Below, one piece after another: positions 1 to 56,618 of a DNA stretch of 56,618 nucleotides. The position numbers and the translations under genes were made by a program. The stretch covers positions 1-56,618 of IMG/VR virus record IMGVR_UViG_3300023174_000199; one strand, 5' to 3'. Positions within the stretch are counted from its first letter, which is position 1, and every line of letters begins with the position of its first letter. Origin of the DNA: a virus. The notes under the pieces are model-generated. The model saw only the letters and a program-made list of their open reading frames with translations. It did no database searches and was not told the origin of the DNA.

Positions 1-132
1 AATCCTCTCCCCTGGGTTGAAGAAATGATTAATGCACCTACACATACAAACTTCTTTGAGAATAGAGCAACTGATTATGCAAAAGGTGCAACTAAAGGAG
101 ATTGGAATGATGTATGGGGAAGAGCAGCCTGA
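1..132 (+). CDS. nrdB: Ribonucleotide reductase beta subunit, C-terminal end (partial)
   Basis: The window opens inside a reading frame that ends at TGA 130-132; only the last 43 residues are visible. They include NPLPWVEEM followed by TNFFENR and a terminal NDVWG segment. The pattern of a proline/tryptophan helix end followed by TNFFE-R-x-x-x-Y is the usual tail of class I ribonucleotide reductase small subunits (NrdB/R2), which house the radical-generating di-iron site and supply dNTPs for phage DNA synthesis. The extreme C-terminus normally docks on the large subunit. It overlaps the next gene by 26 bases and sits beside dCMP deaminase, which fits nucleotide metabolism. The catalytic part lies outside the window, so the call rests on the tail alone. 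Confidence 0.75.
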   Translation, partial: NPLPWVEEMINAPTHTNFFENRATDYAKGATKGDWNDVWGRAA

Positions 133-322
133 GTGGCTGGCTAAACAACGCCAAGCTAAAGAAGTAGAAGCACTCAACGACCCTATCTCTAAACAGAGAT
201 ATCAAATCTGTAAAGACTGTGATAGATTTATAACATCTGTAAAGGTGTGTAGGGAGTGCTACTGCTTCATGCCTGCTAAAACAATGATTGAAGGTGCTGA
301 TTGTCCAATCGGTAAATGGTAA
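107..322 (+). CDS. Small Cys-rich (zinc-ribbon-like) phage protein
   Basis: A 71-aa protein. An in-frame ATG exists at 32, but I chose 107 because AAGGAG (95-100) lies 6 nt before ATG 107, and everything upstream lies within the nrdB frame. The C-terminal half carries CKDC, then CRECYCF, then a final DCPIGKW; the paired cysteines suggest one zinc site. Proteins ending in FMPAKT...CPIGKW are common beside nucleotide-metabolism genes in T4-like marine phages. Function is unknown. It overlaps nrdB at its start and the next gene at its end, so it is translationally linked to both. Confidence 0.8.
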   Translation: MMYGEEQPEWLAKQRQAKEVEALNDPISKQRYQICKDCDRFITSVKVCRECYCFMPAKTMIEGADCPIGKW

Positions 323-759
323 TGAAACAAAAGTATATTGATGCGCATATGAAAGTAGCAGAGACTTATGCTAATCTTTCTACAGCTACAAGATTAAAAG
401 TAGGGGCTATTGTTGTTAAAGACGATAGAATTATTTCTATTGGCTACAATGGTATGCCTTCAGGTTGGACTAATGAATGTGAAGATATTATTAGAACAGG
501 TAATGATACTGAAGCTAAATACACAACAAAATCTAAGCCAGAAGTATTGCATGCTGAAACAAATGCAATAGCTAAGTTAGCTAGGTCGAGTGAATCAGGA
601 TTAGATGCAACAATGTTTATTACACATGCACCGTGTCTTGATTGTGCGAAGTTAATATATCAATCGGGAATAAGTAAAGTATATTATCGTAGCTCGTACA
701 GGGAGACAACAGGGGTCGAGTTTTTATTAAAAGGTGGAATTGAAATTGAACAAATTTAA
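316..759 (+). CDS. dCMP deaminase
   Basis: A 147-aa deoxycytidylate deaminase, converting dCMP to dUMP for thymidylate synthesis. The zinc-dependent deaminase signature is complete: HAE at residues 79-81 (zinc ligand His and proton-shuttling Glu) and PCLDC at 106-110 (two Cys ligands). The N-terminal VGAIVVKDDRIISIGYNG strand is typical. The start is either ATG 316 or ATG 322; the latter overlaps the upstream stop as TAATG and would make a slightly shorter protein. It is followed by an overlapping nucleotidyltransferase gene. Length fits phage dCMP deaminases. Confidence 0.95.
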   Translation: MVMKQKYIDAHMKVAETYANLSTATRLKVGAIVVKDDRIISIGYNGMPSGWTNECEDIIRTGNDTEAKYTTKSKPEVLHAETNAIAKLARSSESGLDATMFITHAPCLDCAKLIYQSGISKVYYRSSYRETTGVEFLLKGGIEIEQI

Positions 760-1204
760 AATTGGATTTAATTGTAGCACGTTCGACCTCTTTCACGCCG
801 GTCATGTAACAATGCTAAAGGAAGAAAAACGTTTTTGTGATTACTTAATTGTTGCAATACAAACAGATCCAACAATTGATAGACCTGATACTAAAAATAA
901 ACCTGTTCAATCTATTTACGAAAGATTTTGTGCAGTGTCGTCATGTAAGTACGTTGATGAAGTTCTAGTTTACTCAACTGAAGACGATCTTTTAAGTATG
1001 CTTAAAACACAACATATTGATATTAGATTTTTAGGTGATGAATATAAGGCAAAAGATTTTACAGGGAAGCAATGGTGTTTAGATAACAACGTTGAATTAC
1101 ATTATCATTTAAGAGACCATCCATACAGTAGCTCAGCGCTTCGTAAACGAGTTTATGATGCTGAGACAGAAAGACTAAAAGGTAAAAATGCAAAGAGCGT
1201 ATAA
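734..1204 (+). CDS. Cytidylyltransferase-like nucleotidyltransferase
   Basis: A roughly 156-aa protein of the HxGH nucleotidyltransferase superfamily. FDLFHAGHV (residues 17-25) is the nucleotide-binding HxGH motif, and SSSALRKR near the C-terminus matches the second family motif, as in glycerol-3-phosphate cytidylyltransferase (TagD) and similar enzymes that join CTP to a phosphorylated alcohol or sugar. The substrate cannot be told from sequence. It starts at GTG 734 or a nearby TTG (740 or 746) and overlaps the dCMP deaminase end by about 20 bases. It might modify surface sugars, lipids or nucleotides in the infected cell; that is inference. Confidence 0.85.
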   Translation: MELKLNKFKIGFNCSTFDLFHAGHVTMLKEEKRFCDYLIVAIQTDPTIDRPDTKNKPVQSIYERFCAVSSCKYVDEVLVYSTEDDLLSMLKTQHIDIRFLGDEYKAKDFTGKQWCLDNNVELHYHLRDHPYSSSALRKRVYDAETERLKGKNAKSV

Positions 1205-1334
1205 CTGCGATAGCTGTGATGCTGATTTTAAAATCAAACATTCACAAGACGAATCCTACTATGAAGTTAACTTCTGTCCCTTTTGCGGTGCAGCAATCGA
1301 GGCGGAGGATGAAGGGGATCCGGAAGACGAATAA
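1188..1334 (+). CDS. Very small zinc-ribbon protein (48 aa)
   Basis: A 48-aa frame starting at ATG 1188, inside the end of the cytidylyltransferase gene, and ending at TAA 1332-1334, which overlaps the next ATG as TAATG. It contains CDSC at residues 7-10 and CPFCG at 32-36, a classic pair of zinc knuckles, followed by a strongly acidic tail. Both overlaps and the complete Cys4 set support it as real. Proteins with a CPFCG knuckle plus acidic tail are frequent small genes in T4-like phages; function is unknown, possibly nucleic-acid or protein binding. Confidence 0.8.
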   Translation: MQRAYNCDSCDADFKIKHSQDESYYEVNFCPFCGAAIEAEDEGDPEDE

Positions 1335-1735
1335 TGTCTGATTGGATTTATAATGGTGAGGCGTTTCTTGAACCTGGAGATAATTATGGCTTTGTGTATA
1401 TTATTACAAACAAAATCGACAACCGACAATACATTGGTAAGAAATTCTTTTGGTCGGTTAGAAGAAAGCAAGTTAAAAAAGTACGGAGACGTGTTACGAC
1501 GGAATCCGACTGGAAGACCTATTGGTCGTCTTCTGATGAATTACAAAGTGACGTACAGCGTCTTGGGGTAGAGAACTTTACTCGTGAGATAATTCACCTA
1601 TGCCCAAATAAAGGTACAGCTAACTATTTGGAAGCCAAAGAGCAATTTACCAGAGCAGTGTTAGAAAATAAAGATCTATGGTATAATTCGTGGATATCAG
1701 TTAAAGTAATGAGATCACACGTGAGGTTATCATAA
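1334..1735 (+). CDS. GIY-YIG-like endonuclease domain protein
   Basis: A 133-aa protein. GFVYIITNK (residues 19-27) and QYIGKKFF (32-39) correspond to the two strands of the GIY-YIG nuclease core, and a basic stretch follows. YLEAKEQF and the closing WISVKVMRSH segment occur in a family of short T4-like phage proteins often labelled Seg-like or GIY-YIG. The family includes homing endonucleases and DNA-degrading enzymes, but this protein lacks a recognisable DNA-binding extension and looks like a resident phage gene rather than a free-standing homing element. Its start overlaps the upstream stop (TAATG), and its stop overlaps the next start. Confidence 0.7.
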   Translation: MSDWIYNGEAFLEPGDNYGFVYIITNKIDNRQYIGKKFFWSVRRKQVKKVRRRVTTESDWKTYWSSSDELQSDVQRLGVENFTREIIHLCPNKGTANYLEAKEQFTRAVLENKDLWYNSWISVKVMRSHVRLS

Positions 1736-2727
1736 TGTTTACAATTGGTGTTACACTATTAACCGCAATACTCCTATCAGGTGTAGCGGCGTATTTCTCC
1801 GTAATAGGTTTAATGGCAATTTTTGCCTCGGCCGCAATCCCTATTGCTGTAATGGGAGGTACGCTGGAACTGGCCAAGGTTGTATCTGCATCCTGGGTCT
1901 ATCGTAATTGGAGGACTGCTCCTGCGCTTATACGATACTATCTAACAGGGGCTATTGTTGTATTATCTATTATTACTTCTTTAGGTATATTTGGTTACCT
2001 CTCCAAAGCCCATCTAGATCAAGCTATACCTTCAGGTGATATAGCAGCTAAGCTTGCTCTTGTTGATGAGAAGATAAAAGTTGAGAAAGATAATATTGAT
2101 GTTAATCGCAAAGCAATCAAACAGATGGATGAATCGGTGGACCAAGTTATGGCTCGGTCAACAGATGAAAAGGGTGCCGACAAAGCATCAAGTCTACGCA
2201 AAGCCCAACAGAAAGAGCGTGGTCGCTTACTTAACGAAATCGAAACATATAACAAGCGGGTTTCGACTCTTAATGAAGAACGAGCTCCTATCGCCACCGA
2301 AATTCGTAAAGTGGAGGCAGAGGTTGGTCCAATCAAATATATTGCAGCGTTAATTTACGATACGCAGAATACCGACACGCTTGAAAAAGCAGTTAGATGG
2401 GTAATTATTGCTCTGGTATTTGTATTTGACCCGTTAGCTATTTTACTGTTAATTGCAGCTAATATTTCTCTCAAAGAACGTAACGAGCCTGAAGAGCCTG
2501 GTATGAACGGTAGTCTTAATATACCGTTACCTGAAGATGATACTGCGCCTATCTTTACTGAAGCTCCTGTTGTGCATACTAAGAATTTTAAGAGAGAATG
2601 GAGTGGGAAGAATGCGGAGTGGAGCCCCAGTCTAGAAAACGTTACGAAAGATGATAATATCAGTATTGAACGTTCAAAAATCCACGAAATGCCTAGAGAA
2701 ATTCTCGATAAGTTCTTTAAAAAGTAA
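1735..2727 (+). CDS. Membrane protein with central coiled coil
   Basis: A 330-aa protein. Hydrophobic segments lie near residues 1-20, 22-45 and 68-90, and again near 222-243. Between them, about residues 100-205 is a highly charged, Lys/Glu-rich stretch predicted to be coiled coil. The C-terminal tail (about 245-330) is hydrophilic. Similar topology (membrane helices flanking a long charged helix) is seen in conserved but uncharacterised proteins of marine T4-like phages. I do not recognise a catalytic motif. It is tightly coupled to the GIY-YIG-like gene by a one-base overlap and ends a run of co-directional genes before the first clear promoter. Confidence 0.8.
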   Translation: MFTIGVTLLTAILLSGVAAYFSVIGLMAIFASAAIPIAVMGGTLELAKVVSASWVYRNWRTAPALIRYYLTGAIVVLSIITSLGIFGYLSKAHLDQAIPSGDIAAKLALVDEKIKVEKDNIDVNRKAIKQMDESVDQVMARSTDEKGADKASSLRKAQQKERGRLLNEIETYNKRVSTLNEERAPIATEIRKVEAEVGPIKYIAALIYDTQNTDTLEKAVRWVIIALVFVFDPLAILLLIAANISLKERNEPEEPGMNGSLNIPLPEDDTAPIFTEAPVVHTKNFKREWSGKNAEWSPSLENVTKDDNISIERSKIHEMPREILDKFFKK

Positions 2728-2735
2728 CGTAACGC

Positions 2736-2763
2736 TTGCTTAATCTCCTAAAGCCATTATAAT
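2736..2763 (+). promoter_or_regulatory. Sigma70-like, possibly MotA-type middle promoter
   Basis: TATAAT at 2758-2763 has TTGCTT at 2736-2741 (16-nt spacer). The TGCTT core resembles the T4 MotA box, though the distance to the -10 box is a little longer than usual and no MotA gene is in the window. It would start RNA near 2770, upstream of the gene at 2789. The -10 region lies in the loop of a perfect inverted repeat (2742-2751 / 2775-2784). Confidence 0.6.
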
Positions 2764-2784
2764 ATACGGACTGATTAGGAGATT
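2742..2784 (+). promoter_or_regulatory. RBS-sequestering hairpin overlapping a promoter
   Basis: AATCTCCTAA (2742-2751) and TTAGGAGATT (2775-2784) form a perfect 10-bp inverted repeat with a 23-nt loop. The right arm contains the AGGAG ribosome-binding site of the gene at 2789. RNA read through from upstream contains both arms and can hide the site. RNA from the promoter at 2736-2763 starts after the left arm and cannot. Confidence 0.6.
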
Positions 2785-2788
2785 TGTT

Positions 2789-2983
2789 ATGAAAACTGTT
2801 GAAGAAATAAACCTGTTACTTTCGGAGATTGCCGATCAAGAAGCAGAGTTACTTGCGATTGCTTACATTGATCAACTAGAACTCGAGCAGTTCGAACGAT
2901 TGAGTGCAGAGCATGACATGCAGATGTACGCTTCACATTCCTACGACCAGGACGCTATTCATTATGGAGTTCAGTATGCTTGA
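2789..2983 (+). CDS. Small acidic hypothetical protein
   Basis: A 64-aa protein, rich in Glu and Leu through residues 3-38 and probably helical, with a Tyr/His/Asp-rich C-terminus. No family recognised. The start at ATG 2789 is supported by AGGAG at 2778-2782. It is the first gene after a promoter and hairpin and overlaps the following gene by 8 bases. Function unknown. Confidence 0.7.
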   Translation: MKTVEEINLLLSEIADQEAELLAIAYIDQLELEQFERLSAEHDMQMYASHSYDQDAIHYGVQYA

Positions 2984-3296
2984 CACTGATACATTTGATC
3001 AAAAATACCGCTACTTTGATACAGTAAAAAAAGACAATAGTCTTAAATCTGTTTGGTCTATTTACGAAGTAGAAAATATTCATGAGTTATCTGGCTTGAA
3101 TGGTGAGACACTTCGGTACGGTGATCACTGGGGTGAAGGTACAGTTGTGATTCCTCTACCCGGTGGAAATTTACAATGGTGGGATTTGTGGGCTGCAGCG
3201 GATAAAGCTATTGCACAATCTGGAGATTCCCATCATGTTTTTATTGAAGCCTTTTATAAAAAAGGTAATGATATTTACCTCTCTACAGGAAGTTAA
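2976..3296 (+). CDS. Hypothetical protein
   Basis: A 106-aa protein beginning MLDTDTFDQ. I chose ATG 2976 because GGAG lies at 2966-2969 and further upstream the frame only overlaps the preceding gene. It contains an aromatic-rich segment (NLQWWDLW) and an alternating beta-like pattern at the end (HVFIEAFYKKGNDIYLSTG). No motif allows a function to be named. It shares 8 bases with the previous gene and is followed after 2 bases by the next, so it belongs to the same operon. Confidence 0.75.
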   Translation: MLDTDTFDQKYRYFDTVKKDNSLKSVWSIYEVENIHELSGLNGETLRYGDHWGEGTVVIPLPGGNLQWWDLWAAADKAIAQSGDSHHVFIEAFYKKGNDIYLSTGS

Positions 3297-3298
3297 TT

Positions 3299-3604
3299 AT
3301 GTTTATTGATAAACCGATGGGTACGTGGTATGAGACGGCTGATGAAACCGAACGTCAAGAATTTCGAGACTGGCTTCGTAGTGTACTTCGTATGCATGAT
3401 ACTACTATTCATTTTAAGAAAAAAGACGGTACTATTCGTGAAATGAAATGTACACTACAAGAAGGGAAAACTGTCTTGTATGAAAAGAAAACCGAGCGAG
3501 TAAAAACTGTTAGTGAAGAAACCTGTCCTGTATTTGATTTAGATAAACAGGAATGGAGATCATTTCGCTTTGATTCTGTAACGCAAATTAATTTCGATCT
3601 ATAA
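3299..3604 (+). CDS. SH3-like small phage protein (DUF2693-type)
   Basis: A 101-aa protein. Its centre reads IHFKKKDGTIREMKCTL, and it ends EWRSFRFDSVTQI. Conserved small T4-like phage proteins with the plan TxxFxKxDGTxRxMxCTL...WRSFRFDSI are placed, from memory, in the DUF2693 or SH3 beta-barrel group; function is not established. WYETADETERQEFRDWLRSV near the N-terminus looks amphipathic. It lies in the operon leading to RNase H. Confidence 0.75.
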   Translation: MFIDKPMGTWYETADETERQEFRDWLRSVLRMHDTTIHFKKKDGTIREMKCTLQEGKTVLYEKKTERVKTVSEETCPVFDLDKQEWRSFRFDSVTQINFDL

Positions 3605-3605
3605 T

Positions 3606-4685
3606 ATGGCAAGAGCACCAGTAGTAAATAACGAACCACGTCAAATTAACTTTGAGTCGGCTGATTACGTTTCCCAGCTAGGCCATGCTTTTAATTGGTA
3701 TAATCAAGAAAAAGAAAAGAAAGATGCTGTTAGTTATCTACGGGAATATGTAAAGACAAACGTAGGTGTTGATGGTGTAAAGCGCTTTGATAAAATACCT
3801 GATAATGAAATTACAATGACCTATGGTTGGGTAGCTCGTATTATTCATAACGGTTGCAATGTAGGTACAAAAGAACTAGAAAAGCTAGACAACTATGTTA
3901 AGGAACTACTGGTCAGAAAAGTAGAAGAGAAAGTTATTAAGGTTAAAGATACAACACCTAAACCTTCGGTGCAAGATTACATGCTGGAAAAAGTAGCCGA
4001 GTATATCGGTGAACTTGAAGGTGTGCTTGATGACTATATTGTAGATAAAAAAGACTTTGACTTATATAAAGACTTACAAGCAAGATCTATTCCTAAACCT
4101 TATTGCACGCACGTTGAGGCATGGGTAAAGAGAAAAGCTCAAGAATTTATTTACGTATATGAGTCTACCGACCCTCTTATTAAAGAGGCGTATTCTAATT
4201 TTACTAGACCGCAACTAACCAGGCTAATTAAATTATTCAGTCAGTGGGTTGAGGATATTGATCGCTATACTGAGTTTAAAAAGGCTAATCGTAAACCTCG
4301 CGTAAAGAAACAAGTAGCTCCTGGGATACAGGTTGCAAAGCTTAAGTACATGCGAGAGTTTACAGAACTAAATCTTAAGTCAGTAATGGCATCGGAGATA
4401 GTTGGTGCCTCTCAGGTATGGGTATATAATACTAAGTATAAACGATTGGCAGCTTACCGCACGGAATCAACCACCGGTTTGCAGGTCAAGGGTACTACTC
4501 TACAAAATTATGATCCTGATATGTGTGAGCAAAAAGCTTTACGCAAACCGGCAGAGATACTAAAGAAGGTACTTACTGCTGGTAAGGTTCAATTGCGTAG
4601 AATACTACCTGAACTTACAACAAAAGAGACTCCAGTTAATGGTAGAATTAATGAAGAGTGTATTATACTTCGGGTTATTAAATGA
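3606..4685 (+). CDS. Conserved phage protein upstream of RNase H
   Basis: A 359-aa soluble, highly charged protein without signal peptide or membrane segment. Residues about 110-235 are helical and rich in Lys, Glu and Tyr; residues 240-275 are very basic, followed by a beta-rich part (QVWVYNTKYKRLAAYRTE). I recognise it only as the kind of long hypothetical protein often placed directly before RNase H in marine T4-like phages; no catalytic motif is seen. Its stop overlaps the RNase H start by 4 bases (ATGA), so the two are translationally coupled, suggesting a role in replication or DNA processing (inference). Confidence 0.8.
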   Translation: MARAPVVNNEPRQINFESADYVSQLGHAFNWYNQEKEKKDAVSYLREYVKTNVGVDGVKRFDKIPDNEITMTYGWVARIIHNGCNVGTKELEKLDNYVKELLVRKVEEKVIKVKDTTPKPSVQDYMLEKVAEYIGELEGVLDDYIVDKKDFDLYKDLQARSIPKPYCTHVEAWVKRKAQEFIYVYESTDPLIKEAYSNFTRPQLTRLIKLFSQWVEDIDRYTEFKKANRKPRVKKQVAPGIQVAKLKYMREFTELNLKSVMASEIVGASQVWVYNTKYKRLAAYRTESTTGLQVKGTTLQNYDPDMCEQKALRKPAEILKKVLTAGKVQLRRILPELTTKETPVNGRINEECIILRVIK

Positions 4686-5566
4686 TTGTTATTGATTATT
4701 CTCAGACTATTATCTCCAACCTAATGGTGGAGATTGGTGGTAGGAAAGACATTGAACTTGATGTTAACTTGCTACGTCATATGGTGCTTAATGCTATTCG
4801 AGCGCATAAGCAAAAGTTTGGACGTGAGTATGGTGAGATCGTTATTGCATGTGATAGCCGTAAGTACTGGCGCAAGGCTCAGTTTCCTTACTACAAAGCT
4901 AACCGTAAGAAGTCAAGAGAAGATTCCGGCTTTAACTGGCCTCATATCTTTGATACGATTAACTTACTCAAAGAAGAGCTGCGTACGGTATTTCCGTATA
5001 AGGTAATCGAGGTGGAGGGGGCTGAGGCAGATGATATTATTGCCACGCTCGTCTTCTGGTCTAACAGTAATGATAAAGTAGTTACAGGTCTCTTAGAGGA
5101 ACCGAAACCTCTTTTGATTATTTCTGGTGATCATGACTTCATGCAGTTACAAAAGTATAAGCATGTTAAGCAGTACTCTCCTGTACAAAAGAAATTCGTT
5201 AAACCTGATATGCCTCCTCACCAGTATTTAATGGAGCATATTGTTAAGGGTGATAAGGGTGACGGAGTACCTAATATTCTTTCAGCTGATGACTCCATTG
5301 TTGCTGGTGAACGTCAACGACCTATTACATCTAAGAAACTATTAGAGTTTGCAGAGAATGGTTTCATTGCTTGTAAGACAGAAGAAGAACGTCGTAACTT
5401 TCATCGTAATAAATTGATGGTGGATCTCGACATGATACCTTCTGAGGTTCAAGAAGCTATTATAAATAACTTCGTGACACAACCAGTTAAAGATAAGAGC
5501 CAGCTACTTAATTATTTTATTGAACATAAGATGAAGCAGATGATGGAACATTTGGAGGAATTTTAA
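4682..5566 (+). CDS. rnh: RNase H / 5'-3' exonuclease (FEN family)
   Basis: A 294-aa T4-type RNase H. This flap-endonuclease-like enzyme removes RNA primers and adjacent DNA from lagging-strand fragments. Acidic metal ligands are visible: D5 in MIVIDYSQ, the VIACDS segment, GAEADDII (about residues 119-126) and ISGDHDFMQL (about 148-157). QYSPVQKKFV and KGDKGDGVPNIL (helix-hairpin-helix region) follow in the T4 order. Length matches T4 RNase H (305 aa). The start overlaps the previous stop and the stop overlaps the next ATG. Confidence 0.95.
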   Translation: MIVIDYSQTIISNLMVEIGGRKDIELDVNLLRHMVLNAIRAHKQKFGREYGEIVIACDSRKYWRKAQFPYYKANRKKSREDSGFNWPHIFDTINLLKEELRTVFPYKVIEVEGAEADDIIATLVFWSNSNDKVVTGLLEEPKPLLIISGDHDFMQLQKYKHVKQYSPVQKKFVKPDMPPHQYLMEHIVKGDKGDGVPNILSADDSIVAGERQRPITSKKLLEFAENGFIACKTEEERRNFHRNKLMVDLDMIPSEVQEAIINNFVTQPVKDKSQLLNYFIEHKMKQMMEHLEEF

Positions 5567-6030
5567 TGCAATTACTAATTTCAGAAGTACTTGATGAGTT
5601 TGAAAAAGCTAAATCAAAACAAGATAAAATCGCTGTACTTAAAAAATACGAAACGCCCGTTCTACGAGGCATCATGCGAATTAATTTCGACCCTAACGTA
5701 GCGTTCGATCTACCAGAGGGTGAGCCCCCGTATCGTAAAGATACTGATCGCCCGATCGATTATCAGCAAACAACGCTGACGCTTGAATATAGACGCTTCT
5801 ATATCTGGCATGACCCTAATGTTAAGATTCCTAAACTTAAAAAAGAAACTCTCTTTATTGAAATGTTAGAAGGCCTGCATGCATCAGAGGCCGAAGTAAT
5901 TATTCTTGCTAAGGATAAAAACTTATCTAAAAAGTATAAGTCTCTAAAAGAAGACATTGTACGTGAGGCATACCCTGTAACGTTACCACCTAAGGTAGAT
6001 AAGGTGAAAGCTGCATCCCCTTTAGTTTAA
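5566..6030 (+). CDS. DUF6433-like conserved phage protein
   Basis: A 154-aa protein beginning MQLLISEVLDEFEKAKSKQDKI. The order of a basic helix, YETPVLRGIMRINFDP, LPEGEPPYRK, YIWHDPN, LFIEMLEGLHASEAE and VREAYPV is the pattern of the T4-like phage family I know as DUF6433. No enzymatic role is known. It is coupled to RNase H by a one-base overlap. A slippery heptamer C CCT TTA lies at 6018-6024, two codons before the TAA (6028-6030), and the -1 frame stays open to 6149; see the separate entry. Confidence 0.85.
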   Translation: MQLLISEVLDEFEKAKSKQDKIAVLKKYETPVLRGIMRINFDPNVAFDLPEGEPPYRKDTDRPIDYQQTTLTLEYRRFYIWHDPNVKIPKLKKETLFIEMLEGLHASEAEVIILAKDKNLSKKYKSLKEDIVREAYPVTLPPKVDKVKAASPLV

Positions 6031-6149
6031 AATCTCTTTGGCAGCTTTTCACGAGGAAAAAACCTGAGTGGGAAGTAACTGGTACGGCGCCTAGTCTGGA
6101 GCGCTTCTACAATGTTAAAGAGATTAAAATGGATAGACGTAACCTTTGA
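6018..6149 (+). other. Possible -1 frameshift site and extension of the DUF6433-like gene
   Basis: The heptamer CCCTTTA (6018-6024) is in the X XXY YYZ phase of the upstream frame. After a -1 slip, translation continues with AGT at 6024 for 41 codons to TGA 6147-6149, passing KKPEWEVTGTAPSLERFYNV. This frame has no start codon except an ATG five codons before its end, so it cannot be an independent gene of useful length. AAGGTG (6001-6006) lies 11 nt upstream, as an SD-like stimulator would. The alternative is a simple inactivating or sequencing frameshift. Otherwise this gap (6031-6179) contains only the promoter of the next gene. Confidence 0.4.
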
Positions 6150-6174
6150 TTTTTTTATTGTTCTATATTATAAT
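6146..6174 (+). promoter_or_regulatory. Sigma70-like promoter, leaderless configuration
   Basis: TTGATT (6146-6151), 17-nt spacer, perfect TATAAT (6169-6174), then 5 nt and ATG 6180. RNA would start at or next to the A of the start codon, and no Shine-Dalgarno sequence is present. Confidence 0.65.
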
Positions 6175-6179
6175 TGATT

Positions 6180-6536
6180 ATGATTTATACTAATACTAAA
6201 CCTCTTGTTAAACCTAAGCAGAAGCCTAAAGCCGAGCGCGAGCAGTACGCTGCGTGGTGTGCGAAGCATGGTATTGATCCTACCGGTAAGAATAGGAAGA
6301 GAAAAGACTTTAAGGTAATTACTCTACCTGGTGTCGTGTCGAAACCGTATGTTCGTGAGACTAAGCAGTATCCTAGCTTAGACTCTGGTAACTACGGGGC
6401 GGTTACTACTGGAAAAGCTAAGCAGGTATATACGGGGGATAAAATGCTAGGTATTGCTGCTATGCATAAGTCTAACTTAGTACCTATTTTTACTGAAGAA
6501 AACGCGAAAGAAGTATCGCAAATGAGGCGCGGATGA
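6180..6536 (+). CDS. Conserved small phage protein
   Basis: A 118-aa basic protein starting at ATG 6180; an upstream in-frame TTG at 6174 lies inside the -10 box and is unlikely to be used. The N-terminus is Lys/Pro-rich (KPLVKPKQKPKAERE). The C-terminus KMLGIAAMHKSNLVPIF ... QMRRG is a familiar ending of short T4-like phage proteins of unknown function. It is the first gene after a promoter and overlaps the following phosphoesterase by 4 bases (ATGA). Confidence 0.8.
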   Translation: MIYTNTKPLVKPKQKPKAEREQYAAWCAKHGIDPTGKNRKRKDFKVITLPGVVSKPYVRETKQYPSLDSGNYGAVTTGKAKQVYTGDKMLGIAAMHKSNLVPIFTEENAKEVSQMRRG

Positions 6537-7375
6537 AAATTGCTCTTGGTTCAGACCTGCATATCGAGTTTGGTCAGCTCGAAGTTACAAATGCACATGG
6601 TGCAGATGTATTAATTTTATCTGGTGATATTGTTACTGCTACTGATTTAAAAGGTTACTCTGAAGGCGACTCATACGGTAATGCAAAACGTTTTATGACG
6701 TTCTTCGAACAATGTTCAACCAGCTTTAAGCATGTACTTTACGTGATGGGTAATCATGAACATTATCACGGTGACTTTGCAACGTCAGCTAATATACTTC
6801 GCACTGTTCTAAAAGAGTTTCCTAATATCCGTTTAATGGATAAGGAGAGTATTACAATCGAAGACGTTATATTCATTGGTGGTACCCTCTGGACTGATAT
6901 GAATAAAGAAGACCCACATACCCTTTATTCCATTAAAGGTGCTATGAATGACTTTAGAATTATTCAGAACAGTTCAAGAAAAGTAACCTTTAAAGATGAC
7001 GGAGGTAAGTTCCACGAAAGAGAAGCTCGCTTCTGCCCGGAAGATACAGTTGAAGATCATAAAGCTATGCTTGCCTTTATTGACGAATCTACAAAAGATA
7101 AGACCGATAAGTTTGTTGTTATTGGTCATCACTCGCCCTGTAAGATGTCAACCCACCCTCGATATAAAGAGGAGGTAATGATGAACGGGGCATACAGTAG
7201 TGACTTGTCTGAGTTTATTCTCGACCGTCCTCAGATTAAACTTTGGACGCACGGTCATACCCATGACCCTTATGACTACATGATTGGTTCTACTCGTATT
7301 GTTTGTAACCCACGTGGCTACATTAACTACGAAGAGATAGCTGATAATTTTGATTTTAAACTACTAGAGGTATAA
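6533..7375 (+). CDS. Calcineurin-like metallophosphoesterase
   Basis: A 280-aa enzyme with the full metallophosphoesterase signature: SDLHIEF (residues 7-13, DxH), LSGDIV (about 28-33, GD), MGNHEHY (about 65-71, GNHE), VIGHHSPC (about 199-206, GH) and THGHTHDP (about 238-245, GHxH). These residues bind two metals in the active site. Substrates in the family range from phosphoproteins to nucleotides and nucleic acids, so the target is unknown. In phages such genes may act in nucleotide recycling or host control. Coupled to its neighbours by overlap upstream and a one-base gap downstream. Confidence 0.95.
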   Translation: MKIALGSDLHIEFGQLEVTNAHGADVLILSGDIVTATDLKGYSEGDSYGNAKRFMTFFEQCSTSFKHVLYVMGNHEHYHGDFATSANILRTVLKEFPNIRLMDKESITIEDVIFIGGTLWTDMNKEDPHTLYSIKGAMNDFRIIQNSSRKVTFKDDGGKFHEREARFCPEDTVEDHKAMLAFIDESTKDKTDKFVVIGHHSPCKMSTHPRYKEEVMMNGAYSSDLSEFILDRPQIKLWTHGHTHDPYDYMIGSTRIVCNPRGYINYEEIADNFDFKLLEV

Positions 7376-7376
7376 T

Positions 7377-7652
7377 ATGAGTCTTCCTTCTGACCCCGCC
7401 GCACGTAAAGCTATTAAGAAGTGTATGGATGAGCTTTCAGCTTCCATGGCACGTACTGAAGGCGAGCGTGAATTCATTAAAGAGGCTATTAATAATATTT
7501 GCGAAGAATATGAAATGAGTAAGAAGACGTTTCGTAGACTTGCAAAGGTTTATCATAAGCAGAACTTCTCTCGCGAAGTTGCTGAACATGAAGAATTTGA
7601 AACCATGTACGAGCAACTAACTGGTGAAACAAGTCTAGGTAATATTACGTAA
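7377..7652 (+). CDS. dsbA: DsbA-like dsDNA-binding protein
   Basis: A 91-aa protein. Residues 30-75 (FIKEAINNICEEYEMSKK, then TFRRLAKVYHKQNF) match the layout of T4 DsbA, a small double-strand DNA-binding protein that binds late promoter regions and assists late transcription. Length is close to T4 DsbA (89 aa). The similarity is judged by eye and is strongest in the second half. Its stop overlaps the next start (TAATG). Confidence 0.7.
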   Translation: MSLPSDPAARKAIKKCMDELSASMARTEGEREFIKEAINNICEEYEMSKKTFRRLAKVYHKQNFSREVAEHEEFETMYEQLTGETSLGNIT

Positions 7653-7846
7653 TGCATACAGTTTATAATCTAGAAATGCAGACGCGTGATAAAATGAACC
7701 GCCTCAAAAAGACATCTCATGTTGGGGTATTTAATACTTTAGAGGATGTTGAGATTGCAAAAATTAAAGTATTAGAAAGTAATCCAGGTACAACCTTTGA
7801 GGTATATTTTTGTGAACATATTTTATTTGAGCAACAACCCGGCTGA
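7652..7846 (+). CDS. Small hypothetical protein
   Basis: A 64-aa protein starting in a TAATG overlap with dsbA. It alternates hydrophobic and charged residues (VGVFNTLEDVEIAKIKVLE then TTFEVYFCEHILFEQ) and could be a small alpha/beta fold. I do not recognise the family. Position in the dsbA operon is its only context. The 14 bases after its stop lead into a late promoter. Confidence 0.65.
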   Translation: MHTVYNLEMQTRDKMNRLKKTSHVGVFNTLEDVEIAKIKVLESNPGTTFEVYFCEHILFEQQPG

Positions 7847-7868
7847 ATGCGCTCAACAACTTGGTTTG

Positions 7869-7876
7869 TATAAATA
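7869..7876 (+). promoter_or_regulatory. T4-type late promoter, leaderless configuration
   Basis: A perfect TATAAATA octamer, the T4 gp55-dependent late -10 element, followed by 5 nt and ATG 7882. T4 late RNAs start about 6-7 nt after this element, so the message would begin at the start codon. Confidence 0.65.
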
Positions 7877-7881
7877 AAAAT

Positions 7882-8133
7882 ATGATCTATACTTTTTTAA
7901 ATACTGAAACACAGCAAGTCGAAGAACATTCAATGCGTATGTCTGAATACGATGTGTTCAAAGATAAAAATCCCCACCTAGAAAGATACCACGAACCCGG
8001 CAGAGGACCTGCAATGGGCGACTCAGTTCGTCTGGGTATACGTAGACCAGATACGGGTTTTCATGAGGTACTATCAAAAATAGCTAGCGCTAATTACAAG
8101 AGTAACCTTACTGATAAGTTGTCACGACGATGA
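7882..8133 (+). CDS. FmdB-like conserved phage protein
   Basis: An 83-aa protein. I chose ATG 7882 over an in-frame TTG at 7861 because the latter precedes a late promoter. The opening MIYTFLNTETQQVEEHSMRM followed by NPHLERY, then GDSVRLGIRRPDTGFHEVL and a terminal small-basic segment, matches a common T4-like phage family related to FmdB regulatory proteins. Members elsewhere often begin with a zinc ribbon; this one has no cysteines. Function unknown. Confidence 0.8.
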   Translation: MIYTFLNTETQQVEEHSMRMSEYDVFKDKNPHLERYHEPGRGPAMGDSVRLGIRRPDTGFHEVLSKIASANYKSNLTDKLSRR

Positions 8134-8157
8134 TTACACACTAAGAGTTTTTTACCG

Positions 8158-8189
8158 GGACTGCAGGGAAACCTGTAGTCCTTTTTTTT
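8158..8189 (+). terminator. Rho-independent terminator
   Basis: A 10-bp stem GGACTGCAGG (8158-8167) with CCTGTAGTCC (8172-8181), one G-U pair, a GAAA tetraloop, then eight T (8182-8189). It ends the operon of 7882-8133. The phoH Shine-Dalgarno begins only a few bases later. Confidence 0.9.
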
Positions 8190-8204
8190 GCAAGAGGAAA
8201 ACTA

Positions 8205-8984
8205 ATGGCTACTAATAAGAGAGCAGCGAAAGCTGTTACTATCCATACCGAAGAGTATAATCCACAGACCCAACCTAATGTAAAACCAATTAATAATACA
8301 CTAAGATTAAAATTAGATAATTTAAGAACATTTCAACCTCTAACCGACAATCAAAGATTATTTTACGAAGCATATAAGAGAGGTGATTACTTTGTTGCCT
8401 TACATGGGGTAGCAGGTACTGGTAAAACGTTCATTGCTGTATACAAAGCTCTCGAAGAAGTATTAGATAAAAATAACCCTTTTAATAAAATTATTATTGT
8501 TCGGTCAGCGGTACAGTCTAGGGAAATGGGTCATCTACCTGGCGACATCGATGAAAAGCTGGACATCTATCAACAACCTTATCGTCAAATTTGCCATACA
8601 TTATTTGATCGTAAAGACGCATACGATAGATTAGCCGAACAAGGACACATCGAATTTATTTCTACATCATTCATTAGGGGTATGTCTTTTGATGATGCAA
8701 TTATTATTGTAGATGAAATGCAGAATATGACGTTCGAAGAAATTGATACGGTTATGACTCGTGTTGGTTATAGATCAAAAATTATATGGTGTGGAGACTA
8801 TCGTCAAACAGATTTGAATAAAAGAAAGACAGATGTGTCAGGTATTTTAAAATTCTTTGATATTGCCCATCACATGGCTGCATTTACAAGAATCGAATTT
8901 GAAGTAGACGATATTGTACGTAGCTCTTTAGTAAAAGATTATATTCTTGCAAAATTAAAAGTAGAAGACTCAGCTGATAAATAA
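8205..8984 (+). CDS. phoH: PhoH-like P-loop ATPase
   Basis: A 259-aa PhoH-family ATPase. Walker A is GVAGTGKT (residues 68-75), Walker B is IIIVDE (166-171), and WCGDYRQTDL matches the sensor region. VRSAVQSREMGHLPGD is the conserved family block. PhoH proteins are widespread in marine phages; the fold is that of superfamily I helicase cores, and proposed roles include RNA metabolism and stress response, none settled. The start is supported by AGAGG about 9 nt before ATG. A strong terminator ends only 15 bases before the ATG, with no room for a promoter between, so expression depends on read-through or a promoter further upstream. Confidence 0.95.
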   Translation: MATNKRAAKAVTIHTEEYNPQTQPNVKPINNTLRLKLDNLRTFQPLTDNQRLFYEAYKRGDYFVALHGVAGTGKTFIAVYKALEEVLDKNNPFNKIIIVRSAVQSREMGHLPGDIDEKLDIYQQPYRQICHTLFDRKDAYDRLAEQGHIEFISTSFIRGMSFDDAIIIVDEMQNMTFEEIDTVMTRVGYRSKIIWCGDYRQTDLNKRKTDVSGILKFFDIAHHMAAFTRIEFEVDDIVRSSLVKDYILAKLKVEDSADK

Positions 8985-8987
8985 AGC

Positions 8988-9434
8988 ATGACACCAGATA
9001 TTAAGCTTATTGCTTGTAGCAATGTATATAGTAGATTAATGCATTTTAAGCATGCAGGGGATATTGAACATGGTCATCGCCATAGTTATAACCATGCAAC
9101 GCTTGTAAGTGCTGGTTCGGTGCAAGTAGATATTTTAGATGATATGGGTAATACAACTTCATCAAAAGCATTTCATGCGCCGACAATGATTTATATCAGT
9201 AAAGATGACTTTCATAAAATTACTGCATTAGAGGATAATACAGTTTGTGTTTGTATACATGCATTAAGAACAATCGATGAAGAGTTGATTGAGCCAGACT
9301 TTTTAGTTGACGCTATTACTAATGATAATAACAATATGAATATACCTGAGTTAGTCAAAACGAAAACAGATAAAACACTTCAAGGGTTTATTGTCGAAAG
9401 AAATAAACTTGTTGATGAAGGTTTAAAGCATTAA
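8988..9434 (+). CDS. Cupin-like metal-binding protein
   Basis: A 148-aa protein. HGHRHSYNHATLVSAGSVQV (about residues 28-47) and a later FHAPTMIYISKDDFHKITAL resemble the two cupin motifs, with several histidines able to bind a metal. A short helical tail follows the barrel. In T4-like marine phages a cupin-type protein often neighbours phoH or oxygenase genes; function is unknown. It lies 3 bases after phoH. GATAAATA at 8976-8983 resembles a late promoter but coincides with the phoH stop codons. Confidence 0.7.
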   Translation: MTPDIKLIACSNVYSRLMHFKHAGDIEHGHRHSYNHATLVSAGSVQVDILDDMGNTTSSKAFHAPTMIYISKDDFHKITALEDNTVCVCIHALRTIDEELIEPDFLVDAITNDNNNMNIPELVKTKTDKTLQGFIVERNKLVDEGLKH

Positions 9435-9444
9435 GGGGAAAAAA

Positions 9445-10080
9445 ATGGCAGATAGTTTTGAATTTGAATTTACTGTTGAACAAGTACGTGAACTTATACC
9501 AAAAGCAATCGGTGGTCCGGATGCTTGGTATGAAGCTCTTGCCGAAGCACTTCCGCAGTACGACATTAACACTGTAGAGAGAGTAGCAGCATTTATTGCT
9601 CAGTGTTCTCATGAATCAGGTGGCTTTTCAGTACTAGAAGAAAACCTTAACTACAAAGCTGCAACTTTAGGTAAATTATGGCCACAGAGGTTTCCTCCCG
9701 GTATTGCTGAACAGTATGCTGGTAAACCAGAAATGATTGCTAATAAGACCTATGGTGGTCGAATGGGTAATGGATCAGAAGAAACAGGTGAAGGTTATAA
9801 GTATCGCGGTAGAGGTCTTTTACAGTTAACCGGTAAAGATAATTATAAGGCTTGCTCGCAAACGTTATTCCAAGACAGTACGCTTTTAGAAGATCCAGAT
9901 CTATTACTGGATCCTTACTATGCTATTCACTCGGCGTGCTGGTTCTGGAACAAGAACAAATTGAATCAGTTTGCTGATGCCGGTGATTTAACAACACTAA
10001 CTAAGCGTATCAATGGTGGTACGATCGGCTTAGAAGACCGCATACACCATTACAATCACGCTGTTGAGGTTTTGGCGTAA
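9445..10080 (+). CDS. Endolysin, GH19 chitinase/lysozyme family
   Basis: A 211-aa glycoside hydrolase family 19 protein, expected to cut peptidoglycan at lysis. FIAQCSHESGGF (about residues 50-61) contains the catalytic Glu57. The rest of the fold is visible as YGGRMGN, GYKYRGRGLLQLTGKDNY and the closing TKRINGG segment. There is no signal peptide or membrane anchor, so it should need a holin. AAGGGG stands about 7 nt before ATG. Length is typical for single-domain GH19 endolysins. Confidence 0.92.
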   Translation: MADSFEFEFTVEQVRELIPKAIGGPDAWYEALAEALPQYDINTVERVAAFIAQCSHESGGFSVLEENLNYKAATLGKLWPQRFPPGIAEQYAGKPEMIANKTYGGRMGNGSEETGEGYKYRGRGLLQLTGKDNYKACSQTLFQDSTLLEDPDLLLDPYYAIHSACWFWNKNKLNQFADAGDLTTLTKRINGGTIGLEDRIHHYNHAVEVLA

Positions 10081-10092
10081 AGACGCTATAAT
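10064..10092 (+). promoter_or_regulatory. Sigma70-like promoter, leaderless configuration
   Basis: TTGAGG (10064-10069), 17-nt spacer, perfect TATAAT (10087-10092), then 5 nt and ATG 10098. No Shine-Dalgarno sequence is seen. The spacing is identical to that at 6146-6180. Confidence 0.7.
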
Positions 10093-10097
10093 ATATT

Positions 10098-10778
10098 ATG
10101 ACATTTAAACATATAAAACTTGACCGTGAAGTACCTAAACTAAAACAGTTAAACGAGAACGGGGTACGGCATTATGTTACCCCTGAAGGTAATAAGTACC
10201 CTTCTATTACAACTGTACTGTCTGAGTACAACCGGAAAGCTATTTTTGAATGGCGTACACGGGTCGGTAATGATGAAGCTAATCGGGTATCTGGTAAAGC
10301 TTCAACCCGGGGTACCAAGCTGCATAAAGCTTGTGAAGATTATATTAATAATTTAACACCAGATTTTAAGACACCGTTTGAGCGAGATCTATTTAAAAGA
10401 TTTCAACCTACATTACATCGCATTAATAATGTCTATGCTCAAGAGCTACGTATGTACTCTGATCATTTACGTATTGCTGGTACGGTAGATTGTGTTGGTG
10501 AATTTGATGGTAAGGTTTCTGTTATTGACTTTAAGACCTCAGCAAAGCAAAAAGATATTAGTTACATCGAAAATTATTTTATGCAATGCTCTGCCTACGC
10601 GATTATGTTCGAAGAGCAATTTGGTATTCCTGTTGCTCAAACTGTTGTTGCAATTGCAGTTGAAGATGACGAACCACAAGTGTTTATCGAGAAGAGAGAT
10701 ACCCACGTAAAGCGGTTACTTCACTTCCGGGATCTCTACGAAAGAAAGAGTGGCATTTCAGTGGCATTGACAGTATAA
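10098..10778 (+). CDS. PD-(D/E)XK nuclease (RecB/Cas4-like exonuclease)
   Basis: A 226-aa nuclease of the PD-(D/E)XK superfamily. Core motifs: GTKLHKACE with conserved His75 (about 72-80), IAGTVDCVGEF with D131, VIDFKTSAK with D144 and K146, and QCSAYAIMFEE (the QxxxY helix). This is the arrangement of RecB-type and Cas4-type exonucleases. In phages of this group the enzyme may process recombination or replication intermediates or help degrade host DNA. It appears to be transcribed from its own promoter as a leaderless message. Confidence 0.9.
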   Translation: MTFKHIKLDREVPKLKQLNENGVRHYVTPEGNKYPSITTVLSEYNRKAIFEWRTRVGNDEANRVSGKASTRGTKLHKACEDYINNLTPDFKTPFERDLFKRFQPTLHRINNVYAQELRMYSDHLRIAGTVDCVGEFDGKVSVIDFKTSAKQKDISYIENYFMQCSAYAIMFEEQFGIPVAQTVVAIAVEDDEPQVFIEKRDTHVKRLLHFRDLYERKSGISVALTV

Positions 10779-10779
10779 T
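10750..10779 (+). promoter_or_regulatory. Putative sigma70-like promoter
   Basis: TATAAT at 10774-10779 with a weak -35 GTGGCA at 10750-10755 (18-nt spacer). RNA would start near 10786 and carry a short leader containing GAGGGG before ATG 10801. TTGACA at 10767-10772 is too close to the -10 box to serve as a -35. Confidence 0.45.
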
Positions 10780-10800
10780 CTTTATGTGAGGGGTTGAGAA

Positions 10801-11385
10801 ATGGGTTCGCTTTCTAACTTTAATGATGCGTGTGTATCAATTAATGAAATTAAAACTAAATACGATTTAAATGTATTTGTAGAGACAGGTTGCTTTCAAG
10901 GCAACACGTTGAGGTATACGACAGGTTATAACTTTGAACGAATGTACAGTTGCGATATAGACAAGGAAATGATCGATAGGTGTAGTGATATTTCACCTAA
11001 CATAGAATTGTTTCTAGGTACATCGGTAGAATTTTTAGAACAATTACTACCTCGACTAACAGCTGATCGCATTTTATTTTTTCTTGATGCGCATTTACCC
11101 GAGCATGATAAGAACAGCGGTACGGTATTATTAGATTCAGAGCATAACTTTCCATTAAGGGAAGAAATTGAAATTATAAATAAATACCGTAAAGATAAGA
11201 ACGACGTTATCATTTGCGATGATTTACGCATATACGAAGACGGTCCGTTTGAAGGTGGTAATTGGGATAAACGTAAAAATTATAAAGACCTTGATTTAAA
11301 TTTCTTAAGCTTATATAATTATAAGGTAGAGAAGTTTTACAGTCATGAAGGCTATATCTTCTTAACAAAAGATATTGCTGTATGA
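10801..11385 (+). CDS. Class I methyltransferase-like protein
   Basis: A 194-aa protein. VFVETGCFQGNTLRY (about residues 25-39) resembles the glycine-rich SAM-binding loop. MYSCDIDKEMIDRC (about 49-62) gives the acidic residue expected at the end of strand 2, and ILFFLDAHLPEH (about 91-102) corresponds to strand 4 with a metal-binding-like DAH. This plan is shared with sugar O-methyltransferases such as the TylF/CmcI type. The substrate is unknown. The gene ends directly before the tmRNA. Confidence 0.65.
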   Translation: MGSLSNFNDACVSINEIKTKYDLNVFVETGCFQGNTLRYTTGYNFERMYSCDIDKEMIDRCSDISPNIELFLGTSVEFLEQLLPRLTADRILFFLDAHLPEHDKNSGTVLLDSEHNFPLREEIEIINKYRKDKNDVIICDDLRIYEDGPFEGGNWDKRKNYKDLDLNFLSLYNYKVEKFYSHEGYIFLTKDIAV

Positions 11386-11661
11386 AGCAAAGAGAAAAGT
11401 GTTCTGGACGCGGGTGCGAATCCCGCCAGGTCCACCAGATGTACTGGGTTCATTACCCTCAGCGCGAAGCCTAGAGCGACTAGGGTACATCTGATGGGCC
11501 TGATATAGATTCGACAGGGCAAAGAGTAACAGAGTGGACAGCACATCAGAGCAGATGTTAAAACTAAACAAAAGTAAACGCAAACGACTCAAAGTTCGCA
11601 TTAGCAGCCTAAACACTGCTTAGGGTTTCGTAGGTTTCCTCGTAACAGAATAACCTACACT
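11386..11661 (+). ncRNA. ssrA: Circularly permuted (two-piece) tmRNA
   Basis: The order of parts is reversed relative to a standard tmRNA gene. First comes the acceptor piece: T-arm GCGGG/CCCGC (11410-11426), acceptor strand CAGGTCC (11427-11433), discriminator A and encoded CCA (11435-11437). A 58-nt spacer (11438-11495) follows. Then the coding piece starts GGGCCTG (11496-11502), which pairs with the acceptor strand and gives the alanine identity pair G3-U70; next come the AGATTCGAC D-loop element, an A-rich linker, and the resume codon GCA at 11580. The tag is ANDSKFALAA, stop 11610-11612. AGCAG/CTGCT (11603-11607 / 11616-11620) forms helix P5 around the stop. Inverted repeat GTAGGTT/AACCTAC closes the 3' side. 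The outer ends are approximate. Confidence 0.92.
11437..11495 (+). other. Internal transcribed spacer of the permuted tmRNA
   Basis: AGATGTAC (11437-11444) pairs with GTACATCT (11485-11492). Inside are GGGT/ACCC (11446-11458) and CCTAG/CTAGG (11470-11484) hairpins. The precursor therefore joins the mature 3' CCA end and the mature 5' end by a branched hairpin that must be cut out, presumably by host processing enzymes including RNase P. Confidence 0.8.
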
Positions 11662-11675
11662 TATAATGGAAAAAA

Positions 11676-12305
11676 ATGCATAAAGAAGTTCTTTTTGACA
11701 AGCCAAGAATAGTTCTATACAATGATGTATTTTCGAAAGATGAATGCGCGGATTTGATTAAGAGTATTCCATCTGAACAATTTTTTGCGGCTGAGGGTTT
11801 TGACTTTGTAACAAAAAAAGGTATACCTACAGACTATAGATCTAACTCTTCATACATTGATAAGGGGTTTAAACTCAACCCCCTGCATCAGAAATTAACA
11901 GAGTTAATTGAGGGGGAGTTAATAGGTACCTACCCCTATATTGAATTACCTGTACAAGTACAGCGGTACGATGTGGGTCAGCAGTATAAGACTCATGTTG
12001 ATTTTTTTAATAGAGCAAATGAACCTAAAGTCTTTGATGTTGATAGAATTGCTTCTATTATTGTTTATTTAAATGATGATTTCGAAGGTGGGGAGACGCA
12101 TTTCACAACTCTAAATATTAAAGTAAAGCCTAAAGCAGGAATGGCATTGTTTTTTAAATACAACTATAATGATCCTATATATAATAGGAATACATTCCAT
12201 GCTGGTATACCAGTAATTAGTGGTACAAAATACATTGTAACAGCTTTCTTTCGAAGTGAACCATTAAGTTATAAATGGAATGCAATTGATATCCTTAGGG
12301 TATAG
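11676..12305 (+). CDS. 2-oxoglutarate/Fe(II)-dependent oxygenase
   Basis: A 209-aa prolyl-4-hydroxylase-type dioxygenase. The iron triad is visible: HVD at residues 107-109 and His175 in TFHAGIPV, with Lys185 in GTKYIV as the likely 2-oxoglutarate anchor. FEGGETHF and KPKAGMALFF are the standard family blocks. Such enzymes hydroxylate proteins, nucleic acids or small molecules and are abundant in marine T4-like phages; the substrate is unknown. The gene begins just after the tmRNA, with GGAAAAAA before the ATG. A TATAAT-like element at 11662-11667 lacks a -35. Confidence 0.92.
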   Translation: MHKEVLFDKPRIVLYNDVFSKDECADLIKSIPSEQFFAAEGFDFVTKKGIPTDYRSNSSYIDKGFKLNPLHQKLTELIEGELIGTYPYIELPVQVQRYDVGQQYKTHVDFFNRANEPKVFDVDRIASIIVYLNDDFEGGETHFTTLNIKVKPKAGMALFFKYNYNDPIYNRNTFHAGIPVISGTKYIVTAFFRSEPLSYKWNAIDILRV

Positions 12306-12337
12306 AAGGTCAAGTGGCTAGACCTTAAATTAGCCAC
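12306..12337 (+). promoter_or_regulatory. H-type RNA pseudoknot in the leader of the next gene
   Basis: Stem 1 is AAGGTC (12306-12311) with GACCTT (12321-12326). Stem 2 is GTGGCTA (12314-12320) with TAGCCAC (12331-12337). Loops are 2 nt, 0 nt and 4 nt. Both stems are perfect and interleaved, a textbook compact pseudoknot. It begins right after the oxygenase stop and lies about 20 nt upstream of the Shine-Dalgarno of the 12367 gene. Confidence 0.7.
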
Positions 12338-12366
12338 ACAACACTCATACACACAAAGGAATTAAA

Positions 12367-12639
12367 ATGAGTAATATGACACCGTTCGAGATTCGCCTTG
12401 AACTTCTAAAAATGGCGAAAGAGATGCTTTCCGAGGAATATTATGGAAAGCGTGAAGTAGTTAGCAACGACTGGTCTACAAAAGTCGAAGTCGCTAAGCA
12501 TGCAGGACAGACAGCTCCTGATCATCCAGGCTTCCCAGCCTACCCGAGCGAAGCCGAGGTAATTGCGAAGGCAGCTATCCTCAACGGATTCGTATCCAAC
12601 ATCCATACAGAAGCAAAGTCTACTTCTACTAAGAAGTAA
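12367..12639 (+). CDS. Conserved small T4-like phage protein
   Basis: A 90-aa protein beginning MSNMTPFEIRLELLKMAKEML, a helical opening widely seen in short T4-like phage proteins of unknown function. The middle contains AGQTAPDHPGFPAYPSEAEV, and the end is Ser/Thr/Lys-rich. The start is supported by AAAGGA 8 nt upstream. It sits alone between an upstream pseudoknot and a downstream UUCG hairpin, so its RNA may be separately stabilised or regulated. Confidence 0.85.
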   Translation: MSNMTPFEIRLELLKMAKEMLSEEYYGKREVVSNDWSTKVEVAKHAGQTAPDHPGFPAYPSEAEVIAKAAILNGFVSNIHTEAKSTSTKK

Positions 12640-12652
12640 TCTGATGGTGAGC

Positions 12653-12668
12653 GGGGGCTTCGGCCCCC
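12653..12668 (+). terminator. UUCG-tetraloop hairpin, weak terminator or RNA stabiliser
   Basis: GGGGGC (12653-12658) and GCCCCC (12663-12668) form a GC-only 6-bp stem closed by a TTCG loop. Only two T follow, so efficient intrinsic termination is doubtful. It separates the 12367 gene from the cell-wall hydrolase. Confidence 0.65.
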
Positions 12669-12685
12669 TTCAATAAGGAGAACTA

Positions 12686-13222
12686 ATGGTACGTTTTATG
12701 AACCTACTAATCAAGCTTACATTGGTGGTAGCTGTTGCTGCTATACTTGTTAGCTTCACGAAGAACAGAATTGAGTATTACAAAACTAAACCTTTTAATG
12801 ATATACCCATTACAATGGCAGAGCGGGAGAAGCAATTAAATTGTTTAGCGAAAAATATTTATTTTGAAGCAGCTCATGAACCTTTTGAAGGTAAAGTTGC
12901 AGTTGCGCAGGTAACAATCAACCGATCTAACTCAGGTAGGTACCCAAGCGATATTTGTGATGTAGTATATCAGAAGAATGTATTCTTTGGTAAGGTTGTA
13001 TGTCAGTTTTCTTGGTACTGTGAGCAAGGTCCGAAGATTACAGGTAATACTGCAAGCTATAAAGAATCCATGGAGGTAGCTAAGAAAGTACTTCTTGAGA
13101 ATTTTAGATTACCAAGTCTAAAAGATGCTTACTTCTATCATGCTGATTATGTGTCACCAAATTGGAATAAGCCAAAGATAACACAGATCGGTCGTCATAT
13201 ATTTTACGGAGAGAAATCATAA
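12686..13222 (+). CDS. SleB-type cell-wall hydrolase with N-terminal membrane anchor
   Basis: A 178-aa protein. Residues 6-24 form one hydrophobic segment (LLIKLTLVVAVAAILVSF) suited to a signal anchor or uncleaved signal. Residues about 50-178 are a SleB/CwlJ-type hydrolase: CLAKNIYFEA with Glu61 as likely catalytic residue, then VAVAQVTINR, the C-x-F-SWYC segment and FYHADYVSPNW. The family cleaves peptidoglycan. An anchor of this type would let the enzyme reach the periplasm through the host Sec system, as in SAR endolysins. AGGAG lies 7-8 nt before ATG 12686. It overlaps the next gene by one base. Confidence 0.88.
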   Translation: MVRFMNLLIKLTLVVAVAAILVSFTKNRIEYYKTKPFNDIPITMAEREKQLNCLAKNIYFEAAHEPFEGKVAVAQVTINRSNSGRYPSDICDVVYQKNVFFGKVVCQFSWYCEQGPKITGNTASYKESMEVAKKVLLENFRLPSLKDAYFYHADYVSPNWNKPKITQIGRHIFYGEKS

Positions 13223-13530
13223 TGGAAACACTTAATACAATAAAAGAAAAACTAATAGGTTACTTTGAAGGATTCTCAAAGACTACCGCAGACACTTTTG
13301 CCTGGCTAAGTATGCTGGTATTCATATGTGCAACTGTTCCATCTTTTCTTGCTGTAATGTCAGGGGTTACAGATAAGCTACCCCCACTTGATATTACGTG
13401 TCTGTTGTGGCTAGGACTGTTGCTTTATTTCCTAAGATCAGCTATACTAAAGGACATGCTGATGGTAGTGACTATCGGTATTGGTTTCGCAATTCAATCC
13501 ATTATGTTAGGTCTAATATTTTTTATATGA
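13222..13530 (+). CDS. Three-helix membrane protein, possible holin partner
   Basis: A 102-aa protein with hydrophobic segments at about residues 26-48, 57-71 and 77-100, separated by TDKLPPLD and LRSAILKD. The PPLD(I/V)xxLxWLGLLLxFLR pattern is shared by a conserved family of short membrane proteins in T4-like marine phages. Direct coupling to a peptidoglycan hydrolase gene and the three-helix layout suggest a holin-like role, but this is inference; T4 holin itself looks different. It overlaps the gp33 gene by 4 bases. Confidence 0.75.
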   Translation: METLNTIKEKLIGYFEGFSKTTADTFAWLSMLVFICATVPSFLAVMSGVTDKLPPLDITCLLWLGLLLYFLRSAILKDMLMVVTIGIGFAIQSIMLGLIFFI

Positions 13531-13790
13531 ACGAACAACCAGTGCAGTTAACCGATGCGCTTGTTATTACTAAGCGCTTTCGGTCACCAAATGAGTTCAG
13601 TATCTACATCGATGAAATTGTAACCCGTACAAAAGCTGGTTACATGGAGGCAGTAATTGCATATTGCGATGAAAAAGATATTGAAATTGATAGTATTGGT
13701 CCTTTGATTAATCAAAAGCTTCGTGAGAAGATTCAAATGGAAGCCGAGATTGCAAATATGATTAAACCGATTGGACATTTGCCTGTATGA
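13527..13790 (+). CDS. 33: Late promoter transcription accessory protein gp33-like
   Basis: An 87-aa protein, with ATG 13527 chosen because it forms an ATGA overlap with the previous stop. FSIYIDEIVTRTKAGYMEAV, IAYCDEKDIEIDSIGPLINQ and KLREKIQMEAEIANMIKP align by eye with the C-terminal two-thirds of T4 gp33, the co-activator that bridges RNA polymerase and the sliding clamp at late promoters. The expected clamp-binding motif near the C-terminus is not obvious (it ends IGHLPV). Presence of many ATAAATA octamers in the window agrees with this role. Coupled by ATGA overlap to gp59. Confidence 0.8.
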   Translation: MNEQPVQLTDALVITKRFRSPNEFSIYIDEIVTRTKAGYMEAVIAYCDEKDIEIDSIGPLINQKLREKIQMEAEIANMIKPIGHLPV

Positions 13791-14395
13791 TTATGGAACC
13801 ATTTGAAGTCTATCGCTACTACCTCGCATTGAGATTACATTTTACTACCGATCAGTATGATGTAATTGCGCAAGGTGGGAGGGTAAGAGCCTCAAAGCAA
13901 TCTTTTGCTAAACGTAAGGACTTATTAGCAATTAGAAAAGTAGCCGAAAGTTACTCTGATAAAGAGGTGGTTGATTTTCTAGTTGCTAATTTTGTATCAG
14001 GTGATCGTTGGGGTGGGTTATTTGATGTTGATTCTAAAGAGCGATACGCAAGTTGGAAGAAGCGTATGGAGTCCATGTACTACACATTCGATAAAGAACT
14101 TAATAATGTAATTACGTTTTGTGAAAAGAATAATATTACATTCTGGGAAACATTCCATTGCCAGAAAAATGAGCATCCATATATAATTAAGCTATATTTA
14201 AGAAATAGCATTTCTATAGAAACGTTAGTTATTTTAGAGAAGTTAACCGGTTACGTAACAGACCTGGATCAGAAATTGTGTAACGATTTAATCTGGCCTG
14301 ACGTATCGAGAACTATAAAGAAATACGACCCATTCGTAAATATTAAAAAAGAAAAATACGATGAATTACTCCGATCACGAGTTGGATATAAGTAA
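13787..14395 (+). CDS. 59: Replicative helicase loader gp59
   Basis: A 202-aa protein aligning by eye with T4 gp59 (217 aa), which loads the gp41 helicase onto gp32-coated forks. Visible shared features are YRYYLALRLHFTTDQYDVI at the start (T4: YKLYLMIKQHMNGKYDVI), SFAKRKDL, the central FVSGDRWGGLFD, and the HPYIIKLYLRNSISIETLVI block. The start at ATG 13787 overlaps the gp33 stop; ATG 13793 is an alternative. Neighbouring gp33 and gp32 reproduce the T4 33-59-32 gene order. Confidence 0.9.
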   Translation: MIMEPFEVYRYYLALRLHFTTDQYDVIAQGGRVRASKQSFAKRKDLLAIRKVAESYSDKEVVDFLVANFVSGDRWGGLFDVDSKERYASWKKRMESMYYTFDKELNNVITFCEKNNITFWETFHCQKNEHPYIIKLYLRNSISIETLVILEKLTGYVTDLDQKLCNDLIWPDVSRTIKKYDPFVNIKKEKYDELLRSRVGYK

Positions 14396-14576
14396 AGCAA
14401 GAATCATAGAGCTGGAGAAAAGCATATGTATCCTTCAGGAAAATGTTACGGCGTTATCAGAGCATTTAAAAGAAACACAAAGATTTTTAATTCGGTTAGC
14501 GCATAGTCAAGGTGAGATTGCAAAACGAGTTTCAGCCTGGCCATTCGTTGCAGTTGATACAAAAGGAGAAAAGTAA
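14361..14576 (+). CDS. Small coiled-coil protein
   Basis: A 71-aa protein. Residues 10-50 form a heptad-like helix (ARIIELEKSICILQENVTAL then EHLKETQRFL), and the C-terminus is AKRVSAWPFVAVD. The RVSAWPF ending recurs in a conserved family of short T4-like phage proteins of unknown function. It overlaps gp59 by 35 bases and the next gene by one (TAATG). May form a dimer or trimer. Confidence 0.8.
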   Translation: MNYSDHELDISKARIIELEKSICILQENVTALSEHLKETQRFLIRLAHSQGEIAKRVSAWPFVAVDTKGEK

Positions 14577-14695
14577 TGTTAGAGACAATTTTTTGGATTT
14601 TAATAGGTGCATTTATTGGTTGGCACTTCCCACAACCCCAATGGGCAGTTACACTTAAAGAAAAAGCTTTGGGGCTATTTAACAAAAGTAAGTAA
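14576..14695 (+). CDS. 39-aa membrane mini-protein
   Basis: ATG 14576 overlaps the previous stop and is preceded by AAAGGAG 8 nt upstream. The product begins MLETIFWILIGAFIGWHFPQ, a single hydrophobic helix ending in an aromatic/proline boundary, followed by a basic amphipathic tail (PQWAVTLKEKALGLFNKSK). Short membrane proteins with a GWxxPQPxW motif are common beside gene 32 in T4-like phages, so I regard it as real despite its size. Function unknown. Confidence 0.75.
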   Translation: MLETIFWILIGAFIGWHFPQPQWAVTLKEKALGLFNKSK

Positions 14696-14706
14696 GTTTT
14701 GCAGCA

Positions 14707-14898
14707 ATGAAAAATATGTCATCGGAGTGGGATAGTTACAAGAAGATCCGACGAGTCGAAAAAGGTACCAATAAAGTTGACAAGTACCGCAAAAGCATAT
14801 ATAATATGTTATCAGAAGAAGATTTAGAATCTTTCGATGACGAGTTAGATTCTGATACAGAAGAAAGTAAAGTGAATCGTAATGATAAACAATACTAA
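14707..14898 (+). CDS. Small acidic protein upstream of gene 32
   Basis: A 63-aa protein with a basic front (SYKKIRRVEKG) and a strongly acidic back (SEEDLESFDDELDSDTEESK). ATG 14707 or ATG 14716 may be the start; the Shine-Dalgarno is weak. A perfect sigma70 promoter for gene 32 is embedded in it, and in-frame ATG 14806 follows the -10 box immediately. A short acidic product could be made from that internal start. Function unknown. Confidence 0.65.
   Translation: MKNMSSEWDSYKKIRRVEKGTNKVDKYRKSIYNMLSEEDLESFDDELDSDTEESKVNRNDKQY
14777..14805 (+). promoter_or_regulatory. Perfect-consensus sigma70 promoter for gene 32
   Basis: TTGACA (14777-14782), 17-nt spacer, TATAAT (14800-14805): all 12 positions match the bacterial consensus. 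It lies inside the small gene at 14707-14898. RNA would start near 14812, giving gene 32 a leader of about 120 nt. Confidence 0.85.
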
Positions 14899-14931
14899 TA
14901 CATCGCATACAACGTTTATACGGAGAAAATT

Positions 14932-15825
14932 ATGGCATTAGACTTTTCAGCAATGAAGAAAAATCGCGGTACGTTTGACAACCTGATGAAGGAAGTCGAA
15001 AAGATCGCCACCCCTCAAACTCAAGAGAGTAACTCTAAAGATGACCGCTTCTGGCAACCAGAGGTAGATAAAGCCGGTAACGGTTACGCAGTCATCAGAT
15101 TCCTACCACCACCAAAAGGCGAAGATCTTCCTTGGGTTCGCGTTTGGAATCACGGCTTCCAAGGCCCAACTGGTAAGTGGTATATTGAGAATTCTCTCAC
15201 TACCCTTGGTAAGCAAGACCCTGTAACTGAACTTAATAACGAGTTGTGGAATGCAGGTACTGAAGCCAATAAAGAAATTGCACGTAAGCAAAAGCGTCGT
15301 CTTACTTACATTGCTAATATTATTGTGGTTAAGGATGCTGCGCATCCTGAGAATGAAGGTAAAGTATTCCTTTATAAGTTCGGTAAGAAAATCTTTGATA
15401 AGATCAAAGATGTAATGCAACCTCAGTACGAGGATGAAGAAGCAATTAATCCTTTCGACTTCTGGAAAGGTGCTAACTTCAAATTGAAGATTCGTAATCT
15501 AGAAGGATATCGTAACTACGATAAGTCCGAGTTTGATGCAATTTCAGTATTGTCAAACGATGACGATGAACTTGAAACGACTTGGAAGAAGCAATACTCT
15601 CTCCAGGAGTTCTTAGATCCCAAGCACTTTAAGTCTTATGAAGAACTTAAGGCTAAGCTTGAAATGGTTCTGTCAGGTACAGGAACGACTGCTCCTAGAG
15701 CGGAAGAGACTGCACTTGCTGAAGATCGTCCGCGTCCTGTCTCAAAACCAGCTCCTAAGGCCAGTGTTGAAGATAGCGCAGATGATTCCCTGTCGTACTT
15801 TGCCAAGTTGGCGAATGACGACTAA
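14932..15825 (+). CDS. 32: Single-stranded DNA-binding protein gp32
   Basis: A 297-aa homologue of T4 gp32 (301 aa), which coats single-stranded DNA in replication and recombination. The N-terminal basic segment (MKKNRGTFDNLMKEVEK) matches the self-association domain. The core contains YAVIRFLPPPKGEDLPWVRV, ANIIVVKDAAHPENEGKVF and FGKKIFDKI as in T4. The C-terminus is Pro/Ala-rich and then acidic (DSADDSLSY ... NDD), the protein-interaction tail. There is no cysteine anywhere, so the T4 zinc site is absent. CGGAG precedes ATG. The strong promoter at 14777 and the structured RNA after the stop frame it. Confidence 0.93.
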   Translation: MALDFSAMKKNRGTFDNLMKEVEKIATPQTQESNSKDDRFWQPEVDKAGNGYAVIRFLPPPKGEDLPWVRVWNHGFQGPTGKWYIENSLTTLGKQDPVTELNNELWNAGTEANKEIARKQKRRLTYIANIIVVKDAAHPENEGKVFLYKFGKKIFDKIKDVMQPQYEDEEAINPFDFWKGANFKLKIRNLEGYRNYDKSEFDAISVLSNDDDELETTWKKQYSLQEFLDPKHFKSYEELKAKLEMVLSGTGTTAPRAEETALAEDRPRPVSKPAPKASVEDSADDSLSYFAKLANDD

Positions 15826-15913
15826 TTAGGTAGTCAGAACCTAATCCAGGACACTCGTTACCTTTAGTAACTTAGGTCCTGGAACGGTGACGAGCTAATT
15901 AGGTTTTGTTTTT
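15825..15913 (+). promoter_or_regulatory. Switch-like structured RNA with terminator, between gene 32 and the secreted protein gene
   Basis: ACCTAAT (15839-15845) can pair either with ATTAGGT upstream (15825-15831) or, as AACCTAAT, with ATTAGGTT downstream (15898-15905), which runs into a T-rich tract. CCAGGAC (15846-15852) pairs with GTCCTGG (15876-15882). Its loop segment CTCGTTACC (15854-15862) can pair with GGTGACGAG (15886-15894) as a pseudoknot, or form a local GTTAC/GTAAC hairpin (15857-15871). Thus two mutually exclusive folds exist, one ending as a terminator. I do not recognise a known riboswitch class. Confidence 0.65.
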
Positions 15914-15942
15914 TTTAACTTAATTTAATTTTCGGAGTTTAT

Positions 15943-16128
15943 ATGAAAAATATTATCGCTATTATCGCTTCTGCTTTCGCTTTGACTGCCTTTGCTGCTG
16001 AACCTGCTAAGACAACACCCGCTCCTGCTGCTCAAGCTGCCGCCTCCGCTGCTGCTCCTGCCGCTAAGAAGGTAGAGGCTAAGCCGGCTGCTAAGAAAGA
16101 TGAAAAGAAGCCAGAAGCAAAAAAGTAA
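15943..16128 (+). CDS. Secreted Ala/Lys-rich protein, with likely frameshift extension
   Basis: A 61-aa product. Residues 1-19 are a clean signal peptide (MKNIIAIIASAFALTAFAA; cleavage probably after FAA). The mature part is Ala/Pro-rich and then Lys/Glu/Ala repeats (AAKKVEAKPAAKKDEKK), very basic and disordered. Similar small secreted Lys/Ala proteins occur in aquatic proteobacteria, so host origin is possible. The stop TAA (16126-16128) directly follows the slippery heptamer A AAA AAG. The mature protein could bind nucleic acid, cell wall or lipopolysaccharide outside the cytoplasm; that is inference. CGGAG precedes the ATG. Confidence 0.8.
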   Translation: MKNIIAIIASAFALTAFAAEPAKTTPAPAAQAAASAAAPAAKKVEAKPAAKKDEKKPEAKK

Positions 16129-16211
16129 AGCGGCCTTGTAAAGCTGGACAGACTACGGCCGATGGTTGTAGAGTTGTTAAAAAGGCCGTAAAGAAAACAG
16201 CTAAGAAGTAA
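16119..16211 (+). other. Likely -1 frameshift site and C-terminal extension of the secreted protein
   Basis: A AAA AAG (16119-16125), the heptamer used in E. coli dnaX, immediately precedes TAA. Slipping by -1 continues with GTA (16125) for 28 codons to TAA 16209-16211. The extension reads PCKAGQTTADGC and then VKKAVKKTAKK, continuing the same Lys/Ala character and adding two cysteines that could form a disulfide. Five bases after the heptamer, CGGCC (16131-16135) can pair with GGCCG, or extended as CGGCCTT with AAGGCCG further downstream. The frame has no start codon of its own. A homopolymer sequencing or replication indel is the main alternative. Confidence 0.65.
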
Positions 16212-16216
16212 AAGAA

Positions 16217-16234
16217 TGGGGACCTAGGTCCCCA
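16217..16234. terminator. Bidirectional terminator between convergent operons
   Basis: TGGGGAC and GTCCCCA around a CTAG loop form a palindrome at 16217-16234. On the plus strand it is followed by ATTTTTATT; on the minus strand by a T-rich stretch. It ends both the plus-strand secreted-protein unit and the minus-strand structural operon. Confidence 0.9.
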
Positions 16235-16240
16235 TTTTTA

Positions 16241-18802
16241 TTAGAAGGCCGATACCCTGTCTTGGTATCGATCAAGAGCTGAACCACCTCTTTCATTCCT
16301 AGGTGTTGGTTTAACAGGTACGTAACTAGTATTATTATTTGTACTGCTATTGTTAGATACTATTGGTGTAACATTAGTACTACCGCGCGATGCTTCTCTG
16401 TTAAGATCAGCATTCTCTGTCGAGGCTTTAACAACCTCAGGGCCTGCAGTATTACCCGTTGTCTTAGGTTCAACCGCAGCTACTTGCTTTTGTTTTGCGT
16501 ATTGAGCTTCTACATCTGGAGAATACGTATTACCTGAAGCTTTAGACATCCCAATAACAGCCATTTGTTTATCAGAAAGCGGTTGATTTGGAACAACTCT
16601 CTCACCAGCAATCGTTGTATAACTTTCTGTTTTTGATATAGAAGCACCTGCTGCACCTGCCACGGCGTCTGTACTTTGACTAGCTGTTTTTGAAGCAGTT
16701 ACATCACCAACGGGGTTCTTTGCACCTGGCCCGCCAGATACTTTTTCTTCTTTCTTTTTATTTTGCTTATCGCTTATCTCTTTCATCTTCGCTTTATATT
16801 CAGGCGAATTTATTTTATTTGCTAGCTGTATGAATTCATTCGCCGCAGCATCCATGCCTGCTTTATCATCATTACTTTCTGCTTTACCAAATTTTTTCCA
16901 GGCTGCTTCAGCAGCTTCTACATCTTCCTTCTTACCCTGTAGTTCGTACCCATCCTCATAACCTGCAATTGTACTACCACCGATTTTTTCTTGTAATACC
17001 TTACTCTTTTTAAACTCAACTTTATCTTGTTTCGCAACCGCGGGTGCCCCACCCATTGCCGCGGCCGCAGCTGCACCAGGGGCTGCTTCTTCTTTCTTGC
17101 TTCCAAAGAAGCCCGAAACTGCACTACCTATACCACCCGCTTTATCTTTAAGGTAGTTAATACCTTCACCAGCTTTTTCACCAACGTATTTACCGGCACT
17201 CGAGCCTGCAAAGGCTCCTAAGGCGCCACCCGCTAAACCGCCAATACCTGCACCCACCGCAGTACCAACCGGGCCGCCAATAAACGTACCAATAGTACCA
17301 CCGAGCTTAGCACCTGCAAGACCACCAGCGATTGCGCCGGCTGCCATACCGGTACCTTCCCCAATTGCTCCGCTCTTTTCAACTGTTGCTGTATTACCTA
17401 TTTCTTTTCTAGCAGCTGCAGCTTCTTCTGGTTTCATTTCCCCGGAGTCAACTTTAGCCTGGACCTCGTCCATCTTTGCTTGCTTATTATCTTCGGCCTC
17501 TGTATACCCTTTATACGCAGTGTAGGCGCCCGCACCAACAGCAAGTACAGCACCACCAATCTTAGCCGCTTTACCGAGACTTGCCATTCTACTTGCAAGT
17601 TTACCACCTGCAGCTGCCTTACCGCCTGATGGTATTAAATCAGTTAAACCTAATCCGCCTCCACCGCCACCACCGCCGCCGCCCTCTTTAACTGCTTCAA
17701 TAAGTTCATCTAATTTTTCTACTACTCGTTTATTAGGGTCTTTATTTGGCTCATCAGCTGTTGCAGGTGTTAACGCAAGTCGTATACCTTTTAGTTCTTC
17801 GAGCTGCAGTTTTACAATAGAAAGATTTTGACCTATAAGATCGTTGGTCTCTTTAATTTCTTTTGATATAAGTTCACCCGACGTTTCAATATTATCAGAC
17901 TCTGGATTCACAGAAGCTGCTGTTATCTTTTCGTTAGGCGATTTATCAATCTCTGGTGTAGTTAATGCATCAGCTTTAGCTTGTTTATCAGCAGTAGGTG
18001 ATGCAGCAGTAACTCTTGGATCAAGAGCGTCAAATTCTTTATTTAACTTATCAAGTTCTTTTTGATCTTTTTTAAGCGGGCTAAACCCTTGAGAAGCTGG
18101 CACATCCATCTTCTCTTTTACTTTATTAATCTCGTCTTCTTTTGCTTTTAAAGCATCGTACTTATCTTTACCAGCATCAAGCGCACTCTTACCGCCTTTT
18201 TGAAACTGTGTGCCTTTTGCAGATGCTGCGTAACCTTTTGCAAACCGCTCACGTTCAGGTGTATACCCTGCCTCTGCACTAACTATATCTTTAGCAGTTC
18301 CTAATGCACCTTTAACTGAGTCCTTTACACTACCAAAAGCATTAGATAGGGTCTTTTTAGGGTTAGATGCAAAACCAGCAATACCTTTACCTATACTCTT
18401 CGCCATACCAACAGTACTCTTTAAGCCTTCTGTTAGTGTGTAGTCTTTAGGTAAGTCAGGTAGCTTACCCGTACTCCCAGACTTATTTGACTCATTATCC
18501 GATTTGCCGCTTGCACTATTACTTTTTGCAAAACTATCTTGTATATTTTTTAAAGTCTTATCAATATTTTTTAAATATTCTTCTGATTTTTTTAAATACT
18601 CTTCTGACTTATCTTTAACACCGTGACCCTCAATACCTGCAGCAGCACCTTCAACCTCAGGGTCCATTTTTGGTTGAACTTGGATTGCAGGGGTAGTCAG
18701 CTTACCGCTAGGAGTCAGCTTCTGTTTAACAACACTCTCAGCTTCGTTAAGCTTTTTTAAGTGCTTAACAATAGACTCAAATTTTTCTGACTGCTGTGCC
18801 AT
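16241..18802 (-). CDS. Tape-measure-like / large virion protein
   Basis: An 853-aa protein at the end of the minus-strand operon. Features in order: Lys/Glu-rich helical N-terminus (EEYLKKSEEYLKNIDKTLKN near 65-90), a long charged low-complexity region, a run of eleven Gly around residue 375, a hydrophobic segment (IGGAVLAVGAGAYTAYKGY, about 412-430), a long glycine-zipper region (about 480-550, repeats such as GGLAGAKLGG and GGLAGGALG), then a polar Asn/Thr-rich C-terminus ending ALDRYQDRVSAF. Location after gp26/gp51-type assembly factors parallels tape-measure genes in tailed phages, and the glycine zipper suits membrane penetration at DNA injection. By eye it does not align with T4 gp29, so the role is inferred from position and composition. 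Confidence 0.75.
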   Translation of the reverse strand: MAQQSEKFESIVKHLKKLNEAESVVKQKLTPSGKLTTPAIQVQPKMDPEVEGAAAGIEGHGVKDKSEEYLKKSEEYLKNIDKTLKNIQDSFAKSNSASGKSDNESNKSGSTGKLPDLPKDYTLTEGLKSTVGMAKSIGKGIAGFASNPKKTLSNAFGSVKDSVKGALGTAKDIVSAEAGYTPERERFAKGYAASAKGTQFQKGGKSALDAGKDKYDALKAKEDEINKVKEKMDVPASQGFSPLKKDQKELDKLNKEFDALDPRVTAASPTADKQAKADALTTPEIDKSPNEKITAASVNPESDNIETSGELISKEIKETNDLIGQNLSIVKLQLEELKGIRLALTPATADEPNKDPNKRVVEKLDELIEAVKEGGGGGGGGGGLGLTDLIPSGGKAAAGGKLASRMASLGKAAKIGGAVLAVGAGAYTAYKGYTEAEDNKQAKMDEVQAKVDSGEMKPEEAAAARKEIGNTATVEKSGAIGEGTGMAAGAIAGGLAGAKLGGTIGTFIGGPVGTAVGAGIGGLAGGALGAFAGSSAGKYVGEKAGEGINYLKDKAGGIGSAVSGFFGSKKEEAAPGAAAAAAMGGAPAVAKQDKVEFKKSKVLQEKIGGSTIAGYEDGYELQGKKEDVEAAEAAWKKFGKAESNDDKAGMDAAANEFIQLANKINSPEYKAKMKEISDKQNKKKEEKVSGGPGAKNPVGDVTASKTASQSTDAVAGAAGASISKTESYTTIAGERVVPNQPLSDKQMAVIGMSKASGNTYSPDVEAQYAKQKQVAAVEPKTTGNTAGPEVVKASTENADLNREASRGSTNVTPIVSNNSSTNNNTSYVPVKPTPRNERGGSALDRYQDRVSAF

Positions 18803-18803
18803 A

Positions 18804-19214
18804 TTATTGATCTAGGTTAGGTTTAACAATTGGTCTTCTTACAACCGGTGTTGGTGCTGGGGTAGAGTAATCACTAGTATTTTCCACGACAGGCGCGAAT
18901 GACGCAGCTGGGGTTGCACTGTAACTTGTTGGTGTATAATTAGATGCAGTACCAGCTACCTTCTCTTGTGTTCTACCCCATGCGGCAATACCGAGTACAG
19001 CGCCCATGGCAAGGTGAAATAAACCAGCCCCTTGTAAGGTAAGCGGATTCCATTGCGTAATTGGTTGCTTAGTAAGTACCTGTAACAAACTCCACAGAAC
19101 AGGAAATATTGCCATATCTAGCATACAGACGATCATATACATCCAACCCATAGCTGGACGCCATTTTTTCTGCATCCAATCTTCTTCTTTTTTTACTACT
19201 ACTTCGTCTGCCAT
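18804..19214 (-). CDS. Holin-like membrane protein
   Basis: A 136-aa protein. Two hydrophobic segments are clear: MGWMYMIVCMLDMAIFPVLW (about residues 18-37) and LTLQGAGLFHLAMGAVLGIA (about 58-77). The RPAMGW...QWNPLTLQGAGLFH pattern is shared by phage membrane proteins I associate with the three-helix holin group. The tail is Ser/Thr/Pro-rich. It starts one base after the gp51 stop and is followed by the tape-measure-like gene one base later. A role in tail or baseplate membrane contact is equally possible given the neighbours. Confidence 0.65.
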   Translation of the reverse strand: MADEVVVKKEEDWMQKKWRPAMGWMYMIVCMLDMAIFPVLWSLLQVLTKQPITQWNPLTLQGAGLFHLAMGAVLGIAAWGRTQEKVAGTASNYTPTSYSATPAASFAPVVENTSDYSTPAPTPVVRRPIVKPNLDQ

Positions 19215-19215
19215 T

Positions 19216-19416
19216 TTACATGTTCCTTGCGTTTTGTTTAATTATCTGTAGCTTATCATTCTCGTGCCTAATATAATCTATCAATAATGAAACGTAAATC
19301 TCCCTCTCCCAAGGCAACATATTTTCAATCTCCGTTAAGCTGTACTTATGATGCTGCATTAACGAAAAGTTTAATGTATAAAAGTTAGCTAACGAATCTT
19401 GCGAGAGGGTTATACG
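19216..19416 (-). CDS. 51: gp51-like baseplate hub assembly factor, read by -1 frameshift from gp26
   Basis: A 66-codon frame in the -1 phase of gp26, ending at TAA 19216-19218. It contains LANFYTLNFSL, then MQHHKYSLTEIENMLPWERE and IYVSLLIDYIRHE. The NF-LMQHHKYS...MLPWEREIYV block is characteristic of small proteins encoded right after gp26 in T4-like phages. An ATG exists at 19359-19357 (47 aa), but the conserved YTLNFSL part lies upstream of it, and no ATG, GTG or TTG precedes it. It is reached from gp26 by the slippery site T TTT TTC (19422-19416). The gp26-gp51 fusion would parallel G/GT tail chaperones of lambda. Confidence 0.75.
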   Translation of the reverse strand, partial: RITLSQDSLANFYTLNFSLMQHHKYSLTEIENMLPWEREIYVSLLIDYIRHENDKLQIIKQNARNM

Positions 19417-20105
19417 AAAAAATTCTGTAAACCTTCTAGCCTTGATACGTTATGTTTCTTGCAGTCGGGGCAATCTGATTCTATTACCTGTACGATTTTA
19501 GGTGCGGTAACAAAAAACTGTTCTAACTTATCAAATTGAGATTTAGTTAGGGAGTACAGAAAGGTTTCCATTTCTTGTTTAGTCTGATCTCTTGCTTCCC
19601 AATACTCATCACCTCTGTAGATACCTTTAACGTTGCTAATAATCATATCAATCACTTTATCGTTATCGTCAGATGCAAATATACCTAGAACTTCATCAAT
19701 AGTTGGATACTGCATTTCAATACCCAGATCATCAGTAATTAAAATCTTATTTGTATGACCATCGCCTTTTTCAATTTTAAGGTCATCGATATTAAACTTA
19801 GCATCAATCTTGGTACCGCACTCACAATTAATAATGACATCAACCATCTCACCAATTGATTTAGCTCGAAGATTCATAAAAATGTATTCAACATCGATAT
19901 ACGGAATCTTGGCAACGTTTAGTTTTTCAAACGTACACACATTAACAAGTTCTCTAATAATTCTTGCTACTTCATCGTTCTCCGCATCTGCCATTGTTAA
20001 AAGAATTTTATGCTCTTTAACAAGGAAGGGTCTAAATTTAATCTTACTACCGGTAGAGGGTAATGTCAATTCAAAGGTTGGGGTTTCAAGTACTGGTAAA
20101 GCCAT
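19410..20105 (-). CDS. 26: Baseplate hub assembly protein gp26
   Basis: A 231-aa member of the T4 gp26 family (baseplate/tail assembly; length 208 in T4). The opening FELTLPSTGSKIKFRPFLVKEHKILLTMAD is typical: a target-binding strand followed by a helix. CECGTKID (about 97-104) and CPDCKKH near the C-terminus form two CxxC-type pairs that could bind zinc. Middle segments NLRAKSIGE and QYPTIDEVL also fit. AGGAG lies about 7 nt before the ATG at 20105. It ends in the frameshift signal leading into gp51. Confidence 0.88.
   Translation of the reverse strand: MALPVLETPTFELTLPSTGSKIKFRPFLVKEHKILLTMADAENDEVARIIRELVNVCTFEKLNVAKIPYIDVEYIFMNLRAKSIGEMVDVIINCECGTKIDAKFNIDDLKIEKGDGHTNKILITDDLGIEMQYPTIDEVLGIFASDDNDKVIDMIISNVKGIYRGDEYWEARDQTKQEMETFLYSLTKSQFDKLEQFFVTAPKIVQVIESDCPDCKKHNVSRLEGLQNFFV
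19416..19422 (-). other. Slippery heptamer T TTT TTC at the end of gp26
   Basis: Minus-strand codons AAT TTT TTC GTA TAA place a canonical X XXY YYZ heptamer two codons before the gp26 stop. AGAAGG (19437-19432) lies 9 nt upstream, at a spacing suited to an SD-like stimulator. Downstream, GTATAA and TTATAC flank GTTAGCTAAC and could form a stem. Confidence 0.75.
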
Positions 20106-20124
20106 TATGTTCTCCTATTATAAA

Positions 20125-20817
20125 TTAGCCACTTAACTGACCTACACCAAAGGCCATGTCATTATTTGTAGTACCTGGACTATACTCACCAGTATACGTT
20201 ACATTTCTCAAACCATTATCTTCTTCATAATCACGAGGCACTTCAGGGTTAAATAATGTACGCTTAATAGATACTTCATTAACCTTTCTTGGATCGCGCC
20301 ATAACCTGTATGCAAATAACATATTCAGTCTATGTGTCTGGTTTGAAGAAGAGTTATTAAGTTCCATCATATTCATGTTACGAGGAAATGCCTCTAGTAA
20401 TTCAATCTCATGTGTAACATTATCTTGTTCATCTATTTGTTTAATATTAATTGTAGTAGCATACTTTTCTTGATAGCTAACAGCAAATGTATTTTTGTTA
20501 ACTATCATGTGCATCCAGTCTTCAAAGAACTTTTTTACTCTCATTTCTCGGTCGACGTGAAACGTCATTGATAGACCTTCTCCCCCATACTCGGAAGACA
20601 TCGGTCTTTGGTATGATGGGCCAAATATCTTAAATGCTTTAGTGTTGATATTCAACATAGGGAAGTTAGTCTGTTCGCAATACAGGTTAACTAAATCCCC
20701 ATCCCCCCAATTCATACCTAATGGTACCTTAATATTAACCTCAAAGCGATTAGTTCTCGCAAGGCCAGCGCCGCTGAGAACTTCTGCTCTGAATCTATCT
20801 AGACTATATGTAGCCAT
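20125..20817 (-). CDS. 54: Tail-tube-fold baseplate protein (gp54-like)
   Basis: A 230-aa protein starting at ATG 20817, which shares one base with the upstream stop (TAATG); an in-frame ATG upstream would overlap the neighbour. The plan MATYSLDRFRAEVLSGAGLARTNRF, then CEQTNFPMLNI, MTFHVDREMRVKKFFEDWM and the C-terminal NMLFAYRLWRD is that of gp19/gp54-type tube proteins: a helix, N-terminal strands and the F-x-x-W helix. In T4, gp54 caps the baseplate and starts the tube. Assignment to gp54 rather than another tube-like paralogue is by operon context. Confidence 0.7.
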   Translation of the reverse strand: MATYSLDRFRAEVLSGAGLARTNRFEVNIKVPLGMNWGDGDLVNLYCEQTNFPMLNINTKAFKIFGPSYQRPMSSEYGGEGLSMTFHVDREMRVKKFFEDWMHMIVNKNTFAVSYQEKYATTINIKQIDEQDNVTHEIELLEAFPRNMNMMELNNSSSNQTHRLNMLFAYRLWRDPRKVNEVSIKRTLFNPEVPRDYEEDNGLRNVTYTGEYSPGTTNNDMAFGVGQLSG

Positions 20818-21386
20818 TAGTATTTTGTCCTTGACTCTCTCCAAACCGTGGCTTTATTTGCACCCACAAACCGTTCAACCGGTAACTGTGATGCAATAAC
20901 CCAATCTGGAAACTTTATGTGTAAAAATCTTGATTGTACATGTTCATATAGATAGTGCTTTACGCAGGCTTTTGCAGGTGCAAGTCTTGATGCACTCTCA
21001 ATAATATTCCACGTAATTCTAATCCTAGTATCTTCATTTAATTTATCATCCATTGCAAAATTATGCAGTGCACCAAGTAACTTAAACCTAGTTGCGTAAG
21101 GTAGATAATGAATGTTTAAACCTATAAACCCTTCATTAACTTTTCGAAAAGGTAATACCAAGGGAAACCGATCCCAATAAGGTAGCGTATCTTTTAATTT
21201 AGCATCATAGAAAAACATGTACATATTACCCGGTAGTATTCTCGTCACCGTATCAGGCACATTTTTCATTAATTTTTCTGGCTTGATAGTAGCCAACTCT
21301 TTTACCTGGGTTTGATACCAGTTAAGAGATTTTTCTGTATCACCAGCTTTTTGCCGGATACTTAAAAAAGGGTTGGTTGTAGCCAT
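20817..21386 (-). CDS. Conserved T4-like structural protein
   Basis: A 189-aa protein. The central block GNMYMFFYDAKLKDTLPYWD, FPLVLPF, GFIGLNIHYLPY, then the C-terminal KACVKHYLYEHV and FLHIKFPDW are a conserved pattern in T4-like marine phages. From memory some relatives are labelled DNA end protector (gp2); I cannot confirm this. In T4, gene 2 lies beside gene 4, and here the upstream neighbour is gp4, which agrees. It starts 5 nt after a perfect minus-strand TATAAATA with no Shine-Dalgarno. Confidence 0.75.
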   Translation of the reverse strand: MATTNPFLSIRQKAGDTEKSLNWYQTQVKELATIKPEKLMKNVPDTVTRILPGNMYMFFYDAKLKDTLPYWDRFPLVLPFRKVNEGFIGLNIHYLPYATRFKLLGALHNFAMDDKLNEDTRIRITWNIIESASRLAPAKACVKHYLYEHVQSRFLHIKFPDWVIASQLPVERFVGANKATVWRESRTKY

Positions 21387-21391
21387 ATCTA

Positions 21392-21399
21392 TATTTATA
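21392..21399 (-). promoter_or_regulatory. T4-type late promoter, leaderless configuration
   Basis: Minus-strand TATAAATA (21399-21392), then TAGAT and ATG (21386-21384). The 5-nt spacing equals that at 7869-7882. Confidence 0.55.
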
Positions 21400-21401
21400 G
21401 G

Positions 21402-21848
21402 TTAGTTTATACCTAAATCTTTTTCGGTAAGAACTAAAAATTTCATACCCTTATCAATGCAATACTCATCTGCTGACTTCCATTTAGCCTGGTTAACACC
21501 GTATTGAAAGACCTCTTCAATGAATCTTTTTGTTTGTCTTTTAGGAATTTCAGGTGGTTTTGTGAACTTCTCTGGTTTGATCTCCACTAAATATCTGATA
21601 GTTGTACCTTGTTTTGTAACCACCTTAATATAAAAGTCTACAAAATAGCGATGTAGTTTATTATCAACAGGTGACCGGTAAGGTATAACAGTCGTCTCAG
21701 ATCCCCATTCGACGACAGATGAATTAGTATCGCACCATCTCATGAACTTAAGCTCCCAAGAAGACCGGTAGATAACATCGTTAATGTTGCCCTTGTATTT
21801 TTTAGGGTTTAAAATGCGGTAACGACCTTTGTAAGTAGCTTTATACAT
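21402..21848 (-). CDS. 4: Head completion protein gp4
   Basis: A 148-aa homologue of T4 gp4 (gp50/gp65), the head completion protein with an endonuclease-like fold. Matching pattern: GRYRILNPKKYKGNINDVIY, RSSWELKFMRWCD, VEWGSETTVIPYRSP, HRYFVDFYIKV and YLVEIKPEKFTKPP. The E...D...ExK residues (W-E-L-K-F, Y-F-V-D-F, V-E-I-K) are those of a PD-(D/E)XK-like site. It is the first gene of the minus-strand structural operon, under late promoter CATAAATA at 21882-21875. Confidence 0.92.
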   Translation of the reverse strand: MYKATYKGRYRILNPKKYKGNINDVIYRSSWELKFMRWCDTNSSVVEWGSETTVIPYRSPVDNKLHRYFVDFYIKVVTKQGTTIRYLVEIKPEKFTKPPEIPKRQTKRFIEEVFQYGVNQAKWKSADEYCIDKGMKFLVLTEKDLGIN

Positions 21849-21852
21849 AACA

Positions 21853-21860
21853 GATAAATA
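21853..21860 (+). promoter_or_regulatory. Late promoter for the rightward structural operon
   Basis: GATAAATA on the plus strand, 30 nt before ATG 21891. It lies within the leader of the divergent gp4 message. Confidence 0.55.
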
Positions 21861-21874
21861 TAACGATAATAACC

Positions 21875-21882
21875 TATTTATG
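21875..21882 (-). promoter_or_regulatory. Late promoter for the leftward structural operon
   Basis: Minus-strand CATAAATA (21882-21875), 26 nt before the gp4 start at 21848. With the plus-strand octamer at 21853-21860 it forms overlapping divergent transcription, each start lying inside the other unit's leader. Confidence 0.6.
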
Positions 21883-21890
21883 GGATACCC

Positions 21891-22991
21891 ATGCCAGATA
21901 TACTCGATGATATAACTAATCGTAACCTAGACGAATACATGCGTAAAGCATCAGATTCTGATTCTGGTCCTAAGAATTCGTTCAGTATAAATGTCCATCA
22001 ATACCCTTCCGATCTCGGTTCTCCAGATGTCCTTCACTATATTGAATTTGCAATCAATATGAGGGGTAAGTCAGAGTTTTTACAGGATAAAGCTTTATAC
22101 GAGGTAAAAAGAGATCCTGATGCTGGTGGTATGTCACAAGAGCAGATATCAGAAGTCGCCGGGGTTGGTGCCGGTGCTGCACTGGGTGTTATTGGTGGTA
22201 GTCTTGCATCAAAATTTGTAAAGAAATTCTCTAAAACAGGTGCGGGTAAGTCTATTGCTGCAACAGGGATTGCAGCTGCAGGTGGAGCGGTAGTAGGTTA
22301 TGCAGCTGGTCGGGCCGCGGTAAGTGCTAATGAAATGCTCAAGCCGGATACCACGTTTAGAATTTCTGACGTTATTGCTTTATATGTTGACGGGCCTCCT
22401 ACCGTCAAGTACGGTATGAATTATGCTAATAAAGAGCTTGGTACACTTGCTGGTATTGTATCAGGAGGTCTTATGGAATCTTTAGGTGCTGTAAATCCTT
22501 TTAGTGAAAAAGGAGGGGCTGCAATTGCTGGCTTTGCAAAACTACCCGGAGCATTTGGTGCAGTTGACGTTCAATCAGCTTTGAGTGCATCATCAAAGAC
22601 ATCGTTAAACCCTTTTAAAGAGGTTATCTTTGAGTCAGTAGACTTCAGATCATTTGCATTTAAGTATAAATTCTTACCAAAAAGTAAACAAGAGTCACAA
22701 AAAGTAAAAGACATTATTAAACTTTTTAAATTTCACATGCACCCAGAGATGTCTAAGGATAAGTTATTCTTTATATACCCTTCTGAATTTCAGATTACAT
22801 ATTACTTTGAATCTAAACAAAACGAATACCTCCACAAAATGGCGCCTTGCGTGTTGGAGCATATGGATGTAACTTACGGTAGCGATCAATTCTCGGCATT
22901 TGAAGACGGAAATCCAACTGAAGTTAATATGTCACTTACCTTCCGTGAGACAGAGATTCTTACTAAGAAGATGATTCAGAAGGGGTATTAA
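21891..22991 (+). CDS. 48: Baseplate tail tube cap gp48
   Basis: A 366-aa protein (T4 gp48: 364 aa). The N-terminus contains FSINVHQYPSDLGSPDVLHY. Residues about 85-145 are an Ala/Gly-rich hydrophobic stretch (GAGAALGVIGGSLASKF, AATGIAAAGGAVVGYAAGRA). The C-terminal half has NPFKEVIFESVDFRSFAFKY, IIKLFKFHMHPEMSKDKLFF, IYPSEFQITYYF and VNMSLTFRETEIL, the pattern expected of gp48, which caps the hub and is the platform for tube polymerisation. First gene of the rightward structural operon. Confidence 0.85.
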   Translation: MPDILDDITNRNLDEYMRKASDSDSGPKNSFSINVHQYPSDLGSPDVLHYIEFAINMRGKSEFLQDKALYEVKRDPDAGGMSQEQISEVAGVGAGAALGVIGGSLASKFVKKFSKTGAGKSIAATGIAAAGGAVVGYAAGRAAVSANEMLKPDTTFRISDVIALYVDGPPTVKYGMNYANKELGTLAGIVSGGLMESLGAVNPFSEKGGAAIAGFAKLPGAFGAVDVQSALSASSKTSLNPFKEVIFESVDFRSFAFKYKFLPKSKQESQKVKDIIKLFKFHMHPEMSKDKLFFIYPSEFQITYYFESKQNEYLHKMAPCVLEHMDVTYGSDQFSAFEDGNPTEVNMSLTFRETEILTKKMIQKGY

Positions 22992-22992
22992 A

Positions 22993-23685
22993 ATGTACTT
23001 TCAAAAGTTTCCTCAAACCCTGTACTCTCTTGATGATAGAAAATCTGTACAAATAGTTACAAACATCTTACAGAGAGTAATTATTAAAGAGACAATAAAG
23101 AATAATTTAAGTCTATTTGATGAGTATGATATTATTGATGGAGAGACACCTGAGATTGTAGCTCATAAGTTCTACAACAATGCAACCTACCATTGGTTAG
23201 TTCTTCATATGAATGATATTATTGACCCAAGGTTTGATTGGCCGCTATCAACTAGAATGCTTAATCAGTACATTCAATCTAAGTATACAAACGTACTTAA
23301 TATACATCATTATGAAGACACAAAAACAAATGTTATAAATGGTAAAGTTATAATAAGATCAACAAACGAGTTTACTAACTTCTATGCTGGTAACGTTGTA
23401 CAGAATATGAGCGGTACAGGGACAGGTATTATTATTGAAAAAACAAATAATGCCAACGTCACCGTTCAAGTTACAGCAGGTGGATTTGCGAGTACAAATA
23501 GAGTAAAAATTCTAGATAGTACATCAACAGGTAACATATCTTCACTTACAGTATTAACAGGTATACCTATTACTAATGATATGTATGAAAATACTATGAA
23601 TGAAACAAAGCGCAGAATTAAAATGCTTAAACCACAATACGTAGAGGCAGTGGTTAAAGAGTTTAATAATAAATTAGGAATGTAA
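22993..23685 (+). CDS. 53: Baseplate wedge protein gp53
   Basis: A 230-aa protein (T4 gp53: 196 aa). The N-terminus YFQKFPQTLYSL, then YDIIDGETPEIVAHKFYNNA and YHWLVLHMNDIIDPRFDWPL, is the LysM-like half of gp53. The C-terminus KRRIKMLKPQYVEAVVKEF is also characteristic. A Thr/Asn/Gly-rich insert (about residues 105-190) enlarges it relative to T4. gp53 staples wedges together around the hub. Its stop overlaps the next ATG. Confidence 0.85.
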   Translation: MYFQKFPQTLYSLDDRKSVQIVTNILQRVIIKETIKNNLSLFDEYDIIDGETPEIVAHKFYNNATYHWLVLHMNDIIDPRFDWPLSTRMLNQYIQSKYTNVLNIHHYEDTKTNVINGKVIIRSTNEFTNFYAGNVVQNMSGTGTGIIIEKTNNANVTVQVTAGGFASTNRVKILDSTSTGNISSLTVLTGIPITNDMYENTMNETKRRIKMLKPQYVEAVVKEFNNKLGM

Positions 23686-25046
23686 TGGCTGATAACCAAG
23701 GTGTACAAAAAGCCGGTGATGTGAAGATTGAGCAGCTTAAGCTAATAAGCTCTACAAATGTAATTTACGATCTCACAGAGTTTTTAATGGAGTTAAATCT
23801 GTATGAAGATTTATTCTCAAACTATCTAACGGGCTCTATTGTCTTATCTGATAGCCGTAACTTGTTTGATATGGTACCGATTATTGGTGAAGAGTACTTA
23901 GTACTAAAATTTGTAACACCATCATTTCCAACATCAGTACAAAAGACGTTTAGAATTTATAAGACATCAGACAGACAGGTAGTTCGAGATAAAAATACTC
24001 AAACTTATGCCTTACATTTTGCATCTATTGAATTATTCTATGATATTTTGTTACCATTGTTCACGCCGTTTGAAGGTGAGATAACTGATATTGTTGGTGA
24101 TTTGTTTGATAGCTATATTGCAGAAAATAGAGACTTTCAAATTAGTGAAGCTGCTGACGAAATTAAAGAAATTGAAAACGTCACACCGCTATACGTAAAA
24201 TCTGAAACAGCTAACAAAGTTAAATTTGTATCACCGGGCTGGACGCCGTTTAAATGTATAAATTGGCTTGCATCTAAATCTTTACCAAAAGACGGTAAAG
24301 CAAAGAACTTCATATTCTTTGAGAGTAATAAGAGTTTCTGCTTCACAAGTGTTGAAACATTGTTTAGAGAAGCATACGAGGATAATACTAGTATTGGTAA
24401 GTACTCAATTTCAGCTGCAGGTATCAGACAGAGCGATAACCGCCCCGATCTAGATAGAGAATATTTTCTTGCAAAAGATGTCGAGATGGTAGATACAACT
24501 GATCATATAAAAAACTATACTAATGGATACCTAGCAAGTAGACTACTCACATTGGATGTATACAATAAAGAATACGTAGTAACCGATTATGATTACGTAA
24601 ATGAATACAGTAAACAGTATCATACCTCTGGTGATGGTAAAAAATCAATGCCTGTATTTACCAGCGACTCATTAAGAAATCCTGCAACAAATATTAGCTT
24701 CTATCCCGTTAATCCTAAATTGTTTAATGATTTTTCTGATAACGTCAGTGAGAAGATGAAGGACATATATGGTAATAGAAAATCTAGTTTATTAGATCTT
24801 TCTAACTTAAGAATGAATATATCTGTACCCGGTAGAACGGATGTTGAGGTAGGTAGGGTTCTATATTTTTCTTATCCTGCTATAGCTCCGAGTGACAGCT
24901 CTGATGCAAATGAGACTCAAGAAGATTCAAACTACTCAGGTTACTATTTAATAACAGCTATACGACATAAAGTTAGTAAATTAAATCATACTATGGTAAT
25001 GGAGATTGTTAAAGACTCTCTCACAACAGAAAAAGCGGTGAAGTAA
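23685..25046 (+). CDS. 27: Baseplate central hub protein gp27-like
   Basis: A 453-aa protein (T4 gp27: 391 aa). Early segments YDLTEFLMELNLYEDLFSNY and LTGSIVLSDSRNLFDMVPII, followed by EEYLVLKF and YALHFASIELFYD, correspond to the hub ring domains. CINWLASKSL and the later VPGRTDVEVGRVLYFSYPAI plus YYLITAIRHKV match the common gp27/VgrG-type hub pattern. The trimeric hub sits on the spike and below the tube. One-base overlaps connect it to gp53 and gp5. Confidence 0.85.
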   Translation: MADNQGVQKAGDVKIEQLKLISSTNVIYDLTEFLMELNLYEDLFSNYLTGSIVLSDSRNLFDMVPIIGEEYLVLKFVTPSFPTSVQKTFRIYKTSDRQVVRDKNTQTYALHFASIELFYDILLPLFTPFEGEITDIVGDLFDSYIAENRDFQISEAADEIKEIENVTPLYVKSETANKVKFVSPGWTPFKCINWLASKSLPKDGKAKNFIFFESNKSFCFTSVETLFREAYEDNTSIGKYSISAAGIRQSDNRPDLDREYFLAKDVEMVDTTDHIKNYTNGYLASRLLTLDVYNKEYVVTDYDYVNEYSKQYHTSGDGKKSMPVFTSDSLRNPATNISFYPVNPKLFNDFSDNVSEKMKDIYGNRKSSLLDLSNLRMNISVPGRTDVEVGRVLYFSYPAIAPSDSSDANETQEDSNYSGYYLITAIRHKVSKLNHTMVMEIVKDSLTTEKAVK

Positions 25047-26131
25047 TGCAAAGAATATTTAACAAAGACGGCTTCAATTGGTGGATCGGTGTTGTTGAAG
25101 ATAGAATGGACCCTGAAAAGCTAGGACGATGTAGGGTTCGTATCTTTGGTTATCATACTGATAGTAGAGACTTATTACCTGTAAAAGATCTCCCTTGGGC
25201 AATCCCTATTCAGCCTATTACATCGGCTGCTACTTCCGGTGTAGGTTCTTCTCCACTTGGTCCTGTTACAGGTACCTGGGTCATGGGCTTCTTCTTAGAT
25301 GGAGAAGACATGCAACAACCAGCTATGCTTGGTACTATATCAACTAAAGCGGCTAAAGCAGCATTTGCAGCCACAGTGGAAAGAGATCCAACTAATAATC
25401 CTAATGATGGTGTACAAAAGAACGCTGCAGGTGAGCCGGTTAAAGATGCATCAGGTGAACCTGTTAAGGCTGGTACGCCTAGTATACCTGGTTGGGAATT
25501 AGGCAAGACATCAGAAAAGTTTGAATCGGGTGGCAAGGGTCCTGGTACAATTAACGATTACAAGGGCGGAGCTGCCGGCGACCTTGGTGGTGCATCTTAC
25601 GGTACGTATCAACTTGCATCATACCTACCTGCGACCATGAAGGATGGTAAGGCAAGGCCTTCACCAAAGAACTCACCTGTATTGCAATTTATTAATAACT
25701 CTAAATTTAAAAACGACTTTAAAGATCTTGAGCCTGCTACAGCTGCCTTCGATGCTAAGTGGGCAGAGGTTGCGGGAAAATCTTCAGCTGAATTTAAAGA
25801 TGATCAACACAACTATGTAAAGAGAAAATATTATGATGTAATGGTGGCAAACCTACAACGTACGGGGTTAGATTTAACTAAGTACGGACCTGCGGTACAA
25901 GATCTTATTTGGTCAACAGCGGTGCAATTTGGGCCAGCAAGAACGTCAATATTTACTGTACCGCTAAAAGGCAAAAGCGAGTTGACAGAAAAAGATATTG
26001 TTAATTTAGTTAGTGAGTATAAGACTAGCCAGGTACCTGAGTTGTTTAAATCTAGCTCTGAAAATATCCGTACTAGTGTTAAATCAAGATACGCAAGCGA
26101 AAAGTCAATACTATTAGGGATGGTTGCATGA
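25046..26131 (+). CDS. 5: gp5-like hub protein: OB fold plus peptidoglycan hydrolase
   Basis: A 361-aa protein. Residues 1-100 are the gp5 OB-fold domain: WWIGVVEDRMDPEKLGRCRV, RIFGYHT, LPWAIPIQPI and WVMGFFLDGEDMQQPAMLG. A linker with repeated GEPVKDASGEPVKAG follows. Residues about 150-361 form a hydrolase different from T4 lysozyme: FESGG (Glu160), GGASYGTYQLAS, AFDAKWAEVA, QHNYVKRKYYDVMVANLQ and LIWSTAVQFGP. This resembles muramidase-like domains attached to VgrG and contractile-tail spikes. It would digest the wall during entry. The C-terminal needle of T4 gp5 is missing here and lies in the next gene. Confidence 0.85.
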   Translation: MQRIFNKDGFNWWIGVVEDRMDPEKLGRCRVRIFGYHTDSRDLLPVKDLPWAIPIQPITSAATSGVGSSPLGPVTGTWVMGFFLDGEDMQQPAMLGTISTKAAKAAFAATVERDPTNNPNDGVQKNAAGEPVKDASGEPVKAGTPSIPGWELGKTSEKFESGGKGPGTINDYKGGAAGDLGGASYGTYQLASYLPATMKDGKARPSPKNSPVLQFINNSKFKNDFKDLEPATAAFDAKWAEVAGKSSAEFKDDQHNYVKRKYYDVMVANLQRTGLDLTKYGPAVQDLIWSTAVQFGPARTSIFTVPLKGKSELTEKDIVNLVSEYKTSQVPELFKSSSENIRTSVKSRYASEKSILLGMVA

Positions 26132-28476
26132 GTGATATTCTTTCCAAACAGATTAGCGGTGTTTTAGAGAACGCAATCTTTAATCAGATTAATAGTCTTA
26201 ACTTAAAAATACCTAATGCGACTGCTCGAGCAATCACATCAAGGATAGCTGAAGTGTATGCAGTAGAAATTGCATCGACGGTTTTTAAAACATCTAATCA
26301 ACAGCTGACAAGCATACCAGCTAATATGATTGGTATAAAGAACCCTGTTAATATATTAACTGGTAATTTAGGTAGTACCGGGGTAACAAACAACTTAAGT
26401 AATATTCTTGATGTACAGCTTACTGCTCAAATTACAGATAAATTAGTTACATCTCTTGAAGCTGAATTAAAACAAAAACTACCCGCTAATACTAGAAACC
26501 TTATTAACTTTGGAGGTCTAGCAGCAACACTTGTTCAATCTCTAACACCTACAGTTTCAGGTGTCGTTGGTACTGCTTTATCATCTTTTACCGATAGTTT
26601 GTTTGGTAGAGGTGGTACACCTAAGCAACTGATACCAAATGTAGATCAACTGTTTGCCAGCTTCTCAGGTGACCCTGCACAAGCATTAGACAAGATAGAT
26701 GAGAACTTTGCACAGTCATCTGCAAATAAGTACCTCAATCAAGCTAAAAACTTTGATATTAATAATAAAGATAATCAAGATAAATTAGTTGTACTTAAAA
26801 AAGGGTTTACTGACCCTGATGCTAATTACCCAACAAAAGAGTACGCTGGTAGATCTGATACTAATAAACTTGCAACAGGGGATGCCGCCGGTACTATTAT
26901 TCAAGAAAAAAATAATGGTCGAATGAGAGGTGCAAAATTACCAGGTGGTGAGGCTTGGGATGAACCTGAGTCAGCTTATAAAGGTGAATACCCGTACAAC
27001 AAAGTTACGCAAACAGAATCTGGTCATATTATTGAATTAGATGATACTCCGGGATGCGAACGTATTCATATCTACCACAAGTCAGGTACCTATGTAGAGA
27101 TTGATTCTAATGGATCTATTATAAAAAGAACAAAAGGCTCATCGTACGAAATTATTGATCGTAATGGGAAGATAGCAATTTCCGGTGAAGCAGATATTTC
27201 TGTAAACGGCGCATGTAACATATTTGTTGGCAATGACGCTAATATTGAGGTTGAAGGCGATACCAATATTACTTGTCATAATGACATAACAGCACAAGCA
27301 GGAGGTACATTGAACCTATCTGCATCTGAGACAATGAACCTTACTAGCCCAAATATTAACATACAGGCTTATCAGGTTATGAATTTAACCTCTAATGTTG
27401 AGTTAAATTTACATTCAACAGATACATTGAATATGCGATCTAATGCAAACGTACTTGTGTATACTGAGGATTACTTCTTTAAATCAAACACTGATTGTTT
27501 TATTCAGGTTGAAGGCAATCAACATAATAAAACAAAGGGTAATCATTTCAACGCTGTAGAGGGTAGCTTTAATAATAAAGTAACCGGTGATATTAAAAAT
27601 CAAGCCAGTGGTAAGATTAGCAACAAAGCCGGTGGTAATATTGATAACGATGGTTCTAACTTCCATATGAACTCCGGTACCTCCGTAGCAGCAGATAGCG
27701 CTGAACCAAGTAAAGAGGCTAATATTGCAGGTATCTCTAACATTGGTATTATGGCAAGCAGAAAAGATATTGTTTATTTTACCATGCATGATCCTGCACC
27801 ATTAACCCTAAGTGATTCTGGTACATTAGACCTTGAGGAACAAAGTGCCGGTAAAGCAGAAAAAAGAGCACATGAAGATAAGTTAAGAACATCAGGGGTT
27901 GCTTCGACCGCTGATTTAAATCAAAACCCTGTGACGCAAGATAGTGCAAGCATATCTTCAACACAAACTATTCAAGTTGCAGGTAATAAAGATTTGCTTA
28001 AAGCTACAAAACTACCCGGTAACTATAATCTATCGCCCAATTTTACACTTGAAATGCTGTCTTCAAAAGCAGCTCTAACAAGGGACCCTATTGAGAGTAC
28101 TGAATTAACATATGGTGAAATTGTATATAACTTACAACTTGTTGCACTTAATATTATGGAGCCAGTTTATAACTTATACCCAAACGCGTTTGTAACATCT
28201 GGGTTTAGGTTAAGAAGTAAATCAACTGGGACATCTCAACACCCGCTAGGCCATGCTGTTGACATTCAATTTAAAGGGGCGTCAAAATCTGATTACTTTG
28301 AAATAGCTAAGCGTTTAGCTAAGGTATTAAAGTATGATCAGCTGTTATTAGAGTTCTGTGCTTATACTAACAACCCTTGGATTCATATTTCGTACACAAG
28401 TAAAAATGATAGAAGTCAAGTATTGACTTTCTGGAATCATAAAACCCACTCACAAGGGCTGACTCAGTTAGCATAA
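26128..28476 (+). CDS. Spike protein: beta-helix needle plus M15-type peptidase
   Basis: A 782-aa protein overlapping the gp5-like gene by 4 bases. The N-terminal 270 residues are helical and of unknown fold. About 290-530 is a gp5/VgrG-type region: IIELDDTPGCERIHIYHKSG, YVEIDSNGSIIKR and many short repeats (INVxG-, LNLS-, MNLTS-, NNKVTGD-, SNKAGGN-type) typical of a triple-stranded beta-helix. Residues about 630-782 hold SGFRLRSKS, SQHPLGHAVDIQF (H705, D712) and PWIHISYT (H753), the zinc ligands of M15 D-Ala-D-Ala peptidases. It would both puncture and cut peptidoglycan cross-links. Confidence 0.85.
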   Translation: MSDILSKQISGVLENAIFNQINSLNLKIPNATARAITSRIAEVYAVEIASTVFKTSNQQLTSIPANMIGIKNPVNILTGNLGSTGVTNNLSNILDVQLTAQITDKLVTSLEAELKQKLPANTRNLINFGGLAATLVQSLTPTVSGVVGTALSSFTDSLFGRGGTPKQLIPNVDQLFASFSGDPAQALDKIDENFAQSSANKYLNQAKNFDINNKDNQDKLVVLKKGFTDPDANYPTKEYAGRSDTNKLATGDAAGTIIQEKNNGRMRGAKLPGGEAWDEPESAYKGEYPYNKVTQTESGHIIELDDTPGCERIHIYHKSGTYVEIDSNGSIIKRTKGSSYEIIDRNGKIAISGEADISVNGACNIFVGNDANIEVEGDTNITCHNDITAQAGGTLNLSASETMNLTSPNINIQAYQVMNLTSNVELNLHSTDTLNMRSNANVLVYTEDYFFKSNTDCFIQVEGNQHNKTKGNHFNAVEGSFNNKVTGDIKNQASGKISNKAGGNIDNDGSNFHMNSGTSVAADSAEPSKEANIAGISNIGIMASRKDIVYFTMHDPAPLTLSDSGTLDLEEQSAGKAEKRAHEDKLRTSGVASTADLNQNPVTQDSASISSTQTIQVAGNKDLLKATKLPGNYNLSPNFTLEMLSSKAALTRDPIESTELTYGEIVYNLQLVALNIMEPVYNLYPNAFVTSGFRLRSKSTGTSQHPLGHAVDIQFKGASKSDYFEIAKRLAKVLKYDQLLLEFCAYTNNPWIHISYTSKNDRSQVLTFWNHKTHSQGLTQLA

Positions 28477-28477
28477 T

Positions 28478-29074
28478 ATGCCTAATAAAGTTGCAGTTGT
28501 ATTTACAAATCAAAGCGGATTTGAATCTGTATCACCAGATCCTCTTGCCGTTATAACTGACCCAGAAGGCGGCTCTCAACCTGAACCTGGTATGTTATAC
28601 CTACCTACAATATATGCAGGCTCAGCTTATTCTATTGATATTCAATTTACAGTTAAATATTACGACCCCATTGCTCCAGATATTCTTTTGGGTACATCTC
28701 TTGCAAGTAATGTTACAACGACCTTCAATTTTGCGCAATTTGGTATGACTGCGACAAAATTAAATGCAAGTACCTATAGGATCTCTGGTACTTACAGTAA
28801 TGCATTTCCAGATGAGTATTATCGTTTTAAAATGAAGAACAATAGCTTACAGGTTCTACCAGCTAATACTACAGAAGATTTTCTTGCATTAGTAGAATAC
28901 AACATGCCACAACCTGTAACAACAAATAAAGAGATGTTATTTAATGTATCTGCTCCTGCAGAATTTAATGGTTCACCAAACATTAACTGGCCATTTACGA
29001 TGTATCAATGGGTGGTTTGGAGATACCAATCTGCAGTCACCAGCGTTCAATCATTAGTTAGTCGAGGAATATAA
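28478..29074 (+). CDS. Hypothetical baseplate-region protein
   Basis: A 198-aa protein, beta-rich, without signal peptide. It has many Thr/Ser/Asn residues, ends with a hydrophobic aromatic stretch (NINWPFTMYQWVVWRYQSAV), and lies between the spike gene and the PAAR gene. I do not recognise it. Position suggests a component at or near the spike, perhaps an adaptor for the tip. One-base overlap with the PAAR gene indicates coupled translation. Confidence 0.75.
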   Translation: MPNKVAVVFTNQSGFESVSPDPLAVITDPEGGSQPEPGMLYLPTIYAGSAYSIDIQFTVKYYDPIAPDILLGTSLASNVTTTFNFAQFGMTATKLNASTYRISGTYSNAFPDEYYRFKMKNNSLQVLPANTTEDFLALVEYNMPQPVTTNKEMLFNVSAPAEFNGSPNINWPFTMYQWVVWRYQSAVTSVQSLVSRGI

Positions 29075-29385
29075 TGCCAGCAGTAGGAAGACAAGGGGAT
29101 TCGGTCTTATCACCAGATGGTACAGGGTATAAATGCCGTATGCCTATAAAGACCAGTGTAGGACAAGTAAATTCCAACAGCGTTTTTGCAAATGGTATCT
29201 TAGTAGTTGTCCAAGGTAATCAAGTAACACCACACCCAAAATCGGGATGCACGCCAGACAACTCTACCTTAAGTTCCTACTCATCAACAGTATTTGTTGG
29301 TGGTAAGGGGGTGGGTAGAATCGGTGACCAATATTCAGATAACATAATAATTAAAGGCTCTGAGTCAGTCTTTGCCGGTGGATGA
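29074..29385 (+). CDS. PAAR-domain spike tip protein
   Basis: A 103-aa PAAR-repeat protein: MPAVGRQGDSV at the start, then NSVFANGILVVVQGNQVTPH, HPKSGCTPDN, TVFVGGKGVGRIGDQY and a glycine-rich end. Histidine and cysteine residues are positioned to bind one metal ion at the sharp tip, as in PAAR proteins that cap gp5-like needles and T6SS VgrG spikes. Length and layout are standard. Confidence 0.92.
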   Translation: MPAVGRQGDSVLSPDGTGYKCRMPIKTSVGQVNSNSVFANGILVVVQGNQVTPHPKSGCTPDNSTLSSYSSTVFVGGKGVGRIGDQYSDNIIIKGSESVFAGG

Positions 29386-29398
29386 TCTGGTCCGCACC

Positions 29399-29423
29399 TA
29401 TAAATAAAAGAGGGGGATAAATA
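29399..29423 (+). promoter_or_regulatory. Late promoter (TATAAATA), with a second octamer downstream
   Basis: A perfect TATAAATA at 29399-29406 drives the wedge operon, with leader SD AGGGGGA before ATG 29428. A second GATAAATA (29416-29423) is only 4 nt from the ATG and could start a leaderless RNA. The whole gap 29386-29427 is occupied by these elements. Confidence 0.75.
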
Positions 29424-29427
29424 GTAA

Positions 29428-29823
29428 ATGGCTACTAGAAATACACGACAATACTCGGATTTAAATCTGCTGTTTACTACCAATCAAGATACATTGGATA
29501 TTACCAAGAAGTACGATGATGAGGCAGTTAAGACATCCCTCAAAAATTTAATTCAAACCAAAAATTACGAAAGACCTTTTCATCCCGAAATTGGATGCCA
29601 GATCTTTAGTCTCTTATTTGAAAACTTTACGCCGATAACAAAGCAGGTTATGAAAAGAACTATCTTTGATGTAATCGAAAAGTTTGAACCAAGAGTAACA
29701 GTGTTAGATGTTAGGGTGAGAGATAGAATTGATGCAAATGATATAAGCATTGAATTAGTATACAGATTAAACAATAGCGATAGACCTATCACGCTTAACA
29801 CCGCAATATCCAGAGTAAGGTAA
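29428..29823 (+). CDS. 25: Baseplate wedge protein gp25
   Basis: A 131-aa gp25-family protein (T4: 132 aa). Key conserved features are YSDLNLLFTTNQDTLDIT, the helix KTSLKNLIQTKNYERPFHP with EIGCQIFSLLFENF, and a terminal FEPRVTVLDVRV segment. The EPR motif is the family signature and is shared with T6SS TssE. gp25 links wedge to sheath. It has its own late promoter. Confidence 0.95.
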   Translation: MATRNTRQYSDLNLLFTTNQDTLDITKKYDDEAVKTSLKNLIQTKNYERPFHPEIGCQIFSLLFENFTPITKQVMKRTIFDVIEKFEPRVTVLDVRVRDRIDANDISIELVYRLNNSDRPITLNTAISRVR

Positions 29824-29825
29824 TA

Positions 29826-31667
29826 ATGTCTAATTTAAGAATAGCCGAGCTTGATTTCGATCAAATCAAGACAAATTTAAAAACATTCCTACAAAGTCAA
29901 GATCAGTTTACAGACTACGACTTTGAGGGTTCTGGTCTTTCGGTCCTTATTGATTTGCTTGCCTACAACACCCATTATAACGCATACCTTGCTAATATGG
30001 TTGTTAATGAGATGTTCTTAGATTCAGCTGTAAAGAGATCTTCAGCGGTATCTATTGCTAAGCATTTGGGTTATACACCAAGATCAGTTAAAGGTGCTCA
30101 GGCTACTGTTAACCTGACAGTTAATGCCCCAACGGGGTTTCCAAACAATTTGACGCTTGAGAGATATACCCCTTTTGCAACAAAGATTAATAACTTAAGT
30201 TATACTTTTTATAATCTTGAACCAATCACAATTCAACCCTCGGCAGGGGTATATCGCTTTCCTGGCGTAAACCTTAAGGAGGGTGTGCTTGCGGAGTACA
30301 GCTTTGGCGTTGTAGCACCCGGTCCAGAAGAAAAATATATTATACAAAGTACCAATATTGATGTTACCTCTATGTTGGTAACTGTGCAGGTATCTGCTAC
30401 TGATACCTCAACCACAACGTATACACTTTCAACTGATATTTCAGGGTTAACCGACACTTCAACAAATTATTTTATTGAAGAAAATACACAGGGGTTGTAT
30501 CAAATATTTTTTGGTGATGGTGTAATTGGAAAGAAGCTGTCACCAGGTAATATAATTAGAGTTCGTTATTTAAACTCTTCCGGTGCTGCTTGTAATATTT
30601 CAAGCACAATTGCGCAAGACTTTACACCTGATGCTACAATTGGGGGATCAACGAGCATTGTTGTTCAAGTTATAAGTAATTCTACAAACGGTGCAGATAA
30701 AGAGACAATTTCCTCTATTAAATTTAATGCCCCTCTTGCAAACTTAGCTCGCAATAGAGCAGTTACAAAGAGAGATTACGAGACACTTATTAAGGCAAAT
30801 TATACTCAAATTGAAGCTGTTGCTGTCTGGGGTGGTGAAGAAAACGAAACACCTGCGTATGGTCGTGTCTTTATTTCCTTAAAGCCGTACATGGGTTACA
30901 CTGTAGATAATATTGTTAAAGATTCAATTAAAAATACTATTCTTAAAGACAGACAAGTAATTACTGTTACACCAGAATTTGTTGATCCTGATTATATTTA
31001 CATTAACTTAAGTGTACAGGTTAAATACAATAAAAACATAACTACCCAATCAGCATCTATTATTGGTACACAAGTAGATACAGCGTTAAGAAATTATTTT
31101 GCTTCAGATTTGCAACAGTTTAATAAAACGTTTTATTACTCAAAGGTTATAGAAACTGTTGTAGCCTCTAACCCAGCCATTGTTGGCGCACTTGTAAGTT
31201 TGTCTTTACAAAAACGTATTGTACCAATCCTTAATGTTAATAATTCTTTTGTTAATACTAACAGTATTAAATTTGGAAACAAATTACATCCTGGTGAGAT
31301 TACCTCGACTAAATTCTATATCGTTTATGATAATGAAATTACTCAGGTAACAATGAAAGACACGCCAGATGTAATGCCGCCTGATTATAACGGAACTGGT
31401 ACTATTAAGTTATACAGGGTTGATGATAATACATTCGTATCTACTGTCGGTGCTGTTAATTATGCAACAGGCGTAATTACAATTAGTAGCCTAACAGTAG
31501 TTGGCTTTCCACCCGATCAGTTTGATATTCGCATAACTGGTGCTGTACAAGAGGAAAGTTATGATGTTGAGCCTTTGAGAAATCAAATCGTAGTTGTTGA
31601 TGATAGTGATACAAACAGTATCGCAGGTAGAACTGCTGGTTTAACTGTAACCGTGGCAGCCATATAA
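29826..31667 (+). CDS. 6: Baseplate wedge protein gp6
   Basis: A 613-aa protein (T4 gp6: 660 aa). LRIAELDFDQIKTNLKTFLQ, then FTDYDFEGSGLSVLIDLLAY and YNAYLANMVVNEMFLDSAVK, is the classic gp6/J-like N-terminus. LANLARNRAVTKRDYETLI and AVAVWGGEEN mark the wedge core; the C-terminal half is beta-rich. gp6 forms the dimer ring joining wedges. Two-base gap from gp25 and one-base overlap with the next gene. Confidence 0.92.
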   Translation: MSNLRIAELDFDQIKTNLKTFLQSQDQFTDYDFEGSGLSVLIDLLAYNTHYNAYLANMVVNEMFLDSAVKRSSAVSIAKHLGYTPRSVKGAQATVNLTVNAPTGFPNNLTLERYTPFATKINNLSYTFYNLEPITIQPSAGVYRFPGVNLKEGVLAEYSFGVVAPGPEEKYIIQSTNIDVTSMLVTVQVSATDTSTTTYTLSTDISGLTDTSTNYFIEENTQGLYQIFFGDGVIGKKLSPGNIIRVRYLNSSGAACNISSTIAQDFTPDATIGGSTSIVVQVISNSTNGADKETISSIKFNAPLANLARNRAVTKRDYETLIKANYTQIEAVAVWGGEENETPAYGRVFISLKPYMGYTVDNIVKDSIKNTILKDRQVITVTPEFVDPDYIYINLSVQVKYNKNITTQSASIIGTQVDTALRNYFASDLQQFNKTFYYSKVIETVVASNPAIVGALVSLSLQKRIVPILNVNNSFVNTNSIKFGNKLHPGEITSTKFYIVYDNEITQVTMKDTPDVMPPDYNGTGTIKLYRVDDNTFVSTVGAVNYATGVITISSLTVVGFPPDQFDIRITGAVQEESYDVEPLRNQIVVVDDSDTNSIAGRTAGLTVTVAAI

Positions 31668-33373
31668 TGTCAGCATTAAGATTAAAAGAAAAACTGTCTA
31701 CGCTGGTTCCTGACCAGCTACCGGAGTTTATCAAGACAGATTATACAACATTTGTAGCTTTTCTCGAAGCATACTATCAATTCTTAGAACAAGACCAAAA
31801 TGCCCAAGAGTTACTCCAAAACGCTCGATCGTACAGAGACGTAGATACAACAGTAGATTCTTTTGTTGAATATTTTTTAAAACAGTATTGTGCAGATCTT
31901 CCAAGAAGCGCACCTGTTAATAAGAGACAGATAGTTAAACAAATTAAAGATCTTTATAACTACAAGGGTAGTGAAAAGTCATATAAGCTTTTATTCCAAT
32001 TATTGTTTAAGAAGACTCCAGAGTTCTTTTATCCAAATACGCAGGTTTTAAAAACCTCTGATGGTAAATGGATTCAGCAAGTTTCAATTTATGTGAAAAC
32101 AATTGTAGGCAATCCTGATAGTATTGCAGGTAAAGTTGCAACGGTTATTTCAAATAATAATAAATCCCTTGTAAATGTTCTACAAAAAAGATACGCAGTT
32201 GGTATTGACCCTGAAAGCGCATCTCCAGATATCACGACTAGAACAAACTTATTTGAATTTATTATAGATAATTCTAAAAACACTCCAATTGAGATTGGCG
32301 ATGTTATTGAGTACGCTGGCTATCGTGGTATTGTCCAGGGCGTACCTTCTGAGGTTAAAGTATTAAATTCAGGTACCGGGTTTAGAGCTGGTGATGTATT
32401 CAAACTTACAACAAGATACGGCCGTAATACTGCTATTAAAGCAAAAAAAGTTTCAAGCGATGGAAGATTATTAATTGCAGAGTTTATTAGATTTGGTATT
32501 AATTATAATGAAGATTTTTACGCTTATATTTCTGCGACAGATAAAGTACTACCGCAACCATCGTTTGCCTTTGGTGCTGGGTCTGTAGCTCTAACTGATA
32601 GCACGACAGGTTTTAGTGAAGTCGGTGACATTATTGTACCTACATATTCGATTACAGCTGTTGAAGGATCATACGCTGGTGATGTAATAAGAAGCTTTGT
32701 AAGTGATTCGCAAACGTTTACAGGTGGTACATTAGGTGAAGGTGCTGATGCGTTCTTATTAATTAAAATTGGAGCAAAAGCCCGGTACCCCGGTTATTAT
32801 AAGAACAATGACGGCTTTATTAGTGATGATATATATCTAGAAAATGCAGATTACTATCAACCGTTCTCTTATGTATTAAAAATTGATGAGCAACTAACTA
32901 ATTATAAGAAAGCTGTTCTTGATATTCTTCATCCTGCTGGGTTAAAATTATTCAGCGATTATTCTATTAATAATAGTTTTGATCTATATGCGCAAGTTAC
33001 AACAACCCTGAGGTTCTTAACAAGCCAATTTGAAGATAGGTATACGGTTACAGATAGCAATGCAAAGGTAGTCACAAAGAATTCTATCGACAGCGTTGGA
33101 ACATTATTGCATAGCCGGGTAAAAATTGTTACACGCGGACTTGAAAAAGAACTTGTCGTACCTTCAGACGTAATTGCAAATACAACTTCAAAACCAATTG
33201 CAAATAATATAAGCCGGGTAGGTGTTATTTTTGGTAGTCTCTATAAACAAGAAGCCAAATTTATTAGAGATTATTATTCAATTGATGCATTTGAACCTGA
33301 ATATAGTGCAGAGTATGATAAGATCATATCTAGTGATCGAATAAATATAACAATGAATAGCATTCCTGTCTAA
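31667..33373 (+). CDS. Baseplate wedge component
   Basis: A 568-aa protein. Its first 130 residues are helical with LPEFIKTDYTTFVAFLEAYY, QFLEQDQNA, DTTVDSFVEYFLKQYCADLP, and IKDLYNYKGSEKSYKLLFQL; this N-terminal plan recurs in myophage baseplate or fibre-attachment proteins. The remainder is beta-rich. In marine T4-like phages the gene after gp6 is usually a wedge subunit that replaces or corresponds to T4 gp7. I am confident of a structural role but not of the exact T4 equivalent. Confidence 0.8.
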   Translation: MSALRLKEKLSTLVPDQLPEFIKTDYTTFVAFLEAYYQFLEQDQNAQELLQNARSYRDVDTTVDSFVEYFLKQYCADLPRSAPVNKRQIVKQIKDLYNYKGSEKSYKLLFQLLFKKTPEFFYPNTQVLKTSDGKWIQQVSIYVKTIVGNPDSIAGKVATVISNNNKSLVNVLQKRYAVGIDPESASPDITTRTNLFEFIIDNSKNTPIEIGDVIEYAGYRGIVQGVPSEVKVLNSGTGFRAGDVFKLTTRYGRNTAIKAKKVSSDGRLLIAEFIRFGINYNEDFYAYISATDKVLPQPSFAFGAGSVALTDSTTGFSEVGDIIVPTYSITAVEGSYAGDVIRSFVSDSQTFTGGTLGEGADAFLLIKIGAKARYPGYYKNNDGFISDDIYLENADYYQPFSYVLKIDEQLTNYKKAVLDILHPAGLKLFSDYSINNSFDLYAQVTTTLRFLTSQFEDRYTVTDSNAKVVTKNSIDSVGTLLHSRVKIVTRGLEKELVVPSDVIANTTSKPIANNISRVGVIFGSLYKQEAKFIRDYYSIDAFEPEYSAEYDKIISSDRINITMNSIPV

Positions 33374-33393
33374 AATTTAATACAAACACGTAC

Positions 33394-33401
33394 CATAAAT
33401 A
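33394..33401 (+). promoter_or_regulatory. Late promoter
   Basis: CATAAATA 20 nt before AAAGGAG and ATG 33421, in the 47-base gap after the wedge gene. Confidence 0.65.
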
Positions 33402-33420
33402 AGGTAACAAAGGAGATAAC

Positions 33421-33870
33421 ATGAGTAATCTAAATGATGCAATCAAGATGAGGGGCGATCTGGTTATTACAAAGACCGCTGAGAACGGTTCAGTAGAAAC
33501 TGTTAAGGTACCTAATCTGGTTGTAACTGTTGGTAAAGGGTTTATTGCAAACCGCATGGCTGCCAACGTCACTAATATTATGTCGCATATGGCTATTGGT
33601 TCAGGTAACACTGCACCAACAACAAGCGATACTATTATGGAAGCTGAACTTGCAAGAGTCACTTTGTCTGTTGCAGGTGGTACACCAAGTCAAAATACGG
33701 TGACCTATTCTGCTACATTCCCAGCTGGAACAGGTACAGGTGCATTAACTGAGGCAGGCGTATTAAATGCTGCTAACACCGGTACACTACTATGCAGAAC
33801 AGTATTTCCAGTTATTAACAAACAAGCTGCTGACGTTATTGCAATTTCATGGGTTGTGTCAATCACATAA
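33421..33870 (+). CDS. Small virion or baseplate-associated protein
   Basis: A 149-aa beta-rich protein. NLVVTVGKGFIANRMA and MSHMAIGSGNTAPTTSDTIM resemble phage proteins that decorate baseplates or fibres (a pattern with AIGxGxTAP occurs widely). No enzymatic motif. It has its own late promoter and good SD (AAAGGAG). The position between wedge genes suggests a baseplate or fibre-base role, not proven. Confidence 0.75.
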   Translation: MSNLNDAIKMRGDLVITKTAENGSVETVKVPNLVVTVGKGFIANRMAANVTNIMSHMAIGSGNTAPTTSDTIMEAELARVTLSVAGGTPSQNTVTYSATFPAGTGTGALTEAGVLNAANTGTLLCRTVFPVINKQAADVIAISWVVSIT

Positions 33871-33878
33871 AGTAAAAT

Positions 33879-36440
33879 ATGGCTTCAGCACTCGGTAAAT
33901 CGCTACTTCATACCAGTGTAGCGGACGCTGTTTATAAGGAAATTTCTTCTAAGCAGGGCCGCTATTACTATTTTCTAGGAACCACCGTTGCATGGGGTGA
34001 TGAGACTGACCCCCCTCTTCCTGTTGATAGTGAAGAATATGAGCGTACAACGCGTAATAATATTATCATTGTAAAAGAAGTACAACCTAATGATGTAGCA
34101 TTTGTTATTACGAGAAAAAATTGGGCGTCAAATGTTGTATACGATATGTACGACGACAGATATTCAACAGAGGTAGTTGGTATCGATTTACAGGCTGGTG
34201 GTATTGGTTACAGTAGTAACGTTGCTGTTTCAATTTCAGGTGGTGGGGGCACTGGTGCTGCAGCATCTGCATACCAGGCAAACGGTATTGTTACATCGAT
34301 TGTTTTAACATCTGGTGGTACTGGTTATACTTCAACCCCTATCGTTACTATTACTGATCCGTTTGGTGCAAATGCAAAAGCAAATGCTGTAATTAACTAC
34401 GCAGCAAGCGGGGCAAGTTCTTTACAAGATTCTAATTTCTACGTTGTTACCGATGACTTTAACCTATACAAGTGTATAGATAATAACAATAATAGTCTTT
34501 CAACAGTTAAGCCAACTGATACGAGTATTGATCCTTTCCAATTAACAGATGGTTACATTTGGAAGTTCTTATGTAGTGTACCCGTTGCACTAAGAAATAA
34601 ATTTCTTACAGAAACGCAGGTACCTGTTTCAACATCTATTAGAAATCAATTTTATTCTGGTGGTGAAATTAAAGTTGTTAACGTTACTAATACAGGAAAC
34701 AATTATACAACGGCGCGCTTAACCGTACAGGGTGATGGTTATTTAGAATCCGATCCATATTATATTGTGCGTGGTGCTATAACTGTACCAGGTAAAAATT
34801 ACACATATGCAACTCTTGCAGTTGCTGATCCTATTTCTGGTGTTGCAACATGGACATCCAATACTGCAGTTAATATTGGTCAGAAGTTTAAGTATGATTT
34901 TAATGTATATGATGTTGTTCGACCTGGTAGACTAGGTACTACAGGTCCTGTACATACGACAGGTATTATTGCTAATGGAACAGCTGGTTTAAAGTATGTT
35001 GGGCACAGTATAACCGGTAATGTTGGTATTTCGTCAGGCAACATTACAAGCATAACACTTGACGGTAGTGTTAAATCTGTTGATATTACAAACGTAGGTT
35101 CGGGATACTTAACAGCTCCTTCTGTTTCCTTTGTAGGTGGTAATGGGTCAAATGCTAATGCATATTCAATAATTACAGATGGCTCGGTAAGTTCAATACA
35201 GATATCTGACATTGGTAGAAACTATACTTCTATACCAGCAGTAAGAATTGGTACTCCATGGACTGCTAATACCGTTGTTACTTTAAATCAACAAATTTTT
35301 AACGGAACGTATCTTTATACTGTTGTAGGGGCAGGTACAACAAATACCCTTGCACCAACGCATACTGTAGGTACGAGGACACTTGGTACAGCAAATGTCG
35401 CATTTACAGGCAACGTTGCTACAGGTACAGCTGTATTAAAATACGGTGCAGGTTATATTGGCGCACCATTAGCAAACGTTATTGGTGATGGCTCCAATGC
35501 AAGGATAACTTTAGAAGTTGAAAAATCTGAAGCTACAGTATCACCAGTTATTGAATATGGTAAAATTGTTCGTACAAGAATTGATAATGGCGGTGTAGGT
35601 TATACGTATGCAACAATTACTCCTATTGGTAACGGTACAGGTGCGGAGTTTGCCGTTGATCTTTCAACAGGGGATCTTTCAACTCTACAGTCTAACGTTG
35701 AAAATTTAGCCGTACCAGGTGCTATTCATGCAATACGTATTGTATCAGGTGGTTATGGTTATACAGGTGCAACCGTTACTATTACAGGTGATGGTACAGG
35801 AGCAACAGCAACCGCTGTAATTTTAAATGGTAGGGTAGCAAAGATTATTGTACAGAGTCCGGGGTCAGGTTACACCAGAGCAATGGTATCAATTACTGGT
35901 ACCGGTTTTGGAGCAGTTGGTAGAGCAGTTTTACCACCGGTTGGTGGGCATGGAAGAGATGTAGTTTCAGAATTGTTTTCAACATCATTAGCTTTCTATA
36001 CAACAATTGCAAGAGATAAAAATCAAGGGTTTGATGTCGATAATGATTATAGACAGTTTGGTATTGTAAAAGATTTACAAAATTACCCTGATACAAGATA
36101 CTTTAACGGGGACGTTGGCTCAGCATGCTGGGTAATCTCTGGCACGGTTGATACGGCTTATTTTACAAATGATAAGATCATCCGTAGAGTTTCAGATAAT
36201 ACGCGATATGTAATCGTTAAATCAACATCAACAGGTGTACTTGTGCAATCAATTGATGGTGGTGTACCAGTCTTTAGTGATACTTTTAAGACAGCGACTA
36301 ATCAATCATTTATTGCTACCGGAGTCAATGCGCCAGATATAGATAAATATTCAGGCAAACTTCTTTACATAGACAACAGACTCGCCTTTACGTCAACAGC
36401 TGACCAGGCCGTTTCAATTAAAACAGTATTTAAGTACTAA
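33879..36440 (+). CDS. 8: Baseplate wedge protein gp8-like with repeat insertion
   Basis: An 853-aa protein, much longer than T4 gp8 (334 aa). The first 80 residues (FLGTTVAWGDETDPPLPVDS, then VAFVITRKNW) and residues about 190-240 (NFYVVTDDFNLYKCIDNN, LTDGYIWKFLCSVP) align by eye with gp8. The end SGKLLYIDNRLAFTSTADQA also fits. Between and after these are many glycine/tyrosine repeats of the form G-G/S-G-Y-x-S/T-x-P-x-V-x-I followed by G-x-G-x-x-A-x-A. The wedge core therefore seems expanded with beta modules that may act as surface spikes. Confidence 0.75.
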   Translation: MASALGKSLLHTSVADAVYKEISSKQGRYYYFLGTTVAWGDETDPPLPVDSEEYERTTRNNIIIVKEVQPNDVAFVITRKNWASNVVYDMYDDRYSTEVVGIDLQAGGIGYSSNVAVSISGGGGTGAAASAYQANGIVTSIVLTSGGTGYTSTPIVTITDPFGANAKANAVINYAASGASSLQDSNFYVVTDDFNLYKCIDNNNNSLSTVKPTDTSIDPFQLTDGYIWKFLCSVPVALRNKFLTETQVPVSTSIRNQFYSGGEIKVVNVTNTGNNYTTARLTVQGDGYLESDPYYIVRGAITVPGKNYTYATLAVADPISGVATWTSNTAVNIGQKFKYDFNVYDVVRPGRLGTTGPVHTTGIIANGTAGLKYVGHSITGNVGISSGNITSITLDGSVKSVDITNVGSGYLTAPSVSFVGGNGSNANAYSIITDGSVSSIQISDIGRNYTSIPAVRIGTPWTANTVVTLNQQIFNGTYLYTVVGAGTTNTLAPTHTVGTRTLGTANVAFTGNVATGTAVLKYGAGYIGAPLANVIGDGSNARITLEVEKSEATVSPVIEYGKIVRTRIDNGGVGYTYATITPIGNGTGAEFAVDLSTGDLSTLQSNVENLAVPGAIHAIRIVSGGYGYTGATVTITGDGTGATATAVILNGRVAKIIVQSPGSGYTRAMVSITGTGFGAVGRAVLPPVGGHGRDVVSELFSTSLAFYTTIARDKNQGFDVDNDYRQFGIVKDLQNYPDTRYFNGDVGSACWVISGTVDTAYFTNDKIIRRVSDNTRYVIVKSTSTGVLVQSIDGGVPVFSDTFKTATNQSFIATGVNAPDIDKYSGKLLYIDNRLAFTSTADQAVSIKTVFKY

Positions 36441-36448
36441 GGTAAAAC

Positions 36449-39400
36449 ATGGCGATTGATTTTAATACAGATCCATATTATGACGACTTTTCTGAAAGTA
36501 GCAATTACTACCGTATACTTTTTAAACCCGGTCGTGCAGTTCAAGCTCGTGAGTTAACCCAGCTTCAAACTATTATTCAAAACCAAATTACTAAATTTGG
36601 TAAAAATATTTACAAAGACGGTTCACCTATCGTAGGTGGTAAGACGTTTGTAAGTAACGGGTCGTACATTAAAATTAAAGAGACAACTACAATTGCTGCA
36701 TTTGAAGGTGCAACGGTAATTGGCGGCACATCTGGTGCTAAAGCTATTGTAAGAAAAATTACAACTCACAATACTACTAACAATGTTTATTATCCTGCTG
36801 CACTTCATTTAGTTTACGTAAGCGGTCAGTTTTTAGAAAATGAAACTATTACTATCGAAGGTACAACAACCGCTGTTACTGCAATTGCTGATGTAGCTGC
36901 GTACACAGGTTCGACAACGTTCTTTAGCGTAGATGAGAGTGTCTTTTTTATTAAAGGTCATTTTGTCTATGCAGCACCACAAACCGTTGTTCTATCTCCG
37001 AGATTCGTTAACTTACCGTCAGCAAGGTTAGGGTATACCGTTACCGAAGGTATTACAACATCGGATGATAAAGCAGATCTTCTTGACCCGGCTATTGGCT
37101 CAACAAATTATTTTGCGCCTGGTGCAGATAGATATTTTATTGATCTCACATTAACTTCAATTGAGTATGATCCAACAATTGAAGACTCTGACGTAACTAC
37201 TGTCAATGATTTTATTCAAATATGTACGGTAAAGAACGGTGGTGTAATTAATTTGAGTATGGATACGCAGTTTAATTCTATTGAAACTGCTATGGCAAGA
37301 AGAACATATGATGAGTCTGGTGACTATACAGTAAGACCTTTTATCGCAAAAATCAAAGATCACCTATACGGTAACACCAGTAAATTATCTGTTGAGGTTT
37401 CTCCAGGTAAGGCTTATGTAAGGGGTTATGAGTTTGAGACAACATCACCCTCATACATCACTTTAGATAGAGCAAGAGATACAAATATTGTTAACAATTA
37501 TTCTATTGCTCTTGACTACGGTCAATACACCCCTGTGTGGAATATTAATAACTTTGTAGCGTTCACAGAAGCCCAGCTACTTAACATTCACGATATTAAA
37601 TCCGGTTCAATTTCTGTTTCTAGCAACGCAGCTTATTCTGCAAACATTATTGGTACAGCTCGTGCTCGCTACATGAGCTATCAAGGCACTGCAGGTACTG
37701 GTAACGTATATAACTTGTATTTGTTTGATGTGCGTATGCTAGGAAGCAATACATTTAGTAAAGCAAATGCTTTCTCTGCCGCAACGTATACATCAGTACC
37801 AGCATTAACTGTTAAAGGTGATACATTCGCCTGGGGTAATGCAGCGTTTACATATGGTACGGACGACACTCTACTATTTAAAGTTCCACAACGAAACATT
37901 AAGACATTCTCTAATGTATCTGGTGCCGGTACCTCCGTAACAGATACAACATATCAATCAGTTCGTAATCTTGCTTCAACAGCGTTTGCGCCTGGTACAG
38001 GCGGCTATTCAGGCAATTCAGTTGCCACACTCTCGTTAGCTGGTAGTGAACAATTTCTTGGCTCGGGTCTTTTATCTGACACAGATATTAGAGATAGATT
38101 TATTGTAACTGTTACAGTTTCAGGATCAGGTACACCGCCAGTAGGTACCATTCTTGATTTTACCGGTGCTAATGGCGATATTGAGATTATCGGTCAAAAT
38201 GCATACTTAAGATATAAAGGCAGTACAAGCAGCTTTACAGCCAATGTAATGGCGTTGGTCGTTGCTCAACAAGCGACATCAAAAGTTAAGACTCTAACAA
38301 CCGGTACAGTAATTGTACCATATGGTACCAGTGTAACAAATATTTCGTTAAACGTACCTGATGTATACAGTATTACGAGTATTACAGATGCTACTGGTAA
38401 TAGTTACTTTTCTTCTTACCAATTAGATACCGGTCAAAGAGACGATTATTACGATCACGGAAGTGTCACATTAAAGTCAGATGGTAGAGCTCCTGTATTA
38501 CACGCCACTAATAACCCTAACGTTGTTGTTACATTCCAATATTTTGGACATACCGGCACAGGGTTCTTTAATGTTGACTCATACACAAACGGAGGATTAG
38601 ATTACGGGTCTATTCCTCAGTATAAAAAAGCCTCTGGTGCTATAACAAACTTGGCTGATGTTATTGATTTTAGACCAGTAAGAGAAGCAAATAAAACAAC
38701 ATATCTTTCTGATAGATCACCAAAGCCTGGGTCTGCTATGACAGCAGATTATGAGTACTATTTACCTAGAAAAGATAAACTTGTACTTACAAAAGAACGT
38801 AAGCTGACAATTGCAAAAGGTCTTGCAAGCGACTCTCCTTCTTACCCCAGCGATTTAACTGATGCGCTTGCATTGTATAATATCGATGTACCGGCTTACA
38901 CCGGGCGCGCAGAAGATGTACAATTTACCTATATTGATAATAAGCGCTTTACAATGCGCGATATTGGTAAAATTGAGAAGCGTGTTGGTAGATTAGAATA
39001 TTATTCTGCTTTAAGCTTACTTGAAAAGCTTGCTGCTGATGAAAGAATACCAAGTCAAATAGCTGGTATTGACAGATTCAAAAACGGTATTCTGGTTGAT
39101 TCATTTGCAGGGCATTCTGTAAGCGATGTAAATAATGGTGATTTAAGATGCTCTATTGATTACGAAAATAGATTAATGAGACCACGATTTGTTTCTGAGT
39201 CTTATATGTACGCGGTGAGCGGTGGTGAATCAACATCATATAAAAAATCTTTTGATTTAGTCACAATGGACTATACAACAGAGCCATTTGTATCTCAAAT
39301 CAAAGCTACTAATACAACGTACCTAACACCATTTGAAGTATTTACATGGACAGGTACGATGACTTTAACTCCATCCACAGATGTGTGGGCGGATACTGTC

Positions 39401-42400
39401 ACTAACCCAACGGTTACTGTTAACCTTAACGGTGAAAACGACGCGTTTACTCAAATTACGTTAGACAATACAGGTCTATCTCCATGGGGTACTAAATGGA
39501 ATGATTGGCAATCAGTCTTTCGTGGCTTAACTGATGTGTCTGTGGATGTATCTGCAGTTACAAATGTAAGTAATGATGTTCAGATTGATAAGACAGGTAA
39601 GATATCTGTAACACCGACTGCAAGAACAGATGTAACAACTTCTGTAACAAAGACATCACAAGAATCATTTGCGAGAACAGGCCTACAATTTAACACCGCT
39701 GCTAAGACCATTACAGCAAAGCTAGGTGAAAAGGTAATTGATTCAAGTATTATACCTTTCATTAGGTCAAAGCCAATTTCATTTGCTGCGTATAATTTAA
39801 AACCTGATACTCAGATGTATGCTACATTTGATGGCATCGATGTTACAAAATACTGCACACCTTCAGTGGCTGTAAAGTTTTTAAATACATTACCTAATAA
39901 CATTACACAAATAAGAGTGTTGTCAGGTGGTTCAACAGTATCGGTAGGTAATGTTATATCGCAAAGAGGCAATGTGTTATACATGATGCCTGATATTACT
40001 ACAAAGCTACCTGTAACCGGTAACACAGCAACGCTTGTTGCTGAAACAACTACAACTGCATCTATCTTAGGTGTTACTATAACCAATCAGACATTAAGAA
40101 CTGATGCTACAGGTGGTATTGCCGGCAGATTTACTATTCCTAATAATGGTGATCTTAAGTTTAACTTAGGTGAAAGAGCATTCCGATTAGCAGATACCTT
40201 AGATAAACGATTTATTACAACGGTTGCTGAAACAAAATATCTTGCTTACGGTTTATCTCAAACTAAAGAAGATACAATTCTTGCAACTAGAATGAATCTG
40301 GTTTCAATAGATCCGCTATTAGAAGTTAAAAAGAGTGCTGCAGAAACTTCGGTATCAAGAAATACTAATATAGGTAAGGCTACGGTTGGTACATCTAATC
40401 AAGCCCAGCTACCTCCACCTATACCCGCATATACACAGACTTTATTCTGTGGTGAAGCAATACAAACAACAGGGTTACAAGGGGTACATAACTTTAATAT
40501 TAATCTTGGTATTGGTGTAGGTGCAGCTAATGTAACGTGTTTTAGCGATGTAATACCTGATAGATTTACATTAATTTATAAAGGTCAAGAAATTACTTCT
40601 GGCTTTATGACGAGAAGTACTGATGCAGGTGTTAACCTTGGTTACTCTATACGATTAAAAGATTTGGGTTATCCAGAAATTACAAGAACTGGATGTACCT
40701 CACATGTAATAGAATTTACAAAGCAAGAAGAAGGTATTGAGTTTGCTACAGTTAGAGTTGATGCTCCTTTAAAGGGTACTGGATGGAATTTTAATATTAA
40801 ATGTCCTTCTGGTACGACAACACCTGCTCCGGGTTCTGCACGTATTGATATTACCGACCCTGTTGTAACATTGTTATCAAAAGATTTTGGTGATGTAGGA
40901 AGAACTGCAGGTGCTCAGACTGCTGTAACCGATATTGGTGTTCGATGCACAATAACAAATACAGCTACAGATAAGAGATGGTCAAAACAAGGAACAGATA
41001 AGACAATTTATCTCGAAGCATTAACTTGGTCAACTGTATCCGGAGTTAATGAAGGCACGGCCACAATTATAACAACGGGTACTGGTCAAGGCGTATACAA
41101 CGGGACTGTTTATCCAAACAAAACAACAGAGACATGGCAAAATACGCTTGGAACGCTACCTGTATTACTACAACCAGGTGAGTCAAGAACATTTACTGTT
41201 CGATTAGCTAAAACTGCTACTCAACGTGCTAACGGTAGATGCCAGATCCTACCATCTCTATCTGGACCAGGTGTTCAAAGTCAGTTATACAATGTATCAA
41301 CTAACATACCAACAATTGACTTTCAAACTCGAGATGCTAATCCCCCACCTGCACCAATAGATCCACTTGCACAGACGTTCTTTGTTGAATCAAGAGATTT
41401 TCCAAACGGTTTATTCCTAGCTTCAATCGACTTATGGTTCAATCAAAAAGATGAATTGCTACCTTGTTCAGTAGAAATAAGACCTGTTGTTAATGGTTAT
41501 CCAAGCTCAACAGATATAATTCCTTTTGCTACTGCTGTGAAAGATTCTTTTAACATAATTGCATCTCCAACGTTTAGTATTTCTAATAATACTAACTTTA
41601 AGTTTAATGCACCTGTATACCTACCGCCTGGTCAGTATGCTTTAGTAATCAAAGGCAATTCTAAGAAGTATATTATTTACTCTGCATCGCTGGGTGAGTT
41701 TAAGCTTGATGAGCCAGATGTTAGAGTAACAGATCAACCATATATTGGTTCGATGTTTAAGTCACAAAATGCTTCTACCTGGACAGCAGACCAGGGTATG
41801 GATATTACCTTTAGACTCAATAAATGTAAATTCAGCACAACGACGCCTACAACGGTTATTCTTAACTCTGTAGCTCCTGCAAATAACGTCGAGTATGATG
41901 TATTTTATACAACTGGTGAAAATCTACAGTTTGCTGATACTTCTACCCTATACTCATTCAAGTCAACAAGCAATGCAACCGGTGCACTAGACTCTGCATA
42001 CAGAGGTTATTTGCTAGGTTCAAATTATGGAATGGATGAGCGTAAGGCAATTAAATCTAGTACTCCTAGCTCGTTAAAATTTAATGTTGTATTGTCTACA
42101 ACAGATACGACTATTTCACCTGTAATTGACTTAGAGAGATTGAGTAGCGTTCTAATCCGTAATATTATTAATAACGATGCTACAGGCGAAGATAGTTACA
42201 GCGGTGGTAATGCTGCAGCAAGATATATTACAAGACGTGTAACGCTAAATCCAGGCTTTGAAGCTAAGGACATGAGAGTGTATCTAAATGCTTATTGCCC
42301 TGGACCTTCATCAATTAAAGTTTACTACAAAGTAAATGCACCTGGAACAACGCAGTTTGACTCCGATAATAAATATGTGTTAATGAATAATTTATTTACG

Positions 42401-42574
42401 AGTGGTGATACAAAGTCTGGCTTTGCAGAATATACATTCACAACCTTCCTAGGTCAATGCTTACCAGATGGTGCTGATTACAGCACGTTTGTTGTTAAAA
42501 TCGTTATGTTATCATCTGATACAACTCAGGTGCCAATTATAAGAGACTTAAGGGTGCTAGCGCTAGATGCATAA
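36449..42574 (+). CDS. Giant baseplate/fibre-connecting protein (DUF4815-type)
   Basis: A 2041-aa protein, the largest in the window. The N-terminus (NTDPYYDDFSESSNYYRILF, KPGRAVQARELTQLQTIIQN, then FGKNIYKDGSPIVGG) is the DUF4815-type opening found in phage tail proteins next to baseplate genes. The middle has IDFRPVREAN and further beta-rich domains. Residues about 1460-1610 contain Ig-like strands. The C-terminal third (about 1615-2041) has SVEIRPVVNGYP, PGQYALVIKG and a lectin-like closing domain. Likely a wedge-to-long-fibre connector comparable in place to T4 gp10. Exact equivalence uncertain. Confidence 0.8.
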   Translation: MAIDFNTDPYYDDFSESSNYYRILFKPGRAVQARELTQLQTIIQNQITKFGKNIYKDGSPIVGGKTFVSNGSYIKIKETTTIAAFEGATVIGGTSGAKAIVRKITTHNTTNNVYYPAALHLVYVSGQFLENETITIEGTTTAVTAIADVAAYTGSTTFFSVDESVFFIKGHFVYAAPQTVVLSPRFVNLPSARLGYTVTEGITTSDDKADLLDPAIGSTNYFAPGADRYFIDLTLTSIEYDPTIEDSDVTTVNDFIQICTVKNGGVINLSMDTQFNSIETAMARRTYDESGDYTVRPFIAKIKDHLYGNTSKLSVEVSPGKAYVRGYEFETTSPSYITLDRARDTNIVNNYSIALDYGQYTPVWNINNFVAFTEAQLLNIHDIKSGSISVSSNAAYSANIIGTARARYMSYQGTAGTGNVYNLYLFDVRMLGSNTFSKANAFSAATYTSVPALTVKGDTFAWGNAAFTYGTDDTLLFKVPQRNIKTFSNVSGAGTSVTDTTYQSVRNLASTAFAPGTGGYSGNSVATLSLAGSEQFLGSGLLSDTDIRDRFIVTVTVSGSGTPPVGTILDFTGANGDIEIIGQNAYLRYKGSTSSFTANVMALVVAQQATSKVKTLTTGTVIVPYGTSVTNISLNVPDVYSITSITDATGNSYFSSYQLDTGQRDDYYDHGSVTLKSDGRAPVLHATNNPNVVVTFQYFGHTGTGFFNVDSYTNGGLDYGSIPQYKKASGAITNLADVIDFRPVREANKTTYLSDRSPKPGSAMTADYEYYLPRKDKLVLTKERKLTIAKGLASDSPSYPSDLTDALALYNIDVPAYTGRAEDVQFTYIDNKRFTMRDIGKIEKRVGRLEYYSALSLLEKLAADERIPSQIAGIDRFKNGILVDSFAGHSVSDVNNGDLRCSIDYENRLMRPRFVSESYMYAVSGGESTSYKKSFDLVTMDYTTEPFVSQIKATNTTYLTPFEVFTWTGTMTLTPSTDVWADTVTNPTVTVNLNGENDAFTQITLDNTGLSPWGTKWNDWQSVFRGLTDVSVDVSAVTNVSNDVQIDKTGKISVTPTARTDVTTSVTKTSQESFARTGLQFNTAAKTITAKLGEKVIDSSIIPFIRSKPISFAAYNLKPDTQMYATFDGIDVTKYCTPSVAVKFLNTLPNNITQIRVLSGGSTVSVGNVISQRGNVLYMMPDITTKLPVTGNTATLVAETTTTASILGVTITNQTLRTDATGGIAGRFTIPNNGDLKFNLGERAFRLADTLDKRFITTVAETKYLAYGLSQTKEDTILATRMNLVSIDPLLEVKKSAAETSVSRNTNIGKATVGTSNQAQLPPPIPAYTQTLFCGEAIQTTGLQGVHNFNINLGIGVGAANVTCFSDVIPDRFTLIYKGQEITSGFMTRSTDAGVNLGYSIRLKDLGYPEITRTGCTSHVIEFTKQEEGIEFATVRVDAPLKGTGWNFNIKCPSGTTTPAPGSARIDITDPVVTLLSKDFGDVGRTAGAQTAVTDIGVRCTITNTATDKRWSKQGTDKTIYLEALTWSTVSGVNEGTATIITTGTGQGVYNGTVYPNKTTETWQNTLGTLPVLLQPGESRTFTVRLAKTATQRANGRCQILPSLSGPGVQSQLYNVSTNIPTIDFQTRDANPPPAPIDPLAQTFFVESRDFPNGLFLASIDLWFNQKDELLPCSVEIRPVVNGYPSSTDIIPFATAVKDSFNIIASPTFSISNNTNFKFNAPVYLPPGQYALVIKGNSKKYIIYSASLGEFKLDEPDVRVTDQPYIGSMFKSQNASTWTADQGMDITFRLNKCKFSTTTPTTVILNSVAPANNVEYDVFYTTGENLQFADTSTLYSFKSTSNATGALDSAYRGYLLGSNYGMDERKAIKSSTPSSLKFNVVLSTTDTTISPVIDLERLSSVLIRNIINNDATGEDSYSGGNAAARYITRRVTLNPGFEAKDMRVYLNAYCPGPSSIKVYYKVNAPGTTQFDSDNKYVLMNNLFTSGDTKSGFAEYTFTTFLGQCLPDGADYSTFVVKIVMLSSDTTQVPIIRDLRVLALDA

Positions 42575-42788
42575 ACCAAGATTAGTTCCGATTATTGATC
42601 ATAAAGAATTGGTCAGGGATACGTATTCAAAAGCAATACTCCCTACCAATTTGAGTGCTTTGCAGGAACATAGATTAAAGAAAAAAGCATTCGAAGATTT
42701 GATGAGACAGACATCGGAAATTAAAGAACTTAAAGAAGAGATGAGCGAGATTAAATCCATGCTACATCAACTTCTTAAAGATAAATAA
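42567..42788 (+). CDS. Small coiled-coil protein
   Basis: A 73-aa protein overlapping the giant gene by 8 bases. The second half is a heptad-type helix (FEDLMRQTSEIKELKEEMSE, IKSMLHQLLKD), likely an oligomerising coiled coil. The N-terminus has a proline-rich basic segment (HKPRLVPIIDHKELVRDTYS). Could be an assembly chaperone or short trimerising clamp; no family recognised. Confidence 0.75.
   Translation: MHKPRLVPIIDHKELVRDTYSKAILPTNLSALQEHRLKKKAFEDLMRQTSEIKELKEEMSEIKSMLHQLLKDK
42780..42787 (+). promoter_or_regulatory. Late promoter overlapping a stop codon
   Basis: GATAAATA at 42780-42787, containing the final codons and TAA of the coiled-coil gene, 28 nt before ATG 42816. The weak first base lowers confidence. 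Confidence 0.45.
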
Positions 42789-42815
42789 CTAATAACATTC
42801 ATTTAGAAAATAAAC

Positions 42816-43028
42816 ATGGCAACTCTAGTCTTAAGAACAGTAAAAGGTTCACCACTTACCAATCAGGAAGTAGATGGAAATTTTTCCAATATACTGGCTG
42901 ATGTCGGTGTAACTAATAACCTAACGACTACAACAAAAGCAAATGTTGTATCTGCAATTAACGAAATTATTGCAAAAGCCCCCACAAAAGACTCAGTTAT
43001 TGCTTTAACCATAGCGCTAGGATCATAA
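42816..43028 (+). CDS. Short fibre-associated protein
   Basis: A 70-aa protein beginning MATLVLRTVKGSPLTNQEVD, a frequent opening of phage fibre proteins (KGSPLTxxEVDxNFxN). Here the frame stops soon after, at IALTIALGS, making a stand-alone version. The 178-aa protein at 49268 ends in a comparable way (KAIAMSLVFGG). Probably a small structural element in fibre attachment. Confidence 0.75.
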   Translation: MATLVLRTVKGSPLTNQEVDGNFSNILADVGVTNNLTTTTKANVVSAINEIIAKAPTKDSVIALTIALGS

Positions 43029-43032
43029 AAAA

Positions 43033-43362
43033 ATGGCAAATATATTTAAAAACGCAATTCTTTCCGGAGTTGGTCTTACAGCTGCCAACGTATACATTGC
43101 ACCAACAGGTAATACTTCTATTTGTATTGAGCTAGATGTTGCTAATACAACATCAAGTACCGTGAGTGCTAACGTTATTATTAGAAAAGGTACTGGTGGT
43201 GGTAGCGCATTTATTATTAAATCTGCACCTATTCCAACCGGTTCATCACTTCAAGTTATTGCTGGTCAAAAGATTGTTTTAGAATCTGGTGATTACTTAC
43301 AAGTACAGAGTGATACAGCAGCCTCTATTGACGCTGTTGCAAGTATCTTACAAGACGTTTAA
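43033..43362 (+). CDS. Small beta-rich fibre or decoration protein
   Basis: A 109-aa protein. GVGLTAANVYIAPTGNTSIC, then SANVIIRKGTGGGSAFIIKS and GQKIVLESGDYLQVQSD, is a beta-sandwich-like pattern seen in small phage structural proteins. The protein at 49808-50182 follows the same scheme (ISNVYAGGAANASIELN, KSTSFYLEENTSIKGFAS), so the two are probably paralogues. Each follows a short fibre-associated gene. Confidence 0.7.
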   Translation: MANIFKNAILSGVGLTAANVYIAPTGNTSICIELDVANTTSSTVSANVIIRKGTGGGSAFIIKSAPIPTGSSLQVIAGQKIVLESGDYLQVQSDTAASIDAVASILQDV

Positions 43363-43372
43363 GGATTAAATA

Positions 43373-44422
43373 ATGGCATACATTGGTACACCACCGGCCA
43401 ATCGGCCGTTAACTTCATTCGATATTGGTGAAAACAATATCACCTCGTTCAATATTTCTGAAGCTGTTATTGAAACACTTGATCTTGTTGCTAACTCTGT
43501 AACATCGGCTAAAATTGCCGACGGCGCGGTTGACACTGCTGAATTAGCAGATAACTCTATTACAACTGCAAAGCTTAATACTAACTTTGCGTGGAGTCAT
43601 GGTCACGCTCTAGCAGCCCTTTCAGGTAATGTATCTGTCGCACAATTACCAAACGTAGGTATTACTGCTGGCACGTACGGTAATGCAACAAGCATTCCTG
43701 CTGTTACAATTAATAGTAAAGGTCAAGTAACTGCTGTCTCAAATGTAGCTATTATTGCTGGTGGTTTTTCTAACATGACAGTATATACCGCTAATGCGAC
43801 ATTTACAATTCCTGCAGGTATTACAAAGATTAAAGTAACACTAGTAGGAGGTGGTGGTGCTGGGGGAAGTGCTACATATGTTACTGACGGTTACGGTGGC
43901 TCAGGTGTTGGTACGTCTTTAACATCAGGCACTGAAACAATTTCTCAGGTATACGCAGGACCTGGTGTCGGTGGAGCGCCAGGTGGTGTAACACCTGCAG
44001 GCACCGGTGGAAATGCTACTGGTGGTACTTTAAATATAAAAGGTACACCTGGTCTTTCTTCACAAGTTACAGGAGTACCAACAGCCATTAGCGGTGGGTA
44101 TGCAGTTACCTTCAACAGCGGGGAGGGTGGTTCTTCTACTCTCGGTGGCGGAATGCCTCCTGTGTTTGCAACCAACAACGGTATTAGCGCAACTGGTATA
44201 AATTTAAGTTATGGTGGGGGTGGTTCAGGAGGATCACAATCAGGTAGCAGCGGTGGCGCTGGCCAGGGTGGTGGTGGTGGTTCAACTGCTATTAAATATT
44301 TAACCGGTCTTACGCCTGGTAATACATTAACAGTTACAGTTGGTACGGGTGGTTTAGCTTCAACTACTGAAACTCGAAATGGTGGTAATGGTGGTCCGGG
44401 TATTGCCCTTATTGAATATTAA
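43373..44422 (+). CDS. Tail fibre with glycine-rich tip module
   Basis: A 349-aa protein. The N-terminus MAYIGTPPANRPLTSFDIGE and repeated TSAKIADGAVDTAELADNSI / TAKLNT motifs form the usual trimeric fibre shaft. GHALAALSGNVSVAQLPNVG, then SIPAVTINSKGQVTAVSNVA, continues it. From about residue 140 the sequence changes to the glycine-rich module (FTIPAGITKIKVTLVGGGGA) and ends GGNGGPGIALIEY. It is a single-module relative of the larger adhesins downstream. Likely binds the host surface. Confidence 0.85.
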   Translation: MAYIGTPPANRPLTSFDIGENNITSFNISEAVIETLDLVANSVTSAKIADGAVDTAELADNSITTAKLNTNFAWSHGHALAALSGNVSVAQLPNVGITAGTYGNATSIPAVTINSKGQVTAVSNVAIIAGGFSNMTVYTANATFTIPAGITKIKVTLVGGGGAGGSATYVTDGYGGSGVGTSLTSGTETISQVYAGPGVGGAPGGVTPAGTGGNATGGTLNIKGTPGLSSQVTGVPTAISGGYAVTFNSGEGGSSTLGGGMPPVFATNNGISATGINLSYGGGGSGGSQSGSSGGAGQGGGGGSTAIKYLTGLTPGNTLTVTVGTGGLASTTETRNGGNGGPGIALIEY

Positions 44423-44439
44423 AATAACAGGAAAAACAA

Positions 44440-45024
44440 ATGGCTTTAACAAGAGTTTCAGGCAATGCGCTAAATGCTAATGCAATTACTGCAGCTAAGA
44501 TTGCTGACGGTACAATATTAGGAGTAGATATTGCTGACGGTGCTATTTTCCTAGGAAATGCAACGCACTCTGGTGCTAAGGTATCAGGTAACGTTAACGT
44601 TCAATTAGTGACTACGGGTCAAGCAAACGTTGTTAGTATTGTTAATACCGGCTCTTTTACTGAACGTGCAAATGTTATTAATTCTGGTCCTGCAAGTATT
44701 CAGATCTACACGGTTGCTGAAAACACGTATACTGTTCATACCGCTAATGCTACAACTGCATTTCAAATGAACTTTACAGGATTGGCAAACGTTGATATTA
44801 ATAATTCAGTTACGTTTGCTGTTGCTGTACAAAATGGGTCTACTGCTTATTACCCAACATCTATTCAAATTGATAATGTAGTACAAAGCACTCAGTACCT
44901 TAAGTGGCAAGGATCAATACCATCCAGCGGTAGTCCAAACGCCATAGATGTTTATACCTTTGCTATATTAAAATTAGCAGCAGGAACCTACAGAACATTT
45001 GCATCTCAAAGTAAGTTTGTCTAA
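44440..45024 (+). CDS. Tail fibre protein
   Basis: A 194-aa protein. NALNANAITAAKIADGTI and GVDIADGAIFLG are fibre-shaft motifs of the KIADG type. The C-terminal half (SIQIYTVAENTYTVHTANAT, FQMNFTGLANVDINNSVTF, YPTSIQIDNVVQSTQYLKW) is a beta-rich domain known in phage structural proteins. No catalytic motif. One of a series of consecutive fibre genes, each separated by only a few bases. Confidence 0.8.
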   Translation: MALTRVSGNALNANAITAAKIADGTILGVDIADGAIFLGNATHSGAKVSGNVNVQLVTTGQANVVSIVNTGSFTERANVINSGPASIQIYTVAENTYTVHTANATTAFQMNFTGLANVDINNSVTFAVAVQNGSTAYYPTSIQIDNVVQSTQYLKWQGSIPSSGSPNAIDVYTFAILKLAAGTYRTFASQSKFV

Positions 45025-45026
45025 TT

Positions 45027-48000
45027 ATGCCAATTATAAGAACGTTTGCTAGAAATTCAGCAAGAGCAAAAGGCTTGGGCACTAATTCTAGTGTCTATAG
45101 AATTGTACCTTCCGTTACATCAGTTAATGAAGGTTCCGCGGTAACGTTCACAATTACCACACAGAATTTCGGTACTTTAGCATCTGACCCAAGTGTTGTT
45201 GGTTCATACACAACGCCAGGTTCTTATTCTTATACAGTCCCATCTGGTGTAACAAGTATGCAAGCTATTGCCATTGGCGGTGGCGGGGGAGGTAGTGCTG
45301 CTGGTTTAGATTCAGGGAATCCCGGTCAAGGTGGCGGCGGTGGTGGCGGTGCGTATAAAAATAATATACCTGTTACACAAGGTGACGTTTTTTCCATTAT
45401 TGTGGGCGCAGGAGGTGCTGGCGCAGCATCCAGTGGTGGTGCAGGTACATCAGGTGGTACAAGTTCTGTAACTCTGAATGGTTCAACAGTATTAGTACAA
45501 GCTAATGGTGGTCAAGCCGGTGGCTCATCAAATTATGTGCCTGCAGGTCAAGCTGTATTTACAACACCAGGTAATCAAACTTGGATAGCGCCTGCTGGTG
45601 TTACATCGGTATCAGTTGTTGCTGTGGGTGGTGGTGGTGCAGGTACTTCTTATATATTTAACGGGGGACCTGGTGGGGCGGGAGGTGCGCTTGTATATAA
45701 AAATAATATTACGGTTGTACCAGGACAAACATATCAGGTAGTTGTTGGTGCCCGTGGTACCATATCTGCTGATAATAATAGTACTACATTATCCGGTAAA
45801 GCTTCAAGCTTTACCGCTGCATTTGGAACAATGACTGCAGGCGGTGGCCTCGGTGGTGTTGGTGGTGGCGGTGCAGGGCAGCCAAGCGGTACATACGACG
45901 CAGGTTTTGCTGGTGGTACCGCAGGCGGTGGTGGTTACGGAGGGTGGCCAGGAGGAGGCGGTGGTGCAGCTGGCTATGCAGGTATTGGCGGCGCGGGCGG
46001 TGTAGGTAATGGTGCTATGGCAATGAATGGTCAGGGCGGCGGTGGAGGCGGTGGTGGTTGGGTTTCAGGTGGCGGAGGAGGCGGTGGTGTTGGTTTACTA
46101 GGTCAAGGCACAAGCGGTACCGGTCAAAACGGTGGTGGCAGTGGTGGTAGCGGCGGAGCCTCGGGTGGGACAATTGGAGGTGGTGGTGGTGAGGCTACCG
46201 GTGGTGCATACGGTGGTGGTGGCGCTGGTAACTTCAACGGCGGTGATGGTGGTACGTCAACAGGTAGTAATGGGGCCAACGGCGCAGTACGCATCATTTG
46301 GGCTGGTTCATCTGGTGTTACAAGAACATTCCCATCTACAAATACAACTGATATTATTGATAGCGTTGTAGCCTATGTACCTGCTGGTCAAGTAGCATAC
46401 ACAACGCCTGGTATAGTTAATTGGACATGCCCAACTGGTGTTACATCTGTTTCAGTTGTTGCCGTTGGCGGAGGCGGTACCGGTGGTACAGGAACAGGGG
46501 CTGGACCGTACCCTAACGGCGGTGGTGGCGGAGGCTTAGGTTGGAAGAATAATATTACCGTTGTACCCGGACAAACTTATCAAGTAGTTGTAGGTGCTGG
46601 TGGTGGCGGATCTCATTTTATTAATTCAAGTATTGTTGCAGGCTTAGGTGGTGGGCGCCCTACGGGTGGTGGATTTGTTGGTGATGGTGGTGGTAATGGT
46701 GGTAATAGTCACCCAGAAGATAATGGTAATGCAACATACGGTGTTTCCGGTGGTGGTGGAGGCGCTGGAGGATATACCGGCAACGGTGGTAACGCTGGTG
46801 CTTATAGCGATGCCGGTACATATAATACGAATGCTGAATTTACAGTGCTGCTTGCACCAACTGCAGGCTCAGGTGGAGGAGGGGGCGGTGGTGCAGTACT
46901 TGGTACTGGCTATACAAACGGTACAACAGGCGGTGGTGGTGTTGGTATATTAGGGCAGGGAGCCAATGGTGCTGCGGGTAGTTATACTCGTGGTGGTTTA
47001 GGTGGCTATCCTACAGGAACAGGTATCGCAGGCCGCGGAGGCTCAGGTGGTGCGGACGGTGCTGTGACAAATGGCTTCCCGGGGGCGAACGGAGGAAATT
47101 ACGGCGGTGGTGCTTCTTCTGGCTTTGGTGGTAATAATACTCAACCTGGAGCTCCTGGTACCGGTGCTGTCCGTATTATCTGGGCTGGTACATCAGGTGT
47201 AACTAGAGCATTCCCATCAACAAATACTCAAGACATTATTGATACGACCTCAGGCAGTTCAGCCGCAGGTGGTGCTGGTGTTATTGGTGATGTACTTGGC
47301 ATTGGTGGTAGAGGTGGCGCTGGAGATGGCAGTACTATTTTATCACGCGCAGGGTCGGGTTATTATTCCGGTGGTGGAGGTGGATACTATTCTGCAGGTA
47401 GTCCTCATTGGGGCGGATCTGGCGGTGGGGGATCTGGTTTAAATTACCCTCCCTCAGTATTTTCTACCGGTCAAAACGCACGTGGAGTGTATGATTTAAG
47501 TTCTGGGGTACAGACTGTTCCAGGTACTGGTATTAACGGTGGTTCAAGTGGCTCACAAGGCAGCCAGTCTTCTGGTGGCCCGTACAGCGGTACAAATAAT
47601 GGTGCTAACGGCGGCGCTGGTGGTGGTTACGGTGGCGGTGGCGGTGGGGGTAGCTATAACTCTGCCGGTGGCGCGGGATCAAACGGTGCCGTTCGGTTAA
47701 GCTCATTAGCGACCGTACCAACAGGTACCTTGTACTGGTCAACTATTTCTCAATCAGGTACAGTTAACGGAGCAGACTTTAGTGATTCAGCTATGTCCGG
47801 CTCAGTAACTATTAATAATAATCAAGGTACAATAACAAGAACTCTAGCAAATGATTTGACAACTGAGGGTGTTGAAACATTTGCTCTTCAACTTAGAACA
47901 GATTCTACAAGTGGAGCAATTGTAGCACAGAGTCCAGATATTTCTATTGGTGATACTTCAGGTACGATTACATATGCAATTGCACCTAGATCAGGTACAG

Positions 48001-49223
48001 TGAGTGAGGGAAGTTCTGTTATATTCGATGTTACAACAACCAATTTTGGTACAGGAACATTATACTGGTCAACAAATATAGTTTCAGGTACTGTTAATAC
48101 TTCAGACTTTACCGATAGTGTTTTAACTGGTACTGTAAGTATTTCAAATAACACCGGCACAATAACGAGAACATTAGTAAATGATACTTCAACAGAAGGT
48201 ACCGAGCAGTTTACACTTACATTAAGAACAGGGTCTACAAGTGGTGATCCACAGGCAACAAGTAGTACAGTAAGTATATCAGATACATCGGTTACACCTC
48301 CTCCGTACTATCCTCCATATTATGCGCCATACTATCCTCCATATTATGCGCCATATTATCCACCTGCACCATATTATCCTCCCGTCTATACACCCGGTAC
48401 TCAATCATACAGCCCGGGTTCGTATGGTTTTAGTGTCCCTTACGGTGTAACTTTCTTATATGTAGAAGTTATAGGTGGCGGTGGTGTTGGATCTCAAAAT
48501 GGCGGTGGAGGAGGCGGAGGCGGTGCACATGCGGTACAGCAATTCGTTGTATCGCAAGGTCAGTATGTATCTATTTCTGTCGGCGATGGCGCTCAAACAT
48601 ATGGTGTTTCAGCTGGGGCTACTTCTGTTACTGTATATGGGAATAATGGCGGTACTATAACAGCTGGTGCTGGCCAAAACGGTAGCTGGGTTGGCGGAGC
48701 AGGTGGTGCAGGTGGCGTCCCAAGTGGTAGTATGGCCCGCGGGTATTCAGGCGGTGCTGGGGGTACTGGAAACTACACTTACGCGGGCGGTGGCGGCGGT
48801 GGTGCTGCTGGTGGTAATGGTGCTGGTGGAGCAGGTGGTAGCGCAAATGGCGGTGCTGGCTCTAACGGTGAGGCTAGTGCAGGCGGTGGAGGTGGCGGTG
48901 GTTACTTCTCTTTCAGTCAAGGTTCAGCCGCAGCTAATCAGTCCGGCATGGGCGGTGGTGGAGGTGGTTCAGGGGCACTCTTGTTAGGTGGGGGAAACGC
49001 TGCAGGTACCGGTGGCAGCGGTGGTGGTTTTGGCGGTAACGCACCTCAAGGTGGCAGTGGTGGTGGCGGTGGCGCATCCGGTGGTGCAGGGTTTCATAAT
49101 GGGCAGACTTATACAACTTCTGGATCAGGTGGTAATTATGGTGGTGGTGGCGGATCAGCCGGTGGTAATGGCGGTGGTTATAGCTCAACTGCAGGCTCTG
49201 GTCTTGCTGTACTTAATTGGTAA
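45027..49223 (+). CDS. Large nested glycine-rich adhesin with Calx-beta domains
   Basis: A 1398-aa protein. Residues about 24-50 (VYRIVPSVTSVNEGSAVTFT...NFGT) are the first strands of a Calx-beta domain. The rest of that domain (TGTLYWSTISQSGTVNGADF...) appears only from about residue 900; a second, uninterrupted Calx-beta follows (about 980-1090). Between lie glycine-rich modules of the scheme TTPG-x-x-x-W-x-x-PxGVTSVSVVAVGGGG ... GAVRIIWAG. About 1092-1122 is a Tyr/Pro repeat, then a final glycine-rich module (about 1125-1398). Glycine-rich tips of this kind (as in T2-type gp38) form poly-glycine-II bundles that display receptor-binding loops. I infer receptor binding. Confidence 0.82.
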   Translation: MPIIRTFARNSARAKGLGTNSSVYRIVPSVTSVNEGSAVTFTITTQNFGTLASDPSVVGSYTTPGSYSYTVPSGVTSMQAIAIGGGGGGSAAGLDSGNPGQGGGGGGGAYKNNIPVTQGDVFSIIVGAGGAGAASSGGAGTSGGTSSVTLNGSTVLVQANGGQAGGSSNYVPAGQAVFTTPGNQTWIAPAGVTSVSVVAVGGGGAGTSYIFNGGPGGAGGALVYKNNITVVPGQTYQVVVGARGTISADNNSTTLSGKASSFTAAFGTMTAGGGLGGVGGGGAGQPSGTYDAGFAGGTAGGGGYGGWPGGGGGAAGYAGIGGAGGVGNGAMAMNGQGGGGGGGGWVSGGGGGGGVGLLGQGTSGTGQNGGGSGGSGGASGGTIGGGGGEATGGAYGGGGAGNFNGGDGGTSTGSNGANGAVRIIWAGSSGVTRTFPSTNTTDIIDSVVAYVPAGQVAYTTPGIVNWTCPTGVTSVSVVAVGGGGTGGTGTGAGPYPNGGGGGGLGWKNNITVVPGQTYQVVVGAGGGGSHFINSSIVAGLGGGRPTGGGFVGDGGGNGGNSHPEDNGNATYGVSGGGGGAGGYTGNGGNAGAYSDAGTYNTNAEFTVLLAPTAGSGGGGGGGAVLGTGYTNGTTGGGGVGILGQGANGAAGSYTRGGLGGYPTGTGIAGRGGSGGADGAVTNGFPGANGGNYGGGASSGFGGNNTQPGAPGTGAVRIIWAGTSGVTRAFPSTNTQDIIDTTSGSSAAGGAGVIGDVLGIGGRGGAGDGSTILSRAGSGYYSGGGGGYYSAGSPHWGGSGGGGSGLNYPPSVFSTGQNARGVYDLSSGVQTVPGTGINGGSSGSQGSQSSGGPYSGTNNGANGGAGGGYGGGGGGGSYNSAGGAGSNGAVRLSSLATVPTGTLYWSTISQSGTVNGADFSDSAMSGSVTINNNQGTITRTLANDLTTEGVETFALQLRTDSTSGAIVAQSPDISIGDTSGTITYAIAPRSGTVSEGSSVIFDVTTTNFGTGTLYWSTNIVSGTVNTSDFTDSVLTGTVSISNNTGTITRTLVNDTSTEGTEQFTLTLRTGSTSGDPQATSSTVSISDTSVTPPPYYPPYYAPYYPPYYAPYYPPAPYYPPVYTPGTQSYSPGSYGFSVPYGVTFLYVEVIGGGGVGSQNGGGGGGGGAHAVQQFVVSQGQYVSISVGDGAQTYGVSAGATSVTVYGNNGGTITAGAGQNGSWVGGAGGAGGVPSGSMARGYSGGAGGTGNYTYAGGGGGGAAGGNGAGGAGGSANGGAGSNGEASAGGGGGGGYFSFSQGSAAANQSGMGGGGGGSGALLLGGGNAAGTGGSGGGFGGNAPQGGSGGGGGASGGAGFHNGQTYTTSGSGGNYGGGGGSAGGNGGGYSSTAGSGLAVLNW
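45534..47255 (+). repeat. Two nested glycine-rich module copies
   Basis: Two tandem modules, each starting YVPAGQ-AVF/AY-TTPG and ending GAVRIIWAG-S/T-SGVTR-T/A-FPSTNT-DIID, interrupt an incomplete first module. Flanks are GSS on the left (about 45522-45530) and GSS on the right (about 47253-47261), as expected if the block was inserted or expanded at that point. Confidence 0.6.
48306..48395 (+). repeat. Tandem Tyr/Pro repeat
   Basis: Two perfect 24-bp copies at 48306-48329 and 48330-48353, followed by degenerate copies to about 48395. They encode YYPPYYAP repeats. Such a segment is likely extended and stiff and may separate the Calx-beta domains from the C-terminal glycine-rich module. Confidence 0.9.
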
Positions 49224-49236
49224 TAAGTATCTCAGG

Positions 49237-49244
49237 TATAAATA
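49237..49244 (+). promoter_or_regulatory. Late promoter
   Basis: Perfect TATAAATA in the 44-base gap after the large adhesin; a GGAA-type SD and ATG 49268 follow. Confidence 0.75.
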
Positions 49245-49267
49245 TTGTAAATAGACTAGGAACATAA

Positions 49268-49804
49268 ATGGCTTATATCGGTAGATCCCCTGCTTTCGGG
49301 GCATTTCAAACACAAACTCTGACACCTAACGGTTCGGCGGTTACCTTTACTTTACAATACCCAGCACCCTCGCCATCTTCAATATTGGTTTCGGTTAACG
49401 GGGTATTGCAGCAACCCGTTTCGGCATATACGCTGCAAGGTGGTGGATCTCAAATTGTCTTCACGGAGGCAATTGAAGTCGGCGCTCAGGTTTTTATTAT
49501 TTTCCTTGGAGAAAAATATACTGTTGCAACGCTAGGTAATAGTAGTGTTACGGAGGCCATGATTGTCGATCGTACTATTACATCTACTAAATTATCAAAC
49601 ACCGGGGTCGTGCTAGGTACGTACGGTTTAACAGCAAATTCAAAAATAACTATCAGCGTAGATAGCGCCGGTCGTGTCTTAAACGCTGCAACGGTTGGTA
49701 TTGATAACGTACCACAAGCAAACGTCACGAATTTAACAACAACTTTAGCTACAAAAGCATCGACCGGTAAAGCTATTGCCATGTCGCTGGTATTCGGAGG
49801 ATAA
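49268..49804 (+). CDS. Tail fibre base protein
   Basis: A 178-aa protein with the common opening MAYIGRSPAFGAFQTQTLTP, then FTLQYPAPSPSSILVSVNGV and FIIFLGEKYTV, a beta domain frequent at the start of marine phage fibre proteins. The later VTEAMIVDRTITSTKLSNTG and TANSKITISVDSAGRVL are shaft motifs. The frame stops after KAIAMSLVFGG, like a truncated fibre; the next short gene starts after 3 bases. Confidence 0.8.
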   Translation: MAYIGRSPAFGAFQTQTLTPNGSAVTFTLQYPAPSPSSILVSVNGVLQQPVSAYTLQGGGSQIVFTEAIEVGAQVFIIFLGEKYTVATLGNSSVTEAMIVDRTITSTKLSNTGVVLGTYGLTANSKITISVDSAGRVLNAATVGIDNVPQANVTNLTTTLATKASTGKAIAMSLVFGG

Positions 49805-49807
49805 AAA

Positions 49808-50182
49808 ATGGCTGCACCAAATATTGTCAACACAGGTAACATTTTCGGTAGAACATACGGTAACGTATTAACTACCAGTAACTATGTACAGGTATCAAAT
49901 CCTGCTGCTAGTGGAAATGTAATTAAAATTAACTCAATTATGATCTCTAACGTTTACGCCGGTGGCGCTGCAAACGCAAGTATCGAATTGAATGCTTCTG
50001 CAACAGGCGCCGGGCAAGCAACAAGACTTGCATCTGCGGTCTCTATTCCTGCCCAGGCTGCTCTTATCTTAATCGATAAGTCCACCTCGTTCTATCTCGA
50101 AGAAAATACTTCCATCAAAGGATTCGCAAGTTCTAACTCTAATTGTGAGATTATGATTTCGTACGAAGTTATTAGCCTGTAA
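49808..50182 (+). CDS. Small beta-rich fibre or decoration protein
   Basis: A 124-aa protein: IFGRTYGNVLTTSNYVQVSN, INSIMISNVYAGGAANASIE and LIDKSTSFYLEENTSIKGFA. It shares its scheme with the 109-aa protein at 43033 and, like it, follows a short fibre-base gene and precedes a glycine-rich fibre. Probably an adaptor of the following adhesin. Function not otherwise known. Confidence 0.72.
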   Translation: MAAPNIVNTGNIFGRTYGNVLTTSNYVQVSNPAASGNVIKINSIMISNVYAGGAANASIELNASATGAGQATRLASAVSIPAQAALILIDKSTSFYLEENTSIKGFASSNSNCEIMISYEVISL

Positions 50183-50194
50183 GGTTGGAATCTA

Positions 50195-52810
50195 ATGAGT
50201 AAGAGATACAAAGGCGGTATACTATCCGCTACAGGAGCCGTATCACCGGGCGGTGCAAGAAACCCTGGTGTATGGACACTTGATCAACAGCTAGAAGAAA
50301 TTTACAACAGTGCTTGGCCAGGTTCAGGTGCTGTCGGTGAGATTTCGTTTGTTACCCCAGGTACGTATACTTGGGTTGCACCCGTAGGTGTGTACTCGGT
50401 ATCTGCTGTTGCAGTTGGGGGAGCAAGCACAAGCTCGTGGGATTCTGGATACGGGTATGCAAGTGGAGGTGGAGGGTTAGGGTGGAAAAATAATATTCCT
50501 GTTATACCTGGTAATTCTTATACTGTCGTTGTTGGACCAGGTACAAATAATAGAATGCTTGCACCAAGTTCAAGAGATTCGTATTTTATAAGTACCTCTG
50601 TCGTTGCTGGGCTCGGTGGGGCGAGTGGAGAATCACCCCAAAACGGAATTGGTGGTAATTTTGTAGGTGATGGCGGCGGTCGCGGGGGTAATGGAGGACA
50701 ACATTCACCTAACTCGTGGTCAGCTGCTGGCGGCGCCGGGGGTTATTCCGGTAATGGCGGAAACGGAGCAAATGCAGGTGCAGGCGCAGGTCAGAGTGGA
50801 TCAGGTGGCGGTGGTGGTGGTGGGGGAACGTTTGGATCGTTTCCCAATGCGCTAGGTTTTGGTGGAGGTGGTGTTGGTATATTAGGCCAGGGTGCTAATG
50901 GTTTAGGCGGCTCTTCTGGGTCCGAACCTGTAGGGGGTGGTGGTTCAGGTGGGGCAAATGGTAGCAGTACTTCTGGGGGACTGTATGGTGGCGGTGGTTC
51001 AATAAGCGGTTCTGGTGGTAGTGGTGCTGTTCGTCTTATTTGGTCAACTAATCAAACAGTTACGCGAACATTCCCCTCTACAAATACTGGTGTTCTTTCC
51101 AATGCATCCACAGCAACTGGCTTAGGTCAAGTCGATTTTACAACTCCAGGTTCACATACATGGATAGCGCCTACAGGTATAACGAATATTTCTGTTGTTG
51201 CAATTGGCGGTGGCGGAGGTGGTTCTGTTGGTTTAGGTAACGGGTCTGATGGTTTGAAACAGACCGGTGGTGGTGGTGGTGGGTTACGGTATGTAAATAA
51301 TATTACTGTGGTACCAGGACAATCATACCCAGTTATCGTCGGTGCGGGTGGTGCTGGTGGTACAAACAGTACACCTAACGGTAGTAATGGAGGGAATAGT
51401 TCATTTAATACCAGTGTTCTTATTGCCACAGGCGGAGGCGGTGGTACGCTTGGTACCTCTGGTGCAAGTCCAGGGGTAGGTGGTGCTGGTGGTTCAGGCT
51501 CAGGTACAAACTCTGCTGGTGGTACCGGTGGTGCCGGTGGTACAGGTGGATCGGTTGACTTTGCAGGCTGTGGCGGTGGTGCTGGTGGTTATTCCGGTAA
51601 TGGTGGGGCTGGTGGTTATAGCCCTGTGGGTGCACCGGACCCTGCTTTTAATAATGGCGCAGCTGGGACCGGTGGTGGAGGCGGCGGGGGATATGGGTAC
51701 GGTAACAGTAGCGGTGGCGCTGGCGGCGGTGGGGTTGGCTTACTCGGCCAGGGTGCTAATGGTGCAGGTGGCTACGGGCCTAGTATTTCATTCCAATATA
51801 ATGCCGGTCAAGGTGGATCAGGTGGTAGTTCTGGGTTGCCTACAAGCGGTAGCTATGGAATGAACGGTGGTAACGGTGGTAACTATGGTGGTGGTGGTGG
51901 TAGTGCAAGGTATGGTGGTCTATACTATGGTACTGCTGGTACGGGTGGTGGTGGCGCAGTTCGCATTATTTACGCATCAGATAACACGGTCACAAGAACG
52001 TATCCTTCTACTAACACCGATAATTTAAATAACGCAATTCCAGCCGGTCAAAGAGAATATACAACTCCTGGTACGTATTCCTGGGAAGCTCCTACCGGGG
52101 TAACATCAGTTGCTGTTGTTGCTATAGGTGGTGGAGGTTCAGGTGGTAGTGATAATAGCGGTGGTGGTGGTGGTGGTTTAGGTTGGAAAAATAACATTGC
52201 GGTTACACCAGGTTCTACCTATACAGTCGTTGTGGGTGCCGCTGGTCAAGCTAGTGCCGGTGGAGACTCATATTTTATATCGACAACTACAGTTAAAGGT
52301 GGTGGAGGTGCTGGCACGAGTGGATCCTATTTCGGAGGTTCCTATACAGGTGACGGCGGCGGTAGTGGAGGAAGCGGAGGATCTGTAGCGAGCGGTAGGG
52401 CATCTGGTGGCGGCGGCGCAGGTGGCTATTCAAGTAACGGGGGTGTTGGTGGTGCAGGTGGCTCGCGCTGGGGTGTAGGTGCTAATGGTTCAGGTGGCGG
52501 TGGTGGAGGTGGTGCTGGTGCTGACTGGGAAGGTGGTGCTGGTGGGGGTACCGGTCTATTAGGACAGGGTGCTGATGGGTTAGGTGCAACATCAGGGCAA
52601 GCTCCATTCTCACTCGGCTATGGCTTTACAGGTCAAGGAGGATCTGGAGGGCTTCCTGCTACTAATACAGCAGTACCCAATAATGGTTATGGTGGAGGTG
52701 ATGGAGGGGGTAACGGTGTTGGTGCTGGTACGGGTGCTGTTCGAATTATCTGGGCTGGTGGTACGGGTTTAATTAGATCATATCCTGCAACTAATACCGG
52801 TGATCTATAA
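50195..52810 (+). CDS. Glycine-rich adhesin with three tandem modules
   Basis: An 871-aa protein. The N-terminal 45 residues (KRYKGGILSATGAVSPGG, NPGVWTLDQQLEEIYNSAWP) form an attachment domain seen at the start of related phage proteins. Three modules follow: beginning FVTPGTYTWVAPVGVYSVSA, FTTPGSHTWIAPTGITNISV and YTTPGTYSWEAPTGVTSVAV. Each has GWKNNI/RYVNNI-x-VxPGxxYxVxVG, a long poly-Gly region, and ends GAVR-L/I-IW/Y...TFPSTNT or similar. It ends exactly at the end of the third module. Likely receptor binding, by composition and by analogy to glycine-rich tip proteins. Confidence 0.82.
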   Translation: MSKRYKGGILSATGAVSPGGARNPGVWTLDQQLEEIYNSAWPGSGAVGEISFVTPGTYTWVAPVGVYSVSAVAVGGASTSSWDSGYGYASGGGGLGWKNNIPVIPGNSYTVVVGPGTNNRMLAPSSRDSYFISTSVVAGLGGASGESPQNGIGGNFVGDGGGRGGNGGQHSPNSWSAAGGAGGYSGNGGNGANAGAGAGQSGSGGGGGGGGTFGSFPNALGFGGGGVGILGQGANGLGGSSGSEPVGGGGSGGANGSSTSGGLYGGGGSISGSGGSGAVRLIWSTNQTVTRTFPSTNTGVLSNASTATGLGQVDFTTPGSHTWIAPTGITNISVVAIGGGGGGSVGLGNGSDGLKQTGGGGGGLRYVNNITVVPGQSYPVIVGAGGAGGTNSTPNGSNGGNSSFNTSVLIATGGGGGTLGTSGASPGVGGAGGSGSGTNSAGGTGGAGGTGGSVDFAGCGGGAGGYSGNGGAGGYSPVGAPDPAFNNGAAGTGGGGGGGYGYGNSSGGAGGGGVGLLGQGANGAGGYGPSISFQYNAGQGGSGGSSGLPTSGSYGMNGGNGGNYGGGGGSARYGGLYYGTAGTGGGGAVRIIYASDNTVTRTYPSTNTDNLNNAIPAGQREYTTPGTYSWEAPTGVTSVAVVAIGGGGSGGSDNSGGGGGGLGWKNNIAVTPGSTYTVVVGAAGQASAGGDSYFISTTTVKGGGGAGTSGSYFGGSYTGDGGGSGGSGGSVASGRASGGGGAGGYSSNGGVGGAGGSRWGVGANGSGGGGGGGAGADWEGGAGGGTGLLGQGADGLGATSGQAPFSLGYGFTGQGGSGGLPATNTAVPNNGYGGGDGGGNGVGAGTGAVRIIWAGGTGLIRSYPATNTGDL

Positions 52811-52813
52811 ATA
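52806..52813 (+). promoter_or_regulatory. Late promoter overlapping a stop codon
   Basis: Perfect TATAAATA containing the TAA stop of the three-module adhesin, followed by TTAGGAG and ATG 52831. Confidence 0.7.
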
Positions 52814-52830
52814 TTTTATTAGGAGAAAAC

Positions 52831-53283
52831 ATGAGAGAATTTTTTATACAAATTAAAGACGGACAGCCATTTGAGCACCCGCTTGGTAGAACTAACATGC
52901 AGCATTTATTTCCGCAGCATGACTTAGATGTTACTGTACCAGATAACTTTGCGGTATTTCATAGAATACAAAGACCGCTACACACTAACCCCTATCAAAA
53001 GTCGATAGGACCGGTATATACATTTAATGATGCCGGTGAAGTGTATGATAAATGGGAACTCCTCGAGATGACTCCCGATGAAAAAGATGAAAAACAGAAC
53101 GCTGTTAAGGGTAACTGGGGTGGGCCTGCGTCGTGGATATTTGACGAAGAGATATGTCAAATGAAGCCACCAAAACCTTATCCAGGTAATATCGATGGTA
53201 CTCCTCCATACTATAAATGGAATGAAGAGACCCAGGATTGGGAAATGATAGAGTCTCTGCTACCCCCTATAAATAATACCTAA
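52831..53283 (+). CDS. Probable fibre assembly chaperone
   Basis: A 150-aa protein, unlike its glycine-rich neighbours: mixed composition, many Trp, Pro and acidic residues. MREFFIQIKDGQPFEHPLGR, then MQHLFPQHDLDVTVPDNFAV, KWELLEMTPDEKDEKQNAVK and PYYKWNEETQDWEMIESL. The Y-x-W-N/D-E-x-x-x-x-W closing pattern is typical of phage fibre assembly or attachment proteins. Its placement between two adhesins and its own late promoter and SD agree with a chaperone role. Not proven. Confidence 0.65.
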   Translation: MREFFIQIKDGQPFEHPLGRTNMQHLFPQHDLDVTVPDNFAVFHRIQRPLHTNPYQKSIGPVYTFNDAGEVYDKWELLEMTPDEKDEKQNAVKGNWGGPASWIFDEEICQMKPPKPYPGNIDGTPPYYKWNEETQDWEMIESLLPPINNT

Positions 53284-53298
53284 TAGTACAGGAATAAC

Positions 53299-55146
53299 AT
53301 GCGTTACGCTGGCGGGTTTGTTACAAAATACGGGGTTGATCCTACGAGCAAATCCTCGTCTGCCCGCGCCAGTGGGATATGGCATTTGTCCGATATAACT
53401 AAGTATCAAGCTACAAACTCGTGGCCAACAGCCGGGTTTTACCCAGCTGGTGAGACGATTTATACTACAGCTGGTTCTTATACCTTTGTAGTACCAGAAG
53501 GCGTTACTCAGGTATCTGTAGTATGTGTTGGACCTGGTCACTCTAGTACAAGCGGGACAGACACTGGCAATTCTTCTTTTGGTTCTTATGTAATTGCAGA
53601 GGGTGGCGGCAAAATTGCTAACGGTGGGAAGAGTGCAGCTGGTTTATTCTATACTACCGGTACAAGAAGCGGTACAGCGTTTTCAGGCGGTGGTTCAGGT
53701 GGTCATGGTGGTGTTGGTGGTGCTAATTATGGCGCCGGGGGCGGGGGCGCTGGGGGCTATTCTGGTGCCGGTGGTAACGCTGATGATCCGGGGCTAGGCG
53801 GAGGCGGAGGCGGAGGTGCAGGCGCAGGCGCTGACTCAGGTTGGTACGGGTCTGGGGGAGGTGGAGTTGGTTTATTTGGTCAAGGTACCAGCGGTCCAAG
53901 ACCAACGTTAAATTCTGGTTATGCAACCCACGGTGGTCCAGGTAGACCTGGTTCAGGTGGCGGTGAGGGTACGAGTTCTCAAACTTCTGGCGCTGGTGGT
54001 GACTATGGTGGTGGTGCTGGTGCTTATACAGGGGGCGGTGGTGCCGGTGGCGCATTAGTTTATGGTAATAATATTGCTGTAACCCCCGGTCAAACAATAA
54101 CGGTAGTTGTAGGCGCATCCGATCAGCCAAAAACATCATTCCCTGCCACCGGGGGTGGTAATGGCGCTGTTCGCGTTGTTTGGGCAAGAGCATCGGCAGG
54201 AATTACAAGATCGTTTCCTTATACAAACGTAGGTGAACTGTCTGGCGATAGTCCAACGTTTTCACCTACGATTAGTGTCCCGGCAGGTCAAATAGAATTT
54301 ACAACACCCGGTACATTTTCCTGGGTAGCTCCAACCGGTGTAACAACAGTATCCGTTGTTGCTGTTGGTGGTGGAGCGGGTGGGTACGGTAGTTCTGGTG
54401 GTGCGGGCGGTGAACTTCGTTACATTAATAACGTCTCTGTAACACCTGGTCAATCTTATGAGGTTAAAGTTGGTGGTGGAGGTCGTCACTTTGTAACGGA
54501 TGATCAGGATAAAGGTAATGCTTCTTCCTTTAGTTCTGTTATACAGGCTAATGGTGGAGGGATACCTTATGACTATCCAAATAATCCTGATTTTACTAAC
54601 AATTCTAAAAGAACGGCTGGGTTCGGTGGCACAGGCTTCCTGGGTGGTTTAGGAGGCGCTGGGTCAGGCGCTTTTGGCGGTGGTGGAGGCGGGGCCGGTG
54701 GTTACTCCGGTGTAGGTGGTAACGGCACTAACGGTAGTGCGGGTAATGCAACCGCCGGTCAAGGTGGTGCGGGTGGTGGAGGTGGTTATACAGGTACTAG
54801 TTATCAATCTGGAATAAACAGCGGATCAATACAAGGTTCGGGCGGTGGTGTAGGGCTGCTAGGTGAAGGAGCAAGCGGAGCAGCTGGTAGTAATTTTATA
54901 AATGGTCAAAACCTTACATCAGCGCTTAACGGTGGTGGTGGATCCGGAGGAGCAAGATCAACAAGGTATCCACCTACACAAATTGATAATACAACACAAG
55001 CGGATATGACATACGGTGGCGGAGGCGGTGCAGGCGGTAATGGTAATGTTTCGAACTCTGGTGCTAGTGGTGCAGTTCGTATAATTTGGGCAGGCACTTC
55101 CGGTATTACACGAGCGTATCCTTCGACTAATACCGGTAATCTATAA
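53299..55146 (+). CDS. Glycine-rich adhesin with two modules, first one rearranged
   Basis: A 615-aa protein. The N-terminus MRYAGGFVTKYGVDPTSKSS, GIWHLSDITKYQATNSWP is an attachment domain like that of the 871-aa adhesin. Module 1 starts YTTAGSYTFVVPEGVTQVSV; its NNIAVTPGQTITVVVGAS strand segment lies after, not before, the glycine-rich region, followed by GAVRVVWARASAGITRSFPY. Module 2 (from about residue 328) has the usual order and ends GAVRIIWAGTSGITRAYPST. Probably receptor binding. An intrinsic terminator follows. Confidence 0.82.
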   Translation: MRYAGGFVTKYGVDPTSKSSSARASGIWHLSDITKYQATNSWPTAGFYPAGETIYTTAGSYTFVVPEGVTQVSVVCVGPGHSSTSGTDTGNSSFGSYVIAEGGGKIANGGKSAAGLFYTTGTRSGTAFSGGGSGGHGGVGGANYGAGGGGAGGYSGAGGNADDPGLGGGGGGGAGAGADSGWYGSGGGGVGLFGQGTSGPRPTLNSGYATHGGPGRPGSGGGEGTSSQTSGAGGDYGGGAGAYTGGGGAGGALVYGNNIAVTPGQTITVVVGASDQPKTSFPATGGGNGAVRVVWARASAGITRSFPYTNVGELSGDSPTFSPTISVPAGQIEFTTPGTFSWVAPTGVTTVSVVAVGGGAGGYGSSGGAGGELRYINNVSVTPGQSYEVKVGGGGRHFVTDDQDKGNASSFSSVIQANGGGIPYDYPNNPDFTNNSKRTAGFGGTGFLGGLGGAGSGAFGGGGGGAGGYSGVGGNGTNGSAGNATAGQGGAGGGGGYTGTSYQSGINSGSIQGSGGGVGLLGEGASGAAGSNFINGQNLTSALNGGGGSGGARSTRYPPTQIDNTTQADMTYGGGGGAGGNGNVSNSGASGAVRIIWAGTSGITRAYPSTNTGNL

Positions 55147-55164
55147 CATTACCCTACGAAAAAG

Positions 55165-55188
55165 AAAGGGCCGATAGGCCCTTTTTTT
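55165..55188 (+). terminator. Rho-independent terminator
   Basis: AAAGGGCC (55165-55172) pairs with GGCCCTTT (55177-55184) around a GATA loop, continuing into T to 55188. It ends the adhesin block. Confidence 0.92.
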
Positions 55189-55221
55189 ATATAAGACTGA
55201 AAGCTTGTGGTTACTACAACC

Positions 55222-55229
55222 ATAAATAA
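55222..55229 (+). promoter_or_regulatory. Late promoter
   Basis: CATAAATA 32 nt before ATG 55262, with TTAGGGA as SD. It restarts transcription after the terminator. Confidence 0.65.
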
Positions 55230-55261
55230 TTCAATTAAACGAATATCTTTTAGGGAAACCC

Positions 55262-55591
55262 ATGGCAGTTACATCTAACTTAGTGATTGATCAAGGTGCT
55301 AACTTCACCGTAACTATTAACTATAGCGATGATAGCGGTGTACCCAATAACCTGACTGGTTATACAGCACGCGCACAGATGCGCAAATCATACTATTCAG
55401 CAAATTCTATCAGCTTTACCTCTACAATTACAGATGCCGCAAACGGTGAAATTAGTCTTTCTATGACTGCTGCAAATACCAGTAATGTTAAGCCCGGCCG
55501 TTATGTGTACGATGTGACTGTTGGTCTTGGTATTAATGTGCTTAGAATTGTAGAGGGTATTGTTACGGTTCTACCCGGAGTTACCAGATAA
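55262..55591 (+). CDS. Small Ig-like virion protein
   Basis: A 109-aa protein. FTVTINYSDDSGVPNNLTGY, then ARAQMRKSYYSANSISFTST and the end GRYVYDVTVGLGINVLRIVE, VTVLPGVTR, is a beta-sandwich plan found in small phage structural proteins, for example those encoded just before fibre genes. Directly followed by the next fibre gene with no gap. Probably a fibre or baseplate connector. Confidence 0.8.
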   Translation: MAVTSNLVIDQGANFTVTINYSDDSGVPNNLTGYTARAQMRKSYYSANSISFTSTITDAANGEISLSMTAANTSNVKPGRYVYDVTVGLGINVLRIVEGIVTVLPGVTR

Positions 55592-56618
55592 ATGGCAATT
55601 AATATAAAGGGGCCTAAGACCCCTAAAATATCTGTTACACAGGGTGATCAAGGTGTAGCGGCTATTATCGTTCGAAGCGGTGGGGGCGGTATTGGAGGTG
55701 GTGCAGATAGTCTATCTGGGTTAAAAGATGTTAACGTTTCTGGGGTACAGAGCAACCAAACAATCTTTTATAATGCTACCTCAGGGACATACGACGCAAG
55801 GTTTGTAAACCTTCGTTATGATTCTACTAGCGATTATGTAGACAGGTTATTTGCTGGTACTGGTATTACAATTACTAACGCTGTTGGTCATGGCGTACAA
55901 CCAATTTTATCTCTTACACCGTCTGGGGTTGCAGCAGGTACATACGGTAGTAATGTATCAATACCTGTTATTGTTGTTGATACCTACGGCAGAATTAATA
56001 CTATTTCTAATCTTACGATTACAAGTAATATTCTTCCGCTATCTTCTAACACTGGTATCTACTTTAATAAAGAGACTGGGGTTTTCTATCTCGGGCAAAA
56101 CGTTGATACAACCTCTAATGTTACTTTCAATAAGGTAACAGTTGGTAATGTATCAGTTATAGGTGGTGTTACTGCGCAATCGGTTGCAGCTAATGTATGG
56201 TCAGGAATCTATACCGCCAACGTTGTTGAAACATCTGGTAATCTATACCTTACAAATGCAAGAGTAAGAACTGCATTATCTGTTAACGATCAAGGTGGTG
56301 ATGGTTCACTTACTTACAATAACGCCAACGGTCAGTTTACATACATTGGACCGTCACCAACTGAAGCCCGCGCCCATTTAGCCGGTAGCAACGGCATCTA
56401 TTATAACAATGCTAATGGTATATTTAACATTGGCCAAAATGTTGATACAACATCCAATGTTACTTTTAATGATGTAACTGTCTCGGGTAAGTTATACTCA
56501 AACGACATTACATTTAACGATATTACAGTTGCAGGTAACTTAACTGTTACCGGTACAACAACGTCTATTAATACTGACGAACTGAATATTGCTGACAATA
56601 AGATTGTCTTAAACAGTG
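55592..56618 (+). CDS. Long tail fibre protein, N-terminal part (runs off the window)
   Basis: An open frame from ATG 55592, right after the previous TAA, to the window edge (342 residues seen). MAINIKGPKTPKISVTQGDQ opens it. The body has ISLSGLKDVNVS-like shaft elements: SIPVIVVDTYGRINTISNLT, and twice the pattern (T/N)TGIYFNKETGVFYLGQNVDTT-like and GSNGIYYNNANGIFNIGQNV, each followed by SNVTFN. It ends in NLTVTGTTTSINTDELNIAD, a very common fibre segment preceding longer receptor domains. The rest lies outside the window. Confidence 0.9.
   Translation, partial: MAINIKGPKTPKISVTQGDQGVAAIIVRSGGGGIGGGADSLSGLKDVNVSGVQSNQTIFYNATSGTYDARFVNLRYDSTSDYVDRLFAGTGITITNAVGHGVQPILSLTPSGVAAGTYGSNVSIPVIVVDTYGRINTISNLTITSNILPLSSNTGIYFNKETGVFYLGQNVDTTSNVTFNKVTVGNVSVIGGVTAQSVAANVWSGIYTANVVETSGNLYLTNARVRTALSVNDQGGDGSLTYNNANGQFTYIGPSPTEARAHLAGSNGIYYNNANGIFNIGQNVDTTSNVTFNDVTVSGKLYSNDITFNDITVAGNLTVTGTTTSINTDELNIADNKIVLNS

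Follow-up and report, generated by a model that had tools for sequence, protein, structure and literature searches.

In one group of uncultured T4-like phages, a single gene appears to yield a small exported protein in two versions. Judged from its sequence and that of its relatives, the locus in question is very probably a conserved site of −1 programmed ribosomal frameshifting, from which a short and a long form of the protein would be produced. The site was studied in a 56,618-nucleotide stretch of viral DNA (IMG/VR record IMGVR_UViG_3300023174_000199, positions 1 to 56,618), hereafter the window, and in related viral contigs (designated L followed by a number). The relevant features of the window are as follows.

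14932..15825, + strand: gene for gp32, the single-stranded DNA-binding protein (phrog_224, E 9e-117), the upstream anchor gene
15821..15910, + strand: conserved structured leader RNA between gp32 and the secreted-protein gene, with a covarying 7-bp stem and a possible H-type pseudoknot
15943..16128, + strand: 0-frame ORF of 61 aa, the short product, with a signal peptide (..AFALTAFA|AEP), then an Ala/Lys-rich chain and the stop TAA
16119..16125, + strand: slippery heptamer A AAA AAG, immediately preceding the 0-frame stop and identical in 15 contigs
16126..16128, + strand: 0-frame stop TAA, retained by every frameshift member
16125..16211, + strand: −1 frame tail VKRPCKAGQTTADGCRVVKKAVKKTAKK, starting with GTA (16125-16127) and closed by the stop TAA (16209-16211)
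16130..16189, + strand: downstream hairpin with a lower stem (16130-16137/16182-16189) and an inner stem (~16153-16160/16164-16171)
16214..16240, no strand assigned: intrinsic terminator directly after the −1 stop, common to the convergent gene 16241-18802

The first-pass annotation of the window had placed a dnaX-type heptamer right before the stop of an Ala/Lys-rich ORF and proposed that the −1 frame adds 28 codons. Both statements are borne out: positions 16117-16128 read GCA AAA AAG TAA with the heptamer in frame with the ORF, and beyond the two shared Lys codons the −1 frame remains open for 28 codons up to the stop at 16209-16211. AAAAAAG occurs 24 times in the window (two strands together), and this gene is the only one of 134 window ORFs of at least 60 codons to end in A AAA AAG plus a stop. 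The short product of the window has an AxA-type cleavage site at its signal peptide and contains no cysteine. The tail, which opens with VKRPCKAGQTTADGCRVVKK, contributes about +9 of net charge and a pair of cysteines, spaced by ten residues, within the motif KPCKxGQTxADGCxVVKK. In each of the frameshift members read, the terminator, a 12-bp hairpin (−17 kcal/mol) followed by a T run, sits just past the −1 stop.

Relatives were fetched as viral contigs using gp32 as an anchor, the region after gp32 was read in each, and further relatives were added by DNA-pattern and motif searches. The combination of A AAA AAG TAA with a motif-bearing −1 tail behind it was found in 15 contigs representing 11 distinct sequences: the window, L102, L012, L083, L100, L101, L110, L015, L115, L116, L005, L117, L019, L104 and L105. 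Thus, when homologues were checked, as had been suggested for the window, both heptamer and tail proved conserved. The gene directly follows gp32 in every frameshift contig that includes gp32, and the 0-frame signal peptide is kept in those members having the complete gene. In other relatives (L006, L008, L009-L011, L013, L135, L143, L146, L150-L152 and L189-L201) the motif lies in one open frame, with signal peptide and motif within one chain; no third arrangement of the motif was found among the members. In the gp32 tree, frameshift members fall into two separated clades, with L019/L105 adjoining the single-frame L013, a pattern that would require two origins of the arrangement, its exchange, or several losses; because nodes inside the main clade are weak, how often it originated independently is uncertain. 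In L005 (3147-3350) and in L117 (after gp32), the 0-frame part carries a second two-cysteine motif, KCDPVKDKTCK, so that both products there would have a cysteine pair. Lys-rich exported small proteins also follow gp32 in the distant phages L035, L071, L073, L022-L025, L033, L036, L047 and L050; these proteins have no cysteines and carry the motifs VKPVGKDGKPVE or VKRPEELK.

Coding conservation extends to either side of the site, in the 0 frame before it and in the −1 frame after it. When summed over ten pairs of frameshift members, which are not mutually independent, pN/pS of the tail is 0.14 in the −1 frame versus 2.24 and 1.68 in the other two frames. Differences between tails fall mostly at third positions of the −1 frame, 9 of 11 between the window and L116 and 8 of 11 between L019 and L105, the latter being a separate pair that displays this pattern on its own. 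All ten tails compared have GTA at the codon that carries the 0-frame stop, although other Val codons of the tail vary. These substitution patterns indicate that the −1 tail is a real protein, with purifying selection confined to the −1 frame. A motif profile search of the window, L102, L116 and L105 detected one copy in each, located in the −1 frame, and consequently no other source of the long form in these records.

The first-pass annotation had also proposed a stem starting 5 nt past the heptamer. The stem is real, beginning 4 nt downstream if a G-U pair is counted and 5 nt downstream at the first C-G pair, but it represents the base of a longer two-part hairpin rather than the whole structure: in the lower stem, GCGGCCUU (16130-16137) pairs with AAGGCCGU (16182-16189), enclosing the inner hairpin. 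The folding energy of this region in the window is −24.2 kcal/mol (z −2.7 against dinucleotide shuffles). The distance from heptamer to hairpin is 4 nt for the main clade, against 6 nt for L019/L105, and the stems differ. Compared with samples of synonymous codons, the hairpin exceeded expectation in 7 of the 9 sequences tested (p = 0.0005 in the window and L012, 0.001 in L115, 0.005 in L116, 0.0115 in L015, 0.0025 in L105 and 0.0175 in L019); in L005 and L117 the excess was not significant (p ~0.08-0.09). A stricter control, permuting the existing codons, gave weaker values for the same seven sequences, with p from 0.005 to 0.13. Among six close sequences all 21 pairs are kept except the apical one, partly via G-U exchanges; since no pair changed on both sides, this speaks for conservation of the hairpin but does not amount to proof by covariation. 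Single-frame relatives have short, weaker hairpins lacking the long stem, a few of which also exceed the synonymous samples. Stimulatory hairpins are described as starting 4-10 nt past the heptamer, with a G-C pair first followed by three more pairs and a stability of at least 7.6 kcal/mol (PMC4066793). Hairpins of this kind are present in the window, the main clade and L019/L105, and are weak in L005/L117. A Shine-Dalgarno-like GAGGAG was found 12-14 nt upstream of the heptamer only in L019/L105, and no such stimulator was detected in the window lineage.

How the site would work can be outlined from these features. In E. coli, A_AAA_AAG ranks with the heptamers most prone to shifting, and work in that organism leads one to expect tandem slippage of two Lys-tRNAs (PMC4066793, PMC5009743). 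Most ribosomes would stop at GCA AAA AAG TAA, releasing the 61-aa short form, whereas some, held by the hairpin 4-6 nt downstream, would slip both Lys-tRNAs from AAA AAG to AAA AAA, read GTA in place of TAA and continue into the basic two-cysteine tail to give an 89-aa form. Slippage itself is deduced from sequence, as are the export of the products by Sec and the formation of a disulfide in the tail. That relatives encode each form as an ordinary gene lends support to the proposal of two forms, one having a Cys tail and one lacking it.

Other explanations of the same arrangement have to be weighed against frameshifting. Apparent frameshifts often stem from homopolymer errors, and the A run had been singled out from the start as a place where a sequencing or assembly error might hide. 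Yet contig comparison revealed exactly A6 G TAA in all 15 contigs, despite many substitutions between them, and A5 or A7 in none, so that an error in the run is hardly credible. Nor is it at all likely, if slightly less far-fetched, that a former single frame simply lost one base, leaving the tail as a fossil or the locus broken. Single-frame relatives from which such an indel could have started do exist, but purifying selection acts on the tail in the −1 frame in lineages all of which have the stop, heptamer and stop have been retained as the sequences diverged, and the terminator is placed after the −1 stop.

Translation of the tail alone, by re-initiation after the 0-frame stop, deserves a mention because compact phage genomes can couple termination to a new start; however, no ATG, GTG or TTG was found inside the −1 ORF, a free tail would have no signal peptide, and single-frame relatives join signal peptide and motif. 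We give this reading as little credence as a sequencing error. The alternative that comes closest, although still quite improbable, is transcriptional slippage, in which RNA polymerase would add an A in the A6 run and some mRNAs would carry the tail in frame. One extra A would give the identical fused protein, and poly-A runs are used in this way in some genes (PMC3711429, PMC5009743). Against it, every member has a run of six A, no more and no fewer, while runs of more than seven are usually cited, and a hairpin at ribosomal spacing is conserved. Ribosomal frameshifting is the reading that we adopt below.

Frameshift signals of similar design are known from several systems. E. coli dnaX (tau/gamma) has the same A AAA AAG and downstream hairpin as the window gene, as well as an upstream Shine-Dalgarno-like element matched by the GAGGAG of L019/L105 but not in the window lineage. 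However, the −1 product of dnaX is the shorter one, whereas that of the window gene is the longer one; here the stop touches the heptamer, and the genes are unrelated. Likewise, −1 frameshifts of the IS3 family combine a heptamer with a hairpin 4-10 nt downstream and turn two ORFs into one fused protein, but the product is a transposase, not a secreted small protein of a T4-like phage. In the tail assembly chaperone G/GT and T7 gene 10A/10B, frameshifting at the 3′ end of a phage gene also adds a C-terminal extension. Those are virion assembly genes, whereas the window product has a signal peptide and follows gp32. Identity with G/GT, which precedes the tape measure gene in the tail operon, was rejected, as the gene lies on the gp32 strand, convergent to the tail genes, and has a signal peptide. 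An o-spanin lipoprotein was likewise rejected: there is no lipobox cysteine, the cleavage site is of the AxA type and the short product lacks Cys.

Database searches did not connect the protein to any described family. Pfam, PHROG and NCBIfam profiles gave no match above cut-off, the best ones being weak and compositional; among these, an NCBIfam RiPP precursor (E 0.005, in 1 of 14 members) and Pfam Conotoxin (E 0.06) were dismissed as reflecting composition. Neither the short ORF nor the motif was matched in isolated phage records, and bacterial and archaeal genomes (GTDB) yielded 45 pattern matches, none of them a relative. Structure prediction of a single-frame relative reached a mean pLDDT of 61, with 73-78 in the motif region. 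The protein would act in the periplasm, possibly at the cell envelope towards the end of infection. The window encodes an endolysin (12686-13219) and a holin-like protein (18804-19214), and their proximity makes an envelope role in lysis possible, although this is a guess and we consider it rather doubtful.

The leader RNA preceding the gene provides a clue to its origin. The model of this RNA (R1) scores 102.5 bits, which none of 500 shuffles reached. Up to four pair types occur at one pair of its main stem, and a second helix would form an H-type pseudoknot; as the inner hairpin overlaps the pseudoknot pairing, the two may be alternatives, and the RNA is possibly a riboswitch or a translational switch. 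An Rfam search of the leader and tail region with E-values up to 10 returned no credible match. Diverged copies of the leader (31 bits in L007, ~21 in L003 and L135/L136) are found in L003, L007 and L135/L136 after the phage tmRNA and before a short exported Ala/Lys gene. Leader RNA copies were located as follows.

L003, 1255-1351: leader RNA copy
L007, 1149-1238: leader RNA copy
L187, 1416-1508, − strand: leader RNA copy

The short Ala/Lys proteins encoded after the tmRNA have no cysteine and end in KK-stop, their genes ending in AAG TAA. In the L135 phage, the Cys-motif protein is also encoded by a separate one-frame gene overlapping the gp32 end, whereas in L009 and its kin the same leader RNA precedes a gene in which the motif is joined in frame. 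No short gene after tmRNA was found in the frameshift phages window, L102, L116 and L105. Cys-motif genes such as those of L143 and L013 read AAAGTAAAGAAGCCTTGT or AAGGTAAAGAAGCCTTGT, and the GTAA shared by the short genes and the Cys-motif genes could be the joint. Most likely, the frameshift gene arose when the leader and short Ala/Lys gene, as found after tmRNA, joined the Cys-motif gene, as found after gp32, out of frame, after which selection would have kept both products. Homology of the short genes to the 0-frame half rests mainly on the leader RNA, because the Ala/Lys sequence is low in complexity. To the fuller scenario we assign even chances: two genes for exported basic proteins would have fused out of frame at a Lys-stop end, a −1 signal would have evolved to give both products at a set ratio, and the arrangement, arisen or transferred in at least two clades, would be accompanied by a new regulatory pseudoknot RNA.

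In the window, the tmRNA (11331-11666) is permuted (two-piece), of the beta type, with the tag ANDSKFALAA; of 26 related records searched, 17 contain a permuted tmRNA. The tag matched Psychrobacter and one Roseateles, which is not enough to assign a host. A 2OG-Fe(II) oxygenase-like gene (11676-12305) directly follows the tmRNA in the window, as it does in L102, and was not at this place elsewhere in the records read. Melnitz, an OM43 methylophage, and pelagimyophages are likewise T4-like aquatic myophages and, as here, have a two-piece tmRNA with a cis-regulatory RNA at its 3′ side (PMC9004378). However, their RNA was called a glutamine riboswitch, whereas the window leader matches no Rfam family, and the same paper makes no mention of a frameshift, signal peptide or secreted protein.

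The open-licence literature searched covers phage frameshifts in tail-chaperone and other genes, and the tmRNA-riboswitch arrangement in related phages, but not this gene. As far as databases and that literature show, the mechanism is of a known kind, while the gene, its context and its fusion history are new. Well supported phage frameshifts are mostly those of tail-chaperone and capsid genes; the one in the window, unlike them, would affect an exported small protein. The relatives form a natural comparison series, with the two halves as separate genes, a one-frame fusion and a frameshift fusion, and would illustrate the emergence of a recoding signal when genes fuse at a Lys-Lys-stop end. 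Gene callers will truncate such proteins at the stop and thereby miss a conserved domain.

Follow-up and report, generated by a model that had tools for sequence, protein, structure and literature searches.

A gp26/gp51 locus of an uncultured T4-like phage with a predicted −1 ribosomal frameshift that would yield the long form of a tail assembly chaperone

Genes 26 and 51 of phage T4 have long been named baseplate hub genes, with an uncertain role. In the window (the whole stretch of 56,618 nucleotides of virus DNA that was analysed), the minus strand at the 3' end of gp26 reads CAG AAT TTT TTC GTA TAA, and the −1 frame contains no stop from the heptamer T_TTT_TTC onwards for FF plus 66 codons, which encode a gp51-like tail (Table 1). 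The question raised by this arrangement is whether gp51 is a gene with a start of its own or an extension of gp26 that is reached by ribosomal slippage. The evidence makes it very probable that the locus encodes the paired tail assembly chaperones of a T4-like phage, the long form being produced by a predicted −1 frameshift. The original prediction, made from the letters alone, was correct on the heptamer at the end of gp26, on the 66 codons of gp51-like sequence in the −1 frame and on an AGAAGG element 9 nt upstream of the heptamer.

Table 1. Features of the gp26/gp51 locus and its neighbours in the window.
Feature	Coordinates	Strand	Basis or remark
Tail-tube-like gene immediately upstream of gp26	20125..20814	−	phrog_3629 E 6.1e-32, phrog_45 E 5.4e-31
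gp26 (TAC-N, short form), 231 aa, C-terminus LQNFFV followed by the stop	19410..20105	−	PF12322 T4_baseplate E 3.8e-58; phrog_150 E 9.6e-60
SD-like AGAAGG 9 nt before the heptamer, probably a stimulator of frameshifting	19432..19437	−	Enriched and at fixed spacing in relatives
Slippery heptamer T_TTT_TTC, predicted −1 frameshift site	19416..19422	−	Sequence; kept in 183/190 loci
gp26 stop codon TAA	19410..19412	−	Separated from the heptamer by one codon (GTA)
−1-frame tail, gp51 (TAC-C): FF + RITLSQDSLANFYTLNFSLMQHHKYSLTEIENMLPWEREIYVSLLIDYIRHENDKLQIIKQNARNM, stop 19218-19216	19216..19422	−	phrog_634 E 1.8e-26
First −1-frame ATG, in helix 2 of the gp51 tail, without SD; commonly mis-annotated as the gp51 start	19357..19359	−	
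Predicted frameshift product gp26-gp51 (TAC-NC, long form), 296 aa	19216..20105	−	Alignment of the fusion profile to T4-type gp51 runs across the junction
Holin-like small membrane protein, encoded between the gp51 and tape measure genes	18804..19214	−	phrog_3427 E 2.9e-8; PF11351 narrowly below cut-off
Putative tape measure protein, 853 aa	16241..18802	−	phrog_167 E 0.0029 (weak); position as in relatives

The identity of gp26 is secure at the level of the family, with a PF12322 profile score of 197 bits against a cut-off of 24.5, and the gp51 tail additionally matches positions 231-276 of phrog_150 (E 1.3e-8), a first hint that this family includes fused members. The gene order, a tube-like gene followed by gp26/gp51, the holin-like ORF and the putative tape measure gene (the tape measure match being weak), is the same as in HTVC008M, phiM12 and Cr30, where the tape measure gene is annotated and occupies the same place. 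The lineage itself is uncultured, and the proteins of isolates share no more than about 40% identity with its gp26.

The window's long open frames, 16,267 codons in all, contain three in-frame copies of T_TTT_TTC/T, and the one at the end of gp26 is the only one near a stop. The in-frame T_TTT_TTT sequences at about 8182 and 12001 on the plus strand, which lie in long open frames 266 and 100 codons from the stops, are probably incidental. U_UUU_UUC ranks with the more efficient slippery heptamers for E. coli ribosomes (PMC4066793). The original prediction proposed a comparison of the junction across relatives as its check, and this comparison supports it: among 190 related loci with a readable gp26 end, 183 have an in-frame T_TTT_TTC or T_TTT_TTT 0-8 codons before the gp26 stop and gp51 following in the −1 phase. 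Among the carriers are Kyanoviridae, Pelagibacter phages, phiM12, DLP6, Cr30, the Vibrio phages Va3 and K571, Aeromonas phage 65 and Desulfovibrio phage 7757. Of the seven loci that deviate, four belong to T4-type phages whose genes are separate (T4, Aeromonas phage 31, Acinetobacter phage DLP2 and AB1I1P), two belong to Ackermann-type phages, and in the last (L185) the frame is broken. The residue that precedes FF in the relatives is N, S, D, H or A, and its codon ends in T. From codon usage, the pattern NNT TTT TTY is expected in about 47% of the clusters (80% protein identity) and is observed in all 66, with a naive joint chance of 10^-22 that ignores shared ancestry. The junction is thus conserved strongly and very widely, and the slippery site is real. 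That the split frames are a sequencing or assembly error, or a recent decay mutation, is a reading with nothing in its favour except the broken frame itself; the split, the phase and the heptamer recur in independent isolates and in metagenomes down to about 25% protein identity, and the comparison with relatives refutes it, leaving it a practically negligible probability.

The second line of evidence concerns the start codon that a separate gp51 gene would need. Across 102 clusters (95% identity), the −1 frame upstream of the heptamer is open for just 0-17 codons (46 in one cluster), and an ATG, GTG or TTG is found there in a single cluster. No start codon comes before the conserved block in the window and its close relatives; the first one is inside it, usually at codon 21 counted from the start of the heptamer, and is preceded by CTTTTATACATTAAACTTTTCGTTA in the window. 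Overall, an SD match of at least 4 nt precedes the first −1-frame ATG in 9 of 100 cases, compared with 76 of 99 for the gp26 start. The structure of the gp51 tail, predicted from an alignment restricted to viral contigs (pLDDT 85), consists of helices 2-8, 11-24, 29-33 and 37-67, so that a tail starting from Met22 would be missing helix 1 and the greater part of helix 2, which all relatives conserve. The statement in the original prediction that this ATG is the only one has to be narrowed: it is the first in frame, and Met codons do occur further on, although no start precedes the conserved block, as had been claimed.

In public records gp51 usually stands as a gene of its own, which would begin at the internal ATG (19359) or through re-initiation past the gp26 stop. 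An ATG or GTG does follow the heptamer by 3-5 codons in some cyanophage relatives, so that a free gp51 may exist there, and in the Ackermann-like Vibrio phages D495 and K369, where gp26 ends with CTT TTC AAG TAATGG, the stop-start overlap in the −1 frame places the gp51 ATG upstream of the conserved block and would take that block in; these two phages likely represent a lineage without frameshifting. For the window, however, a separate gene is improbable. Its ATG, as noted, has no SD and would sacrifice the conserved helices, and the conservation of both the heptamer and the SD-like element would stay unexplained.

The strongest argument for joining comes from T4-type phages, in which the tail is invariably attached to a gp26 domain, which also counts against a separate gp51. 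Genes 26 (208 aa) and 51 (249 aa) of T4 are neighbours in opposite orientation. T4 gp51 consists of a PF12322 domain (residues 1-201, E 3.9e-52) and a gp51 tail (phrog_634, E 1.2e-23), and phrog_150 spans its residues 3-248 (E 2.6e-84). When 66 loci are frameshifted in silico and their products combined into a profile, this fusion profile aligns to gp51 of Aeromonas phage 31 unbroken through the junction (model positions 23-286), whereas T4 gp26 ends at profile position 235, which is the junction. No slippery heptamer is present at T4 gene 26 or at the fusion point of gene 51. Because T4 gp51 is a gp26-like domain with the tail in frame and T4 gp26 stops at the junction, the two paralogous genes of T4-type phages correspond to what the single locus of the window would produce through slippage. 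As far as sequence can tell, the single-frame gene 51 of T4-type phages would be the best proof that gp26 and gp51 are joined, and the analysis independently supports the view that T4 genes 26 and 51 encode a tail assembly chaperone in a short and a long form. In the window, which is a genome fragment, there is no second gp26-like frame, that is, no separate long-form gene of the T4 type.

The surroundings of the heptamer are non-random as well. An SD-like match of at least 4 nt is found upstream of the heptamer in 89 of the 102 clusters, compared with 23% of the phase-matched control windows in gp26, and the 3' end of these elements in the relatives nearly always lies 8-10 nt from the heptamer. 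Measured in 50-nt windows, the mean folding energy reaches its minimum at the heptamer (−8.1 kcal/mol, compared with about −5 to −6 in gp26), and z falls below −2 downstream of the heptamer in 42% of the clusters. Many cyanophage loci (L103-L182) have stable hairpins 4-40 nt after the heptamer, which are clade-specific and differ in sequence between clades. In the 50 nt downstream of the heptamer in the window, no stable hairpin is found (z +1.4); such an element is therefore left out of Table 1, being a feature of many cyanophages that is absent here, and the frameshift rate in the window may be low or may depend on the SD alone. These features also bear on the alternative that it is RNA polymerase, and not the ribosome, that slips on the T run and so joins the frames. 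The run is longer in some relatives (T7-T8; in HTVC008M, AGTTTTTTTTAA), where the polymerase could slip on it, but consists of only six T in the window, and the T_TTT_TTY phase, the fixed-spacing SD and the clade-specific 3' hairpins all point to −1 slippage of the ribosome, which makes a transcriptional origin of the fusion very improbable, even more so than a separate gp51.

The sequence of the locus and its conservation, together with the fusion that T4-type phages carry naturally, lead us to infer a ribosomal −1 frameshift that would work as follows. The majority of the ribosomes would halt at the gp26 stop and release the short protein, and a minority, with TTT TTC in the P and A sites, would slip by −1, aided by the upstream AGAAGG, and continue in the −1 frame to yield gp26-gp51. 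The lambda tape measure protein is bound by many copies of gpG and a single gpGT, whose T part recruits tube protein (PMC5009743). By analogy, binding to the tape measure protein would fall to the gp26 part and recruitment of a tube or hub subunit to the gp51 part, and both the short and the long forms would be absent from the finished virion. T4 gp51 is required for hub assembly and is missing from the particle (PMC3004832). A chaperone role as in lambda is the best inference for gp26/gp51 of the window, and the joining in the style of lambda G/GT that the original prediction put forward is upheld by the conserved heptamer, the phase, the missing start and the single-gene fusion of T4-type phages.

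The frameshifted 26/51 chaperone of T4-like phages has been known since 2022, and the window is a new uncultured example. Vladimirov, Gautam and Davidson are said to have found in that year that frameshifting is conserved across several T4-like groups, with T4 having separate genes 26 and 51. Earlier, a 2016 review described G-T frameshifting as general in long-tailed phages, T4 excepted (PMC5009743). The identification of the T4-like chaperone genes 26/51 is attributed to Vladimirov et al. (Virology 2022;566:9-15) by two later papers (PMC10885494, PMC12846349), of which the first, citing that work, describes some T4-like phages that, in place of frameshifting, have one gene for the short form and another for the long fusion, and the second, also citing it, describes poly-T slippery sequences in T4-like TAC-N genes. 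Going by these citing papers, the view in the original prediction that such frameshifting had not been established for T4-type gp26/gp51 is outdated. The protein families of that system, as they appear in the citing accounts, are the same as in the window, which differs in belonging to an uncultured lineage with the low gp26 identity to isolates given above.

Among other known systems, lambda gpG/gpGT and the related siphovirus and P2-type chaperones resemble the window in having a short form and a minor long form made by a −1 frameshift, which is predicted in the window. The likeness to lambda extends to the heptamer close to where the short gene ends and to the location between the tail tube and tape measure genes (lambda V-G/T-H), except that a holin-like gene intervenes before the tape measure in the window. 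The products of T4 genes 26 and 51 are homologous to the short and long products of the window, but T4 has two divergent paralogous genes, no slippery heptamer, and the long form in one open frame. Like the window, where this is predicted, the chaperone locus of Vandenendeviridae/Andersonviridae (phage Adele, PMC12846349) has a T run ahead of the tape measure gene at which −1 frameshifting is conserved; it differs in the phage families and in its GTTTTT motif. Sequence searches recover no relatives of gp26 or of the gp51 tail among solved structures, and fold searches of the PDB give no significant match, with the HK97 chaperone 2ob9 listed at E 3.1 and probability 0.13; the best fold matches in the viral structure library are gp26/gp51 relatives and unnamed phage proteins only.

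In five Ackermannviridae loci, gp26 ends with GAR ATT TTC AT[TC] TAA, with only a U_UUC tetramer, which is followed by a gp51-like tail in the −1 frame (FHLIFEIDLLSYFVMCDELK...MPWHLD) that is mostly unannotated; a single-tRNA frameshift or re-initiation is possible there. A tentative generalization, which we consider somewhat less than an even bet, is that the control of gp26/gp51 frameshifting is modular across myoviruses, with the SD being general and at fixed spacing, 3' hairpins gained and lost by clade, Ackermannviridae relying on U_UUC only, and the T4 clade having dropped slippage via paralogous genes. If so, the ratio of the short and long chaperones would be tunable by lineage. In any case, one −1 frameshift site is available here in many natural versions, some followed by a 3' hairpin and some not, as material for the study of bacterial ribosome slippage. 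The analysis also mends a widespread annotation error, given that gp51 in cyanophages and other T4-like phages usually appears as a separate truncated gene or is missed. In the records of Aeromonas phage 65.2, S-CAM1 and ACG-2014b, the gp51 tail is wholly unannotated.
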